Source: Pelatocladus maniniholoensis HA4357-MV3 | GTDB lineage: Bacteria; Cyanobacteriota; Cyanobacteriia; Cyanobacteriales; Nostocaceae | Direction of reading: 5' to 3' | DNA length: 54,313 bases | NCBI GenBank assembly: GCA_019359115.1 | Contig: JAHHHW010000098.1 | Coordinates: 1 to 54,313 of the forward strand | Part shown: piece by piece, positions 1 to 54,313 of the stretch | Position numbering within the stretch: the first letter of the stretch is position 1 | Layout of the letters: each line of letters begins with the position of its first letter | Program-made: the position numbers and the translations under genes | The notes under the pieces: generated by a model | The model's database searches: none | Told to the model about the DNA's origin: nothing | The model's input: the letters and a program-made list of their open reading frames with translations, nothing else

Positions 1-66
1 CATTTCTCAAAACACGGCGGCATTGCTGCGGGGGTTGTCTCTTTCATGGATGTTGCTTTGATGTAA
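1..66 (+). CDS. Possible C-terminal fragment of a protein running in from the left edge
   Basis: Frame 1 is open from the first base and ends at TAA 64-66, giving 21 residues that finish GGIAAGVVSFMDVALM. The small-residue and hydrophobic composition would suit the end of an enzyme or membrane protein, but too little is visible to name it. Repeat-rich intergenic DNA begins immediately afterwards, as expected past a real stop codon. The call rests only on the open frame and that position. Confidence 0.3.
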   Translation, partial: HFSKHGGIAAGVVSFMDVALM

Positions 67-132
67 AAGCTTTGCTAGCGGGGCATTATACCTTATTTGT
101 TTTCCTTTTTTTGTTTAAGTCCCGTTAATAAG

Positions 133-277
133 CTGCGGTGTACACATAAATCCTCTGATCCCCCTAAATCCCCCTTTTTAAGGGGGACTTTGATTCTAGT
201 TCCCCCTTTTTTAAGGGGGGTTAGGGGGGATCAAAACGCTACTAGGCAACTTTATAAGACTTCTGTGTACACCGCAG
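133..277. repeat. Element A, complete copy (145 bp, CTGCGG-ended palindromic element)
   Basis: The ends are CTGCGGTGTACACA and TGTGTACACCGCAG, a 14-bp perfect terminal inverted repeat that itself contains the palindrome TGTACA. Inside are facing purine- and pyrimidine-rich arms (CCCCCTTTTTAAGGGGG type), so the whole unit can fold on itself. The same 145-bp unit occurs at 9883-10027 (inverted), at 18854-18994 (inverted, right end clipped) and at 7247-7575 (interrupted by element B). No coding capacity; it behaves like a MITE, a non-autonomous insertion. Confidence 0.85.
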
Positions 278-409
278 CCCTTAAAAAATCTATGCTTCAA
301 AACGAGAAATACAGACTTCCATATTTTTATTTTTTCGTATGAAACCACCCTGCTAAGCGCGTGCGCTTAGGGGAGGTTTTGGCGTTAGACAAAACCGGGG
401 TGGGGGCAA

Positions 410-520
410 AATACGGTTCGGTTAAGGATTTTTCGCATGATTTGGGAATGTAGAGACGTTGCAGTGCAACGTCTCTGGTGGGTTTAAATACCAATCGATT
501 TGTCTTATCCGAACCGTATT
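410..520. repeat. Element C, copy 1 (AATACGGTTCGG-ended, 111 bp)
   Basis: The ends AATACGGTTCGG and CCGAACCGTATT are inverted repeats. The centre carries GAGACGTTGCAGTGCAACGTCTC, a strong hairpin. Both flanks carry GGGGTGGGGG (about 397-406 left, 522-531 right), which looks like a target duplication of about 10 bp. A second copy in the opposite orientation, with compensating end changes (CGGTTCGG to TGCTCGG), lies at 7623-7735. Confidence 0.8.
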
Positions 521-648
521 GGGGGTGGGGGAGCGAATGATTTCGCTCGAATAATAGAGTACTACTTAATTACAATGAGTTTGTTGGTTGTTCTTTGGGA
601 CAAATACCAAACAATAAACAACAAACAACAAAATTACCTATATCTTTG

Positions 649-1830
649 ATGCTATACAGAAGATTTGGTCGTACAGAATTACAAATACCTGTGTTTTCCT
701 GTGGAGGTATGCGATACCAATATAAATGGCAAGATGTACCACAGTGGCAGATCCCCCGTGATCATCAAGCAAATTTGGCAGCCACAATTCGACGTTCCAT
801 AGAATTAGGCATTAATCATATCGAAACTGCCCGTGGTTACGGTAGTTCGGAAATGCAGTTAGGTAAAATTCTACCTCAACTTCCCCGCGACAAATTAATT
901 GTTCAGACTAAAATCAGTCCTAGTGCAGATGCAAAGAAATTCCTCAGTGAATTTGAAAAATCACTGCAATATCTGCGTTTAGATTATATTGATTTACTGG
1001 GAATACACGGCATAAATAATTCTGAATTTTTGAACTATACCATTCGTCCGGGTGGTTGTTTAGAAGTGGCACAAAAATTACAAGCCCAAGGTAAAGTGAG
1101 GTTTATTGGCTTTTCTACTCATGGTTCCACAGATACTATTATCCAAGCAATTAACACTAATCAATTCGATTACGTGAATTTGCACTGGTATTATATTAAT
1201 CAATTGAATTGGGCTGCGATTGAGGCTGCTACTGAACATGACATGGGTGTGTTTATTATTAGTCCATCTGATAAGGGAGGAAGACTATATCATCCGCCAG
1301 AAAAACTAGTCAAACTTTGTTCTCCTTTGAGTCCGATGGTATTTAATGATTTGTTTTGTCTAAATCATCCCCAAATACATACTTTAAGTTTAGGAGCAGC
1401 AAGACCCACAGACTTTGACGAACACTTGAAAACTTTAGATTTGCTAGATCAAGCCTGGGAAATTTTGCCACCAATTTTGACACGTTTAGAGGAAGCAGCC
1501 ATTACTAGTCTAGGAGAAGATTGGGTAAAAACTTGGCATGTTAATTTACCCACTTACGAACAAACTCCAAAACAGGTGAATATTCCGGTAATTTTGTGGC
1601 TGTGGAATTTAGCGATCGCCTACGACATGATAGATTATACCAAAATGCGCTACAACCTACTTGGCAATGGTAGTCACTGGTTTCCTGGTGAAAAAGCAGA
1701 GCAAATAGATAAACTAGACTTGCAGCCATGTCTGAGTCACAGTCCCCATGCAAACAAAATTCCTAGTATCCTTGCACAAGCACATCAAATCTTCCAAGGT
1801 GAAGCAGTACAGAGATTATCACGGAGTTAA
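649..1830 (+). CDS. Aldo/keto reductase family protein
   Basis: NAD(P)H-dependent oxidoreductase of the aldo/keto reductase (TIM-barrel) superfamily, 393 residues, presumably cytosolic. Visible are the N-terminal strand YRRFGRTELQIPVFSCGGMR, the segment GINHIETARGYGSSE with the catalytic Tyr (the usual Asp of DTA is Glu here), the Lys strand LIVQTKI, the His strand DYIDLLGIHG and GKVRFIGFSTHG. About 100 extra C-terminal residues with spaced Cys and His follow the barrel, as in bacterial AKRs longer than the 320-residue norm. The frame opens earlier at TTG 595, but ATG 649 gives the usual family N-terminus (MLYRRFGRTEL). The substrate cannot be told from sequence. The sod gene follows after 69 nt on the same strand, so joint transcription is plausible. 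Confidence 0.85.
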   Translation: MLYRRFGRTELQIPVFSCGGMRYQYKWQDVPQWQIPRDHQANLAATIRRSIELGINHIETARGYGSSEMQLGKILPQLPRDKLIVQTKISPSADAKKFLSEFEKSLQYLRLDYIDLLGIHGINNSEFLNYTIRPGGCLEVAQKLQAQGKVRFIGFSTHGSTDTIIQAINTNQFDYVNLHWYYINQLNWAAIEAATEHDMGVFIISPSDKGGRLYHPPEKLVKLCSPLSPMVFNDLFCLNHPQIHTLSLGAARPTDFDEHLKTLDLLDQAWEILPPILTRLEEAAITSLGEDWVKTWHVNLPTYEQTPKQVNIPVILWLWNLAIAYDMIDYTKMRYNLLGNGSHWFPGEKAEQIDKLDLQPCLSHSPHANKIPSILAQAHQIFQGEAVQRLSRS

Positions 1831-1899
1831 TTGACCAAAATCTACGAAAATAATAACTGCAAACCAATTTCGCGAATGTATTTGCTTGGTGTAAATCTT

Positions 1900-2667
1900 A
1901 TGACTCTTAAACGTCGGCATTTTCTAGTTTTGCTTGGTGCAGGTGTAGGTGCTTTTGCTTTGGATTCTTGCGCCTCTGCAAGCACTCCTAACCCCACTTC
2001 TCCAACTTCTTCAGCTTCTCCAACTTCTCCAAGTTCCAATAAATCAGATAATTCTGGAGCAATTCAACTACCACCTTTGCCTTATGATTACAATGCCTTA
2101 GAACCACACATCGATGCAGCCACAATGCGCTTTCATCATGACAAACACCATGCAGCCTATGTCAAAAATCTGAATGCAGCATTAGACAAATATCCAGAAC
2201 TCAAAAACAAAAACGTAGAAGATTTACTGCGTAATCTTAACAGCGTTCCTGAAGATATTCGCACAACGGTACGCAATAATGGTGGTGGTCATATTAACCA
2301 CTCAATGTTTTGGCTGATTATGAAACCCAACGGTGGTGGTGAACCAACCGGGGCGATCGCTGATGCTATCAAAGAAAATTTTGGCAGTTTTGCAGATTTC
2401 AAAAAACAGTTCAACGATGCGGGTACTAAACGTTTTGGTAGTGGTTGGGCTTGGCTTGTCCGCAATCAAGATGGCAAACTTGAAGTTGTCAACACACCCA
2501 ATCAAGATACTCCTCTAAGCGAAGGTAAATATCCGATTATGGGTAATGATGTATGGGAACATGCTTATTACCTCAAATACCAAAACCGCCGCGCCGATTA
2601 TTTAGACGCTTGGTGGAACGTCCTGAATTGGGATGAAATTAACAAACGATTCGCAGCAGCAACTTAA
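1900..2667 (+). CDS. sodA: Exported Mn/Fe superoxide dismutase
   Basis: Converts superoxide to oxygen and hydrogen peroxide. Metal ligands are visible: His in [16 protein letters not shown], His in [11 protein letters not shown], and the Asp/His pair in [23 protein letters not shown] and [12 protein letters not shown] complete the Fe/Mn-SOD fold. The N-terminus [19 protein letters not shown] has twin arginines and a hydrophobic core followed by a lipobox-like LDSC and a Ser/Thr/Pro linker. The mature enzyme is therefore probably membrane-anchored on the lumenal or periplasmic side, as known for cyanobacterial MnSOD. ATG 1900 is preferred because it places the RR motif at the very N-terminus; ATG 1876 is possible. 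Mn rather than Fe is inferred from family habit. Confidence 0.92.
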
Positions 2668-3146
2668 GCGGTTTCCTATCCAAATTGTAGTGTGCGTTAT
2701 GGCGTTCTGCCTAATATCAGGTTCGCTTGATTACTTAATAATTCCCTTTGAACCCCACCCCGGTTTTGTCTAACGCCAAAACCTCCCCTAAGCGCGTGCG
2801 GGGAGGGAATTAAGGGGTGGGGTGCGTATTGGACACTGTATCCCGCCTAGAACTAAAGTTCCAGGCTCATAGCGAAAGTCCACTCAAGTGGACTGGAACA
2901 AACTTTTTTTGAGTCCTCTTCAGAGGACTTGCGCTATGAGACTCGGAATTTATTCCGAGGCGGTACAGATGCGCTCAACCTAGATTTGTGTGTACACCGT
3001 AGCCGCACGCGGGGAGGGGATTAAGGGGTGGGGTGCGTATTGGACACAACCGAGAACTGCTGTTTAGGCTACACAAACCAAGTCCCACAAAATCAGACTC
3101 ATTGTAACCTGCGTAGGCAAGCGTAAGTTTCGTGTAGCCGCGATTT
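2668..3146. repeat. Intergenic block: element E, inverted element B, second half of element E
   Basis: No gene is seen. A GC-rich element-E-like palindrome (about 2750-2834, CCCCACCCCGG to GGGGTGGGG) is followed by an inverted copy of multi-hairpin element B (core 2835-2972). An element-A-like end (TGTGTACACCGTAG) follows at about 2988-3003. The E right half is then repeated (3004-3060; GGGGTGCGTATTGGACAC occurs twice, at about 2820 and 3030). The last 15 bases run into a short repeat GCCGCGATTTCTAATCGCC that carries the stop of the next gene. Confidence 0.75.
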
Positions 3147-6100
3147 CTAATCGCCAGGACTAGGTACCTTGCAACCAGCAGAATTTTGGCGCAGATACTG
3201 ACGCTGGAACTCTCTGCTATTAACATCGTAAGCAGTCAGAACGACTTCTCCTTTCTCATTAAATATCCAGCCGCGCGCAGGGATAATCTGTTTAGTCGTA
3301 GCAGAGGCTTTTGGCTGGTTGATCGTAACAGCTTGGGAACTACTACTGTTAGCTGGTTGTGCTAAATCAACACGCACATTGTCACTGGTAAAACTATCAT
3401 TGGGACTAGAAGGTACACCACCGCGTCCAGTGATGAAGAATGTACTACCAAAGCCTTTTTGACAAGGATTTTGAGCGATTTGATTACTTGGGTCAGTAGG
3501 ATTATCTGGTAATTGCATTAATCCCTGACTGGGGTCAACATCTGTATTGTTAATTTGTACCGTGCCACTAAAGTCTGTGCCAAGGTCAGAAGCAGCAGTG
3601 ATATTACTGTCTGGACTACTAAACCGATAAGCAGCTTTGATAAATATATCGCCCCCAACACCTCTTTGAGCGTTTGCAGTAATGTCACTGTTTTCTAAAG
3701 CAACAAAGTTACCAGTCACAATCCTGATGTTTCCACCAGTGGCTGTACCTGTGGCGTTGGTGGTGATGTTGCTATTGCGACGTAAGATTAAGTCACGAGA
3801 GTTAAGGAAAATATTACCTTGACCGCCTGTAGTGCTGGCAGTAATTAATGCTCGATTGTCTAGCCGGATGTCTTTTACTGTTGTGACTTCGATGTTACCT
3901 GCTGCACCACTTCCTTGACTACTCGCTGATAGAATAGCACGATTAGACAGGGAAAGCGATCGCGCATTGATTTTAATTCCACCAGCATTGCCCACACCTG
4001 ATGGTGCAACACTGCTAAAAATTCCACTTCTGTCTCCATTTTTACCCTCACCAGAAGCAGAGATATTGCCAGTTGCATTAATGATCACATTACCAGCATT
4101 TCCTTCTCCAAGGATGCTGGCACTTATTCGTCCACTATTAACCAGAGAGAGATTGTTGGTATTGATTTCGATACCACCGGCATCGCCTACGCCTGATGAA
4201 CCAACAATGCTAAAAATTCCACTGAAGAATCCTTTGTTACTTTCACCAGAAGCAGAGATATTGCCAGTCGAATTAATGATGACACTACCTGCATTTCCAT
4301 TTCCACTAGTGCTAGCATTAATTCGTGCGCCATTAGTCAGAGAAAGATTGTTGGTTTTGATTTCAATACCACCAGAATCTCCGATACCTGACGATGCAAC
4401 AATGCTATAAATTCCACTTACTAATTCTCCATTATTACTCTCACCTTGTGCGGAGATATTGCCAGTTGCATTAATGATGATTCTGCCAGCATTTCCATTT
4501 CCGAAGGTGCTGGCATCAATTTGTCCACCATCAGTCAGAGAAATATCTTTGGCATTTATTTGAATACCACCAGCATTTCCTTCTGCTGTTGAGTTTACTT
4601 GGCTAAAAATTCCACTTCGTAATTGTCCATTGTTACTTTCACCAGAAGCAGAGATATTGCCAGTCGCATTAATGATCACACTACCTGCATTTCCCTTTCC
4701 AAAAGTACTGGCATCAATTTGTCCACCATCAGTCAGAGAAAGGTCTTTGGTACTTATTTCGATACCACCAGCATCTCCTTTTTGTGTTGAGTTTACTTGG
4801 CTAAAAATTCCACTGAAGAATCCTTTGTTACTTTCACCAGAAGCAGAGATATTGCCAGTCGAATTAATGATCACACGACCTGCATTTCCAATTCCATTAG
4901 TGCTGGCATCAATTTGTCCACCATCAGTCAGAGAAATATCTTTGGCATTTATTTGAATACCACCAGCATTTCCTTCTGCTGTTGAGTTTACTTGGCTAAA
5001 AATTCCACTCCGTAATCCTTTGCTGCTTTCACCTTGTGCGGAGATACTACCAGTTGCGTTAATGATCACACTACCAGCATTTCCAATTCCACTAGTGGTA
5101 GCATTAATTCGTGCGCCATTAGTAAGAGAAAGATTGTTGGTTTTGATTTCAATACCACCAGAATCTCCAATACCTAACGATCCAACAATGCTATAAATTC
5201 CACTTAGAAATTGTCCATTGTTACTTTCACCGGAAGCAGAGATATTACCAGTCGCATTAATGATGACTCTACCAGCATTTCCATTTCTAAAGGTGCTAGC
5301 ACTAATTCGTCCACCATCAGTCAGAGAAAGGTCTTTGGTATTTATTTGGATACCACCAGAATTTCCCTGTACTCTTGAATCTACTTGACTAAAAATTCCA
5401 CTGTTGTTTCCATCTTTGTCCTCACCTTGTGCGGAGATATTGCCAATCGCATTAATGATCACATTACCAGCATCTCCCGTTCCAAAGGTACTGGCATTAA
5501 TTTGTCCGCCATTGGTCAGAGAAAGATTGTTAGTTTTAATTTCAATTCCACCAGAATCTCCAACGCCTGACGTGTTAACAACACTATAAATTCCACTTAT
5601 AAATTGTCCATTGTTAGTCTCACCATCAGCAGAGATATTACCAGTCGCATTAATGATGACTCTGCCAGCATTTCCGTTTCCAAAAGTGCTAGCACTAATT
5701 TGTCCACCATTAGTTAGAAAAAGGTCTTTTGTATTTATTTCGATACCACTAGAACTCCCCTCTGCATCTTGTTGGTCTACTTGACTGAAAATTCCACTTC
5801 TGTTTCCATTGTTAGTCTCGCCATCAGCAGAGATATTGCCAATCGCATTAATGATCACACCACCAGCACTTCCTTTTCCACCAGTGCTGGCACTAATTAG
5901 TGCGCCATTAGTAAGAGAAAGATTGTTGGTTTTGATTTCAATTCCACCAGAATCTCCAACGCCTGACGTGTTAACAACACTATAAATTCCACTTCTGTTT
6001 CCATTGTTAGTCTCACCATCAGCAGAGATATTACCAGTTGCATTAATCATTACACTGCCAGCATTTCCTACTCCATTGGTACTGGCACTAATTTGTCCAC

Positions 6101-7007
6101 CATTGATTAAAGAAAGATTGTTAGTCGTAATATTGACATCACCAGCAATCCCAGTTGTACCAGGTAATACATTATTTTGCACCCGTGCATTGGATAAGGT
6201 GATATCTGAGAGCAAACCATTAGTAGGAAAATTCAGCTTAAAGCTATTGCCAGTTACATCTAACCCTACAGTCCCTGCTGTTGCTAATCCTCCTAATTCA
6301 ATGCTGCCTCCTGTTGCGGTCAATCTACCACCATTTAAGAAATTCTCAGCATTTGATAAATTGATATTGCCACCCACCAACGCCAAAGAATTCCCAGGTT
6401 GCACTTGAAGTCCAACCAAGTTACTGTTTGCATCCCGGACTATCGATTGATTGGTAATACTTCCAGGATTCTCCCGAAACCGCAAACCAATGGGAATATT
6501 TACACTTAACAGTGGTACTGCTTGGGGATTCGTCGCACTAAACTCAAAATTATTATTAAATATAAAACTGTCGGCTGTGGTTCCAAAAAACGAACCACCC
6601 AAATCTAAACTAGCATTAGGGCCAAAAAAAATCCCTTTCGGGTTGAGTAAAAATAGATTCGCGTTACCTAAAACACCAAGTCTACCAAGAATATTTGAAG
6701 GATTATCGCCTGTGACTCTGGTGAGAATATTGGCGATACCAGCAGGATTGGAAAAATAAGCTCCTCTACCTTCGCCAACATTAAATTCTTGAAAGCTGTG
6801 AAATAAACTTGAGCCGCGAGTTGCACCACCGTCAATGCGATCGCTACGAATACCATTAATAATTACATCTGGATTAGTTGTAGAACTTTCAGCACCCAGA
6901 CTAGTATCTGGTGTGATTTGCGCTTGAGCAATAGCGACAAATGCAAGAGTTTCTAATATTGCTACGGGCAAGGTCAAGAGAAGGAATGTATGCCTCAGCT
7001 GTGTCAT
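3147..7007 (-). CDS. Large filamentous-haemagglutinin/TPS-type exoprotein with 11 internal repeats
   Basis: A 1286-residue secreted beta-helix adhesin-like protein. Residues 1-29 form a signal peptide ending AQA before QITPD. Residues 35-150 match the haemagglutination/TPS N-terminal domain (FQEFNVGEGRGAYF, LFLLNPKGIFFGPNASLDLG) needed for two-partner secretion. Residues 310-980 are 11 repeats of about 66 residues, each opening with NATGNISA-GE and containing SGI(Y/F)S, GGIEI and LSLTNG; in DNA the period is about 198 bp between 4.05 and 6.02 kb. The C-terminal part has CQKGFGSTFFITGRGG, RGWIFNEKGEV and a final Cys, typical of large cyanobacterial surface proteins. No partner TpsB gene is in the window. 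The last residues (PGD) and stop lie in a short intergenic repeat that recurs near 38977. Role in adhesion is inferred. Confidence 0.88.
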   Translation of the reverse strand: MTQLRHTFLLLTLPVAILETLAFVAIAQAQITPDTSLGAESSTTNPDVIINGIRSDRIDGGATRGSSLFHSFQEFNVGEGRGAYFSNPAGIANILTRVTGDNPSNILGRLGVLGNANLFLLNPKGIFFGPNASLDLGGSFFGTTADSFIFNNNFEFSATNPQAVPLLSVNIPIGLRFRENPGSITNQSIVRDANSNLVGLQVQPGNSLALVGGNINLSNAENFLNGGRLTATGGSIELGGLATAGTVGLDVTGNSFKLNFPTNGLLSDITLSNARVQNNVLPGTTGIAGDVNITTNNLSLINGGQISASTNGVGNAGSVMINATGNISADGETNNGNRSGIYSVVNTSGVGDSGGIEIKTNNLSLTNGALISASTGGKGSAGGVIINAIGNISADGETNNGNRSGIFSQVDQQDAEGSSSGIEINTKDLFLTNGGQISASTFGNGNAGRVIINATGNISADGETNNGQFISGIYSVVNTSGVGDSGGIEIKTNNLSLTNGGQINASTFGTGDAGNVIINAIGNISAQGEDKDGNNSGIFSQVDSRVQGNSGGIQINTKDLSLTDGGRISASTFRNGNAGRVIINATGNISASGESNNGQFLSGIYSIVGSLGIGDSGGIEIKTNNLSLTNGARINATTSGIGNAGSVIINATGSISAQGESSKGLRSGIFSQVNSTAEGNAGGIQINAKDISLTDGGQIDASTNGIGNAGRVIINSTGNISASGESNKGFFSGIFSQVNSTQKGDAGGIEISTKDLSLTDGGQIDASTFGKGNAGSVIINATGNISASGESNNGQLRSGIFSQVNSTAEGNAGGIQINAKDISLTDGGQIDASTFGNGNAGRIIINATGNISAQGESNNGELVSGIYSIVASSGIGDSGGIEIKTNNLSLTNGARINASTSGNGNAGSVIINSTGNISASGESNKGFFSGIFSIVGSSGVGDAGGIEINTNNLSLVNSGRISASILGEGNAGNVIINATGNISASGEGKNGDRSGIFSSVAPSGVGNAGGIKINARSLSLSNRAILSASSQGSGAAGNIEVTTVKDIRLDNRALITASTTGGQGNIFLNSRDLILRRNSNITTNATGTATGGNIRIVTGNFVALENSDITANAQRGVGGDIFIKAAYRFSSPDSNITAASDLGTDFSGTVQINNTDVDPSQGLMQLPDNPTDPSNQIAQNPCQKGFGSTFFITGRGGVPSSPNDSFTSDNVRVDLAQPANSSSSQAVTINQPKASATTKQIIPARGWIFNEKGEVVLTAYDVNSREFQRQYLRQNSAGCKVPSPGD

Positions 7008-7246
7008 CCTCAGTATCCTGTTTTAATAATGGAAGAGAACCCTGACAAGTAAAAATACGGAACATAGCATCTAATAAAGTATTAGAAACCAAATGGTCAT
7101 GTTATTACGCACTATCGTAAATTTTCTTAAAAATAAAACCTTCAAAGTCTAATCGCAAACAATCAGCTTCGGATCTAACGACAGCATTTCATTAGACCTC
7201 TTGCAAAAATATTTTTACCCCACCCTAACCCTAAGCGTTTACGGGG

Positions 7247-7575
7247 CTGCGGTGTACACATAAATCCTCTGATCCCCCTAAATCCCCGCGCTGGCGCGCC
7301 GCTACGCTAGAAAAAAGGGGGACTTTGATTCTAGTTCCCCCTTTTTTAAGGGGGGTTAGGGGGGATCAAAACGCTACTAGGCAACTTTATAAGTAGCAGC
7401 ATCTGTACCGCCTCGGAATAAATTCCGAGTCTCATAGCGTAAGTCCTCTGAAGAGGACTCAAAAAAAAGTTTGTTCCAGTCCACTTGAGTGGACTTTCGC
7501 TATGAGCCTGGAACTTTAGTTCTAGGCGGGATACAGTTTCAACATGAAAAATTTTGACTTCTGTGTACACCGCAG
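7247..7575. repeat. Element A, copy interrupted by element B
   Basis: The ends CTGCGGTGTACACA and TGTGTACACCGCAG are intact. Two changes separate it from the 145-bp copy at 133-277: a short GCGCTGGCGCGCCGCTACGC replacement (about 7288-7307) and a 163-bp insertion of element B at 7394-7556. Deleting 7394-7556 restores TTTATAAGACTTCTGTG exactly as in the 133-277 copy. Confidence 0.85.
7394..7556. repeat. Element B (multi-hairpin) inserted in element A
   Basis: The core 7399-7537 folds as hairpin CTCGGAATAAATTCCGAG; outer stem CTCATAGCG...CGCTATGAG enclosing hairpins AGTCCTCTGAAGAGGACT and AGTCCACTTGAGTGGACT; then hairpin CTGGAACTTTAGTTCTAG. Other full copies are 2835-2972 (inverted) and 9673-9812; diverged relatives are 41413-41512, about 15146-15226 and about 13905-13965. 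No target duplication is visible at this insertion. Confidence 0.85.
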
Positions 7576-7622
7576 CGGGGAGGGAACTAAATCTTCCCCC
7601 CGTTCACGGGGGGATTGAGGGC

Positions 7623-7735
7623 AATACTGCTCGGATAAGACAAATCGATTGACATTTAAAACCTGTAGAGACGTTGCAGTGCAACGTCTCTACATGCCCA
7701 AAATTACGACGACAAATCCTTAACCGAGCAGTATT
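7623..7735. repeat. Element C, copy 2 (inverted) inserted in element D
   Basis: The ends AATACTGCTCGG and CCGAGCAGTATT are inverted repeats. The central hairpin GAGACGTTGCAGTGCAACGTCTC is identical to that at about 452-474. It is flanked on both sides by GGGATTGAGGG, whereas uninterrupted D copies have this sequence once, which identifies an 11-bp target duplication. Confidence 0.85.
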
Positions 7736-7872
7736 GGGATTGAGGGGGGTTCATTCGACTTTTGCAAGAGGTCTATTAATTTATAGAGAATGGGAGCATC
7801 CCAATTTGAAAAAATACTTTTAAGCACTAAAGTGCTTACTACAAACAAAAATGTTAAGGTAAGAGTGAAACT

Positions 7873-8628
7873 GTGAACGACTTAACCGCGCCTTCTTTAC
7901 CAGAATTGCCAGATATATGGCAGCAAACTCTCAATTGGCAACCGACATCCGAACAACAGGTACAATTGCAGAGGTTGTATGAATTGATTTTAGAAGGTAA
8001 TCAAAAGCTTAATTTAACCAGAATCACCGACGCCCAGGAATTTTGGGAGAAACATCTCTGGGATTCTCTGCGGGGAATTGCACCCTTACTAAGAAATGGG
8101 GAAAAAGATTTCACTTCATTACCGCACCACTTTATTGATATTGGTACAGGCGCGGGTTTTCCTGGTATTCCTGTTGCGATCGCACTGTCTGATTGCACTG
8201 TCACACTTGTTGATTCTACTCGCAAAAAAACAGCTTTTCTTGAACAGATTCTACCAGAGTTGCAGTTAGATAATACTAAAACACTAACTGGTAGAGTTGA
8301 GGAAATCGGTCAACAGTCCCAGCACCGCCAAAACTATGACGTAGCCATGATTCGCGCTGTTAGTAATGTATCAGTATGTGCGGAATACGCTTTGCCATTA
8401 CTCAAACAAGGTGGTTTAGCCATAGTTTATCGGGGTAACTGGACAGAAGATGAAACTACGGCTTTGACGGATGCTGTGAAACAACTAGGTGGTGAAATAG
8501 AAGCAATAGATCAATTTACAACTCCATTGAGTAATAGTCTCCGTCACTGTTTGTACCTACGGAAAGTAGCACCCACACCAGCTAAATTTCCCCGTACTGT
8601 CGGTACACCCACACAAAAACCACTTTAA
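7873..8628 (+). CDS. rsmG: 16S rRNA (guanine-N7) methyltransferase RsmG (GidB)
   Basis: Transfers a methyl group from SAM to N7 of the conserved G527 of 16S rRNA. In 251 residues the family features are in order: GNQKLNLTRITDAQEFWEKH (substrate-side helix), HLWDSL, the SAM-binding loop FIDIGTGAGFPGIPVAIA (about 95-112), TLVDSTRKKTAFL, and the motif DVAMIRAVSNVSVCAEYALP. The start is GTG 7873; no in-frame ATG gives a better N-terminus. The last about 15 residues are a Pro/Thr-rich tail. The gene stands alone, with a TPM-domain gene following after about 150 nt. The identification is secure from the motif set. Confidence 0.95.
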   Translation: MNDLTAPSLPELPDIWQQTLNWQPTSEQQVQLQRLYELILEGNQKLNLTRITDAQEFWEKHLWDSLRGIAPLLRNGEKDFTSLPHHFIDIGTGAGFPGIPVAIALSDCTVTLVDSTRKKTAFLEQILPELQLDNTKTLTGRVEEIGQQSQHRQNYDVAMIRAVSNVSVCAEYALPLLKQGGLAIVYRGNWTEDETTALTDAVKQLGGEIEAIDQFTTPLSNSLRHCLYLRKVAPTPAKFPRTVGTPTQKPL

Positions 8629-8776
8629 TTTTGTCATTGGTCATTTGTCATTTGACTAAGTGACTAATGACTTAAATTAGATTAAAGTTAAAAAGTGTAA
8701 AGAATTATTCTGTTTTCCTCTCATCTTTTAAAACAACTTGTTCACCTCTACTGTAGATAATCGTATAAAAAAGTCC

Positions 8777-9583
8777 ATGCAGCATTGTTTTTGGCGACGA
8801 ATTCTGGTATTTGGTGCAGTATTTTTATTGGCAGGATCAATTTGGGTAACACATCCTCCCTACGCTCATGCTTACGACAATCCAGAGTTACTACCAGACA
8901 CCCCAACCCCAGTCGTAGACTTAGCTAAATCCCTCAACTCAGTTCAAGAAGAAAATCTTGTTAAAAAGCTAGAACAATTTGAAGTTCAAACTGGCTGGAA
9001 GTTGAGAGTTTTAACTCAGTATGACCGTACACCGGGTTTAGCAATTAAGAATTTTTGGAAACTTGATGACAAAAGTGTTTTATTAGTTGCTGATGCCAGT
9101 GGTGGTAATATTCTTAACTTCAATGTCGGCGATGCAGTTTACAAGTTACTACCCCGCACGTTTTGGGTAGAATTACAAACACGCTTTGGCAACTTATACT
9201 TTGTACGAGAAGAAGGGGAAGACGGAGCAATCATACAAGCTCTAGAATCCATTGAAACCTGTTTGCGTCAAGGTGGTTGCCGTGTCGTTCCTGGACTACC
9301 AAGAGAACAGTGGATTCTGACGCTGATTAGCTCAATCATTGGTGGGTTTATTTGCGGTTTTGCGGCTCAACCCCGGCGTGAAGGACAAATTTTTGCTTGG
9401 CAATGGGCTTTAATTTTTTCTCCTCTGTGGGGAATCTTATTTATCGCTTTCGGTATTGGTCCAGTAGTAACTCGTACTTCCGATTGGATACCTTTAGTCC
9501 GTAATATCTCTGGTTTTCTCATCGGTGTATTAGTTGCTTACCTATCAAACTTTTTCAGTCGTTCTTCAACATCAGAACTGTAA
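8777..9583 (+). CDS. TPM-domain membrane protein (Psb32-like)
   Basis: A 268-residue protein. Residues 1-35 are a signal peptide (RRILVFGAVFLLAGSIWV ... HAYDNPELLPD, cleaved near AHA). Residues 45-165 form a TPM domain (TPTPVVDLAKSLNSVQEENL, TGWKLRVLTQYDRTPG, VLLVADASGGNILNFNVGD), known from Psb32 and plant TLP18.3, where it acts in photosystem II repair. Three C-terminal hydrophobic stretches (about 185-205, 213-232, 243-260) would anchor it in the thylakoid or plasma membrane. ATG 8777 is chosen over TTG 8738 because it opens directly on the signal peptide. A role in PSII maintenance is inferred from the family; neighbours give no support. Confidence 0.8.
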   Translation: MQHCFWRRILVFGAVFLLAGSIWVTHPPYAHAYDNPELLPDTPTPVVDLAKSLNSVQEENLVKKLEQFEVQTGWKLRVLTQYDRTPGLAIKNFWKLDDKSVLLVADASGGNILNFNVGDAVYKLLPRTFWVELQTRFGNLYFVREEGEDGAIIQALESIETCLRQGGCRVVPGLPREQWILTLISSIIGGFICGFAAQPRREGQIFAWQWALIFSPLWGILFIAFGIGPVVTRTSDWIPLVRNISGFLIGVLVAYLSNFFSRSSTSEL

Positions 9584-9672
9584 ACTGGTCATTAGACCTC
9601 TCGCAAAAGTTGAATTAACCCCCCTCAGTCTCCCCGAAACGGCTACGGTGTACACACAAATCTAGGTTGAGC

Positions 9673-9812
9673 GCATCTGTACCGCCTCGGAATAAATTCC
9701 GAGTCTCATAGTGCAAGTCCTCTGAAGAGGACTCAAAAAAAAAGTTTGTTCCAGTCCACTTGAGTGGACTTTCGCTATGAGCCTGGAACTTTAGTTCTAG
9801 GCGGGATACAGT
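9673..9812. repeat. Element B core, complete copy
   Basis: Same orientation and almost the same sequence as 7399-7537: CCGCCTCGGAATAAATTCCG at the left, GTCCTCTGAAGAGGAC and GTCCACTTGAGTGGAC inside, GCCTGGAACTTTAGTTCTAG and GGCGGGATACAGT at the right. One base in the left outer-stem arm differs (CTCATAGTG for CTCATAGCG), which leaves a G-T pair if transcribed. The flanks differ from those of the other copies, so this is an independent insertion. Confidence 0.85.
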
Positions 9813-9882
9813 TTCAACTTATAATTCCCTTTGAACCCCACCCCGGTTTTGTCTAACACCAAAACCGCCCCTAAGCGCAAGC

Positions 9883-10027
9883 CTGCGGTGTACACAGAAG
9901 TCTTATAAAGTTGCCTAGTAGCGTTTTGATCCCCCCTAACCCCCCTTAAAAAAGGGGGAACTAGAATCAAAGTCCCCCTTAAAAAGGGGGATTTAGGGGG
10001 ATCAGAGGATTTATGTGTACACCGCAG
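9883..10027. repeat. Element A, inverted complete copy inside element E
   Basis: The 145-bp unit begins CTGCGGTGTACACAGAAG and ends TGTGTACACCGCAG, in the opposite orientation to 133-277. It lies in the central loop of an element E: TAAGCGCAAGC on the left and GCAAGCGGGGAGGGG on the right, whereas the uninterrupted copy at 46686-46818 reads TAAGCGCAAGCGGGGAGG. Confidence 0.85.
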
Positions 10028-10154
10028 CCCCGCAAGCGGGGAGGGGATTAAGGGGTGGGGTGCAATGACTAATTGTTACAAATGACAAAGGACAAAGGAC
10101 TAATGACTAATGACTCATTTAAGCTGAAAGCTGTTAGCTGAGTGCTGAAACGCA

Positions 10155-10772
10155 ATGGAATGGCACATAACTGATGCTGAGAGTTTAGCAATAATTGATA
10201 GCGAAATTGGCGATCATGTCTTTTCACCTGCCGAGTATGAAATTGTTCGGCGAGTAATTTATGCTACTGCTGATTTTGAATATAAATCCTTGATTCGTTT
10301 TTCTGAACGTGCTTTGCAAGCTGGGGCAGCAGCGTTGGCTGCACGGACAACTATTGTCGTAGATGTGCCGATGGTACAGGTAAGTATTAACTACGAAATT
10401 CAAAGTACTTTTGCTAACCCCGTGTATTGCAGCATCGATACACTTACTCGTCCTCAAAAAGAAAAAACTCGTGCAGCTTGGGGAATTGAAACTTTAGCTA
10501 AACGTTATCCTGAAGGCTTATTTGTCATTGGTCAAGCGCAAACGGCTTTATCTACACTTGTTGATTTAATTGAAGCGGAAGAAATCAGACCAGCTTTGGT
10601 GATTGCAACACCAGCAGGTTTTATCAACACAGATAGCGATAAAGAACGCTTACGAGATTCTCTGATACCGAACATAACAATTGACAGTCGCAAAGGTGGC
10701 GCATTAGTCGCAACCGCGATTGTTGAGGGTCTAGTAGATTTAGCTTGGCAAGCTTACGGAAAAGCTAGGTGA
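10155..10772 (+). CDS. cobH: Precorrin-8X methylmutase-like protein (CobH/CbiC family)
   Basis: CobH moves the C11 methyl of precorrin-8X to C12, giving hydrogenobyrinate in B12 synthesis. The 205-residue length fits. Visible family segments are SLAIIDSEIGD, ARTTIVVDVPMVQVSI, VIGQAQTAL (for VIGNAPTAL) and the glycine loop KGGALVATAIVEGLVDLA. The segment that carries the catalytic His in characterised CobH (V-H-A) reads RRVIYATADFEY here, so the His position is Tyr. Either cyanobacterial enzymes work differently or this is a paralogue. It stands alone, away from other cob genes. No cobalamin-riboswitch signature was seen upstream, where the sequence is repeats. Confidence 0.82.
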   Translation: MEWHITDAESLAIIDSEIGDHVFSPAEYEIVRRVIYATADFEYKSLIRFSERALQAGAAALAARTTIVVDVPMVQVSINYEIQSTFANPVYCSIDTLTRPQKEKTRAAWGIETLAKRYPEGLFVIGQAQTALSTLVDLIEAEEIRPALVIATPAGFINTDSDKERLRDSLIPNITIDSRKGGALVATAIVEGLVDLAWQAYGKAR

Positions 10773-10932
10773 TCGGGGAGCAGCTACAAGGACACACCAG
10801 AGATCTGTTTCCACAATTATCTTTACATCACTTTACAAGTGTCCCATTTTGTCGTGAGGCATACCCATCTGCGTAAATTCGGTTTCTGCCCTTGATATAT
10901 AGCAGTTTGTTGATATTCAGAAAAGAAACACC

Positions 10933-11316
10933 ATGAATAAAATCAAAATAGTTGAAACTCAGATTATCAAGGCCGAAGAACAACTCAGACTGGCGATGCT
11001 TGCTTCTGATGTCAGCACCTTGAATGAACTACTAGCCCCTGAAATTATCATCACAAGTCATCTGGGAGAATTATTAACAAAACAAGATGATCTAGCTGCT
11101 CATGAATCTGGTTTGATAAAGATAAATGAGCTGAAACCTTCTGAGCAACATATTCAACTCCACACAGAGGTTGCAATTGTTTCAGTGCGAATGCAATTGT
11201 CTGGTAGTTATAATGGCAGGCCTGCAAATGGTGACTTTCGTTTTACGCGCGTTTGGGCTGTCTCTTCTAGCGGAAATTGGCATATCGTCGCTGCCCATAT
11301 AGGTATGATAGTGTGA
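10933..11316 (+). CDS. NTF2-like/SnoaL-fold small protein (DUF4440-type)
   Basis: A 127-residue protein with the cone-fold pattern of the NTF2 superfamily: an N-terminal helix EEQLRLAMLASDVSTLNELL, APEIIITSHLGELLTKQDDL, then strands VAIVSVRMQLSGSYNG, GDFRFTRVWAVSSSGNWHIVAAHIG. Proteins of this shape are stand-alone enzymes or small-ligand binders; the substrate is unknown. ATG 10933 follows AAAAGAAACACC, a weak ribosome-binding site. It is convergent with the membrane-protein gene at 11336, only 19 nt away, with no clear terminator between them. Confidence 0.75.
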   Translation: MNKIKIVETQIIKAEEQLRLAMLASDVSTLNELLAPEIIITSHLGELLTKQDDLAAHESGLIKINELKPSEQHIQLHTEVAIVSVRMQLSGSYNGRPANGDFRFTRVWAVSSSGNWHIVAAHIGMIV

Positions 11317-11335
11317 CGCCCGATCCTCAATTTCT

Positions 11336-12019
11336 CTATTCCTCTACAGGGCGACGTTTGTGGGGTCTTTCTGAGGGGCGATCGCGTAAACGACGACTCA
11401 CTTCCGGAAAATAATCTCGTCGCAAATAGGGATAATCATTTACCCATAAATCACGACTGGGAATATAAATATCGGTGATTTCTTCAATTCTGCTCAAATC
11501 TGGACGATTCGACATTACCACCATTTCTACTTTCTGACCACGGGCAATCACTTTATGCTCAACTCGTAATGGTGCTACAAGTTGAGCGCTAAATCCGCTT
11601 TCGTCACCCACTTCTAGATTTATTCGTTTTTCCCGGTTTTCGACTATGACTAAATCACCTTTGTTGTCAACGGTTTCTTGTTTACCAATCAATTCGTCTG
11701 TAATCCACCAATCCAAAACCCGACCACGAAAAAATCCACTATATTTGTAACGGCGACATTTGGCATTACGCATACTAGCCCAGAATATAGGCCCCCATAG
11801 CCAGTAAAAAGCACCAATTACTCCTAGCAAAAATATAATTGGGCCAAAACCAGGTATGGAAAAAAGTCTTGCTAGGACATAAACACCTGCAATGACAACA
11901 GAAATTAACAGCCTCTGTAAAAAATCTGGAAATTTTCCCCAATAATATTTGTACTGCTGACTAGTGGCAATTAAGGGGACAAGTTGATTAAATTTTTGGC
12001 GAGTCAGTGGGACAAGCAT
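11336..12019 (-). CDS. Conserved membrane protein of unknown function
   Basis: 227 residues. Two closely spaced hydrophobic segments lie at about 36-55 (LLISVVIAGVYVLARLF) and 59-80 (GFGPIIFLLGVIGAFYWLWG). A soluble beta-rich C-terminal half follows (residues 95-200, with VEHKVIARGQKVEMVVMSN and IYIPSRDLWVNDYPYLRRDY) and a basic Arg/Pro tail. I recognise it as a widespread cyanobacterial protein that databases sometimes label a phosphate ABC permease, but I see no transporter motif. It lies 62 nt downstream of dapB on the same strand, separated by a run of GGGATTT heptamers. Confidence 0.7.
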   Translation of the reverse strand: MLVPLTRQKFNQLVPLIATSQQYKYYWGKFPDFLQRLLISVVIAGVYVLARLFSIPGFGPIIFLLGVIGAFYWLWGPIFWASMRNAKCRRYKYSGFFRGRVLDWWITDELIGKQETVDNKGDLVIVENREKRINLEVGDESGFSAQLVAPLRVEHKVIARGQKVEMVVMSNRPDLSRIEEITDIYIPSRDLWVNDYPYLRRDYFPEVSRRLRDRPSERPHKRRPVEE

Positions 12020-12073
12020 TCGGGTTTTGGATTTGGGATTTGAGATTTGGGATTTGGGATTTGGGATTTGAGA
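12020..12073. repeat. Heptanucleotide (STRR-like) run
   Basis: Tandem 7-mers of the GGGATTT/GAGATTT type fill the gap between dapB and the membrane-protein gene. Short heptamer repeats of this kind are characteristic of heterocystous cyanobacteria. No coding or terminator signal is seen. Confidence 0.8.
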
Positions 12074-12081
12074 TGAAAAAC

Positions 12082-12918
12082 TTAAAGTATTTTCTCTAAT
12101 CCATATACTAACGACTTTAACTGCAAGATTTTGCGAATTGCTAGTAGTACTCCTGGCATATAAGCAGCGCGATCGCTTGTATCATGTCGTAAAGTATAAA
12201 TTTGACCAGGTGCGCCAAAAATAACTTCTTGATGAGCAATTAACCCTGGCAAACGTATACTATGAATTCTAATACCTTCATCTGCAACGCTACCTCTTGC
12301 CCCTGATAATTTCTCTGTTTCTTGAACTACTGCCGGATTAAATGTTTTACCCATTTCTGCTAACATTTGGGCAGTTTTAATCGCAGTACCACTAGGAGCA
12401 TCAGCTTTTTGATGATGATGCAGTTCAATAATTTCTACGTGGTCAAAATATTGAGATGCTGTGACTGCGGCTTGTTGCAACAGTACCATACCAATACAAA
12501 AATTAGGAATTAGTAAGCATCCTGTACTAGCTTTATCAGCAAAAGCTGTCAAATCTTGAATTTGTTCGGGACTTAAGCCTGTAGTACCTACAACTGGACG
12601 AATACCGTAGGCGATCGCACTACGAATATTGTCATACACACAATCAGGATGAGTAAAATCTACAATCACCCCTGGTTGCATATGTCTTTCACCAGCTACG
12701 TAACCCAGCATCGGTTCCAATTGATTGGTAATTGGTACTTCTAAAGGTTCACTTAAACCAGCCAATTCGCCTGCATCTTTGCCTTGGTGTTCTGGACTTG
12801 TATCAATAGCACCCATAAGACTCATATCAGATGCTTGTGCTACTGCTTTAACCACCTCGCGCCCCATTTTACCAGCAGCACCATTCACAATTACAGGGAT
12901 CAGATTTTGATTTGTCAT
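12082..12918 (-). CDS. dapB: 4-hydroxy-tetrahydrodipicolinate reductase
   Basis: NAD(P)H-dependent step of the diaminopimelate/lysine pathway, supplying the peptidoglycan cross-linker. 278 residues. The N-terminal Rossmann loop is [13 protein letters not shown] (about 11-23). The segment [13 protein letters not shown] is followed by [10 protein letters not shown]. The catalytic/substrate motif is [15 protein letters not shown] (about 165-179), holding the general-acid His and the Lys. [22 protein letters not shown] closes the enzyme. All key residues are present. The start ATG at 12918 is followed by [12 protein letters not shown], the expected first strand. It may be co-transcribed with the downstream membrane-protein gene. 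Confidence 0.95.
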
Positions 12919-13081
12919 AGCTGAAATTATGCTTTTATACCCAACAAGGGAATTGTATGAGAATTTGGAGTGGTTAGCAGATGCGAACGACCTACTCTAA
13001 CTTAAAGCCACGCAAAATCCGTCTACGCCAGTACAGTAGTTATGGATAACAAGTTTTGATTCAGCAACGCCAGGATTTGAG

Positions 13082-13798
13082 TTAATGGTTCTGATGTTCA
13101 ATGAAGGGACGCACAACCAAATAGCCAGCACCAAAACCCAAAAATATGATCAATACAATCATGAAAAAGAACCACCAGCTATTTACTTTTTCTGATTCTG
13201 ATTCGCTGCTGGGGTAGGTGACAACTTGCTGCTGTTCTAAAAGCACTGCTTCTGACATGGATACAGGGATTTCCATTTCAGTATAGACAACAGGTGGACG
13301 TGGATGAGACTGCTGGCGCGACTGTGCTTTTTTTGCTTGAGGTTTATTATTCTTATTTATCTGCTGTTTACTAGTAGCAGGATTCTTTACCTGTTGATTA
13401 CTTACTGCAAAATTCCCTGAAAATTCTTTAGTTTGGGCAAATATTTGTCGTTCCTCTGGTGGTTTGTGATTATTCCCTATTGATGTTGATGGAGATACCA
13501 CCTCTACGTCTGCTGTGACTTGAGTTTGTGGAACCTGCTGAGATTTAGACTGACTAGAAGCATCAAGTAACTTTTGTAACTGTAAAACAGACTGGATTGC
13601 TTTGGCAATTTCTTGTCGTAGAAGCTGATTTTCTTGAGTTACTTGTGCTTGTTGAGCGTTAAGGGCGTTGATTTTTGCCTGTGCGGCTTGTAACTCTGCT
13701 GCCAAATCTCGATATACAGATAAGGGTACAGAGGGTGAATAATGCTGAGTAGTCGTACTAGGGGTATGACTATAAAAAGAGCCGTTAGCTGTTCGCAT
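13082..13798 (-). CDS. Coiled-coil protein with C-terminal membrane anchor, unknown function
   Basis: 238 residues with no family that I recognise. Residues 30-80 form a coiled coil (YRDLAAELQAAQAKINALNA, VTQENQLLRQEIAKAIQSVL). Residues 85-185 are low-complexity Gln/Ser/Pro-rich. A single hydrophobic segment at about 209-230 (WWFFFMIVLIIFLGFGAGYL) ends in VVRPFIEHQNH. The layout suggests a tail-anchored protein with its coiled coil in the cytoplasm. It sits between dapB and thiD, with intergenic repeats upstream. Confidence 0.7.
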   Translation of the reverse strand: MRTANGSFYSHTPSTTTQHYSPSVPLSVYRDLAAELQAAQAKINALNAQQAQVTQENQLLRQEIAKAIQSVLQLQKLLDASSQSKSQQVPQTQVTADVEVVSPSTSIGNNHKPPEERQIFAQTKEFSGNFAVSNQQVKNPATSKQQINKNNKPQAKKAQSRQQSHPRPPVVYTEMEIPVSMSEAVLLEQQQVVTYPSSESESEKVNSWWFFFMIVLIIFLGFGAGYLVVRPFIEHQNH

Positions 13799-13904
13799 TT
13801 TTAGTTTAAAAGCAAATAATGATACAAACTAAGCCCAAGAATAATAGAAAAATTACTTGAGAGCAAAAGATTTTATAATTTAATTTGTGTTCGATGGTGG
13901 CTAA

Positions 13905-13965
13905 GGACAACTCAAATAAATCAAACAGTCTGCTGAAGAAGACTTTAGCTATGAGGGTCTTCCAC
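13905..13965. repeat. Degenerate element-B relative
   Basis: The stretch CAAATAAATCAAACAGTCTG followed by GACTTTAGCTATGAG also occurs at about 15180-15226, and the GACTTTAGCTATGAG part resembles the right outer stem of element B (GGACTTTCGCTATGAG). Only the right half is recognisable here. Confidence 0.5.
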
Positions 13966-13969
13966 TTAG

Positions 13970-14048
13970 AAAAAACGGGCAGGCTTCTTTGGATATTCCG
14001 CATGGCCCATTGATTAATAAAGGGGTTTATAAGCCTGCCCGTTTTTTT
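13970..14048. terminator. Long inverted repeat at the end of thiD; possible bidirectional terminator or small mobile palindrome
   Basis: The left arm AAAAAACGGGCAGGCTT (13970-13986) and right arm AAGCCTGCCCGTTTTTT (14031-14047) pair perfectly over 17 bp around a 44-nt loop. On the minus strand the stem ends in a T run, as in an intrinsic terminator; the mirror image holds on plus. The thiD stop codon lies inside the loop, so the right arm is translated. The long loop is unusual for a terminator and fits a short inserted element equally well. Confidence 0.55.
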
Positions 14049-14919
14049 GGGGACAATGCAAATGAGACTGCGATTTCAATCGCAGGCTTTCATCATCGCC
14101 CGATCGCACCAACGGATAAAAATGTCCAACCGGGCCTTGCCCTTTACCAATATCTAAAGCATAGGATAGAGCATTAGTAACATATTTTTTTGCTTGCTGC
14201 ACGGCTGTAAATAAATCATCACCACGCGCCAAATTAGCTGCGATCGCAGCTGATAAAGTACAACCAGTACCGTGAGTATTTTTTGTGTTTACCTGTTTAA
14301 CAATCAAAGTTTCCAGTTTTTGCCCATCAAACCAAATATCGACACCCCGTCCACTTCCCGACATTCCACCACCCTTGACTAACACCACCTTCGCTTGGAA
14401 TTTATCATGAATAATTTGGGCAGACTCACGCATATCATCGAGGGTATTAATTTGTAAACCGCTCATTATTTGGGCTTCGTAGCGATTTGGTGTGGCGATC
14501 GCAGCTAGGGGTATGAGTGTATGGCAAAGTATATTCACAGCCTCATCGTCTATTAATTGCGCTCCCGTCCGTGATACCATCACAGGATCAACCACCAAAT
14601 TTTTAATTTCTAAAGCTTCTACCTGTTGGGCAACAGCTGCAATAATTTCTTTGTTGAGCAACATTCCTGTCTTTGCTGCTTGTACGCCGATATCTTCACA
14701 TACAGCTTGGATTTGAGCAACAACCGCCTCTGGTGACATCGCATCAAAGCGCATCACACCCAAAGTATTTTGAGCTGTAACACAAGTGATCGCACTAGTA
14801 CCGTGGACACAATGAAAAGCAAAAGTACGCAGATCCGCTTGAATTCCTGCACCACCACCACTATCTGAACCAGCAATAGTTAAAGCAACAGGTATACGAG
14901 ATACTGTTTCGGCGTTCAT
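14014..14919 (-). CDS. thiD: Hydroxymethylpyrimidine/phosphomethylpyrimidine kinase
   Basis: Phosphorylates HMP and then HMP-P in thiamine synthesis. 301 residues. The N-terminus VALTIAGSDSGGGAGIQADL, GVHGTSA-like CVHGTSAITCVTAQNT, LVVDPVMVSRTGAQL, ATPNRYEAQIMSG, VVLVKGGGM and NTKNTHGTGCTLSAAIAANLA with its catalytic Cys are all present. The conserved part ends at GKGQGPVGHFYPLV (about residue 271). A further about 29 residues (GDDESLRLKSQSHLHCPQKN...) are atypical and are encoded by the downstream inverted repeat. No TPP-riboswitch pattern was found upstream. Confidence 0.95.
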   Translation of the reverse strand: MNAETVSRIPVALTIAGSDSGGGAGIQADLRTFAFHCVHGTSAITCVTAQNTLGVMRFDAMSPEAVVAQIQAVCEDIGVQAAKTGMLLNKEIIAAVAQQVEALEIKNLVVDPVMVSRTGAQLIDDEAVNILCHTLIPLAAIATPNRYEAQIMSGLQINTLDDMRESAQIIHDKFQAKVVLVKGGGMSGSGRGVDIWFDGQKLETLIVKQVNTKNTHGTGCTLSAAIAANLARGDDLFTAVQQAKKYVTNALSYALDIGKGQGPVGHFYPLVRSGDDESLRLKSQSHLHCPQKNGQAYKPLY

Positions 14920-15261
14920 AAAACCTCGTAGTGTTTCCTTAAATACAGTGCGTTCAAGATTATTTTCTTCTTAAGACCTCTTGCAAAAATATTTTTACCC
15001 CACCCTAACCCTAAGCGTAAACGGGGAGGGAACTAAATCTTCCCCCCGTTCACGGGGGGATTGAGGGGGGTTCATTCGACTTTTGCAAGAGGTCTTTAGG
15101 AGAGCATCCCAATTTATTTCAATATACCGCTAAGGATTTAATTTTTTAGCTAATAGCGCAAGTTGTCTTTATCCAACTCAAATAAATCAAACAGTCTGCT
15201 TCAGTGGACTTTAGCTATGAGCGGATTTTTTGAACATTTGGGATGCTCCCGTCTGAAAAAC
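14920..15261. repeat. Intergenic block with element D and a GGGAGCATCCC-ended element
   Basis: No gene is seen. Intact element D occupies 14974-15095. An element of about 150 bp bounded by GAGCATCCCAA (about 15102) and TTGGGATGCTCCC (15238-15250) follows, with a degenerate element-B relative inside it (about 15146-15226). The porin stop codon follows 12 bases later. Confidence 0.7.
14974..15095. repeat. Element D, intact copy (122 bp)
   Basis: A 15-bp perfect terminal inverted repeat, AGACCTCTTGCAAAA and TTTTGCAAGAGGTCT. The interior carries CCCCGTTCACGGGGGG and GTAAACGGGGAGGG. It is flanked by TTA on both sides (14971-14973 and 15096-15098), a 3-bp target duplication. Near-identical to 36232-36353. 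No coding capacity. Confidence 0.88.
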
Positions 15262-16884
15262 CTAGAAACTAAAGGTAGTTCTCAGTGCGCCAATGAAAAC
15301 GTTATCATTGTCGCTGTTATGATCCGGTGCAGTGAGCCAAATCAAACCAGGAGTAATGGTAATGTTCTCGCTTAACTGATATTGGTAGAACGCCTCGACG
15401 TGATATGAGGTATCTTCGTCTTCGTCGATTTCATTGATGCTGGAATTAGTAACTTTCGGCTCCATACCAACTATAATACCTGCTACGCTACCTTTACTAC
15501 CGAGGTCGGGAAATCCTAGAGTCACTGCCCAGTTCCAAATATCGAGTTTACCACGGTCAATTGTTCCTCCTTCGGTGGATAAGTTTTGAGCATTGGTGTA
15601 ACCGACCCAACCACCCAAAACAAAATTATCATTGAGTTGATAAGTTGCTTCTAGACCATAGGAATTGCTGGAGAAAGGTACATCTACACCAAAATCAGAG
15701 TTCAAGAAGGATATTGGATTTGCTCGATTGCTACCAGCACCCAATTCCTGGTTGTAAGCATTGATGTAGGTTAAACCAACGGTTAAGCGATCGCTCGGTT
15801 GAAAGGTTAGCTGTGCAAGTGCGCCGTAAGGGCCATTAAACAAACCGTTACTACCGGATGGATCATTGGGTGAACTCGCCAAATACGCTAAACTGAGCGC
15901 TAATGTATTGCCAAAGTTTTGCGTGACACCCAAACCTGCACCATCCATTTGGTAATAAATTGGGTTGCGTGTACCAAAGGTCGATAATGCACCAAACGCG
16001 CCATCTCCATCAAACTGGTTGACTGTATTGGTAACGTCGTCTGCTGCACCTGCGTTAGCAATAGCAATTACTTCAGTGCTATCACCTAGGGGAAATTTGT
16101 AAAATAATGCATCTATAAAAGCATCAGTTGTACCATCTTCACCAGCAAAAAACAAATTACCTTCTGGTGTGCCAATATCTGGGTTGAGAATATTATTGGC
16201 TTGAATCCTGGTAAACAGAGTATCTTTCCCTGTGAAGCTGGTGTTAAATTCTACACGCGCCCTTGCCCCAAGGGTTGTATTGTTTCCTTTAGCATCCACA
16301 CCATTGACATCATCTCCTCCCAGAACATCGGTAATTGCCATTACCACTTGTCCGGTTAATTTGGTTGTGGTGGAAAATTGATTTGCTTCTAATTCTGCGG
16401 TATGTGCTTCTAGTGTATCTACACGACCCCGCAGAGTCGCCAACTCTGCTGAAAATTCTTCTTGCAGTCTTTGTAGCGCGGCTAAATCTTCTTTTGTCAC
16501 CAACTCTGATGTAGCGGTAGCGATGACTTCGTTGACGCGATCCAAACATGCATTTAAACCTGCGGCGAACTCATAACGCGTCATCGGCCGATTACCGCGA
16601 TAAGTACCATTTGGATATCCAGCGATACAACCATAACGTTCTACCAGTGATTGTAAAGCTTGAAATGCCCAGTCTGTGGGTTGCACATCTGACAATTGAG
16701 AAACCGAAGTTACTTGACTTTGAACATTTTTGTTCTCAACGTTTTGGTTAGGAGTGACTACCAATTGCGGTTGAGTATTTTCTGAAGTCTTAATTGTTTC
16801 TCCTGCGAATGCAGTAGCATCAACCAGTAGGATGGCGCCGAGAACTGCTGGACTTACCAACACAGATTTCCAAAATTTTTGCAT
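15262..16884 (-). CDS. SLH-domain outer-membrane porin (SomA/OprB type, iron-uptake-porin-like)
   Basis: 540 residues. A signal peptide at 1-27 (VSPAVLGAILLVDATAFAGE) is followed by a linker and an SLH domain at about 62-120 (VQPTDWAFQALQSLVERYGC, GYPNGTYRGNRPMTRYEFAA) that binds peptidoglycan-linked polymer. A coiled coil comes next (about 125-170, LAALQRLQEEFSAELATLRG). An OprB-like beta-barrel then ends in the aromatic-terminated strand GALRTTFSF, as outer-membrane proteins do. Length and order match cyanobacterial SomA/SomB porins for ions and small solutes. It is divergent from znuA across 379 bp containing Zur-like sites, so a link to zinc supply is possible; that is inference. Confidence 0.9.
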   Translation of the reverse strand: MQKFWKSVLVSPAVLGAILLVDATAFAGETIKTSENTQPQLVVTPNQNVENKNVQSQVTSVSQLSDVQPTDWAFQALQSLVERYGCIAGYPNGTYRGNRPMTRYEFAAGLNACLDRVNEVIATATSELVTKEDLAALQRLQEEFSAELATLRGRVDTLEAHTAELEANQFSTTTKLTGQVVMAITDVLGGDDVNGVDAKGNNTTLGARARVEFNTSFTGKDTLFTRIQANNILNPDIGTPEGNLFFAGEDGTTDAFIDALFYKFPLGDSTEVIAIANAGAADDVTNTVNQFDGDGAFGALSTFGTRNPIYYQMDGAGLGVTQNFGNTLALSLAYLASSPNDPSGSNGLFNGPYGALAQLTFQPSDRLTVGLTYINAYNQELGAGSNRANPISFLNSDFGVDVPFSSNSYGLEATYQLNDNFVLGGWVGYTNAQNLSTEGGTIDRGKLDIWNWAVTLGFPDLGSKGSVAGIIVGMEPKVTNSSINEIDEDEDTSYHVEAFYQYQLSENITITPGLIWLTAPDHNSDNDNVFIGALRTTFSF

Positions 16885-17263
16885 TTTTCCTCACACTAAA
16901 TAAAAAAAGGCATAATGAAAATTACTAGCTCCCTAGCCTGAATAGTCACCAGCCTAAAGTGCTAACCACAAATCAAAGTATATTTTTGATAGATTACCAC
17001 CCTGCTTGTTGAAAGCAGCTTTATTAAAAAGTATTCTCAAATAATCTACCAGTTATTAGGAATTTTTTAATTCAAAGTCTAGAAATCATAACCAAATAGC
17101 ATAAGTAAACTTTGGAGCTATATATTACCCCTACACCCTTACACCCGCCTCAAAGAGCCTTGGTCAATTCTCAAACATTTCATGAGAATGATACTTATTT
17201 TAATCTATTAGGGGTAGAATAAGTCTCATTGTCAACTTCAAATCCTGGGGAGTTAGCAGGACT
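16885..17263. other. Divergent promoter region between the porin and znuA
   Basis: 379 bases of AT-rich DNA without repeats of the families seen elsewhere. It should hold both promoters. The only clear structured feature is the inverted pair at 17183-17234. TCCTGGGGAG at 17243-17252 may be the znuA ribosome-binding site. Confidence 0.6.
17183..17234. promoter_or_regulatory. Candidate Zur/Fur-type operator upstream of znuA
   Basis: TGAGAATGATACTTATT (17183-17199) and AATAAGTCTCATTGTCA (17218-17234) are inverted copies matching at 15 of 17 positions, separated by 18 bp. The TGANAATGANA core resembles the AT-rich palindromes bound by Fur-family regulators. It lies 30-81 bp before the znuA start, where a zinc-repressed operator would be expected. 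Assignment to Zur is inference from position and gene function. Confidence 0.55.
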
Positions 17264-18283
17264 GTGACGCACATTCCTAGAGAAAGTAAAAAAAATAAAC
17301 CCAAAGATATTATTGTATCTTTATTTACTTTGTTAGTTTTAATTACTGGAACTGGTTGTAATCAAACAGATACAACAGCCTCAGTCAATACAGAACAATC
17401 ACCCCAAGCGCAGGAAACGGCATCCACACCTGCACAAAAATCAGGAAGAATTAAAGTAGTTGCAACGTTTTTACCGATGTATTGGTTTACGAAAGCGGTA
17501 GTAGGAGATACAGCAGATGTGACAATCTTAGTGCCTCCAGGAACAGAAGTGCATGAGTATCAAGCAACACCGGAAAATGTGAAAGCGATCGCCACAGCCA
17601 ATGTATTAGTCAAAAATGGCTTGGGTTTAGAAGAATTTTTAGAAGCAACAGTTAAAAATGCTCAAAATTCAAAGTTAACACAAATAGATGCTAGTAAAGG
17701 CATTCAAGCTGTAGAAAGAATATCACCCGTTGTAGAAACAGGAAATCAAAATGAAGAACACGATCATGAACATGCTGGAGGGAATCCACACATATGGTTA
17801 GATCCTGTTTTGGCAAAACAAGAAGTTATTAATATTCGAGATGGCTTGATTGCAGCTTATCCTGCTAATAAAAATACATATGAAACAAATGCAGCAACTT
17901 ATATCAAACAATTAGAATCTTTAAATAATCAATATCAGCAGACTTTACAGAAAAATCCTAACTGCACATTTGTCACCTTCCATGACGCCTATCCATATTT
18001 AGCTAAACGTTACAACCTTAAACAAGTTGCAGTAGTTGAAATTCCTGAAGATCAACTGACACCAACAGATGTACAAAAAGCAGTCAATGCAGTGAAACAG
18101 TATAAAGTCAAAGCTCTATTTGGTGAACCAGGAATAGATAACAAATTATTGACAAGTCTTTCTAAAGACCTGAATTTAACTTTACGTGAATTAGATTCAT
18201 TGGAAACAGGTTCAACAGATCCGCAACATTATTTTCAGGCAATGCAAAATAATTTGCAAACTTTAGAAACAGCATGTAAGTAA
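17264..18283 (+). CDS. znuA: Zinc ABC transporter substrate-binding lipoprotein
   Basis: Binds Zn(II) outside the plasma membrane and delivers it to ZnuBC. 339 residues. The N-terminus has a lipoprotein signal with lipobox LITGTGC (Cys at about 32). The cluster A-I fold shows metal-ligand segments PPGTEVHEYQATPEN, GGNPHIWLDPVLAKQ, TFVTFHDAYPYLAKRY and GEPGIDNKLL. Between the first two is the His/acid-rich loop EEHDHEHAGGNPH, a ZnuA trademark. The start is GTG 17264, 11 nt after GGGGAG. ZnuC follows only after 848 bp filled by a 21-bp tandem array and nested insertions, so the operon is physically split. Confidence 0.93.
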   Translation: MTHIPRESKKNKPKDIIVSLFTLLVLITGTGCNQTDTTASVNTEQSPQAQETASTPAQKSGRIKVVATFLPMYWFTKAVVGDTADVTILVPPGTEVHEYQATPENVKAIATANVLVKNGLGLEEFLEATVKNAQNSKLTQIDASKGIQAVERISPVVETGNQNEEHDHEHAGGNPHIWLDPVLAKQEVINIRDGLIAAYPANKNTYETNAATYIKQLESLNNQYQQTLQKNPNCTFVTFHDAYPYLAKRYNLKQVAVVEIPEDQLTPTDVQKAVNAVKQYKVKALFGEPGIDNKLLTSLSKDLNLTLRELDSLETGSTDPQHYFQAMQNNLQTLETACK

Positions 18284-18322
18284 TCAGTTAACAGTTATCA
18301 GAATTAATTCTGAGGTGAACTC

Positions 18323-18553
18323 TTTTGCAATTCGCAAACTAAACTTTTGCAACTCACAAACTAGCTTTTGCAACTCGTAAACTAGCTTTTGCAACTCGTA
18401 AACTAGCTTTTGCGACTCGTAAACTAGCTTTTGCAACTCGCAAACTAAACTTTTGCGACTCGTAAACTAGCTTTTGCAACTCGTAAACTAGCTTTTGCAA
18501 CTCGTAAACTAGCTTTTGCGACTCGTAAACTAGCTTTTGCGACTCGTAAACTA
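18323..18553. repeat. 21-bp tandem array 1 (11 units)
   Basis: Eleven head-to-tail units of TTTTGCAACTCGTAAACTAGC type. Two units have 22 bp (ending AAAC instead of AGC) and the last is shorter. Variation is confined to A/G at position 7 and a few changes in the CGTAAACTAGC part. There are no spacers, so it is not CRISPR. It begins 39 bp after the znuA stop. Confidence 0.9.
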
Positions 18554-18647
18554 ATCCTTTTTTTGTGATTTTCGGCAGAGAATTTATCTGAAACCTTCAG
18601 GACTTACGCAACTGGCATATTATTTTAAGTTCGTAGTGAGGACTTTA

Positions 18648-18761
18648 TACCAATTCTCTGTAAAGCTGCACATTATTTTAACCCTTCCCAACCTCCCCTT
18701 ACCAAGGGGAGGTGCCGAAGGTGGTGGGGTTCTTTCTATGCATCTTCATATGAAAATGGTA
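18648..18761. repeat. Element F, intact copy (114 bp)
   Basis: Begins TACCAATTCTCTGTAAAGC and ends GAAAATGGTA; the terminal inverted repeat is short (TACCA/TGGTA with further imperfect pairing). The interior CTCCCCTTACCAAGGGGAG is a hairpin. It is flanked by TTA (18645-18647 and 18762-18764). Removing it restores GGACTTTAGTCC in the host palindrome. Confidence 0.85.
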
Positions 18762-18792
18762 TTAGTCCTCAAAATAAGGACTAAAGTCCTCA

Positions 18793-19062
18793 TACCAATT
18801 CTCTGTAAAGCTGCACATTATTTTAACCCTTCCCAACCTCCCCTTACCAAGGGCTGCGGTGTACACAGAAGTCTTACAAAGTTGCCTAGTAGCGTTTTGA
18901 TCCCCCCTAACCCCCCTTAAAAAAGGGGGAACTAGAATCAAAGTCCCCCTTAAAAAGGGGGATTTAGGGGGATCAGAGGATTTATGTGTACACCTCCCCT
19001 TACCAAGGGGAGGTGCCGAAGGCGGTGGGGTTCTTTCTATGCATCTTCATATGGAAATGGTA
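18793..19062. repeat. Element F, second copy interrupted by element A
   Basis: Same ends as 18648-18761, flanked by TCA (18790-18792 and 19063-19065). Element A (about 18854-18994, inverted, lacking the last bases of CCGCAG) sits in the central hairpin. CTCCCCTTACCAAGGG is present on both sides of A but only once in the intact copy. Confidence 0.85.
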
Positions 19063-19131
19063 TCACTACAAGCAAAATTTTGAAATTTTTGTGACACTTG
19101 CGTAAGTCCTGTTACCAATTACCAATTACCA

Positions 19132-19908
19132 ATGAATATTGAAAGTCCGATTTTAAAAGTTGAAAAATTAAGTGTCAAGAAGGGTAATTATCTAGCTATT
19201 CTTGATGTTTCTTTTGAATTGTTGCCAGGGACAAATACTGCTATAGTTGGTCCCAATGGTGCGGGTAAAAGTACTTTAGTACAAGCAGTTTTAGATCTAA
19301 TTCCACGCACTACTGGCAATATAGAAATATTTGGTCGTCCAGTAACTAGATTAGGACATTTATGTCATCAGTTGGGGTATGTGCCACAGCATTTTATTTT
19401 TGACCGTAGTTTTCCGATTTCTGTAAGTGAGTTGGTAGGTTTGGGATGGGTAAAACAAGGAAAAAAGGAAAAGGTATTTTCTCAAAACTTATGGCAGCAA
19501 AATCAAGAAAAAGCAACAGCAGTAACCTCTGCTTTACGACGAACTGATGCTTATCATCTGCGAAATCAAGCAATTGGTACTTTGAGTGGTGGTCAGTTAA
19601 AGCGAGTATTGCTTGCTTATTGCTTGGTTATGCCTAGAAGATTATTAATACTAGATGAAGCTTTTGCTGGGGTAGATGTGCGAGGTGCAGCAGATTTTTA
19701 CACTCTGCTAAATGATCTCAAGCAAGAAGAGGGTTGGACAGTCTTACAAGTTTCCCACGATATTGATATGGTCAACCGTTATTGCGATCGCGTGATTTGT
19801 CTCAACCAAACCATCGTTTGCACCGGACTACCAGAAGTTGCGCTTTCACCAAACAATCTTTTAGCAACCTACGGTCCAGGATTTAGCCGTTATCAACATA
19901 ATCATTAG
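19132..19908 (+). CDS. znuC: Zinc ABC transporter ATP-binding protein
   Basis: The ATPase that drives ZnuB. 258 residues. Walker A GPNGAGKST (about 40-48), Q-loop LGYVPQHFIFDRSFPI, signature LSGGQLKRVLLAYCL, Walker B RRLLILDEAFAGVD and switch His in LQVSHDID are all present and in order. The Mn/Zn-type family is indicated by PQ-FDRSFP and by the flanking znuA and znuB. An insert around residue 105-125 (KQGKKEKVFSQNLWQQNQEK) lengthens the helical domain slightly. It starts at ATG 19132 after AATTACCAATTACCA with no strong ribosome-binding site. The downstream neighbour is the opposing zinc sensor gene. Confidence 0.93.
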   Translation: MNIESPILKVEKLSVKKGNYLAILDVSFELLPGTNTAIVGPNGAGKSTLVQAVLDLIPRTTGNIEIFGRPVTRLGHLCHQLGYVPQHFIFDRSFPISVSELVGLGWVKQGKKEKVFSQNLWQQNQEKATAVTSALRRTDAYHLRNQAIGTLSGGQLKRVLLAYCLVMPRRLLILDEAFAGVDVRGAADFYTLLNDLKQEEGWTVLQVSHDIDMVNRYCDRVICLNQTIVCTGLPEVALSPNNLLATYGPGFSRYQHNH

Positions 19909-20004
19909 ATCGGGGAACGGGGATTGAGGATTGGGGAATAGGGAATAGATAACTGTACAGACGCGTAGACGCTCGTAAGAGTATAATCATGTCTCTAATT
20001 GGTA

Positions 20005-20325
20005 TTACTCATCTAAATGTTCGGCAACGGCTTGATAAATATGCAAAACATGGTGATCATGGAGGCTATAAAATACACGACGACCTTGCTTACGATAATT
20101 CACTAAGCGCATTACTCGTAAATTTCGCAACTGATGGGATACAGCAGATTCTGTCATCTCCAGCGTCGCTGCTAAATCACTCACACAAAGTTCTTTTTCT
20201 GCTAAAAGAGATAGAATTCTTAGACGATTAGCATCCCCTAAAAAACTAAAAAATTCTGCCATTCGTTGAGCTTTTTGGCTGCTGAGAACCTGAATTGAAA
20301 GGGGTTGCAAATCTTTTGTAAACAT
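20005..20325 (-). CDS. ArsR/SmtB-family zinc-sensing transcriptional repressor
   Basis: A 106-residue winged-helix metalloregulator, expected to leave DNA when it binds Zn(II). The recognition helix is MTESAVSHQLRNLRVM and the wing is VNYRKQGRRVFYSL. The C-terminal helix DHHVLHIYQAVAEHLDE carries Asp, His+2, His+13 and Glu+16, exactly the alpha-5 zinc site of SmtB/ZiaR. The alpha-3 segment has a single Cys (KELCVSDLA). It lies between znuC and znuB on the opposite strand, 85 bp from the znuB start, an unusual place because this family normally represses zinc export or storage rather than uptake. Its targets are unknown; autoregulation and a role at znuB are the obvious candidates. Confidence 0.9.
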   Translation of the reverse strand: MFTKDLQPLSIQVLSSQKAQRMAEFFSFLGDANRLRILSLLAEKELCVSDLAATLEMTESAVSHQLRNLRVMRLVNYRKQGRRVFYSLHDHHVLHIYQAVAEHLDE

Positions 20326-20377
20326 TTTGCTTTATCTGGCAATTTAATTAGTGAACAGAAACTAAACTTATATACTT

Positions 20378-20397
20378 CACAGACTTATGATTCTGTG
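20378..20397. promoter_or_regulatory. Candidate operator between the SmtB-like gene and znuB
   Basis: CACAGA (20378-20383) and TCTGTG (20392-20397) form a perfect 6-bp dyad with an 8-bp spacer, inside the 85-bp divergent region. A TGAACA half-site-like motif, as in smt operators, lies at 20352-20357. Assignment is by position only. Confidence 0.35.
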
Positions 20398-20410
20398 TAA
20401 ATAATATTGC

Positions 20411-21289
20411 ATGAATTGCTTTAATGATTATCATTTTTATTGGTTAGCCGTCACCACAATTAGTGACTTGTTAACTTTGCTACAGTTTCCCTTTATGCAA
20501 CGAGCGATCGCTGGTGCTGTATTAATGGGAATACTTGGTGGTTTGCTTGGCTGTTTTGTCACCTTGCGCCAGTTGTCTTTTTTTAGTCATGCTGTCGGTC
20601 ATGCGGCATTAGTCGGCGTAGCATTAGGTGTATTGCTACAGTTAAATCCTACTTGGATGCTGCTACCTTTCACATTAGTGTTTGGGGTGGTCGTGATTTA
20701 CTTTATCGACAAAACTGATTTAGCTAGCGATAGCGTACTTAGTATAGTATTATCAGGAGCCTTAGCGATCGGCATAATTTTAAGTAGTCTCATCCAAGGA
20801 TATCGCGGTAACTTGATGGGAGTTTTGTTTGGCGATATTCTGGCGATCAATCTCACAGACCTGATTTTAACCATGCTGGTGCTTGTGGGAGGGAGCATAT
20901 TTCTATTATCAACCCTACGCCAGCAAATTTTGTTAACCCTTAATCTTGGTGTGGCAAAAGTCCAAGGAATTCCGGTACAAATTTATCGATATGGATTTGT
21001 AGTTTTACTTTCATTAGCTGTTGCTGTAGCAATTAAGGCTGTCGGCGTTTTACTGGTGAATGCATTTCTGGTAATTCCCGCCTCCACAGCCAAATTGATG
21101 AGTCATCACTTTAGCCGCTTTCTGCTCCTGTCGGTGATTGTTGGTTCTACTACGAGTATCGCTGGCATAATTGCATCAGGTCTTTTTAACCTTGCTTCTG
21201 GCCCAAGCATTGTACTGCTACAATTTATCGTGTTTGTAGCTGTATTCGGCTGGATCAAGTTGATGAGCAAAGGGGCTTGGAACGGGTGA
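20411..21289 (+). CDS. znuB: Zinc ABC transporter permease
   Basis: Integral-membrane channel subunit of the ZnuABC importer. 292 residues with eight or nine hydrophobic segments. Characteristic stretches are MQRAIAGAVLMGILGGLLGC, FVTLRQLSFFSHAVGHAALV (the coupling region of this permease family), LLTLNLGVAKVQGIPV, and AVGVLLVNAFLVIPASTAKL. The first about 25 residues (MNCFNDYHFYWLAV...) precede the usual family start; an internal Met at about residue 29 (MQRAIAG) is an alternative start. It is separated from znuC by the divergent regulator and so probably has its own promoter. Confidence 0.93.
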   Translation: MNCFNDYHFYWLAVTTISDLLTLLQFPFMQRAIAGAVLMGILGGLLGCFVTLRQLSFFSHAVGHAALVGVALGVLLQLNPTWMLLPFTLVFGVVVIYFIDKTDLASDSVLSIVLSGALAIGIILSSLIQGYRGNLMGVLFGDILAINLTDLILTMLVLVGGSIFLLSTLRQQILLTLNLGVAKVQGIPVQIYRYGFVVLLSLAVAVAIKAVGVLLVNAFLVIPASTAKLMSHHFSRFLLLSVIVGSTTSIAGIIASGLFNLASGPSIVLLQFIVFVAVFGWIKLMSKGAWNG

Positions 21290-21444
21290 ACTTTGGGAGA
21301 CCGCTACCTTCCCCAATCCCCATTTCCTTATACTGCTTTAATAAATTTTCTGTAAATTTTGCGTAAATCCACTTAGAATCTATTCCGAAATTCTACGATT
21401 TCAGATAAAAGTTGGGTATACAACCATCGTTAAAAACCAACTCA

Positions 21445-22056
21445 ATGAAACGAAGTTTGCCAAAAAGGCGCTATGCGTCTGCACAACTTGTACAAATTGC
21501 CATCATTGTTTTCATCTTTCTTGGCAGTATTGGTATTGTTGGGGTAGGTTTCGTTTTCAGACAAGCTTTTAACAACAACAATCAAGTTAAAACCATACAA
21601 GATGCCTCACGTTACCAAGAAATACGGCAGAAACTTTGGTTAAATCAAAACCAAGTCAGACATTTTCCTTATAAAATTCCGGCTAATGCTTTGAATGTTC
21701 GTCTTGCTTACTCTCGTGGTTTTTTACAAGGAAACAATAATAATTTTTTTCAACTTCGATTAAAACTTCCACAAGAACAGATAAACAATTTACATAATCA
21801 ATACGAAGCTATAGCTAAACACAAATACATTGGTGGTAATACTAACATCCATGCCAATCTACCTAATGGTGTTCCTACTACTTTTTTTTATACTAGTAAC
21901 TCTAAAGAAGATTCCTTTCCTAACTCCTATGAAATATTAGTATTGGGTGCAAACGATAGAAGTAGTTCTGATTTTAAGTGGAATCATGGTGATAGTTACG
22001 GTGTCGCCATTAATGTATCGGCTTCAGAGATCATCTACTGGGCTGAAGAATGGTAG
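21445..22056 (+). CDS. Membrane-anchored protein of unknown function
   Basis: 203 residues from ATG 21445; an earlier TTG at 21412 in frame is less likely. One N-terminal transmembrane segment (about 13-35, VQIAIIVFIFLGSIGIVGVG) leads to an extracytoplasmic domain of about 165 residues with an Asn-rich patch (NNNNFF), LRLKLPQEQINNLHNQYEAI and YGVAINVSASEIIYWAEEW at the C-terminus. No family is recognised. It follows znuB by 155 bp on the same strand but need not be linked to zinc. Confidence 0.65.
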   Translation: MKRSLPKRRYASAQLVQIAIIVFIFLGSIGIVGVGFVFRQAFNNNNQVKTIQDASRYQEIRQKLWLNQNQVRHFPYKIPANALNVRLAYSRGFLQGNNNNFFQLRLKLPQEQINNLHNQYEAIAKHKYIGGNTNIHANLPNGVPTTFFYTSNSKEDSFPNSYEILVLGANDRSSSDFKWNHGDSYGVAINVSASEIIYWAEEW

Positions 22057-23378
22057 GTAGTTGGCGGAGAGTGTCCTTAGACAAAATAAATATAGCAATC
22101 CTATATAATTTGTGAGAATCGCAAAGCCCAGATCCCCGACAACTCCTGCGAAGTCGGAGATCTTGTCTGGAGCGAATGCAGGAATGCTATATAACTGCTT
22201 CACAGTAGAGTAGATTTTTATGTCATTGTTTCCAATGAATTAGGGATGAAAAGGAAGTATTACTTGGAAAAAAAGCTCTAGCAAGTAGTTTATTCAACTG
22301 ACTGACTTCTGTAGGTTCTATTTACCAGATAAATTCTATTTTTAGCATTATATAGATACTAGTTTTAATTGCATTTGATTTTTTGAGATTTTAAAATCAT
22401 AAGATTCATGCAAACTATTTAGATTACTTATTTTGTGTTTTTGTAATATGTTTATTGTCAAGCTTCTATTTGATGCATGTATCAATATATCTCTTTCAAA
22501 TAGTTTTGTTTGTTTTTAGGAACTATTATTTGAAAAGTCAAAAATATTCAATATATTCGTCATTACATGCAACTATATAATCAATCAAAGCAAATTATCG
22601 CGAGTTATGCTAAAAATTAGCTACTTGAAATAAATATCAACATTACTGTAATATTGTTGCATGATATAGATAGCTTTTAGAAAACCCTTTGAAAACCAAA
22701 AATAGTTTGCAGCAGCAAGTAAATAATGCTATTTTTGGCTTTTAAAGCTGGTCAGGAATTAATTTTGATTTTTACCTTATTTTGACGACTGCAATTTTAA
22801 TAAAGGTTCCAAATAGCTGACATATGAATAAATAATTCATAAAATGTTTGCCTGGATACCTGATGGTAAATTTGCATAGTTTGATAATCCATCAATAGAC
22901 ATATATGTGCATTCTCAGTGTAGGAAACTACAAAAAAATCCTTTTTCTTTCTAAGGACATAGTCTAGGGTGATTTGATAATTTGACTCGAATGAGAATAG
23001 CAATTTCAGTAGCTAAATGCTGATTGTTGCGTGACTCTAGAGCAAATACAAATTAAAAAATATGTGATTAAGATAGTTGATTAGAGCTTAGATGGTCTTA
23101 TTGATCTCAGTTCAATCAACACAAATTACTTATTCTTTATTTATTTAAGGATAAGTAGTTTGAATCACAAAAAAGGTTGATGAGTAAAGTTAACGCCATA
23201 TGATGAGATCTATCTCAAGTCTAATTGACTCAAGCGTTGTTTTTTTTCATATTTAATAAGCTAGAAGCAAAGTTCAAAAATAAAAAAATCAATTCCATAA
23301 GCTTTGCTATTTCAACTAAGAATTATGATGTCTCAAATCAGCAAGTTTTTTATATAAAGACCCTTTGCTAGTCTATAT
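22057..23378. other. 1.3-kb AT-rich gap before the exopolysaccharide locus
   Basis: An element of about 100 bp bounded by TATAGCAATCCT (22091) and AGGAATGCTATA (ends 22191) contains the hairpin GATCCCCGAC...GTCGGAGATC. The remainder to 23378 is strongly AT-rich, with no credible protein gene. The minus-strand open frame 22797-23003 (68 codons) has no recognisable features. This is a likely place for promoters or small RNAs of the locus that follows, but I can point to no specific signal. Confidence 0.6.
22091..22191. repeat. TATAGCAATCC-ended element, copy 1
   Basis: An inverted end pair TATAGCAATCCT and AGGAATGCTATA encloses AGATCCCCGAC and GTCGGAGATCT, a nested hairpin. Related ends occur at 25430-25593 and singly at about 39059-39068. 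Confidence 0.65.
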
Positions 23379-24542
23379 ATGCTCAAAAAAATGTCATTTA
23401 GTAGACGTTATTTTTTGTATGCGAGCCTATCAGTTTTAGCAGGAGCAAGCACTGTTGGTATTGAAACAAATAGAAATTTCATGTACAGTCAAGCACTTGA
23501 TAATGCAAGCAAAGAGTTCAAAGTAGCTGGGAAAACTTCTTTAAAAGATCGTGCCACAACGAAAGGATTAATATATGGAGCTGCTGCTGTACAGGATGAT
23601 TTGGTATCAAACAAAGATTTGAAAATTAGCTTTATTAGGGAATGTAATGTGTTGGTGCCAGATTATCAACTGAAGTGGGATAATATACGACCTACTCCCA
23701 AAAAATTTGACTTTACCAAATCAGATTGGTTAGCTCAGTTTGCACAATTTAATAATATGTTGTTCCGTGGACATACTTTAGTTTGGCATCAAGCTTTACC
23801 TGTGTGGTTTCAGGAAGTAGTGAACTGCAAAAATGCAGAAAACTTTTTGTTGGAACATATTACAACAGTGGCTAAACATTATAGAGGGAGAATACACTCT
23901 TGGGATGTAGTGAACGAGGCGATAGAACCAGATGATGGACGAACTGACAGCTTACGAAAGTCGCCTTGGCTAGAGTTTTTAGGTGTAGATTACATCGAAC
24001 TTGCTTTTCGCACAGCTGCGGCTAGTGATCCTAAAGCAATGTTGGTCTATAACGACTATGGACTAGAGTATGACAACCCCAAAGATGAAGCCAAAAGAAC
24101 TGCTGTTTTGAAACTGCTAGAGCGACTCAAATCAAGAGGAACACCGATTCATGCTTTTGGTATGCAATCTCATCTCATGGGTCATCAAAGTGCCTTAAAT
24201 GCTAAAAAATTGCGAAATTTTCTTGCAGATGTGGCGAGTCTTGGTCTCAAAATTCTGATTACCGAACTAGATGTGATAGACCAAAAATTAACTTCAGATC
24301 CGATTGTACGCGATCGCATTGTTGCAGGTATTTATGAAGACTATTTGAACATTGTCCTAGATGAGCGAGCAGTCATCGCAGTTTTAACTTGGGGATTGAG
24401 CGATAAATATACTTGGGTATCAAATTTTTTTCCCCGTTCAGATAAATTAGCAGTTCGTCCCTTACCGTTGGACTCAAATATGAAATCCAAGCTGGCTTGG
24501 AATGCTATAGCCAGAGCGTTTGATCACGCTCCAAAAAGATAA
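23379..24542 (+). CDS. GH10 endo-1,4-beta-xylanase-like protein, Tat-type signal
   Basis: Glycoside hydrolase family 10, expected to cut beta-1,4-xylosyl or related links. 387 residues. The N-terminus MSFSRRYFLYASLSVLAGAS is a twin-arginine-like signal. The barrel shows FRGHTLVWHQALPVWF, the acid/base Glu in SWDVVNEAIEP (about 185), YNDYGLEYDN, GMQSHLMG, the nucleophile Glu in ILITELDVID (about 280) and a C-terminal TWGLSDKYTW. Both catalytic residues are present. Its position at the head of an exopolysaccharide locus suggests that it trims, releases or remodels the polymer made by the following genes rather than feeding on plant xylan; this is inference. ATG 23391 is an alternative start. 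Confidence 0.9.
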   Translation: MLKKMSFSRRYFLYASLSVLAGASTVGIETNRNFMYSQALDNASKEFKVAGKTSLKDRATTKGLIYGAAAVQDDLVSNKDLKISFIRECNVLVPDYQLKWDNIRPTPKKFDFTKSDWLAQFAQFNNMLFRGHTLVWHQALPVWFQEVVNCKNAENFLLEHITTVAKHYRGRIHSWDVVNEAIEPDDGRTDSLRKSPWLEFLGVDYIELAFRTAAASDPKAMLVYNDYGLEYDNPKDEAKRTAVLKLLERLKSRGTPIHAFGMQSHLMGHQSALNAKKLRNFLADVASLGLKILITELDVIDQKLTSDPIVRDRIVAGIYEDYLNIVLDERAVIAVLTWGLSDKYTWVSNFFPRSDKLAVRPLPLDSNMKSKLAWNAIARAFDHAPKR

Positions 24543-24576
24543 TCAATCTGTAATTCCAGAAACTATTTGCATCTAC

Positions 24577-24602
24577 TCAAGTATGTAAAAAAGCATACTT
24601 GA
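24577..24602. terminator. Hairpin between the xylanase and wecG-like genes
   Basis: TCAAGTATG (24577-24585) and CATACTTGA (24594-24602) pair perfectly around an 8-nt A-rich loop. There is no T run after the stem, so it may be a processing or attenuation site rather than a standard intrinsic terminator. Confidence 0.4.
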
Positions 24603-24624
24603 CAATCTTAACCCAGGGTGAACC

Positions 24625-25383
24625 ATGAAGATCAATATTTGTGGTGTGGAAATTGACCAACTTTGTTTTAATGAAGTTGTTGAACAGATTGTCGAACACG
24701 TACTAGTAGGGAAAGAGCCAAAATATGTTGTCACACCTAATGCACAACATGTTGTACTGCTACAAAGCAATTTTCGTTTTCGTGAATACTATCGTCACGC
24801 TTTTTTAGTAGTACCAGACGGGGTTTCTCTATTATGGGCAGCAAAATTTTTGCAGACATCACTAAAGGGTCGAGTCAATGGGACAGATTTGTTTGAGAAA
24901 TTATGTGCGATCGCATCTCAAAAAGATCTAAAAATCTTCTTTTTGGGAGGACGCCCCGGAGCATCTACAAAAGCTAAGGAAGTTCTAGAAAAAAGATATC
25001 CCAGTCTCCAAATAGTTGGCACATACTGCCCACCCTATGGTTTTGAATCACAGCCAGAAGAACTAGCAATTATTAACTCTAAAATTCAAGACGCAAAACC
25101 AGATATTCTGTTTGTCGGTTTGGGTTCTCCTAAGCAGGAATTCTGGATTTATGACAATTACAAAACCCTAAATATCCCAATTTCAATTGGGATTGGAGTT
25201 AGTTTTGAACTAGTGAGTAATATGGTGCAACGAGCGCCATTATGGATGCAAAAATCTGGCTTAGAATGGTTTTTCCGTTTATTAGTTGAACCTCGACGCC
25301 TATGGAAACGCTATATTATGGGTAATCCTTTGTTTGTTTTGTTGGTACTCAAACAACGTATCGGAGTGACAAAATTTGAATGA
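24625..25383 (+). CDS. WecG/TagA/CpsF-family glycosyltransferase (GT26)
   Basis: Adds a second sugar, in characterised cases N-acetylmannosamine or its uronic acid, to a lipid-linked intermediate. 252 residues. Family motifs in order are VVTPNAQHVVLLQSN, VVPDGVSLLWAAKF with the catalytic Asp, RVNGTDLFEKLC, IFFLGGRPGASTKAKEVL, ILFVGLGSPKQEFWI and the C-terminal membrane-association segment RLLVEPRRLWKRY. It is 359 bp upstream of the initiating sugar transferase, so the two probably act in succession on the same undecaprenyl carrier. The donor sugar cannot be read from sequence. Confidence 0.92.
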   Translation: MKINICGVEIDQLCFNEVVEQIVEHVLVGKEPKYVVTPNAQHVVLLQSNFRFREYYRHAFLVVPDGVSLLWAAKFLQTSLKGRVNGTDLFEKLCAIASQKDLKIFFLGGRPGASTKAKEVLEKRYPSLQIVGTYCPPYGFESQPEELAIINSKIQDAKPDILFVGLGSPKQEFWIYDNYKTLNIPISIGIGVSFELVSNMVQRAPLWMQKSGLEWFFRLLVEPRRLWKRYIMGNPLFVLLVLKQRIGVTKFE

Positions 25384-25429
25384 AAGGGAACAGGGAACTT
25401 ATAAACCCTAAGCAATACTTGTTTGATGC

Positions 25430-25593
25430 TATAGCAATCCGATTTGATTAATGAATTTACTCGTGGAGGCAGGCAATAGGCAATAGGCAATAGGCAATAG
25501 GGAAAGAAAGAAAAAAAGGAAGCTAGATGTGTACTGAGTTTTGTAAGCGCAGAGCGCAGGCTACGCCAACAAAAATCAAATAGGAATCCTATA
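25430..25593. repeat. TATAGCAATCC-ended element, copy 2, with a heptamer run
   Basis: TATAGCAATCCGATTTGATT at the left pairs imperfectly with AAATCAAATAGGAATCCTAT at the right. The interior holds four AGGCAAT heptamers (about 25471-25500) and GCGCAGAGCGCAGGCTACGC, a short motif also scattered elsewhere. It fills the gap between the wecG-like gene and the sugar transferase. Confidence 0.6.
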
Positions 25594-25742
25594 TCAACTC
25601 CCATATTCCAAGTATTGGAGCCAATCCAAAATCCGAAGTCTAAAATCTAAAATTGAATTGCTCAAGAATTCATCCAAAGCATGAATATAAACTTGGTACG
25701 TGCTTGATTTTTTGTGAAAAAATCAATTTGGTGATCAAAATC

Positions 25743-27170
25743 ATGACTACTAATACTCTCACAGTTACAAGTTTTAAACCAGATTTAAGATCAGCGAAAG
25801 GTACGACTATCCAAAGAGGATTAAAAATTAGGATATTGCGAGTTATAACGCTGATTTCGTTGGATATTATGGCTCTAACTGCGGCATGGATGTTAGCAGC
25901 ATATTACGGAACAAGCATAGAATTCCTGTTGGTGGAACAAATATCTTTACTGATACTCATGTTAGTCACAGGGATAAGTGTAATAGCAGTTAAAGGACTC
26001 TATAAACCGGGAAAAGAACGTCGAAACTATTTTGGTTTAATTCAAGCAGTATCACTAGCAGATATTTTACTTTTATGCATAGCCTTTCTTTACGAACCAG
26101 ATAGTTATGTATCACGGTCTACTTTCCTGATATTTTGGGTTTGTTCTGTAGTGTTTGTTTGTTGCGATCGCTTGATTTTTGATGTAGCTACAAAACAACT
26201 TCGATATCAAGGAGCAATTCGTCATTCAGTTTTTCTGATTACTGAGAATCAAGACCAAAAAAATCATATTCAGTTAATTGAAAAAGAAAATTGCTACACA
26301 GTGCAAGGAATTGCCGATCCTAGTTGTCTGGATTTAGTGAATCGAGAAGCAACTTTTGAGTATCTTCGTAAACAGGGTATTACAGAAGCTTTTGTTTCTT
26401 GGAATGCGATCAAAAACCGTCTCTATGTTTGTTGGCATTTCCAGACTGCTGGCATTCTTTTACGAATTATGCCAATGGAAACTGATATTTATTACCCCAA
26501 ATCAGTCTTCTGGATGCTCGGTCAAGTACCTTGTATGACAATTCCAGCACCAATTATTGCAGGTAGTGATTTTTGGATAAAAAGGTGTTTTGATCTTGCT
26601 TCTTCAGTCTTACTATTATTATTGTTATCTCCGATTTACTTGGCGATCGCAATACTAATTAAATTAGACTCTCCAGGCCCAATTTTCTTCCAACAAAATC
26701 GAGTCGGGTTACATGGGAAAAATTTTAAAATCTGGAAATTTCGGACAATGGTAAATAATGCTGAAAAACTGCAAGCATCTCTGGAAAAGAACAATGAAAT
26801 CAAAGATGGTGTACTCTTTAAAATGAAAAATGATCCTCGAATTACCCAAGTAGGTAAATTTCTCCGACTTTACAGTTTAGATGAATTGCCACAACTCTTT
26901 AATGTTTTAGTCGGAGAAATGAGTTTAGTTGGTCCGCGTCCTCTTCCTAGTAGGGATGTTGAAAGGTTTAAAACAAAGCACTTTATTCGTCAAGAAGTTT
27001 TGCCTGGTATTACTGGATTGTGGCAGGTTTCTGGTCGCTCTGATATTGATAACTTTGATGATGGAGTGAAACTAGACATTAATTACATTGAGAATTGGTC
27101 ACTCTGGCTTGATTTGAAAATTTTACTAGAAACTGTGAAGGTCGTAGTGCAAAAATCGGGTGCTTATTAA
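25743..27170 (+). CDS. Initiating undecaprenyl-phosphate sugar phosphotransferase (polyprenyl glycosylphosphotransferase)
   Basis: Transfers a sugar-1-phosphate to undecaprenyl phosphate, the first step of repeat-unit assembly. 475 residues. Four N-terminal transmembrane segments (about 30-135) and a CoA-binding-like middle domain (GIADPSCLDLVN) lead to the catalytic bacterial-sugar-transferase domain: KRCFDLASSVLLLLLLSPIY, KLDSPGPIFFQQNRVG, FKIWKFRTMV, LRLYSLDELPQLFNVLVGEM, SLVGPRPLPSRDVERF and LPGITGLWQVSGRSD. ATG 25743 is chosen; the frame is open from TTG 25653 and GTG 25731 is possible. The Wzc-like gene follows after 38 bp. Confidence 0.93.
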   Translation: MTTNTLTVTSFKPDLRSAKGTTIQRGLKIRILRVITLISLDIMALTAAWMLAAYYGTSIEFLLVEQISLLILMLVTGISVIAVKGLYKPGKERRNYFGLIQAVSLADILLLCIAFLYEPDSYVSRSTFLIFWVCSVVFVCCDRLIFDVATKQLRYQGAIRHSVFLITENQDQKNHIQLIEKENCYTVQGIADPSCLDLVNREATFEYLRKQGITEAFVSWNAIKNRLYVCWHFQTAGILLRIMPMETDIYYPKSVFWMLGQVPCMTIPAPIIAGSDFWIKRCFDLASSVLLLLLLSPIYLAIAILIKLDSPGPIFFQQNRVGLHGKNFKIWKFRTMVNNAEKLQASLEKNNEIKDGVLFKMKNDPRITQVGKFLRLYSLDELPQLFNVLVGEMSLVGPRPLPSRDVERFKTKHFIRQEVLPGITGLWQVSGRSDIDNFDDGVKLDINYIENWSLWLDLKILLETVKVVVQKSGAY

Positions 27171-27208
27171 GTGCGATTGTATATAACCACCACAAGGAAA
27201 CTTGTTGT

Positions 27209-29398
27209 ATGGAGACTAATAGCTACACACAAGAAACAGAAATTCAACAGTACATACTTGTTCTCAAACGTCGTTGGCGATTGATAGCATCAATCATTAT
27301 TGCTTCCATTGGATTATCAGGTTTAGCTTTATTCATGCAAAAACCTGAATATCAAGCAGATGGTATACTTCTTTTCAAATCAGATCGTACATCATCGCTG
27401 ACAAAAGTAGGGGAAAAAATTGGGGATTTAGAAGCCTTGATGCGTGAGGGAAATCCTTTAGAAACCCAAGCCGTAATTGTGAATTCTCATCCAATGTTGC
27501 AAGAAGTTATTACAGCTCTAGACTTAAAAAATGAACAAGGAAAACTAATTGATCCGGAATTGCTTAAAATCAATGTTAAACCAATTGTAGGAACAGATGT
27601 CCTCAAAGTTTCTTACGCCTCAAATGATCCTGAATTAGCCGCAGCAGTAGTCAATCAGTTAATGAAGTCTTATGTAGAGAACAATATTCAAACTAACCGT
27701 GCTCAAGTCTCTGCTGCGGGTGAATTTATTAAAGAACAACTACCCAATTCTCGTCGAGAATTAGAAAGAGCAGCTGAAGCATTACGTCAGTTTAAAATTC
27801 AAAATAGAGTGATTCAGCTTGCAGAGGAATCAACCGCAGCTATTGATATCATTTCCAAGCTTGATCAAGAAATGAATCAAATCAAGGCTGCATTAGCAGA
27901 TGTGAGCGCTCAAGAAGCACAGATAGCCAGTCAACTAAATGTTAGTGAAAATCAGGCAGTAACTGTTGCTTCCTTGAGTCAAATACCTGGTGTTCAAGAA
28001 GTTTTGACTGAGTTGCAAAAAATTCAAACCAAGTTAGCAAATGCCAGAGCAATTTATACTGAGCAACACCCAACCATTACTGATTTAAAAAATCAACAAG
28101 CAACTCTCAATTCTTTATTACAACAACGTACTCAGCAATATTCAGGAATTCCCTTAGTTTCTCCTGGTAAATTGCAAATAGGCAAGATTAGAGAAGAAAT
28201 GGTTGGTAATTATGTGCAGTTAAAAGCAGAACGACAGGGATTAGAAAAAAAATTCCGAACTTTGTCTAATATTCGAGCGAATTATCAGCAACAGTTGGCT
28301 GTGATGCCAAGTTTGGAGAAGCAGCAACAAGGTTTAGAACGTAAGTTAGAATCTGCTAAAAATGGCTATGAAAATCTTGTTAGTAGACTACAGGAAATTC
28401 AGGTAGCAGAAAAGCAGACTATTGGGAATGCCAGAATTGTCCAACCTGCACAAATTCCGAAAAAGTCAGTCATCTCCAAAACCAAAATCCTGCTAGCAAC
28501 TGGGAGTATTTTTGCAGGTGTATTACTTAGTATTGCTGCTGCATTTTTTGTAGACTTGATTGATCGATCATTGAAAACAGTCAAGGAAACCGAAACATTT
28601 TTTGGTTACACTTTATTGGGGTTAATTCCTAAATATAAACCGAATAATTTTGTGAATGCTGTGCAAGATGTAGATGTAGAAGATGGTGTTTATCCGCAAG
28701 TGATTACCACAACTTCACCTCGCACATTAGTTCATGAAGCCTACCAAATGCTGCAAGCAAACCTGAAATTTATTAGCCATCGAAAAGTTCGCAAAATAGT
28801 CGTTACTAGTTCTGTGAGTGCTGAAGGGAAATCAGATGTTTCTGCCAATTTGGCTGCGGTTATCGCTCAATCAGGTAAGCGAGTTTTACTGGTTGATGCA
28901 GATATGCGTAAACCAACACAACATCATTTATGGAGTTTAATTAACTCAGTGGGTTTGAGTCATCTGCTTGTGGGTCAGGGAGTTTTTTCCCAAGCAGTAC
29001 ACAAAGTTACAGAATATTTGTCAGTACTGACCGCAGGAGTTATCCCGCCAAATCCCTTAGCTTTGATTGATTCTGAAGGTATGACCTCTTTAGTTGATAT
29101 TTTTGCGGAAAACTACGATTACGTTATTTTCGATACCCCACCTCTAGTGGGTATCGCAGATGCAGCAGTTTTAGGAAAAATGGCAGATGGAATTTTGTTG
29201 GTAACTCGACCCGGTGTTTTAGATTCACCTAGTGCTGCTGCTGCTAAGTCTCTAATAGAACGTTCTGAGGCTAATGTTTTGGGAATAATTGCTAATGCTG
29301 TTAACGCCAAGCAAGAACCTAGCAGTTACTTTTATTATTCGAGTCCTCGCGATCGCAAGAGTGCGGCAGACTTGGAAAGAGTAGCAAGAATGTCATAG
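27209..29398 (+). CDS. Polysaccharide co-polymerase with BY-kinase domain (Wzc-like)
   Basis: Controls chain length and export in Wzx/Wzy-dependent pathways. 729 residues. Residues 1-60 hold the first Wzz-type membrane segment (VLKRRWRLIASIIIASIGLS). Residues 180-420 are a long coiled-coil domain, followed by a second membrane segment (ILLATGSIFAGVLLSIAAAF, about 430-450). The tyrosine-kinase domain has a Walker A-like VTSSVSAEGKSDVSANLA, Walker A' VLLVDADMRKP and Walker B YDYVIFDTPP. The C-terminus has a short Tyr cluster (SSYFYYSSPR) that could be the autophosphorylation tail. It lies directly downstream of the initiating transferase. A Wza/OPX partner was not found in the window. Confidence 0.93.
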   Translation: METNSYTQETEIQQYILVLKRRWRLIASIIIASIGLSGLALFMQKPEYQADGILLFKSDRTSSLTKVGEKIGDLEALMREGNPLETQAVIVNSHPMLQEVITALDLKNEQGKLIDPELLKINVKPIVGTDVLKVSYASNDPELAAAVVNQLMKSYVENNIQTNRAQVSAAGEFIKEQLPNSRRELERAAEALRQFKIQNRVIQLAEESTAAIDIISKLDQEMNQIKAALADVSAQEAQIASQLNVSENQAVTVASLSQIPGVQEVLTELQKIQTKLANARAIYTEQHPTITDLKNQQATLNSLLQQRTQQYSGIPLVSPGKLQIGKIREEMVGNYVQLKAERQGLEKKFRTLSNIRANYQQQLAVMPSLEKQQQGLERKLESAKNGYENLVSRLQEIQVAEKQTIGNARIVQPAQIPKKSVISKTKILLATGSIFAGVLLSIAAAFFVDLIDRSLKTVKETETFFGYTLLGLIPKYKPNNFVNAVQDVDVEDGVYPQVITTTSPRTLVHEAYQMLQANLKFISHRKVRKIVVTSSVSAEGKSDVSANLAAVIAQSGKRVLLVDADMRKPTQHHLWSLINSVGLSHLLVGQGVFSQAVHKVTEYLSVLTAGVIPPNPLALIDSEGMTSLVDIFAENYDYVIFDTPPLVGIADAAVLGKMADGILLVTRPGVLDSPSAAAAKSLIERSEANVLGIIANAVNAKQEPSSYFYYSSPRDRKSAADLERVARMS

Positions 29399-29550
29399 GA
29401 GTGGACTAATACCGTTTCACTATCAGTCTGATAAATTTGGCAACCAACGAAAAAAGGAGGAAAAACAAGACAATCAAGAATTTTGTGAAATGGTATGAGC
29501 GTGGCTTCCGAAAGAAACAAACTTATTTTTCAAATCGGAACTTAATCGAC

Positions 29551-30507
29551 ATGACCACAAAGAAACACGGTTTAGAACAACTCTCTAATCAAAAGATGGT
29601 ATTTAGAGAGCGATCGCACTGCATTAGTTGTGGCTCCTCGAATCTTCATCCCCTGTGGCAAGGAAAATTTACTGATGAACCCACTCGTTCTTTTCTTAAC
29701 AGATGTCATTACAGTAAAGATGTAGTGACCTTGCTTGCAGAGGAAACCTTTTCTTTAATGCGTTGTCAAACCTGTGGCATGATTTTTCATCAACGAATCC
29801 TCACACCACAAGGGTTACACAAGCTATATGACGAGTGGATTAATGATGCTCAAATCGAACATATGGAAGCACACTATCAAACAGGTAGCAAGCGAGATAC
29901 TCTGTTTGAACGTGGACGACAATGTATCAAGCATCTATTACGGCTCAAAAAATTAGTAGAACCATACACAACAGAGCAATTTCGCATTCTCGACTATGGC
30001 TGTGGCGATGGACACTTCCTCTGTTTAGCAAAGTTTTTTGGTTTTGATGTCTATGGAATTGATTTCAGCCAAAAGCGTAGCGAACGAGCCGCAACAATGG
30101 GTATCTCTATTTTCAATAATTGGGAAGCTCTAGAATCTGCTCAAATCAACAAAGTTCATGCTGTCTCACTCTTTCAAGTATTAGAGCATCTCGAAGATCC
30201 CCTTGCAACCCTACGTAAAATTGCCACCACAATTACAAACAGAGGAATTTTAATCGTTGAAGTTCCTGATTGTCGAGGAATTAGTCAGCCTCAAAATTTT
30301 TCTGAATTTCATGCTGTTCACCCACTCGAACATATCAATGCTTTTACCCCAATCACATTGAAAAAAATGTGTGAACAAGCCGGATTTGTTTCGATTAATC
30401 GCCTCCCTGCTCATGTCACAACTAGTTTCTTAGATACCCTCCGCACAGAAGTTAGTCGTTTCATACAGCGAAATCGAACTGCACTGTATTTTCAACTTCC
30501 ACATTGA
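29551..30507 (+). CDS. SAM-dependent methyltransferase with N-terminal zinc-binding motif
   Basis: 318 residues from ATG 29551; the frame is open from TTG 29437 with a basic extension, and the AAGGAGG at 29453-29459 does not sit well before any in-frame start. The N-terminus has paired CxxC motifs (HCISCGSSNL and LMRCQTCGMIF), as in sugar C- or O-methyltransferases. The SAM-binding loop is ILDYGCGDGHFLCLA, followed by DVYGIDFS and VSLFQVLEHLEDPLATL. In this locus it would methylate a nucleotide sugar or the growing glycan; the acceptor is unknown. Confidence 0.82.
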   Translation: MTTKKHGLEQLSNQKMVFRERSHCISCGSSNLHPLWQGKFTDEPTRSFLNRCHYSKDVVTLLAEETFSLMRCQTCGMIFHQRILTPQGLHKLYDEWINDAQIEHMEAHYQTGSKRDTLFERGRQCIKHLLRLKKLVEPYTTEQFRILDYGCGDGHFLCLAKFFGFDVYGIDFSQKRSERAATMGISIFNNWEALESAQINKVHAVSLFQVLEHLEDPLATLRKIATTITNRGILIVEVPDCRGISQPQNFSEFHAVHPLEHINAFTPITLKKMCEQAGFVSINRLPAHVTTSFLDTLRTEVSRFIQRNRTALYFQLPH

Positions 30508-30680
30508 CCGAACAAGGCAAAAGTAAAAAGTAAAAAGGCAAAAGAATAAATTATTTTTCTTTTAACTTTTACTTGAATTAGGGATTATCTTTTTACTTCT
30601 TAAAACGTTTCAGACTCAAAGAATGTGAAAGCTAATAGCTGATCAGTGAAAAGTGTGCAAACTACCATAGGTTATGAACG

Positions 30681-31238
30681 ATGAGTGTTCAAGTAGACTT
30701 GATAGCAAATCAAAAGCAAATAGAAAACTCGAATTTCAGTCTTTGGCAGCAAATTAAAGAAGACTGGATAGCCCACGGACGTGATTGGACTTTACCTGGG
30801 TTCCGCAGTGTTGCTGTTCACCGCTTCGGAGTTTGGCGCAAGAAAATTAAACCCAAAATCTTACAACTGCCTTTTAGCATTCTCTACATAATGCTATATC
30901 GTAGAATTCGCAATCACTACGGGATTGAACTACTTTACACAGTTAAGCTTGGTCGTCGTGTCGTTATCCACCATCAAGGAACAATCATCATCAACGCCTA
31001 TGCTGTCATTGGTGATGAATCCCAGATTTGCCAAGGAGTGACATTAGGAAGTCGTTACGCAGATCGTCCCTATGATGCACCGAGATTAGGTAAAGGAGTT
31101 GAAGTTGGAGCTGGTGCAAAAATTTTGGGCAAAGTCACCATTGGTGATTATGCCAAAATCGGTGCTAATGCTGTGGTTCTATGCGATGTCCCACCAGGAG
31201 CAACAGCAATTGGTATTCCCGCAAAAATTATTAACTAG
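30681..31238 (+). CDS. Left-handed beta-helix acetyltransferase (serine O-acetyltransferase-like)
   Basis: 185 residues. The N-terminal helices (IKEDWIAHGRDWTLPGFRSV, VHRFGVWRKKI) resemble those of short CysE relatives in capsule loci. The hexapeptide-repeat helix follows: VVIHHQGTIIINAYAVIGD, GVTLGSR, GKGVEVGAGAKILGKVTIGD, YAKIGANAVVLCDVPPGATA, IGIPAKII. CysE proper is longer (about 250 residues or more), and the context favours acetylation of a sugar in the exopolysaccharide. An acetyl donor is expected but not shown. Confidence 0.85.
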   Translation: MSVQVDLIANQKQIENSNFSLWQQIKEDWIAHGRDWTLPGFRSVAVHRFGVWRKKIKPKILQLPFSILYIMLYRRIRNHYGIELLYTVKLGRRVVIHHQGTIIINAYAVIGDESQICQGVTLGSRYADRPYDAPRLGKGVEVGAGAKILGKVTIGDYAKIGANAVVLCDVPPGATAIGIPAKIIN

Positions 31239-31284
31239 AAGTCCGTTCCCTGTCAAGAGTTCCCCCTTCACATAATTTAGTGTC

Positions 31285-32496
31285 ATGTCAATTAGTCAGC
31301 TTTTGCCTTTGCTTACTCATGTTGTTTTATTAATCAGCACGTCGATCTTATTGATCATCTGCTTATTTTTCCTAATTGAATGTACTGCTGCTTTGTTAGC
31401 GATCGCCTCTTCGCATCGCACAGATCAATGGCAAAATACTAAAGTTACTGTCTTAGTCCCGGCACACAATGAAGAAGTTGTGATTCGTGACACCTTGGAA
31501 AAATTGATCTGTGCGTTGAAACCACAAGACCGTTTGATTGTGATTGCTGACAATTGTCATGATGCCACAGCCGAGATTGCCCGTAGTGTGGGTGCTACAG
31601 TAATTGAACGCCAAGATTCCATCTATAAAGGTAAAGGATACGCTCTAGACTACGGCTTACGCTTTATTGAGTCTGAACCTCCAGACGTAGTTGTAATTAT
31701 TGATGCTGATTGTACAGTCTATCCAGGCGCGATCGCTCAACTGAGTGAGTGTGCGATCAAAAGCAATCGACCAGTACAAGCTACTTATTTAATGCTCATA
31801 CCAAAAAACTCTCACTCGTCAAAAGACCTAATCTCTCAATTTTCGATTACCATCAAAAACTTAGTTCGTCCCTTGGGATCATCTCGCTTGGGAATGCCTT
31901 GCTTGTTGTATGGTACAGGTATGGCTTTCCCTTGGTCAGTCATTAGCTCAGTGAATCTAGCAAGTGGTCACATTGTCGAAGACTTAAAACTAGGTTTGGA
32001 TTTGACCATTGCAGGACACAAACCACTATTTTGTCCAGAAGCAAAAGTTACTGGCTATTTACCACAGCAGTTACAAGCAGCCAAAAGCCAAAGAACTCGC
32101 TGGGAACACGGTCTTTTACAAACTATGTATACTTATGTTCCTCTTTTGTTGAAGGAAGCAATCTATCAAAAAAGGCTGGATTTGTTAGTAACCGCTCTAG
32201 ATTTGTGCGTACCGCCTTTATCTTTGTTAGTAATGATTTGGTCAGTATTGATGATACTTTCTCTCACTTTTGGAACATTACTCGGAGCATGGATACCAGC
32301 AATGATTGTTGTTTTTTCTGGCTTTTGTTTTCTTTTATCAATCGTTTTATCTTGGAGTAAGTTTGCCCATCAAGACTTACCGATACGCCAAATTATAACT
32401 ATACCTTTTTATATTCTCTGGAAAATACCTATTTATTTAAAGTTTATATTTTTACCTGAAAAAATATGGGTTCGTACAGAAAGAGACAAAGTGTAG
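31285..32496 (+). CDS. Membrane glycosyltransferase, GT2, synthase-like
   Basis: 403 residues. An N-terminal membrane segment (about 10-38), then a processive-type GT2 domain: VTVLVPAHNEEVVIRDTLEK, VIADNCHDATAEIA, VVIIDADCTVYPGAIAQL (DxD), the VEDLKLGLDL acid and QRTRWEHGLLQT (Q-x-x-R-W). Two or more C-terminal membrane segments follow (about 305-370). The full D, DxD, ED, QxxRW set is typical of cellulose/hyaluronan-synthase-like enzymes, so it may extend a chain rather than add one sugar. The donor is unknown. The next gene begins 42 nt later. Confidence 0.88.
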   Translation: MSISQLLPLLTHVVLLISTSILLIICLFFLIECTAALLAIASSHRTDQWQNTKVTVLVPAHNEEVVIRDTLEKLICALKPQDRLIVIADNCHDATAEIARSVGATVIERQDSIYKGKGYALDYGLRFIESEPPDVVVIIDADCTVYPGAIAQLSECAIKSNRPVQATYLMLIPKNSHSSKDLISQFSITIKNLVRPLGSSRLGMPCLLYGTGMAFPWSVISSVNLASGHIVEDLKLGLDLTIAGHKPLFCPEAKVTGYLPQQLQAAKSQRTRWEHGLLQTMYTYVPLLLKEAIYQKRLDLLVTALDLCVPPLSLLVMIWSVLMILSLTFGTLLGAWIPAMIVVFSGFCFLLSIVLSWSKFAHQDLPIRQIITIPFYILWKIPIYLKFIFLPEKIWVRTERDKV

Positions 32497-32538
32497 GAAT
32501 GCAGGAATCAATTGAGAAAACCTTTTTAATCATAGAAT

Positions 32539-33816
32539 ATGAAAAAAATCAATATAGAAAAATATCTCAGGTTTGGCGAAAAAGTTTTGATTATTTCAGG
32601 CTTAAGCTTTTTCTCAGGGATATTTGGTACTCAATCTATGGGTATTGTTCTATCCGAGGGATTGATCACATTCATCAGATTCTCACTTTGGGGAATATTT
32701 ACCTTTCTAGTTTTTCTCTTTTGGCAGGATGCGATCGCCATCATCAATCGCAACAAAGTACTTTTTATATTAACGGCATTAGCTTATTTCTCATTTCTCT
32801 GGTCAGACTTTCCAGACTATACCTTTCTTAATTCCAGAGATATTTTGATGATGACCAATTTTGGTTTATATTTTGCTATACGATTTAGCTTAAAGGAGCA
32901 AATAAAACTTGTTACCTATACTCTATTAATAGGTATGTTTCTAAGCCTAGTTTTTGTGTATGTATTCCCTGGTATCGGTAGACATTGGGTTGATCATCCA
33001 GGAGCTTGGAAAGGAGTATATGGTCATAAAAACTATCTTGGCAGCATGATGGTTTTAAGCTCATTAGCTTTTTTATCTTTGGCAAAAGATACATTACTGA
33101 TATATAGAATATCTGGGCTTGCTTTATCATTAATATTTATGATTTTTTCGACTTCTAGAACTTCTCTAGTTATTTCTTTTATACTTATATTAATCATCAT
33201 GTTCTATAAACAATTTCGCTGGCGAGGAAAAGTCAGTGTGATTTATATAGATATTGGAATTCTAATTTTGGGATGTGTTTCCTTACTAATTTTTACTTAT
33301 TGGGTAGAACTCATTACTGGTTTAGGTAGAGATCCAACTATAACGGGACGAACAATTATTTGGAACGTAGCACTAACTCGATTAATGGAAAGACCATTTT
33401 TAGGTTATGGACGTGGTGCATTTTGGGCGCCTAAAAGTAATTACGCAATTGAAGCAAGTCAAGCAATTGGTACAGGCTGGGTTCCACCTCATGGTCATAA
33501 TGGCTTTATTGATACAGCACTTGATGTTGGTTTAATTGGTTTAGCGCTATTTTTATTTTGTTATTTTATGACTTTTGCGAAAGCTTTAAAGTTAGGATAT
33601 GCAAGTAAAAAAGCAGAAGATATTTGGCCTTTGATATATCTGATTTTTTTGGCTATAAACAATGTTACAGAGAGTTGTTTATTGTATTTACCTAATCTTT
33701 ATTGGGTTTTGTTTATGACGATTTCTTTTACTATTAGCAAAACAAAGCCAATAACAAACCACAGAGAACACAAAGACAAAAAACAGGAAGAAAGGAGGTA
33801 CATAAGTTGCACTTAA
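32539..33816 (+). CDS. O-antigen ligase/polymerase family membrane protein (Wzy-like)
   Basis: 425 residues with 10-12 hydrophobic segments. The Wzy_C signature region includes HPGAWKGVYGHKNYLGSMMV, FSTSRTSLVISFIL, GRDPTITGRTIIWNVALTRL, GYGRGAFW and the periplasmic HGHNGFIDTALDVGLIGLAL. In an exopolysaccharide locus that also has Wzx and Wzc it is most likely the polymerase joining repeat units, although ligases share the fold. The C-terminal tail is polar (NHREHKDKKQEERR) and overlaps the next gene by 10 nt. Confidence 0.88.
   Translation: MKKINIEKYLRFGEKVLIISGLSFFSGIFGTQSMGIVLSEGLITFIRFSLWGIFTFLVFLFWQDAIAIINRNKVLFILTALAYFSFLWSDFPDYTFLNSRDILMMTNFGLYFAIRFSLKEQIKLVTYTLLIGMFLSLVFVYVFPGIGRHWVDHPGAWKGVYGHKNYLGSMMVLSSLAFLSLAKDTLLIYRISGLALSLIFMIFSTSRTSLVISFILILIIMFYKQFRWRGKVSVIYIDIGILILGCVSLLIFTYWVELITGLGRDPTITGRTIIWNVALTRLMERPFLGYGRGAFWAPKSNYAIEASQAIGTGWVPPHGHNGFIDTALDVGLIGLALFLFCYFMTFAKALKLGYASKKAEDIWPLIYLIFLAINNVTESCLLYLPNLYWVLFMTISFTISKTKPITNHREHKDKKQEERRYISCT
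33791..33799 (+). promoter_or_regulatory. Strong ribosome-binding site that fixes a TTG start
   Basis: AAAGGAGGT lies 7 nt before TTG 33807, inside the end of the upstream polymerase gene. No ATG or GTG in that frame is as well placed, and the encoded HLIGVVVIGRNE is the correct first strand of a GT2 enzyme. Confidence 0.8.
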
Positions 33817-34802
33817 TTGGAGTTGTTGTTATTGGACGCAATGAAGGAAAGCGTCTTCAGCAGTGCTTGCTATCAGTGATTGGCAAAGAAACAACTGTGA
33901 TCTATGTTGATTCTGGGTCAACAGATACGAGTGTGGCGCTGGCTGGTTTGCTGGGAGTTCATGTTGTAGAACTCGATTTATCGATTCCCTTTACCGCAGC
34001 TCGGGCGAGAAATGCAGGGTTTGAGTATCTATTGCAAGTCAAACCAGAAGTTGAATATGTCCAGTTTGTAGATGGAGACTGTTGGATTGTAGAGGGATGG
34101 TTAGAAACAGCAGCGCGTGAATTAGATACTCATCCAGAAGTTGTGGTGGTGTGTGGTCGGCGTCGGGAGGAATTTCCCGAAAACTCTATTTATAACAGCC
34201 TGTTGGACATTGAGTGGAACACTCCTGTAGGTGAAGCTAAAGCCTGTGGTGGTGACTCAATGATGAGGGTGACAGCTTTTAAAAAAGTAGAGGGATTCAA
34301 TCCGTTATTGATCGCTGGAGAAGAACCAGAACTGTGTGTGCGCTTGCGACAATCTGGCGGCAAAATTTTGCGTCTCGATGCAGACATGACATGGCATGAT
34401 GGGCAAATGACTCGTTTTGGTCAATGGTGGAGACGTTCAGTTCGTAGTGGTCATGCTTATGCTGAAGGAGCTTGGTTACACGGTCGCACTCCCGAACACC
34501 ATTGGGTAAAAGAAAGTGTGCGGATTTGGATTTGGAGTTTGATTTTACCTTTATTGGCGATCGCCACTTTTTCATCAACTCACGCTTTCAGCATTCTGTT
34601 ACTACTTGTAGCCTATTTCTTTTCTGGTTATCGAGCTTACAAATATACACAGAGTAGAGGTTTTGCCCAAAAAGATGCGATCGCCTATGGTTTATTTTGT
34701 ATTTTAGGTAAATTCCCGCAATTAATTGGTCAGAGCCAATTTTTCTTGTATAAATTATCAAATCGACAGCCAACTATAGTGGAATACAAAGGAGCATTTT
34801 AA
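33807..34802 (+). CDS. Glycosyltransferase family 2 with C-terminal membrane segments
   Basis: 331 residues from TTG 33807, overlapping the previous gene by 10 nt. GT-A fold motifs: VVIGRNEGKRLQQCLLSV, IYVDSGSTDTSVALA, ARARNAGFEYL, VQFVDGDCWIVEGWLETA (DxD-like), ACGGDSMMRVTAFKKVEGF and the GEEPELCVRLRQSG acid. One or two membrane segments lie at about 233-280 (IWIWSLILPLLAIATFSS). It transfers a single sugar to the lipid-linked repeat, the donor being unknown. It is translationally coupled to the next gene through TAATG. Confidence 0.9.
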   Translation: MHLIGVVVIGRNEGKRLQQCLLSVIGKETTVIYVDSGSTDTSVALAGLLGVHVVELDLSIPFTAARARNAGFEYLLQVKPEVEYVQFVDGDCWIVEGWLETAARELDTHPEVVVVCGRRREEFPENSIYNSLLDIEWNTPVGEAKACGGDSMMRVTAFKKVEGFNPLLIAGEEPELCVRLRQSGGKILRLDADMTWHDGQMTRFGQWWRRSVRSGHAYAEGAWLHGRTPEHHWVKESVRIWIWSLILPLLAIATFSSTHAFSILLLLVAYFFSGYRAYKYTQSRGFAQKDAIAYGLFCILGKFPQLIGQSQFFLYKLSNRQPTIVEYKGAF

Positions 34803-36028
34803 TGCTGGTTAAAACTTTAACCAAAGCTGCTCATATTGTCATAAAACCAGGGAAAGCAAAGCTCAAGTCAAACTCTCTAAACGTTGATGAGCAATATAAA
34901 AAATCCATCGCTATTGTTGGCTGTGGCTATGTAGCAGACTATTACCTGAAAACACTTTCCCTGCATCCGCAACTACAGATATTAGGAGTAATGGATCGCA
35001 TTAGCGATCGCGCATACAAATTTGCTACATATTATGAGATTCCTCGTGTTTATGGTTCCCTAGAAGAACTTCTTGATGATTCTAAAGTTGATATCGTCTT
35101 AAATTTAACCAACCCAAGCAGTCACTACCCAGTTTCTAAAGCTTGTTTAGAAGCTGGTAAACACGTTTATTCTGAGAAACCTTTAGCAATGGAGATGTCA
35201 CAAGCTAACGAACTAGTCAACTTGGCTCAACAACAAGGTTTATATATTTCCTCAGCACCATGCAGTTTGTTGAGTGAAACAGCTCAAACAATTTGGAAAG
35301 CACTGCGAGAAAATCAGATTGGCACAGTTCGACTTGTCTATGCTGAAATGGATGATGGATTAGTTCATCTTATGCCTTATCAAAAATGGGTGAGTGCATC
35401 AGGTACTCCCTGGCCTTATAAAGATGAGTTTGAAGTTGGGTGTACGTTAGAACACGCAGGCTATTATGTCACATGGCTGACTGCATTCTTTGGCCCTGCA
35501 CAGTCAGTGAGTGCCTTTTCATCCTGTCTGATTCCAGATAAACAAACTGAATTACCGTTAGATGTTAACACTCCAGATTTTTCTGTAGCCTGTATTCAGT
35601 TTGCCTCTGGCGTAATAGCCAGATTGACTTGCAGTATTGTTGCACCCCATGACCATTCTTTGAGGATTATTGGTGATACAGGTACACTTGGTATTCATGA
35701 TTGTTGGTATTATGGAGCGCCAGTTTATATCAGGCGCAGTATCAACATTCGTCGCAAGAGATTTGAAGGCATTTGGAAGCAAAATTATCCACTAGTGAAA
35801 CCTACTCACAAATTTAGGTATAAAGGCGCACAGCAAATGGATTTTTGTCGAGGTGTGGCAGATATGGCATCTGCAATGATTGAAAATCGTCCTTGTCGAT
35901 TATCATCTGAATTTTCTCTGCACAATAATGAAATTGTGCTTGCGATTCAAAAATCTTTAGACACAGGCTCTCCCTATAAATTGACAACTACATTTGAGCC
36001 TATTGAACCAATGTTTTGGGCAAAATAG
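34802..36028 (+). CDS. Gfo/Idh/MocA-family oxidoreductase
   Basis: NAD(P)-dependent sugar dehydrogenase or isomerising enzyme. 408 residues with the Rossmann motif AIVGCGYVADYYLKTL (about 37-52), VMDRISDRAYKFA, NLTNPSSHYPVSKACLEAGK and the family EKP motif in HVYSEKPLAM. The C-terminal alpha/beta domain follows. It starts at ATG 34802, overlapping the previous stop by 1 nt, with AAGGAGC just before. It probably makes or modifies a nucleotide sugar for the polymer. The stop codon TAG (36026-36028) touches the first unit of a 21-bp tandem array, so the array may have grown into or out of the gene end. Confidence 0.9.
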   Translation: MLVKTLTKAAHIVIKPGKAKLKSNSLNVDEQYKKSIAIVGCGYVADYYLKTLSLHPQLQILGVMDRISDRAYKFATYYEIPRVYGSLEELLDDSKVDIVLNLTNPSSHYPVSKACLEAGKHVYSEKPLAMEMSQANELVNLAQQQGLYISSAPCSLLSETAQTIWKALRENQIGTVRLVYAEMDDGLVHLMPYQKWVSASGTPWPYKDEFEVGCTLEHAGYYVTWLTAFFGPAQSVSAFSSCLIPDKQTELPLDVNTPDFSVACIQFASGVIARLTCSIVAPHDHSLRIIGDTGTLGIHDCWYYGAPVYIRRSINIRRKRFEGIWKQNYPLVKPTHKFRYKGAQQMDFCRGVADMASAMIENRPCRLSSEFSLHNNEIVLAIQKSLDTGSPYKLTTTFEPIEPMFWAK

Positions 36029-36216
36029 ACCTGCATTGTGAATGTATCGACCTACATTGCGAATGTATCGACCTGCATTGTGAATGTATCGACCTACATT
36101 GTGAATGTATCGACCTACATTGTGAATGTATCGACCTGCATTGCGAATGTATCGACCTGCATTGCGAATGTATCGACCTGCATTGTGAATGTATCGACCT
36201 GCATTGTGAATAGATC
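36028..36216. repeat. 21-bp tandem array 2 (9 units)
   Basis: Nine exact-length units of GACCTGCATTGTGAATGTATC type, differing only by G/A at position 6 and T/C at position 11, with the last unit degenerate (GAATAGATC). There are no spacers. One frame reads DLHCECI repeatedly, a by-product of the period being a multiple of three. Confidence 0.92.
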
Positions 36217-36231
36217 TCTCCGAAAACTAAT

Positions 36232-36353
36232 AGACCTCTTGCAAAAATATTTTTACCCCACCCTAACCCTAAGCGTAAACGGGGAGGGAACTAAATTTTC
36301 CCCCCGTTCACGGGGGGATTGAGGGGGGTTCATTCGACTTTTGCAAGAGGTCT
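36232..36353. repeat. Element D, intact copy (122 bp)
   Basis: Same orientation and almost the same sequence as 14974-15095. Ends AGACCTCTTGCAAAA and TTTTGCAAGAGGTCT. It is flanked by AAT on both sides (36229-36231 and 36354-36356), giving a 3-bp duplication. It is followed at 36357-36386 by the hairpin TGTAGAGACGCGCC...GCGCGTCTCTACA, a separate short palindrome related to the core of element C. Confidence 0.88.
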
Positions 36354-36427
36354 AATGTAGAGACGCGCCTTAGCGCGTCTCTACAAGGATTTTGGGTAAC
36401 TGTAAAAATACGGACGTTTTTTTGTGT

Positions 36428-37456
36428 ATGAAATTACTAATAACAGGAGCATCGGGTTTTCTTGGGCAGTATACTGTGGCTGAAGCACTGCGACGTGGAT
36501 TTCAAGTACGCGCCGTTGTCAGACCAACAAGTATTGCAAATCTTCCTTGGTGCAATCATCCAGGATTGGAGTTAGTCCGCATAGATTTACAAAAACCAGA
36601 TAACTTGATCGCTGCATTGCAAGATGTAAATCTGGTACTGCACATAGCAGCAGCCATAAAGGGCGATTTTGCTACCCAATATGCTAATACTGTTGTGGCA
36701 ACAGAGAACTTACTCAAAGCGATGGTTGCATCTGGGGTGTTGCGATTGGTAGCTATTAGTAGCTTTTCAGTGTTTGACTACCTACGAATTGATTCTGGTG
36801 CAACGATCACTGAAGATTCGCCCATTGAGCATCAACCTGCAATGCGGGATATCTATACCCAAACTAAGCTCATGCAAGAACAGATTGTGCGTGACTTTGA
36901 GGCAAAAAATGCTGGAAAGGTGACAATTGTGCGCCCTGGAATGATTTACGGGCGATCGCATTTGTGGAATGCTCTTCTAGGTGTCAAGGTGAGCGATCGC
37001 CTGTGGATTCGCATTGGTACTAACGCCCAAATACCTCTGACTTATGTCGAAAACTGTGCAGAAGCGATCATTCATGCTGCTGAAACTGACGAAGCGATTG
37101 GTAAAACTCTAAATATCGTCGATGATGATTTACCAACTCAGAGTGTGTATGTTGAGCAATTAGTAAAAATGATGCCGCGCTCACCTCATACCATTACAAT
37201 TAGCTGGACACTCATGCGCTTGCTGGCTCATACAATTTGGCTGTGTAACCAATCGCTTTTAGTTGACAAGATCAAACTACCTCACATTTTAATCCCAGCA
37301 AGATTACACGCTCGCTTCAAACCGCTACGCTACAGCAACACTCGCGCCCAGCAAGTACTGCACTGGAAACCAAATTATTCACTAGTTACTGCTCTAGAAC
37401 GTAGTTGTAGCGATATTGATTTACTACATGTCCAAGCTTCACCTATTTCCGTCTAG
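36428..37456 (+). CDS. NAD-dependent epimerase/dehydratase (extended SDR)
   Basis: 342 residues. The N-terminal Rossmann motif is LLITGASGFLGQYTVAEAL, with VLHIAAAIKGD, the SDR active-site Ser in VAISSFSVFDY and YTQTKLMQE (Tyr-x-x-x-Lys), then IVRPGMIYGRSHLW and PLTYVENCAEAI. It interconverts or reduces a sugar or related carbonyl compound; the substrate is unknown. The frame is open from TTG 36392, but ATG 36428 starts exactly at the first strand. It is separated from the upstream part of the locus by a tandem array and element D, so it probably has its own promoter. Confidence 0.88.
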   Translation: MKLLITGASGFLGQYTVAEALRRGFQVRAVVRPTSIANLPWCNHPGLELVRIDLQKPDNLIAALQDVNLVLHIAAAIKGDFATQYANTVVATENLLKAMVASGVLRLVAISSFSVFDYLRIDSGATITEDSPIEHQPAMRDIYTQTKLMQEQIVRDFEAKNAGKVTIVRPGMIYGRSHLWNALLGVKVSDRLWIRIGTNAQIPLTYVENCAEAIIHAAETDEAIGKTLNIVDDDLPTQSVYVEQLVKMMPRSPHTITISWTLMRLLAHTIWLCNQSLLVDKIKLPHILIPARLHARFKPLRYSNTRAQQVLHWKPNYSLVTALERSCSDIDLLHVQASPISV

Positions 37457-37466
37457 CAACACTTTC

Positions 37467-37515
37467 GTAGTAAGCGCTTAAGCGCTCATATAAGGACTAA
37501 AGTTCTCACTACAAA
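37467..37515. repeat. GTAGTAAGCGC/CTCACTAC palindromic element
   Basis: GTAGTAAGCGCTTAAGCGCT and AAGGACTAAAGTTCTCACTAC are two adjoining hairpins with related ends. Similar units lie at 43600-43657 and about 7823-7848 and form the host palindrome at 18632-19069. It is followed by TTTTGAA heptamers before the GT4 start. Confidence 0.6.
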
Positions 37516-37556
37516 CTTCTCTTTCCAATTTTGAATTTTGAATTTTGAATTTAAAT

Positions 37557-38867
37557 ATGCGTATTGCTTATCTAACTGGGGAATATCCCAGAGCAACAGA
37601 CACTTTTATCCAGCGAGAAGTCGCAACCTTGCGAGAAATGGGTGTGGAGGTACATACATTCTCTGTTCGTCGCACAGATGATAGACATATGGTTGGAGCA
37701 GAACAGAAACAAGAACGCGATCGCACTTTCTATATTCTGCCTCCAAATCCAATTCATTTACTTTTAGCACATCTGAGTTTATTGTTAGCTTTTCCCAAAA
37801 GATATTTCAAGACAATCAAACTCGCATTTACAACCAGCCAACCAGGATTACGAGGTGGCTTATATCAGTTTTTCTATTTCTTAGAAGCGGGTATTCTAGC
37901 TCAACAAATTAAAAATAGACAAATCGAGCATTTGCACAACCACATTGCTGAAGCCAGTGGTACTGTTGCTATGTTGGCGGCTGAAATGGGTGGTTTTACT
38001 TATAGCTTTACGCTCCACGGGCCATATATTTTCCTGCGTCCCTATCAATGGCGACTAGATGAAAAAATCAAGCGATCGCTATTTGTCTGTTGTATTAGTT
38101 ACTACGCTCGTAGCCAAGGAATGATTTTTGCACCTATTGAAAAGTGGAACCGAATGCATATAATTCATTGCGGTATTGATCCAGGATTATTTGATGTGGT
38201 TTCTCACAAAGAATCAGGAAAACGTCTACTGTTTGTGGGGCGATTGGCGGAGGCGAAAGGATTACCAATTTTACTTGAAAGCCTAGCTTTATTAAAACAA
38301 AGTCATCAAAATATTGTTTTAACAATCGTCGGCGATGGTCCAGATCGTCAAAAGTTGAAACAATTGACAGTCCAGTTGGAATTAACTAAAAATGTCAATT
38401 TTGTTGGTTATAAATCTCAAGCTGAGGTACGCAAATATTTTCAGCAAACAGATGTTTTTGTGATGTCTAGCTTTGCAGAAGGAATACCAGTAGTATTAAT
38501 GGAAGCAATGGCGGCTGGTGTACCTGTAGTCGCTACCCAGATAGCAGGAATCAGTGAATTAGTAGAAAATGGTGTTAATGGCTATCTAGTTCCACCTGGA
38601 GAAGCTAATATATTAGCAACCTGCATAGAAAAATTACTGAACAATTATTTACTTAGGGTAACATTTAGTACGGCAGGTAGAGCTAAAGTAGAAAAAGACT
38701 TCAACATTCACTACGAAGTTGCACGACTATATCGCCTGATCACAAGTGCTTTGAAAGGTCATGTAGAACCAATTCGTCCCAATTTTCCAGAACATCAAGT
38801 TTCCCTGAGCGAATGTGAAACAGTATCAAATTTAAGATTGAAAATCAAAATTGGGGATAAGGGGTAA
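37557..38867 (+). CDS. Glycosyltransferase family 4
   Basis: A 436-residue GT-B enzyme. The N-terminal domain starts MRIAYLTGEYPRATDTFIQR and includes HLHNHIAEASGTVAMLAAEM and YSFTLHGPYIF. The C-terminal donor-binding domain has LLFVGRLAEAKGLPILLESL, TIVGDGPDRQKLKQL, VFVMSSFAEGIPVVLMEAMA and the E-x7-E motif, then AGVPVVATQIAGISELVENG. The retaining mechanism is a family property; donor and acceptor are unknown. ATG 37557 is used, the frame being open from TTG 37545. It lies 100 bp after the epimerase gene. Confidence 0.92.
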   Translation: MRIAYLTGEYPRATDTFIQREVATLREMGVEVHTFSVRRTDDRHMVGAEQKQERDRTFYILPPNPIHLLLAHLSLLLAFPKRYFKTIKLAFTTSQPGLRGGLYQFFYFLEAGILAQQIKNRQIEHLHNHIAEASGTVAMLAAEMGGFTYSFTLHGPYIFLRPYQWRLDEKIKRSLFVCCISYYARSQGMIFAPIEKWNRMHIIHCGIDPGLFDVVSHKESGKRLLFVGRLAEAKGLPILLESLALLKQSHQNIVLTIVGDGPDRQKLKQLTVQLELTKNVNFVGYKSQAEVRKYFQQTDVFVMSSFAEGIPVVLMEAMAAGVPVVATQIAGISELVENGVNGYLVPPGEANILATCIEKLLNNYLLRVTFSTAGRAKVEKDFNIHYEVARLYRLITSALKGHVEPIRPNFPEHQVSLSECETVSNLRLKIKIGDKG

Positions 38868-39134
38868 CAGGAATTAACTGAAAACAATGAGGCGAATAGA
38901 ATTCGCTATTACACAAACAAAATCTACCTAAATGGAATAGAATAACCCGCGCAGACGGGTTTTGTCTGTGTAGCCGCGATTTATAATCGCCAGGGCTGAA
39001 TAAAATTTTACTTTTAGATTTGATATCCAACCTATGTATTTACTCACGATTTAATTCGGATTGCTATATAGCATTGAGAAGTCAAAAAACCAGGCAATAA
39101 ATATTAAATCAACAATCTATTCTTAATTGAAAAT
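38868..39134. other. Intergenic spacer with short palindromes
   Basis: It holds CCCGCGCAGACGGG, the repeat GTGTAGCCGCGATTTATAATCGCCAGG (about 38975-39000; also found across the stop of the large exoprotein at 3133-3158) and a single TATAGCAATCC-type end (about 39058-39068). No gene is seen. Confidence 0.6.
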
Positions 39135-40475
39135 ATGACATCTATAAAAAAACTAGCTATTCGTGGAGCTATCTGGACTATTCTTGGTTTCGGAAGTATT
39201 CAAATCCTAAGATTTGGTAATAATTTAATTCTGACTCGCTTACTACAACCAGAATTTTTTGGTTTGATGGCTTTGGTAAATACCTTAAGAATGGGTCTGG
39301 AACTATTCTCAGATATTGGTGTTGCTCAAAATATCGTTAACAATAAAAGAGGCGATGAACCAATTTTTCTAAATACTATTTGGACTCTCCAAGTAATTCG
39401 TGGCGCAGTGATTTGGATTCTTGGCGTCATTCTTGCTTTTCCAATTGCACATTTCTACAACGACCAACGTCTACTATGGCTAATCCCAATTGTTGTATTT
39501 ACTTCATTTATTGAAGGCTTTAATTCTACAAGTTTACACACTCTTCATCGTCAAATGAAACTGGGTAAACTTTCAATTTATGAACTTCTTTTTCAGTTAT
39601 GTTATTACTCTACTTTAATAGTCTTAGTTTGGTTACATCCAAATATTTGGTCTTTAAGTATCGCTATAGTAATTTCAGGGATATATAAATTAGTTAGTAG
39701 CTACTGGTTAATACCAAAATATTCTAATCGCTTTGAATGGGAGCCAAAAACAGTTAAAGAAATTCTCTCGTTTAGTAAATGGATGTTTATTGCATCAACA
39801 TTAATGTTTGCTGCTGAACAAACTGATCGCCTGGTTTTGGCTAAGTTATTGTCATTTGAAATCTTAGGTGTCTATACAGTAGCATATACTCTAGCTAGTA
39901 TCCCTCGTGATGTGATCAGGCAACTTAGCTTTAGAGTTATTTTTCCTGCAATCTCCCAACAATCTCACTTACCAAGGGCTACTTTGCGGCAAAAAATTCT
40001 TCCTCAACGGCAATTAATACTACTAGCATCTGCAATTATATTGGCAATGTTAATCACTGTTGGAGATTTAGCAGTTTCATTTTTATATGATCGAAGATAT
40101 GCTGCTGCGACTTGGATGATGCCTATTTTGTGTAGTGGAATTTGGTTTTCTTTGCTATTTTACACTACTAGTCCTGCTCTGCTAGCAATTGGTAAACCCC
40201 TGTATTCAGCCCAGAGCAATTTTGCTAGATTTGGAATTATAGCTTTGGGTGTACCTTTAGCCTATCAAAGCTTCAGTGTATTAGGAGCAATTATTGTCAT
40301 TGCATTTAGTGATTTGCCTTTATACATAGTAAATCTCTATGGACTCTGGCGAGAAAAACTTTCTTGTTTTATTCAAGATCTTCAAACTACTGCTTTTTTT
40401 ATCGGCGTACTAGCTTTATTTTTAATAATTAGAAGTTATTGGGGATTTGGTCTACCAATTAGCTCCTTATTATAA
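39135..40475 (+). CDS. Oligosaccharide flippase (Wzx-like, MOP superfamily)
   Basis: 446 residues with 11-12 hydrophobic segments. Typical opening AIRGAIWTILGFGSIQILRF and NLILTRLLQPEFFGLMALVN, with SDIGVAQNIVNN and FSKWMFIASTLMFAAEQTDR (second pseudo-repeat). It is expected to flip undecaprenyl-linked repeat units to the outer face of the membrane for Wzy. Together with the polymerase at 32539 and the Wzc-like protein it defines a Wzx/Wzy system. It is the last gene of the + strand locus. Confidence 0.92.
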   Translation: MTSIKKLAIRGAIWTILGFGSIQILRFGNNLILTRLLQPEFFGLMALVNTLRMGLELFSDIGVAQNIVNNKRGDEPIFLNTIWTLQVIRGAVIWILGVILAFPIAHFYNDQRLLWLIPIVVFTSFIEGFNSTSLHTLHRQMKLGKLSIYELLFQLCYYSTLIVLVWLHPNIWSLSIAIVISGIYKLVSSYWLIPKYSNRFEWEPKTVKEILSFSKWMFIASTLMFAAEQTDRLVLAKLLSFEILGVYTVAYTLASIPRDVIRQLSFRVIFPAISQQSHLPRATLRQKILPQRQLILLASAIILAMLITVGDLAVSFLYDRRYAAATWMMPILCSGIWFSLLFYTTSPALLAIGKPLYSAQSNFARFGIIALGVPLAYQSFSVLGAIIVIAFSDLPLYIVNLYGLWREKLSCFIQDLQTTAFFIGVLALFLIIRSYWGFGLPISSLL

Positions 40476-40586
40476 AACAATACGCTTGGTGTTAAGGTTA
40501 TTGGTATTCAGAGGGAAAAGGGAACGGGGAACTCGTAACTGAGGCGATCGCAACTGTGCAGATAATTTTAACTATTAATTTAAATT

Positions 40587-41219
40587 TTAAATAGTATTAT
40601 GTGCAATTGGCGATAATTTCAACTTAAATCTCACTTCATTAATCGGTTCTTTCCAGTGTTCTTCAAAGCGATATCCTAATAAAAATTCTGCTTGCTTCCC
40701 CAAATCATTTCCTTTTTTGATATTGGCGAAAATCTCTTTGATTTGCTGAGGAGCAATGATTGGATAGAGTAATTTAGCCAACCACAGGCTAATTTTTAAC
40801 GCTTTGCTATAGTTTTGTGCAGCAGCAAAGGCAAGCACACCAATTTCTCCAGCATAGCTTGTATCAAAGCCTAGCAATACATGAAAAATATCGTGGGTAA
40901 CAACATATCGCAAAGCAAATACATTGCGTTGAGCAACTTCTGCTAATTCAGGACTAATATTAAGCGGCTTGAGGTGATTTTCTCTCATATGAACTGCATA
41001 TTCATACCCAAAACTGCCTAGAGGATATTCACTCAGTTTCTTGAAATCAATTGGAGGATAATATCCTACCACTTCTTGAAGTTGAGAATAAAGTTTTGGG
41101 TTAAATTTAGAACCCAAAAAATCAGATTTAAGAATAGCAAAATCTCCTAAATTATTGGATTTTTTGTATGCCAAAAGAGTTTTCAACTGTCTAAGCTTTT
41201 TCAGCATATATATACTCAA
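40587..41219 (-). CDS. Coq4-like protein
   Basis: 210 residues. The family signature H-D-x-x-H-x11-E is complete in THDIFHVLLGFDTSYAGEIG (about 109-128), and YEYAVHMRENHLKPL and GYRFEEHWKEPINEVR fit Coq4. Eukaryotic COQ4 binds metal through this motif, acts in coenzyme Q assembly and has been tied to decarboxylation and hydroxylation at ring carbon C1. Cyanobacteria make plastoquinone, not ubiquinone, so the substrate must differ. MLKKLRQ (ATG 41207) is an alternative start. It is convergent with the flippase gene; membership of the exopolysaccharide locus is uncertain. Confidence 0.85.
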   Translation of the reverse strand: MSIYMLKKLRQLKTLLAYKKSNNLGDFAILKSDFLGSKFNPKLYSQLQEVVGYYPPIDFKKLSEYPLGSFGYEYAVHMRENHLKPLNISPELAEVAQRNVFALRYVVTHDIFHVLLGFDTSYAGEIGVLAFAAAQNYSKALKISLWLAKLLYPIIAPQQIKEIFANIKKGNDLGKQAEFLLGYRFEEHWKEPINEVRFKLKLSPIAHNTI

Positions 41220-41271
41220 GTGAACTCAAATATATTCATATCTTGCACCAAATTTTCGTCCCGCCAATAAA

Positions 41272-41406
41272 TATAGCAGTTCTCGGTTGTGTCCAATACG
41301 TACCCCACCCCTTAATCCCCTCCCCGCTTGCGGGGAGGGGAGGTTTTGCGTCAGCAAAGCCGGGGTGGGGTTCCGACTGTATTGCAATCGAGTGAGAAGT
41401 GCTATA
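41272..41406. repeat. Element E, copy 1 (TATAGCAGTTCTCGG-ended)
   Basis: Begins TATAGCAGTTCTCGGTTGTG and ends CGAGTGAGAAGTGCTATA, an imperfect inverted pair. The interior holds CCCCACCCC...GGGGTGGGG arms around TCCCCGCTTGCGGGGA. It is nearly identical to, and in the same orientation as, 46686-46818. Diverged or broken copies lie at about 342-405, 2750-3060 and 9834-10063. Confidence 0.85.
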
Positions 41407-41412
41407 AATTTC

Positions 41413-41512
41413 TTGGCTAATAGCGAAAGTCAGATAACTCTGACAAGGAAAGTCTTTGAGTCCGTTTCAACGGACTTATGCTATTAGCCTGAGAATTTAT
41501 TCTCAGGCGGGA
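41413..41512. repeat. Element-B relative with different stem sequences
   Basis: GGCTAATAGC...GCTATTAGCC forms the outer stem around GTCCGTTTCAACGGAC and a second weaker hairpin (GTCAGATAACTCTGAC). It is followed by CCTGAGAATTTATTCTCAGG and GGCGGGATA. The order of stems is that of element B, but most paired positions have changed on both sides. Confidence 0.7.
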
Positions 41513-41546
41513 TATGGGGTAGGTTTCTAACCTATGGCGGTTTTTG

Positions 41547-42248
41547 CTATAGTGCTTTTATTTTGTTAGCTGTAGATTCTTGTAGTTTTAAAGGCAATGG
41601 CAAGCCGGTTGCTTCAGCAATTTCAGGGGACGTAGTTTGTAGTTCTGCACTTCTCAAATATTTCCCATCCAAGATGGGAGATACAACTTTCATTCGGTGA
41701 GAAATGCTGTAGTAACGGTGCGTTTGTTGGATTATATGCCGTTCTTGAATGCTTTCGTCAGCGATTTTCTTCCGCAATTTAATAATTGCATCTATGACTG
41801 CTTCTGGTCTAGGTGGACATCCCGGTATATAAACATCAACTGGAATTAACTTGTCTACACCGCGAACTGCACTCGGAGAATCTGCACTAAACATACCTCC
41901 TGTAATTGTACAAGCTCCCATAGCGATGACATACTTTGGTTCTGCCATTTGCTCGTAGAGTCGCACTAAGTTTGGAGCATACTTCATAGTAATTGTACCT
42001 GCGGTAATTAACAGATCTGCCTGTCGGGGAGTTGCACGGGGAATCATCCCATATCTCTCCATATCAAAACGAGAAGCATAAGCAGCCATAAATTCCATGA
42101 AGCAGCAAGCTGTACCAAACATCATTGGATACAAGCTGGACATTTTTACCCAGTTGTAAAGATCATCTACGGTTGTGAGAATTACATTTTCTGAAAGTTG
42201 TTGCGTCACTTGAGGACGCTCAATAGGATTAATAATAGTGTCAGTCAT
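41547..42248 (-). CDS. ndhK: NAD(P)H-quinone oxidoreductase subunit K (stand-alone copy)
   Basis: Peripheral-arm subunit of photosynthetic complex I (NDH-1) that carries the terminal 4Fe-4S cluster N2 next to the quinone site. 233 residues. The four Cys ligands are visible in [14 protein letters not shown] (adjacent pair), [12 protein letters not shown] and [28 protein letters not shown] and [16 protein letters not shown] are conserved. The usual ndhC-ndhK-ndhJ arrangement is absent: no ndhC is upstream and no ndhJ downstream, only repeats. This is therefore either a second ndhK or the result of operon break-up. The N-terminal tail ([20 protein letters not shown]) is of normal length. Confidence 0.93.
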
Positions 42249-43087
42249 TGGCTGATTCCCCCAATTACGTGAATAAGTTCTTAGAAAATTGAGCTTTTCA
42301 GACGGAAAATTCAGAAACTAAACTTGAATCAGAGTGCTAGCTGGGAAAGCTGTTTTTCTTGCCAAAGCTTTCAAACCATAAATAACTACATCAATGATAG
42401 CTTCGGTTTCGGAACAACAAGATCCCCGACTTAGAATAATCAACTATTTGAGGATTATTCCAGGACGCGATCGCACCATAAATGTTGTCTCGAAAAATCT
42501 ATAAAATCATTGGGGAACGGATCAAATCCACCATTCGCTAGCTGTTTCCTAAATTGGGGATCTTTTTGTTCACGAATAATTTAAGAATGCTATGACACTC
42601 ATCACAAATTTGTAGAACTGAGTCTTTGATACTCGTCGTTGAGTCTTTGATACTCGTCATCGAGTCTTTGATACTCGTCGTCGAGTCTTTGACACTCGTC
42701 GTCGAGTCTTTGATACTCGTCATCGAGTCTTTGATACTCGTCATCGAGTCTTTGATACTCGTCATCGAGTCTTTGATACTCGTCATCGAGTCTTTGATAC
42801 TCGTCATCGAGTCTTTGATACTCGTCGTCGAGTCTTTGATACTCGTCGTCGAGTCTTTGAACTCCGTTGAGCAGTTGTGATTCTATTGTTAATAGAGTAT
42901 TTAGGTATTCTATCTTGACGAAAAGGCTGGAGGTGATGAGATGATATTAAGCGATCGCTCTTTTAGTTTTTCCGTAAATACGCTGATTTTCTTATTTCCT
43001 CTTCAGATAAATTCAGCAAAAACACTGTTACGCAAATTTACGGCTCTGATCAAAACTTAAATTATCCAGTTTTATTAGGGTAAATTT
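42249..43087. other. Intergenic region with the 21-bp array 3
   Basis: No credible gene is seen. The leader of ndhK lies at 42249-42400, a GC-richer stretch with GATCCCCGAC at about 42420-42430, then the tandem array 42620-42871, then AT-rich DNA with one HIP1 site (about 42950) before the small ORF pair. Open frames across the array on both strands arise from the 21-bp period. Confidence 0.65.
42620..42871. repeat. 21-bp tandem array 3 (12 units)
   Basis: Twelve units of GAGTCTTTGATACTCGTCATC type with no length variation; the twelfth is degenerate. Differences are at four positions (CAT/CGT, C/T at the end, T/C in GATACT). GAGT...ACTC within each unit can pair as a 4-bp stem. The sequence is unrelated to arrays 1 and 2. 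Confidence 0.92.
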
Positions 43088-43333
43088 ATGACCAACCCTG
43101 CAAGAACGGTAATCCGAGTCAATCTGGAGATAGCAAGAGGAGTCGCTCTGGAGTGGGAGCAAGCTTCACACGAAGAAGTGAGTGCATATTGCTTGGAGAT
43201 TTTGAAAGAGATCGGATGTCCCTGTACCGAACTCCCAGACACCTTGCAAACTCGTGATCAACAGCTCAATTTCATCACAGGATTTGCATCTTATGCTTTT
43301 GGGGAGGTGCTAAATGTTCAAACCACTAATTGA
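43088..43333 (+). CDS. Small protein of unknown function, first of an overlapping pair
   Basis: 81 residues: a strand-like opening TVIRVNLEIARGVALEWEQA, then a Cys-containing helix CLEILKEIGCPCTELPDT and ITGFASYAFGEVL. Three Cys (one as CPC) are notable but no family is recognised. ATG 43088 follows TTAGGGTAAATTT. The end overlaps the next ORF by 20 nt in another frame, and GGGGAGG (about 43301-43307) sits well for that start, which supports both as real coupled genes. Confidence 0.6.
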   Translation: MTNPARTVIRVNLEIARGVALEWEQASHEEVSAYCLEILKEIGCPCTELPDTLQTRDQQLNFITGFASYAFGEVLNVQTTN

Positions 43334-43568
43334 AGATACTTTTGATCAGCCAGAACAGGTAAAAGATACTACATCACCTGCAACCGATGTGGATATATTG
43401 AAGTTAATCCAAAAATTTTCAGGGTTTGAAACCCCCGTTAAGGTTGTCTTGCAAGCTATAGCTATTGCTAATTACGATTGTGCATCTGCTTTTCGCTATG
43501 CTGATAACTATTTGAACATCCTCAAAAATAAAAAGCAACACCAAAAAGTTAGCTCTGCTAGAGTCTGA
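43314..43568 (+). CDS. Small protein of unknown function, second of an overlapping pair
   Basis: 84 residues, predicted mostly helical (TDVDILKLIQKFSGFETPVK, VVLQAIAIANYDCASAFRYA, DNYLNILKNKK), with an acidic N-terminus and a basic C-terminus. It starts at ATG 43314, 6 nt after GGGGAGG, inside the previous gene, so translation is probably coupled. No family is recognised; a two-component small complex is a reasonable guess only. Confidence 0.6.
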   Translation: MFKPLIEDTFDQPEQVKDTTSPATDVDILKLIQKFSGFETPVKVVLQAIAIANYDCASAFRYADNYLNILKNKKQHQKVSSARV

Positions 43569-43599
43569 ACCTGAGTTTTGATTAATCCCAAATACATAG

Positions 43600-43657
43600 G
43601 TTTGTAGTAAGCACTTTAGTGATTGAAAATTAGAGGACTAAAGTCCTGACTACAAAC
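43600..43657. repeat. GTTTGTAGTAAGCAC/CTGACTACAAAC palindromic element
   Basis: Outer ends GTTTGTAGT and ACTACAAAC are inverted. Inside is AGCACTTTAGTG, then AGGACTAAAGTCCT. It is the same family as 37467-37515 and could also act as a terminator between the small ORFs and the opposing panB. Confidence 0.65.
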
Positions 43658-43674
43658 GCATCTATCTTCTCAAT

Positions 43675-44451
43675 TTATTTTTCTGGAAACTTACGTTCTC
43701 TGACTTCAAAGCTATAATCTTGCACAGCTTGAGTTATCGTTTCGCGCAAGTTTGCATACATTTTCGCAAAGGGTGGCTGTTTTTCCGAGAGTCCGAGTAC
43801 ATCAGAAGTGACTAATACCTGTCCATTACAATGGACACCTGCACCAATTCCAACCGTAGGAATACTGAGGTTTTGGGTGATTTCAAATGCTAAGTCACTG
43901 GGGATATGCTCTAAGACTATAGAAAACACACCCGCTTGTTCGAGAGCGATCGCTTCTTGTAAAATTCGTTCCCTATCTGTCTCGGTTTTCCCCTGTTGGC
44001 GCAAACCAATTTGATGGAATGATTGCGGTGTCAAACCCACATGGCCCATCACCGGAATTCCTGCTTGCACCAGATGAGTAATAGTGTCTACCATTGCCGG
44101 ATAGCCACCTTCTAATTTGACAGCTTGTCCTCCCGCTTCTTTCAGCGCCAGTCCAGCAGAGTGCATAGCTTGTCGAACACTTTCTTGATACGTCAAAAAC
44201 GGTAAATCTACGACCATCAAAGCATGTTTCACCCCACGTCGTACAGCTTTGGCATGGTGGAGTGTTTCTTCCAAGGTAAGTGGTAGTGTTGTCTCATACC
44301 CCAACACTACTGACATCGAATCACCTACCAAGATTAAATCTACACCAGCAGCATCTAAAAGTTGAGCGATCGCATAATCCCAAGCAGTCAACGCCACAAT
44401 TTGGCGTCCTTGTTGTTTGTATTGAATTAATTGTCGGGTAGTGATTGCCAT
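43675..44451 (-). CDS. panB: 3-methyl-2-oxobutanoate hydroxymethyltransferase
   Basis: Makes ketopantoate from ketoisovalerate and methylene-tetrahydrofolate, the first committed step to pantothenate and CoA. 258 residues. Visible: [40 protein letters not shown] with the metal-binding Asp, the Lys/Glu segment [32 protein letters not shown] with the catalytic Glu, and [17 protein letters not shown] with VLG. Length and order are those of the family. ATG 44451 is followed at once by [15 protein letters not shown], as expected. It stands as a single gene here. Confidence 0.95.
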
Positions 44452-44571
44452 TTTGGATTAGGGGATTAGAGGTCGGGGATTCGGGGTCGGGGATCGGGGG
44501 ACAACTAATCAATTAACAGTGATCAGTTTAATTTGATAACTGATCACTGATTCATGCCCGATCCCCAATCA

Positions 44572-45717
44572 TTACTTCACAGCGCGAGTAAAAGCAAGAT
44601 GGGGCTTTGCAGTTGTCATTTTTGGCATTAACCAAGCTAAACCCTCGGTGGTGCCAATCCACAGTTTATTACCAACATCAGGAGCAAGGGCAAGTACACG
44701 ACTAGAAGGAAGTCCAGGAACTTCATCTAGTACAGCACCAGTATTTGGATTCAATCGTAGCAAACCATTGTTGGTGCCGACCCACACACTCCCATCTTTA
44801 GCAAAACGTATTGATTCCACGTCACGTCCCCGCAAACGAGTGACTGAGCGCAATATAGCACCAGTTTTTGGATTGATTACTAGCAAATTATTTGGCATTC
44901 CTGCCCATATTAAGCCATCAGGACTTGTAGCTAAAGCTTGTACTGTTGTACCTGGTAAATTCTCAATTCGCTTCATAATAAAAGCATTGGCGGTATTAAC
45001 TCGCACTACTCCATCGAGTGTCCCTACCCAGAGTTGACCTTCTACGTCTAAAGTTAAGGCGTTAGCACTAACACCAGGTAAATTTTTTAACGTGGTCATA
45101 ATTAGGGCTTGGTCGGGACTAATTAACGATAAGCCGTTATCTGTGCCGACCCATAAATAACCCCGTTTGTCAACTAACAAAGATAAAACTCGCTTGGAAG
45201 GCAAAAATAAATTTTGGGCTGTAATTTCGTGACTACGGGGATCTACTCGCTTTAATCCTTCATAGGTTCCCACCCACAAACGTCCGACTTTATCTTGGGC
45301 TAAAGCGGCAATAGCAGTATTTGGTAAACTGACACGAGCTAATATTTTGCCAGTATTGGGGTCAATTCGAGATAATCCGCGCCAAGAAGCTACCCAAAGC
45401 TTTCCAGTATAATCTGCTTGCAATGCATTGACGCGATAATCAGTTTCTTGGACATTTTCAATTAAATTTCGATCATCAGGTAAGGGATCTACTCTTCCCG
45501 GTGGCGCGCTTGCTGGGTAAGAAGGAGTGAGTTCAGACGGATCAACATTCAGGATTTTGGGCGTGGGAGTATTATTATTTTCTGTTGGATTTGCTAGGAC
45601 TAGAGTATCTAAATCTAAACTTGGGATGGCTAATAAACCCAGCAAGAGATAACTTATTGCTATACCACTACGTTTGCAAAAAGCGATCGCATTTGTTTTA
45701 GAGACAGTTTCTTCCAT
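44572..45717 (-). CDS. Exported beta-propeller protein (two-component-regulator-propeller repeats)
   Basis: 381 residues from ATG 45717, with a GTG directly before it. The hydrophobic segment at about 18-37 (ISYLLLGLLAIPSLDLDTLV) ending near LANPT is a signal peptide or anchor. Residues 95-370 hold about seven propeller blades of the L-W-V-G-T-x-x-G-L-x-R-x-x-P type, for example LWVGTYEGLKRVDPRS, LWVGTDNGLSLISPDQ, VWVGTNNGLLRLNPNT and LWIGTTEGLAWL. Such propellers form the periplasmic sensor part of large hybrid kinases; here no kinase or membrane effector follows, so it may act as a free ligand-binding partner. Ligand unknown. Confidence 0.82.
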   Translation of the reverse strand: MEETVSKTNAIAFCKRSGIAISYLLLGLLAIPSLDLDTLVLANPTENNNTPTPKILNVDPSELTPSYPASAPPGRVDPLPDDRNLIENVQETDYRVNALQADYTGKLWVASWRGLSRIDPNTGKILARVSLPNTAIAALAQDKVGRLWVGTYEGLKRVDPRSHEITAQNLFLPSKRVLSLLVDKRGYLWVGTDNGLSLISPDQALIMTTLKNLPGVSANALTLDVEGQLWVGTLDGVVRVNTANAFIMKRIENLPGTTVQALATSPDGLIWAGMPNNLLVINPKTGAILRSVTRLRGRDVESIRFAKDGSVWVGTNNGLLRLNPNTGAVLDEVPGLPSSRVLALAPDVGNKLWIGTTEGLAWLMPKMTTAKPHLAFTRAVK

Positions 45718-45818
45718 CACTTGACACTGAAAGGCTTAAGGATAAGTTCAGTGTTCCCCAGCATCATGAACAGTTATCATTCAACTTGACAAGCTGCGTT
45801 GATATTTTCCTCGATAAT

Positions 45819-45843
45819 GGGAGCATCCCAAATGTTCAAAAAA
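45819..45843. repeat. GGGAGCATCCCAAATGTTC motif
   Basis: GGGAGCATCCC is a near-perfect palindrome, and the 25-base stretch beginning with it and ending in A6 recurs, inverted, at about 15226-15250. Related sites are at 7790 and 15102. It ends 3 bases before the CbiO-type gene stop codon. Confidence 0.6.
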
Positions 45844-45846
45844 GTC

Positions 45847-46566
45847 TCACCAATCTGTAGGTAAACCTAACTTTTCCAAAGTATCAGTTTCATTTAATAA
45901 TGAGTGAATTTCACTATCTATATGAATACGTCCTCCAGAAAGCACTAAACCACGTTGAGTGACTTTCCCTAACCAATGTAAATCGTGAGACGCAATTAAC
46001 ATAACCTTACCTTGCCACTTTAATAACATTTGAGCAAAGTGACGCCGCCATGCAGGATCAAGACCGTTGGTTGGTTCATCCAAAATCAATATATCTGGTT
46101 CTAATGCTAGAATTGCAGCCAAAGCAGCAAGCCGTCTTTGACCTCCAGACAGTTCGTGAGCAGAACGATTAGCATAAGCTTCTAAACCAAAATCAGCTAA
46201 TAAATGTCTAGCTTTATCAATAGCGATCGCAGGTGAGACACCGTAGTTACGCGGTCCAAAGGTAATATCTTCAAGTATGGTAGGCATAAATAGTTGGTCA
46301 TTAGCATCTTGAAAACCAAAACCAATTTGACGGCGTACTTGAGGTAAAGTTTTAGCTTCTAGGGGAATATTATTAATCCAAATCTTCCCAGCTTGAGGTT
46401 CTTTTAAACCGATTAAATTCTCAAGAAGAGTACTTTTACCCGAACCAGTAGGTCCCATCAGTGCAACGCGATCGCCTGAATTTAAGGTAAAAGAAATTTC
46501 TCGTAGAACTGGCTCACGACTGGAATAGGCATAAACTAGGTTTTGAACCACAAGAGCTTGTGACAT
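45847..46566 (-). CDS. CbiO-type ABC transporter ATPase (energy-coupling-factor family)
   Basis: 239 residues. Walker A GPTGSGKST (about 38-46), Q-loop IGFGFQDANDQLFMPTILED (the FQ-D-Q-F of CbiO/EcfA), signature HELSGGQRRLAALAAILAL, Walker B PDILILDEPTNGLD and the switch His in LIASHDLHWLG are all present. Such ATPases power cobalt, nickel, biotin or other vitamin uptake with CbiM/N/Q or EcfT/S partners. None of these partners is near, so the substrate cannot be assigned. It is 846 bp after the antiporter region's repeats, single gene. Confidence 0.88.
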   Translation of the reverse strand: MSQALVVQNLVYAYSSREPVLREISFTLNSGDRVALMGPTGSGKSTLLENLIGLKEPQAGKIWINNIPLEAKTLPQVRRQIGFGFQDANDQLFMPTILEDITFGPRNYGVSPAIAIDKARHLLADFGLEAYANRSAHELSGGQRRLAALAAILALEPDILILDEPTNGLDPAWRRHFAQMLLKWQGKVMLIASHDLHWLGKVTQRGLVLSGGRIHIDSEIHSLLNETDTLEKLGLPTDW

Positions 46567-46870
46567 TTTTTTGGTTAGTAGTTGGTAATTAAGGGAACAG
46601 GGATCAAGGATGAATCAGTTAACAGTTAACAGTGATCAGTTTAATTTGATAACTGTACAGACGCGTAAACGCTCGTAAGAGTAGATAGCAGTTCTCGGTT
46701 GTGTCCAATACGTACCCCACCCCTTAATCCCCTAAGCGCAAGCGGGGAGGGGAGGTTTTGCGTCAGCAAAGCCGGGGTGGGGTTCCGACTGTATTGCAAT
46801 CGAGTGAGAAGTGCTATAATCGCGTCTCTAGCTAACTGATAACTGATAAGTTGTCCCCCTTCCCTTGTCC
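46567..46870. other. Intergenic spacer with element E
   Basis: It holds AACTGTACAGACGCGTAAACG (a short motif also at about 19950), element E copy 2 at 46686-46818, and short direct repeats of the AACTGATAA type. No gene is seen. Confidence 0.65.
46686..46818. repeat. Element E, copy 2
   Basis: Same orientation as 41272-41406 and nearly identical over its length (GTGTCCAATACGTACCCC left, GGTTCCGACTGTATTGC right). The loop differs (TAAGCGCAAGCGGGGA here, TCCCCGCTTGCGGGGA there). It interrupts a short GACGCG repeat. Confidence 0.85.
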
Positions 46871-49012
46871 TTAAGTTACAGGGATAGGACTAGGAACACC
46901 AACTGGTAAAGTGACCGATTGAGTATGTTGTGGTGGTTCTCCTAGCATGACAATTGAACAAGTCAGTTGTCTCACCAAAAGAGTTGTAACATCGCTAATT
47001 GCCAATCCACCCGGACTAGTACGATTACGTACAAAAGGTAGGACAACTAAGTCATATAATCGTGCTGCCTGTAAAATTGCTTGAGCAACATTTTCATGAG
47101 CAATAATTTGAATCTCTGGGGGATTAGCTGAAGATATATTTGATACCATTTGAGAAAGTTGCGATCGCCTGGATGCGATTTTACTAGAACTAGTACGGCG
47201 TTCACAGACACTCAGTACAGTTACTTGTGTTTGATTTGCCTCTGCAAGAATTTGAGCAAATTGTATAGATTGCAACGTTGGTGTTAGAAAATTTTCTACA
47301 GGTACTAAGATCCTTTGAATGTTTCTTGGTGATTCTACCAAACGAGTCACAGCCACTGGACAATGAGATGCCCATAAAACATTATCAATCACATTCCCAA
47401 ACAAACGCGCTCTCAACCCAGTTCGCTTACCCCAACCCATCAAAATTAAATTAGCTTTTTGTTCACGTGCTGCTCTGCTAATTCCTTGGGCAAAAGCATC
47501 ATCAATTCGCAACAGTGGTTCTGCTTCCACACCCAAGGCGCGACTCAGGCTTGTAGCTTTTAACAGTAAGCGTTCGCTGCGTTCTAAAGAAGTATTTAAT
47601 TGAGGAGCATCCATATGAGCCGCAGCTGTAGCGATCGCTAATGGTATGATTCTGCCATTAGCCTGACGTGCCAATAAAGTTGCCATTTCAATTAAGTATT
47701 GCTGTGTTTGAGGATTGTAAACTGGCACAACTATAGTAAAAGGGCTACTGTCTCTTTTTCTAGAATCGATTTGAGGCGAATTAGTGAATGCTTGTCCTTT
47801 GATGGCTGAAGTTGTTAAACCAACAGCAAACCGACTAGTCATTAATGAGCCTATAGTTGAAGTCACCAGCATCAAGACAATGATGCTGTTTAATAATATC
47901 GACGAGAGTAACCCATTTTCATATCCTACTACAGCTATGGCTAATGCCACACCCACTTGGGGTAATGACAGTGACCACATAGTTAAGGTTTCTTGCCAGT
48001 TGTAATGATAAAGTAGTTTTGCTCCCAAAGCAGCCAGAAATTTGCTGGCAAATAAACCCACTACTAATAAAAAGGTGAATTGAAGTGTGTTCACACTATC
48101 AATAAAAGTTGGAATATCGATGAGAAAACCCAGATGAACAAAGAAAATAGGAATAAATAGTATACTGCCAACGAAAACAATCTTTTCTTTAACTGGACCT
48201 TCGCCAACAACTTCATTTACTACCAAACCAGCTAAAAAGGCCCCAACAATTTTTTCTATCCCAATCAATTGACCGCCGAAAGCAACTAGAAAAATAGACA
48301 ACAACACAAACAAAAGTTGGTTTCCTTCATCATCTCCTGAACGACGAAAGAATTCTTTACCTACCCAATTGCAGCTAATCAAAACAAAGATAGTGTAGAG
48401 AATGAGTGAGTTCAAAAAAGGAATAAATTGCCAAAAGCTTAAATAATTAGTATTTGCAGCTAAAGATAAAGTAAAGACTAATAATGCGCCAAAATTGGTG
48501 ATAACTGTAGCCCCAATCGTTGTCCTAACTGCTGCGTTGTTTGTGACTCTTAAACCATTAATCAGAGGATAGGCTAAAAGGGTGTGGGATGCCACAATCG
48601 AGCCAATTAATACAGAAACATTCCAGCCATAACCAAAACTCCGACCTAGCAACACTCCTAGCACGAAAGGTATACCAAAGGTCAAGCTGCCAAAGCTAAA
48701 AGCCTGAATTTTTTGGCGGCGAAACTGTTCTAGGTCGAATTCTAAACCCGCAACAAACATCAAGTAAACTAACCCGATGTCTGTAAGTAAACTCATGGTT
48801 GGTGTTTCTATGGGAAATAAATTCCAGCCATGATGACCAAGTACTACCCCTGATAGTACCAAACCTACCAAACCAGGTAGTCTTAGTCGCTCAAATATAA
48901 TTGGTACAACTAAGATGACTACCAGCAAAATGGCAAAGGGAATAATGGGTTCTTTGGCGAGAACTTGAGCAGTAGGTTCAACAGCAAGAACTTGTAACAT
49001 TAGTTCTGTCAT
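46871..49012 (-). CDS. Kef-type cation:proton antiporter with C-terminal universal-stress domains (CPA2)
   Basis: 713 residues. Residues 20-400 contain about 12 hydrophobic segments of a monovalent cation/H+ exchanger (IPFAILLVVILVVPIIFERL, GLVGLVLSGVVLGHHGW, FVAGLEFDLEQFRRQKI with the conserved Asp region, IVGAFLAGLVVNEVVGEG). Residues 430-690 carry two universal-stress-type alpha/beta units (FTIVVPVYNPQ, ANLILMGWGKRTG; RILVPVENFL, VLSVCERRT, LVVLPFVRN). It would exchange K+ or Na+ for protons in the plasma or thylakoid membrane; the ion cannot be fixed. ATG 49000 is an alternative start. The leader is a run of GGTCATT heptamers. Confidence 0.9.
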   Translation of the reverse strand: MTELMLQVLAVEPTAQVLAKEPIIPFAILLVVILVVPIIFERLRLPGLVGLVLSGVVLGHHGWNLFPIETPTMSLLTDIGLVYLMFVAGLEFDLEQFRRQKIQAFSFGSLTFGIPFVLGVLLGRSFGYGWNVSVLIGSIVASHTLLAYPLINGLRVTNNAAVRTTIGATVITNFGALLVFTLSLAANTNYLSFWQFIPFLNSLILYTIFVLISCNWVGKEFFRRSGDDEGNQLLFVLLSIFLVAFGGQLIGIEKIVGAFLAGLVVNEVVGEGPVKEKIVFVGSILFIPIFFVHLGFLIDIPTFIDSVNTLQFTFLLVVGLFASKFLAALGAKLLYHYNWQETLTMWSLSLPQVGVALAIAVVGYENGLLSSILLNSIIVLMLVTSTIGSLMTSRFAVGLTTSAIKGQAFTNSPQIDSRKRDSSPFTIVVPVYNPQTQQYLIEMATLLARQANGRIIPLAIATAAAHMDAPQLNTSLERSERLLLKATSLSRALGVEAEPLLRIDDAFAQGISRAAREQKANLILMGWGKRTGLRARLFGNVIDNVLWASHCPVAVTRLVESPRNIQRILVPVENFLTPTLQSIQFAQILAEANQTQVTVLSVCERRTSSSKIASRRSQLSQMVSNISSANPPEIQIIAHENVAQAILQAARLYDLVVLPFVRNRTSPGGLAISDVTTLLVRQLTCSIVMLGEPPQHTQSVTLPVGVPSPIPVT

Positions 49013-49062
49013 TGGTCATTGGTCATTGGTCATTGGTCATTGGTCATTGGTCATTTGTCATT
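49013..49062. repeat. Heptamer run (TCATTGG)n
   Basis: Six or seven tandem TCATTGG heptamers begin right at the antiporter start codon; the first unit includes its CAT. STRR-like and without spacers. Units TCATTTG are variants. Confidence 0.85.
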
Positions 49063-49133
49063 GGTCATTTGTTTATTCCCGCCGACTTACCTTATGTTGT
49101 TTACTGATAGCTGATAGCTGATAACTGATAACT

Positions 49134-49790
49134 CTATGGGTGGATTTGGCTCAAAATAAACCGCAGGCGATCGTAGTCGTCTTTAAGCAGTACACTCAGA
49201 GTACGTCCTGCTTGCACTAACCATTGTCGGTCAGCTTTGCGTAACCAAAACACTTCTCGAATAGCTGCTGCTGTTAAAGAATCCACTGGCGCTCCATTTA
49301 CACAAAGCAGAGTCCGCAAAAAATCTAGTTGTTCTGTAAATTTAATAATTGCTTCTGGTTCACATCTATAAACTGGTTGGTGAATTTGTGGTGGGCGTGG
49401 TGGTAAGTATTGATACGAATCATTTAGGGAATTCCGTTTATCTGCTGCCACTGTAAAACCCACGATCGCAGCACGGAATTCTGTCTTGAGCATTGCAAAT
49501 ATCTGTGGTTGTTCCTCTCGCAACTCCTGTAACGACATTCCCAGAGCCACTGGTCTGTGTACAGAATCGATAGGCATAGTTGTGGCGTAATATACCACAG
49601 CATAAACCTGGTTGCCTGATTCTTCATCGACAGAACAAACCCAGCTGCCAAAAGGAGGCATAGGTGGAAAGCTTAAGTCTTCCGGTTCCAAACACTGGGC
49701 TAAAAACTCGCATGTACTCGTTTGGATCACCTCTGCAAAATGATTAGGATGGCGATCGCCTCGATTAAATTGTGGCAGGGGAAGGCGCAT
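49134..49790 (-). CDS. Conserved cyanobacterial protein, HAS-barrel-like
   Basis: 218 residues from ATG 49790; a TTG three codons earlier is less likely. The opening MRLPLPQFNRGDRHPNHFAE, FPPMPPFGSWVCSVDEESGN and QVYAVVYYATTMPIDSVHRP suggest the small N-terminal beta-barrel (HAS) found ahead of HerA-type ATPases, here without an ATPase. GMSLQELREEQPQIFAMLKT and the C-terminal helical part LVQAGRTLSVLLKDDYDRLR are strongly patterned. The function is unknown; I recall close relatives only in cyanobacteria. It lies 87 nt downstream of ndhS on the same strand. Confidence 0.7.
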   Translation of the reverse strand: MRLPLPQFNRGDRHPNHFAEVIQTSTCEFLAQCLEPEDLSFPPMPPFGSWVCSVDEESGNQVYAVVYYATTMPIDSVHRPVALGMSLQELREEQPQIFAMLKTEFRAAIVGFTVAADKRNSLNDSYQYLPPRPPQIHQPVYRCEPEAIIKFTEQLDFLRTLLCVNGAPVDSLTAAAIREVFWLRKADRQWLVQAGRTLSVLLKDDYDRLRFILSQIHP

Positions 49791-49877
49791 AGTGGTCAAG
49801 AGTCATTGCTCATTGGTCATTAGTAATTTGTCATTGGTTGTTTACAAAGGACAAATTACTAATGACAAAGGACTAAC

Positions 49878-50075
49878 TTATTTTGCTTTTTTACGTCCGG
49901 CGGTTGTTTCTACAGTTTCTAATTCAGAGAGACGAAAGGTAACTAATTTATCCCAGTTACCACCTTCAAACAGTACGGCTACCTTACCATCACTGACTCT
50001 CTGTACAAGTCCTTCATACCGATAATAGGTATCTGTTGGATTCTTGACGCGAACAGTTGCTCCAGGCAGGATCAT
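49878..50075 (-). CDS. ndhS: NDH-1 subunit S (ferredoxin-side SH3-like subunit)
   Basis: A 65-residue SH3-like protein that, in characterised cyanobacterial and chloroplast NDH-1, sits where ferredoxin docks and helps electron transfer. Visible: [40 protein letters not shown] and [13 protein letters not shown], ending in a basic tail GRKKAK. Length and motif agree with NdhS. It is not near the other ndh gene of the window (ndhK, 7.6 kb away), which is usual for this subunit. ATG 50075 is preceded by a purine-rich stretch on the minus strand. Confidence 0.88.
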
Positions 50076-50251
50076 GGTTTTTATCCTCGCTTGTTTCCTG
50101 TTAATAGCTTAATACTTGTGATTGGCGATTTGTCATTTGTCATTGGGAACGGAGATTGGGGATCACCAAAGAGAGATTCCCCTTTCTTCCCTTTGTCTGT
50201 GATTCCTGTTCCCTATCCACTGACAAATGACTAATAACAAAGGACAAATAA

Positions 50252-51565
50252 TTAATACCTTTGCCTTTGACGAAAATTAGCCACTGACTCGACTATTCCC
50301 AAGGCGATGAAGTTTTTCAACATTGCTGAACGCCCATAACTCATCCAAGGTAAGGGTATTCCTGCTACTGGTGCTAGACCAACGTTCATGCCAATATTGA
50401 CTATCATCTGAAACACGATCATAGACAACACGCCAATAGCCAATAAAGAGCCAAAGTTGTCTTTAGCGGTTTGGGCAACATGCAACAAGCGCAGGCAAAT
50501 CAAGCAAAAAACTGCTAACACTAGCAAACAGCCAATGAAACCAAATTCTTCACCCACGGCGGAGAAAATAAAGTCTGTATGCTGTTCAGGGACAAAATTC
50601 AGTTGGGTCATAGGCCCTTTAAAAAGACCCCATCCCCACCATTCTCCAGCACCAATGGCAATGCGGGATTGGATTTGGTGATAGGCGGCACCAAGGGGGT
50701 CAGCTTTGGGATTCATAAATGAAGTGAGTCGGTCTTTTTGATATTCCCTTAGCAGGTGTTCCCAGGCAAATAGTCCTAATTCACCACCAAACATATTCAA
50801 ACCCCATGCACCGATTGCACTCAGATGATATCGCCGCCAAGGAAGGGTGCGCCAACCGACAATACCCATGACTACAGACCAAATTAACCCCAACGGTCCT
50901 AACTTGATATCTTGCGACAAAGCGATCGCAAAGGGCCAAGGTATGCTAAACAAAATTGCGGCAATAATTGGAGATATCATCAATATCAACCAGCCTGGAT
51001 TAGCATTTGCCCAGTACAACATCCCCAAGACGATCGCACCAAACACAAGTGATGTTGCTAAATCCGGCTGTATAAACACCAATCCCCAAGGAATAGCAGT
51101 AATTGCCAAAGCGCGGAAAACATTATCCAAGTTAGAAGCAGTGCGTTTATGTAATAACGCTGCGAGGGTAATAATAATCCCGATTTTGGCAAATTCTGAC
51201 GGCTGGACGTTGAAACCAAAGATATTGACCCATCTCTGGGCGCCTTTGGCACTGTGACCGATTACCATTACGGCGGTGAGGCTGATATTGGTGATTGTAT
51301 AAGTAATCCAGTGCCATTGCAGCAGATTTTCATAACGCAGACGGGCTAGTACCAGGGCGATTACACAACCAATCCCACCAATTAGCCAGTGCCACCACCA
51401 ATCGGTGAGTCCTTGATTCAATTCGGTACTACGAATCATAATGCCACCGAATATTGTCAAACCGATTGGCAAACACAACAACAACCAGTCCATTTGTTGC
51501 CAAGGCTTAAACCAATATTTCCAGCGAATTTGTAAAAATGAAGAACGTGACCTTTTTAACAACAT
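50252..51565 (-). CDS. rodA: Rod-shape/peptidoglycan glycosyltransferase RodA (SEDS family)
   Basis: A polytopic SEDS protein that polymerises lipid II during side-wall growth with a partner class B PBP. 437 residues, about 10 membrane segments. Typical parts: RWVNIFGFNVQPSEFAKIGI, VFIQPDLATSLVFGAIVLGM, AYHQIQSRIAIGAGEWWGWG, LFKGPMTQLNFVPEQHTDFI, FSAVGEEFGFIGCLLVL and GLAPVAGIPLPWMSYGRSAM. The PEQHTDFIFS-EE element is diagnostic for RodA/FtsW; a Gln-containing long insert (about 200-240) is common in cyanobacterial RodA. It lies 102 bp downstream of mrp on the same strand, possibly co-transcribed. Confidence 0.93.
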   Translation of the reverse strand: MLLKRSRSSFLQIRWKYWFKPWQQMDWLLLCLPIGLTIFGGIMIRSTELNQGLTDWWWHWLIGGIGCVIALVLARLRYENLLQWHWITYTITNISLTAVMVIGHSAKGAQRWVNIFGFNVQPSEFAKIGIIITLAALLHKRTASNLDNVFRALAITAIPWGLVFIQPDLATSLVFGAIVLGMLYWANANPGWLILMISPIIAAILFSIPWPFAIALSQDIKLGPLGLIWSVVMGIVGWRTLPWRRYHLSAIGAWGLNMFGGELGLFAWEHLLREYQKDRLTSFMNPKADPLGAAYHQIQSRIAIGAGEWWGWGLFKGPMTQLNFVPEQHTDFIFSAVGEEFGFIGCLLVLAVFCLICLRLLHVAQTAKDNFGSLLAIGVLSMIVFQMIVNIGMNVGLAPVAGIPLPWMSYGRSAMLKNFIALGIVESVANFRQRQRY

Positions 51566-51667
51566 TGGGCGACTATAGACTTTAGTTTTTAGATTTTAAA
51601 TTTACTCAGTACTAAAAATCTGTATTCCGACCCGTAGTTTTATACTTAGACAAAAATTACACTTGAT

Positions 51668-52738
51668 TTATGTCAGAGCAGCAACTGATACTTTAGCAGC
51701 AATTGCCTGAGCGATCGCTTTGAATGCTTTGGCACTCGCTGAATCCGGGTCGGCTATAACTATGGGTACACCACTGTCACCACCAATTCTAGTAGAAATC
51801 TCTAGAGGTATACATCCCAACAAGGGTACTTCTAATTCTGCTGCTGTTTTAGAGCCGCCACCAGAACCAAATATGTCATACTGCTTCTCTGGCATATCTG
51901 GAGGAATAAAATAACTCATGTTTTCCACAATACCCAAGACAGAGACATTCATCTGTTGAAACATCCGTAAACCCTTGCGAGAATCTAATAAAGCAACAGT
52001 TTGCGGTGTCGTCACAATCACTGCTCCTGCCATTGGTACTGCTTGTGTCAATGTTAACTGAGCATCTCCTGTTCCCGGTGGCATATCCACGAGCAAATAG
52101 TCAAGTTCTCCCCATTGCACTTGATAGAGAAACTGACGAATCACACCATTCAGCATCGGACCACGCCAAATCACAGGCTGATCACGGTCAATCAAAAAAC
52201 CCATGGACACTAGTTTGACGCCATGATTGAAAGCTGGTTCCAGTATTTCTCCTTTTTCAGAAGAACGTACTACAATCTGAGCATCAGCCAGACCAAGCAT
52301 AGTTGGGTCATTAGGACCATAAATATCAGCATCCAGCAAACCGACCTTTGCTCCTGCTTGTGCTAAGGCAACGGCTACATTCACAGCCACCGTACTTTTA
52401 CCAACGCCACCTTTTCCACTGGATATAGCAATAATGTTCTTGACTCCAATCACACCCGTGCGATCGGGTAAACTTTTTTGCTGAGGAGTTTCTGCTGTGA
52501 CTTCTACAAATACATCCGTAACTCCTGGCAGTTTTTTCACTGCTTTTTGACAATCTTCTACAATGAATTCACGTAATGGACAGGCAGGTGTCGTCAATAC
52601 TAGGGTAAAACTTACCTTACCTGCGTCTATTTTGACGTTACGAATCATATTCATTTCCACCAGACTTTTACGAAGTTCTGGATCTTGAACTGGTCGCAAC
52701 ACTTCTAAGACTGACTGAGAATCAAGAACATCGTTCAT
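51668..52738 (-). CDS. mrp: Mrp/ApbC-family P-loop ATPase (iron-sulfur carrier type)
   Basis: 356 residues. Residues 1-90 are a MIP18/DUF59 domain (VLEVLRPVQDPELRKSLVEM, TTPACPLREFIVEDC). The ATPase has the deviant Walker A IAISSGKGGVGKSTVAVNVA (about 105-124), LLDADIYGPNDPTMLGL, WGELDYLLVDMPPGTGDAQL and LGIVENMSYFIPPDMPEK. Characterised Mrp/ApbC carry a CxxC just after the NMS motif that binds a 4Fe-4S cluster between subunits; here that stretch reads P-P-D-M-P and has no Cys. The protein may still act in Fe-S delivery through the N-terminal Cys, or have another role. ATG 52738 starts MNDVLDSQSV. Confidence 0.92.
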   Translation of the reverse strand: MNDVLDSQSVLEVLRPVQDPELRKSLVEMNMIRNVKIDAGKVSFTLVLTTPACPLREFIVEDCQKAVKKLPGVTDVFVEVTAETPQQKSLPDRTGVIGVKNIIAISSGKGGVGKSTVAVNVAVALAQAGAKVGLLDADIYGPNDPTMLGLADAQIVVRSSEKGEILEPAFNHGVKLVSMGFLIDRDQPVIWRGPMLNGVIRQFLYQVQWGELDYLLVDMPPGTGDAQLTLTQAVPMAGAVIVTTPQTVALLDSRKGLRMFQQMNVSVLGIVENMSYFIPPDMPEKQYDIFGSGGGSKTAAELEVPLLGCIPLEISTRIGGDSGVPIVIADPDSASAKAFKAIAQAIAAKVSVAALT

Positions 52739-52814
52739 AATCTATTTCGTGCTTTCTGCCACAATAATTTTTAACAAACAGCAATGATTGTCTACTTGCA
52801 TCTTAACTTTCTAG

Positions 52815-52925
52815 AGGGATCGGGAATTGGGGATCAGGGATCAGGGATCGGGGACACGGGGGACACGGGGGACACGAGGGACACGGGAGACACGGAGAAT
52901 AACCATTCCCCAATCCCCGATCCCC
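52815..52925. repeat. Heptamer-like runs between mrp and the SRPBCC gene
   Basis: GGGATCA, then GGGACAC tandem units, then CCCCAATCCCCGATCCCC: short 7-8-mers with drift. These are STRR-type intergenic filler. Confidence 0.7.
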
Positions 52926-52929
52926 ATTC

Positions 52930-53454
52930 CTAAAAATCAAAACAGCTATCGTTGAGAGATTTTCTCTTTCTTGTAACTGCTGGCAGTGTGCCTTTTTCTA
53001 CTGCCTCAATTAAGGCTTTAGCAACGCGATCAGTGTAAGGACGAGAAAATAGCCAAATCAATGGCGATAACCAACCACGTAATGTTACAGAATACGACAA
53101 ATAAGTACCACAAACTGTAGACTCTATTTTGTAACTTACCCGTTCTTCAACACCAGGAATTGCTAGTATTCTGATGCTCAATAATTCTCTAGGGTTGACA
53201 CGCTCGACAAAAATACGTATTGGAATCGGTGATAAGCGTGTCACTGCTTGATAGATGAGTCCAGGTTTGGGTACTAGTCCGTAGGGAACATTGGTACTCT
53301 TTAGCAGTGGGTGCCAGGAGACATCTGCCAAGTTAACTAGCTTTTGCCACAGTTCATCAACAGAAGCAGAACTTATTTCCCGATATGTTCGCACCAGAGT
53401 CGCGCAAAACCAACGACGTTTGCGGTGGATGAATTTAGACAACCAAGCTCGCAT
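52930..53454 (-). CDS. SRPBCC-fold (polyketide-cyclase/START-like) protein
   Basis: 174 residues. TYREISSASVDELWQKLVNL, SWHPLLKSTNVPYGLVPKPG, IRIFVERVNPRELLSIRILA, EERVSYKIESTVCGTYLSYS and the C-terminal helix RVAKALIEAVEKG follow the strand/long-helix order of the START-like fold that binds hydrophobic ligands. The basic N-terminus (FIHRKRRWF) could contact membrane. No catalytic residues can be assigned. The gene sits alone between heptamer runs. Confidence 0.75.
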   Translation of the reverse strand: MRAWLSKFIHRKRRWFCATLVRTYREISSASVDELWQKLVNLADVSWHPLLKSTNVPYGLVPKPGLIYQAVTRLSPIPIRIFVERVNPRELLSIRILAIPGVEERVSYKIESTVCGTYLSYSVTLRGWLSPLIWLFSRPYTDRVAKALIEAVEKGTLPAVTRKRKSLNDSCFDF

Positions 53455-54313
53455 TTTTTTATCTCCTCGCTACACGCTTTTTGGTAACTCTGGCATATTG
53501 GGGGTCGGCGATTGGGGATTAGGGATTGGGGATTGGGAATGAATCAGTTAACAGTTAACAGTGATCAGTTTAATTTGATAACTGATCACTGTACAGACGC
53601 GATTGATAACTGATCACTGATCACTGATTAATTGTCCTCCTTGTCCCCTTTGTCTTTCTTGCCTCTCACTCCTCGTTTCATTGAAACTTCTGATGTCTTA
53701 GGTAAAATCTGCAAGATCAACCATCTTTTCTATTTTTTATAAATATATTAATCAGTGTCTAATGTCTTCCTACCTACTGCGGAAATGCACAGGAAAATAG
53801 TGTGCAATTATACAGTTTTGCTTTTTGATTTGCTGGTTTAGAGTTATAAAACCCCAGTCGCTTACAGAACTAAGTAAAGAGTTAGCTAATAAGACTTAGA
53901 GGTGACACAACCATTGCAGCGTTTGGATTTCACGCTTTATAGGACTGCATGAAAAGTTAAAATACTGGTATTTTTTCTTTATATGTATTCCTTTGAACTT
54001 TTTGACAAGAGTGTTTCATGAATTTTTGTAATAATTTACGTGAGCTTTTGCTTACAACTAAGCATGAAAATATGTTTTTTCTTTACATTTAGTTTTTATG
54101 GTTTCTCCAACTTTCGTAAGATAGGTCTATTAATTTGATCTGGCTAAGTATATATACCAAAAAATTTCCACATAGAAAAGAATTTGAAAAAAAACTAGAG
54201 CGGTAAAACTTGCTAGAGGAGCATACTCTCAAGACTAGCCAAGTATTGCGAGGGGTTACGCCGAAATTGAAGTTGCTCAATTCTTGCCGAATGATGTATT
54301 TTTAGATGATTAC
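53455..54313. other. Intergenic region to the right edge
   Basis: It begins with GGGGATT heptamers (about 53505-53540) and copies of GTGATCAGTTTAATTTGATA-type short repeats also seen at about 44518 and 46630, then about 500 bp of AT-rich DNA. No RNA gene is recognised. The minus-strand open frame 54089-54280 shows no recognisable features. The last about 66 bases on + are open (EVAQFLPNDVFLDDY) but lack a start codon in the window. Confidence 0.5.

Follow-up and report, generated by a model that had tools for sequence, protein, structure and literature searches.

Nested non-autonomous mobile elements between znuA and znuC of the cyanobacterium Pelatocladus maniniholoensis

Insertion sequences (IS) of the IS630/Tc1/mariner family, such as ISY100, are described as inserting into the dinucleotide TA, which is duplicated in the process (PMC2170065). 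Among small cyanobacterial elements, the MITE Nezha has been ascribed to ISNpu3-like elements (as cited in PMC3049150, PMC10969869 and PMC3733652). GTAG REPs, in the accessible text of PMC3733652, consist of a GTAG tag and an 8-bp palindrome and form head-to-head dimers with GTAG on the outside; the same text describes REP dimers within longer palindromes in Anabaena variabilis, as well as tyrosine transposase genes that are not flanked by REPs. IS elements that target REPs, including ISRm22 of the IS4 family, have been reported in other bacteria (Tobes and Pareja 2006, PMC1525189), and in pneumococcus BOX, RUP and SPRITE repeats have been found inserted in each other (PMC3049150).

The locus described here lies in contig 98 of the 6.70-Mb draft genome of Pelatocladus maniniholoensis HA4357-MV3 (167 contigs), and we refer to the whole 54,313-nucleotide stretch analysed as the window. 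Its left neighbour is a zinc-binding protein gene (ORF 17264..18283, plus strand; translated matches 59.8-91% identical at 32 cyanobacterial loci), which the initial annotation named znuA and which we likewise take to be znuA. The right neighbour is the ABC transporter ATPase gene znuC (ORF 19132..19908, plus strand), 92-95% identical in Fischerella/Westiellopsis; within the collection searched, its closest named relatives, at this identity, are from Fischerella muscicola, Westiellopsis prolifica and Fischerella sp. PCC 9431. The gap between the two co-directional genes contains a 514-bp block (18598-19111), for which the initial annotation had the coordinates and letters right. We regard it as highly probable that three kinds of non-autonomous elements, called O, F and A in this study, make up this block, nested by serial insertion in that order with the transposase partners proposed below. 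The nest is made of known kinds of elements and is well resolved, with two variant rules, namely a TNA stagger and a loop-spanning insertion. A literature search that covered few subscription papers gave no title on this nest, which is weak evidence that it is undescribed.

The outermost element, O, is delimited by a left arm with terminal repeat CAGGACTTACGCAA (18598..18632) and a right arm with terminal repeat TTGCGTAAGTCCTG (19070..19111), both on the plus strand. Two GTAG REPs, as defined in PMC3733652, lie between the arms. The first is split into a 5' part (18633..18647) and a 3' part (18765..18771), both on the plus strand, with F copy 1 in its loop, while the second, inverted REP (18777..18792, minus strand) is cut near its base by F copy 2 and is completed by CTAC at 19066-19069. 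F copy 1 (18648..18761, plus strand) is a 114-bp mini-transposon, TACCAATT...TGGTA, flanked by the target duplication TTA at 18645..18647 and 18762-18764. F copy 2 extends over 270 bp (18793-19062) and is flanked by TCA at 18790..18792 and 19063-19065; its left part (18793..18853) and right part (18999..19062), both on the plus strand, are separated by element A (18854..18998, plus strand), which comprises 145 bp, CTGCGGTGTACAC...GTGTACACC followed by a 4-base patch. The 11-bp target duplication of A, CTTACCAAGGG, lies across the loop of the F hairpin, with one copy at 18843..18853 and the second at 18999-19009, that is, the first 11 bases of the right part of F copy 2. After removal of a 156-bp block from F copy 2, the two F copies differ at 2 of 114 positions. 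An outer pair around a palindrome cut by two F copies, the second of which is cut by A, is what the initial annotation had described.

Also as it had described, deletion of F copy 1 with one TTA and of F copy 2 with one TCA brings GTAGTGAGGACTTTAGTCCT to face its exact complement, and the inner arms become perfect 20-bp complements. The F-free product is a 124-bp unit with a predicted fold of -65.1 kcal/mol (RNA parameters), and it is identical at 124/124 positions to an uninterrupted copy in the same genome (G000:C24:7667-7790) that has TCATC on either side. Because this uninterrupted copy exists, the restored palindrome is not a product of chance.

The nest had been described as four-level. 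Three tiers are visible (O, the two F copies, and A inside F copy 2) and not four, because the palindrome travels within the outer element: it is found inside O in full-length copies of the genome itself and of the sister genomes G002 and G003, with outer repeat and palindrome forming a single element. A second copy of O in the same genome (contig C70) lacks one base and has 99% identity; near-complete copies at 91-98% identity number seven in G003 and one in G002, and two stretches fetched from G001, in which the left arm is joined to the REP dimer, match over 82-87 bases only. Three copies (L203, L209 and L189) are 103 bp long, with a REP dimer shorter by 21 bases, approximately one REP unit. 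Like MITEs, O is short, has terminal inverted repeats, occurs in multiple copies and is flanked by target duplications. Across 16 two-ended rows from the genome and its sisters, the exact flanking repeat is 5 bp in 10, 6 bp in 2 and 0-3 bp in 4, that is, 5-6 bp in 12/16. The O copy in the nest is without a matching 5-bp flank: ACCTT (18593-18597) faces TTACC (19112-19116), with only TT in agreement, which may reflect either mutation or rearrangement. Slippage may have occurred in the right flank, where TTACCAA is repeated in tandem.

The palindrome of O consists of GTAG-TGAGGACT-TT-AGTCCTCA present twice in inverted orientation, with the GTAG ends outside, which is the pairing of GTAG REPs and REPINs. 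The pattern has 167 hits at up to 2 mismatches, compared to 16 with the reversed control. O thus resembles the dimers of PMC3733652 in its GTAG tag, its paired REPs and the placement of the dimer inside a longer palindrome, and it differs from the dimers in the accessible text of that paper in the host palindrome (terminal inverted repeat CAGGACTTACGCAA), in being mobile as a whole, with duplications of 5 bp, and in receiving F. A GTAG-REP/RAYT pair was considered as the outer layer and dropped, this REP being absent within about 1500 bases of all 3 Y1_Tnp matches in the genome; the absence is weak evidence, since REP-less tyrosine transposase genes are described (PMC3733652).

The identical unoccupied O in the same genome, the flanking duplications and the empty sites in relatives give the order of events as O, then F, then A, in agreement with the initial annotation. 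Empty sites had been proposed as a check: all 32 znuA-znuC intervals examined from named cyanobacterial relatives are without the end motifs of O, F and A. The gap measures 33-480 bp in these relatives versus 848 bp here; the same-genus genomes G001-G003, which are not additional to the 32, have the same short gap. The znuC search gave 36 loci, of which the interval check covered all but 4 distant loci (L156-L159). One interval of the 32 (L144) contains REP-like motifs.

These data also bear on the idea that the composite is one old unit, spread or inherited whole, or else a by-product of recombination between repeats. The draft genome is rich in repeats, the two F copies are close to identical, as given above, and the 4-base patch suggests some exchange between local repeats. 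Against this stand the intact, F-less O with 100% identity in the same genome, the flanks that match over 3 bp for each F copy and over 11 bp for A, and the absence of the composite at this site from every relative checked, none of which carries it as a conserved unit. Most of this explanation is already refuted, and we consider what is left of it extremely improbable.

A different possibility is that the block has been retained for a role in the znu transcript, as a terminator, a processing site or an RNA switch. It places strong hairpins between two co-directional genes, and it contains 4 terminator-like patterns where 1.0 is expected in shuffles; three of these four are on the minus strand, the block is missing from the intervals of all 32 relatives, and no Rfam family matches positions 17000-21500 at gathering score. 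We therefore hold such a role to be very unlikely. For serial insertion no host function of the block is needed, and nothing found points to one. More generally, where intergenic regions of cyanobacteria hold RNA-like, hairpin-rich structures, these may be stacks of transposon remnants, which calls for caution in their annotation.

Under serial insertion, the 124-bp mini-transposon O, its two GTAG REPs arranged head to head, would have entered the znuA-znuC gap first. Two F elements would then have entered its REP hairpins, one in the loop and one at the base of the stem, each with duplication of 3 bp (TTA and TCA), and the 145-bp A would have entered the loop of the GC-rich hairpin of F copy 2 with duplication of 11 bp. 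The patch at the right tip of A would be a later overwriting.

The duplication of 3 bp of type TNA, proposed in the initial annotation from the two copies in the nest, holds for most of the F copies found in the genome. F and A were tabulated from fetched loci of the genome itself and not from the whole genome; a first F survey scored 40 of 66 candidates. The 39 two-ended F rows are distinct, one copy read on both strands being counted once, and two of them (L053, 36 bp; L211, with a different interior) are doubtful. Identical 3-bp flanks are present in 35/39, so that copies without matching flanks, on which the proposal could have foundered, are not the rule. All 35 are TNA: TTA or TAA, plus one TCA and one TGA. 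Of the remaining four rows, two (L010 and L024) depart from the rule of equal flanks with TAA facing TTA, and the ends of the other two are shifted or decayed. F is short, with terminal inverted repeats, multiple copies and target duplications, as are MITEs. The duplication can be read exactly, as 3 bp and not TA, because the locus gives an unambiguous pair of occupied and empty sites: the unoccupied 124-bp O leaves no room for a hidden TA reading, and the TGA and TCA flanks exclude a TA duplication. The target consensus is C-TNA-G, with C before in 21/35 and G after in 18/35, compared to 19% and 17% at background TNA sites. The loop of the F hairpin reads TTACCAA in 24 of the 39 copies, the flipped TTGGTAA in 7 and another sequence in 8, and this variation occurs in more than one F subtype; similar flips occur in some A flanks (for example L234), and these look like inversions of hairpin loops.

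A further suggestion had been to look for an IS with the ends of F and a TNA duplication. Such elements exist: IS630-type elements have the same outermost bases as F, and all 13 two-ended copies have TNA flanks. When 25 genomes were scanned for ends like those of F, pairs 1129 bp apart appeared in G006, where four IS copies have TNA/TNA flanks and the same C-terminal product. One translated G006 copy has two overlapping frames. Its C-terminal frame matches NF033545 (127.8 bits, cut-off 100) and PF13358 (DDE_3), and its N-terminal frame scores 69.1 bits against NF033545, under the cut-off. In the own-genome copy, flanked by TCA/TCA, the C-terminal frame matches NF033545 at 113.9 bits and also PF13358. 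A protein search with the transposase found matches in 21/30 genomes. Among 30 fetched IS630-type loci, the two TACCA(A/T)TT ends lie 800-1600 bp apart in 11, one of them the own-genome copy, and the TNA flanks are equal in each of these 11; the other 19 have no TACCA end pair in the stretch examined. Together with two further G006 copies, the 11 loci make up the 13. The two G011 copies have only the outermost bases in common with F.

These partners encode an IS630-type DDE transposase, and like ISY100 and the MITEs derived from its family (PMC2170065) the system combines this transposase with short terminal inverted repeats and small non-coding derivatives. It differs from the family as described in the accessible text of that paper in the duplication, which is 3-bp TNA here, read from the occupied and empty pair, and TA there. 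The flanks are TNA/TNA with equal middle base in 13/13 IS copies and 35/39 F copies; because the defining TA feature was looked for and the flanks were TNA instead, we call the partners IS630-type by their protein and not ordinary members of the family. Judged by title and the start of the abstract, no on-topic paper pairing IS630 with TNA was found.

Most likely, F is mobilised in trans by a cyanobacterial subgroup of IS630-type transposases, with a 3-bp stagger at C-TNA-G in place of 2 bp at TA. The IS5/IS1031 group, which duplicates TNA, was considered as the mover of F and rejected because the partner transposase is IS630-type. Inspection by eye of inverted repeats and motif hits at 15 PF01609 match loci of the own genome found no IS with the ends of F, A or O. 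F is similar to Nezha, as the latter is described in the accessible text of the papers citing it, in being small, cyanobacterial and probably mobilised in trans. A 3-bp duplication associated with IS630-type partners is relevant to the question of how the stagger of strand transfer can shift within the Tc1/mariner fold.

Element A is abundant: its end CTGCGGTGTACAC (at most 1 mismatch) occurs 122 times in the genome, compared to 1 occurrence of the reversed control; part of these 122 ends were listed individually. The table of 37 two-ended A rows includes two overlapping readings at L082 and excludes the copy in F copy 2, whose right tip is altered. The commonest length is 145 bp (13/37). An exact flanking repeat of 9-11 bp is present in 17 rows and the other 20 have no exact duplication of at least 9 bp, several of them being, by eye, the same hairpins with an altered loop. 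A is thus, in the manner of MITEs, a short element with terminal inverted repeats and multiple copies, with target duplications of 9-11 bp in 17/37. Three more A-type elements lie in the window, at 133-277 (145 bp), 7247-7575 (329 bp) and 9883-10027 (145 bp), and the last two adjoin GC-rich hairpin sequence.

At the right tip of the A in F copy 2 (18995..18998), the terminal GCAG is replaced by TCCC, as in the left half of F (three substitutions; F copy 2 compared to the A-in-F copies of contigs C2 and C150). The C150 copy shares the 11-bp duplication CTTACCAAGGG, and at the right junction the two copies differ only in the last four bases of A. A duplication of 18 bp was considered for this insertion and rejected in favour of 11 bp and a 4-base patch, because this makes the block exactly 145 bp long and confines the difference from the C150 junction to those four bases. 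We infer that the patch is a short conversion or a template switch.

The exact end of A gave, by eye, only short pairs or single hits in 16 genomes. A CTRC variant of this end, searched in 3 sister genomes, led to a 1412-bp candidate IS with CTACGGTGTACAC ends and CCCAAAATTGGG on either flank, which sits in a palindrome and has the end CTRCGGTGTACAC in common with A. The middle of its gene is masked; the visible N-terminus matches PF13808 (DDE_Tnp_1_assoc) over residues 7-64 with 45.7 bits (cut-off 32.3), a domain that we take to be a marker of ISAs1, and the visible 68 aa have no NCBIfam match. The most likely mover of A is this 1.4-kb ISAs1-like IS, classed from its visible N-terminus by the ISAs1-type associated domain, which would insert across hairpin loops.

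The initial annotation had suggested that these elements prefer to land in each other's hairpins. The suggestion is strongly supported for A, whose landing sites are GC-rich hairpins; for F the general excess is slight, apart from a small excess in REPs. When one duplication is removed, a perfect stem of at least 9 bp is present in 13/17 A targets, compared to 1.6% of 43,891 non-ORF positions (binomial p = 7e-21, a value that does not come from independent draws because the targets are related repeats). The background includes A, F and O copies and is thus conservative. By eye, the 17 exact duplications hold the hairpin centre and part of one or both arms. Fifteen atypical F places were also fetched: 7 contain element A, element B or a remnant of A, and the other 8 are deletions, truncations or variant centres. 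Together with F copy 2, all 8 insertions or remnants lie at F positions 38-67 (by eye; post-hoc p = 2e-5). Element B (CTTTCAAGGGTAGGGG...CCCCTACCCTTGAAAG) was seen inside F near positions 38-49 three times (L063, L064 and L065), in both orientations, with 11-bp duplications, one of them offset by a single base (by eye).

For F, stems of at least 6 bp occur in 9/35 targets versus 12% of the background (p = 0.02) and stems of at least 8 bp in 3/35 versus 3.2% (p = 0.10, not significant). Five of the 35 targets, classed by eye, are in GTAG REPs, with 0.15 expected (31 of 7,310 non-ORF TNA sites; p = 4e-7), two of these five being the pair in the single O copy of the nest. Part of this excess may stem from the C-TNA-G consensus and from the neutrality of intergenic space.

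It is a serious possibility, to which we give somewhat less than even chances, that neither A nor F seeks hairpins, and that insertions survive on neutral repeats or follow a short recognised sequence that the repeats carry. The preference of F for C-TNA-G and its slight hairpin excess are in keeping with this, as are the common C-rich and G-rich arms of the A targets and the 4/17 whose perfect stems are just 3-5 bp. The stems of at least 9 bp in 13/17 A targets argue against it, with loop sequences that vary, although the targets are related and the draws not independent. As a tentative alternative, which we think rather unlikely as a whole, the DDE transposase of A and its IS would pick an extruded hairpin or cruciform by shape and cut the arms so that the duplication holds the loop, while the IS630-type relatives serving F would have gone from a 2-bp TA to a 3-bp TNA stagger. 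If so, the shape rule for A and the TNA stagger for F would make small cyanobacterial elements preferred landing sites for one another. A provides a natural setting in which to ask if DNA can be selected by a DDE transposase through its secondary structure and not its sequence.

As in the REP-targeting IS of PMC1525189, mobile elements here favour palindromic repeats. The accessible text of that paper concerns full IS elements in the REPs of other bacteria, whereas here non-autonomous elements enter the hairpins of non-autonomous elements, with loop-spanning duplications of 9-11 bp. Compared to the BOX, RUP and SPRITE insertions, the nest offers a base-exact unoccupied copy and a hairpin-loop rule, neither of which was found in the accessible text of PMC3049150.

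Between znuA and O, the window contains 11 tandem copies of a 21-bp unit, CTTTTGCAACTCGTAAACTAG (18322-18553), which has no match in the znuA-znuC intervals of the 32 relatives. Similar stretches occur in the sister genomes and in contigs C68, C119 and C100 of the same genome; the one in C68 starts about 185 bases past a Y1_Tnp domain match.
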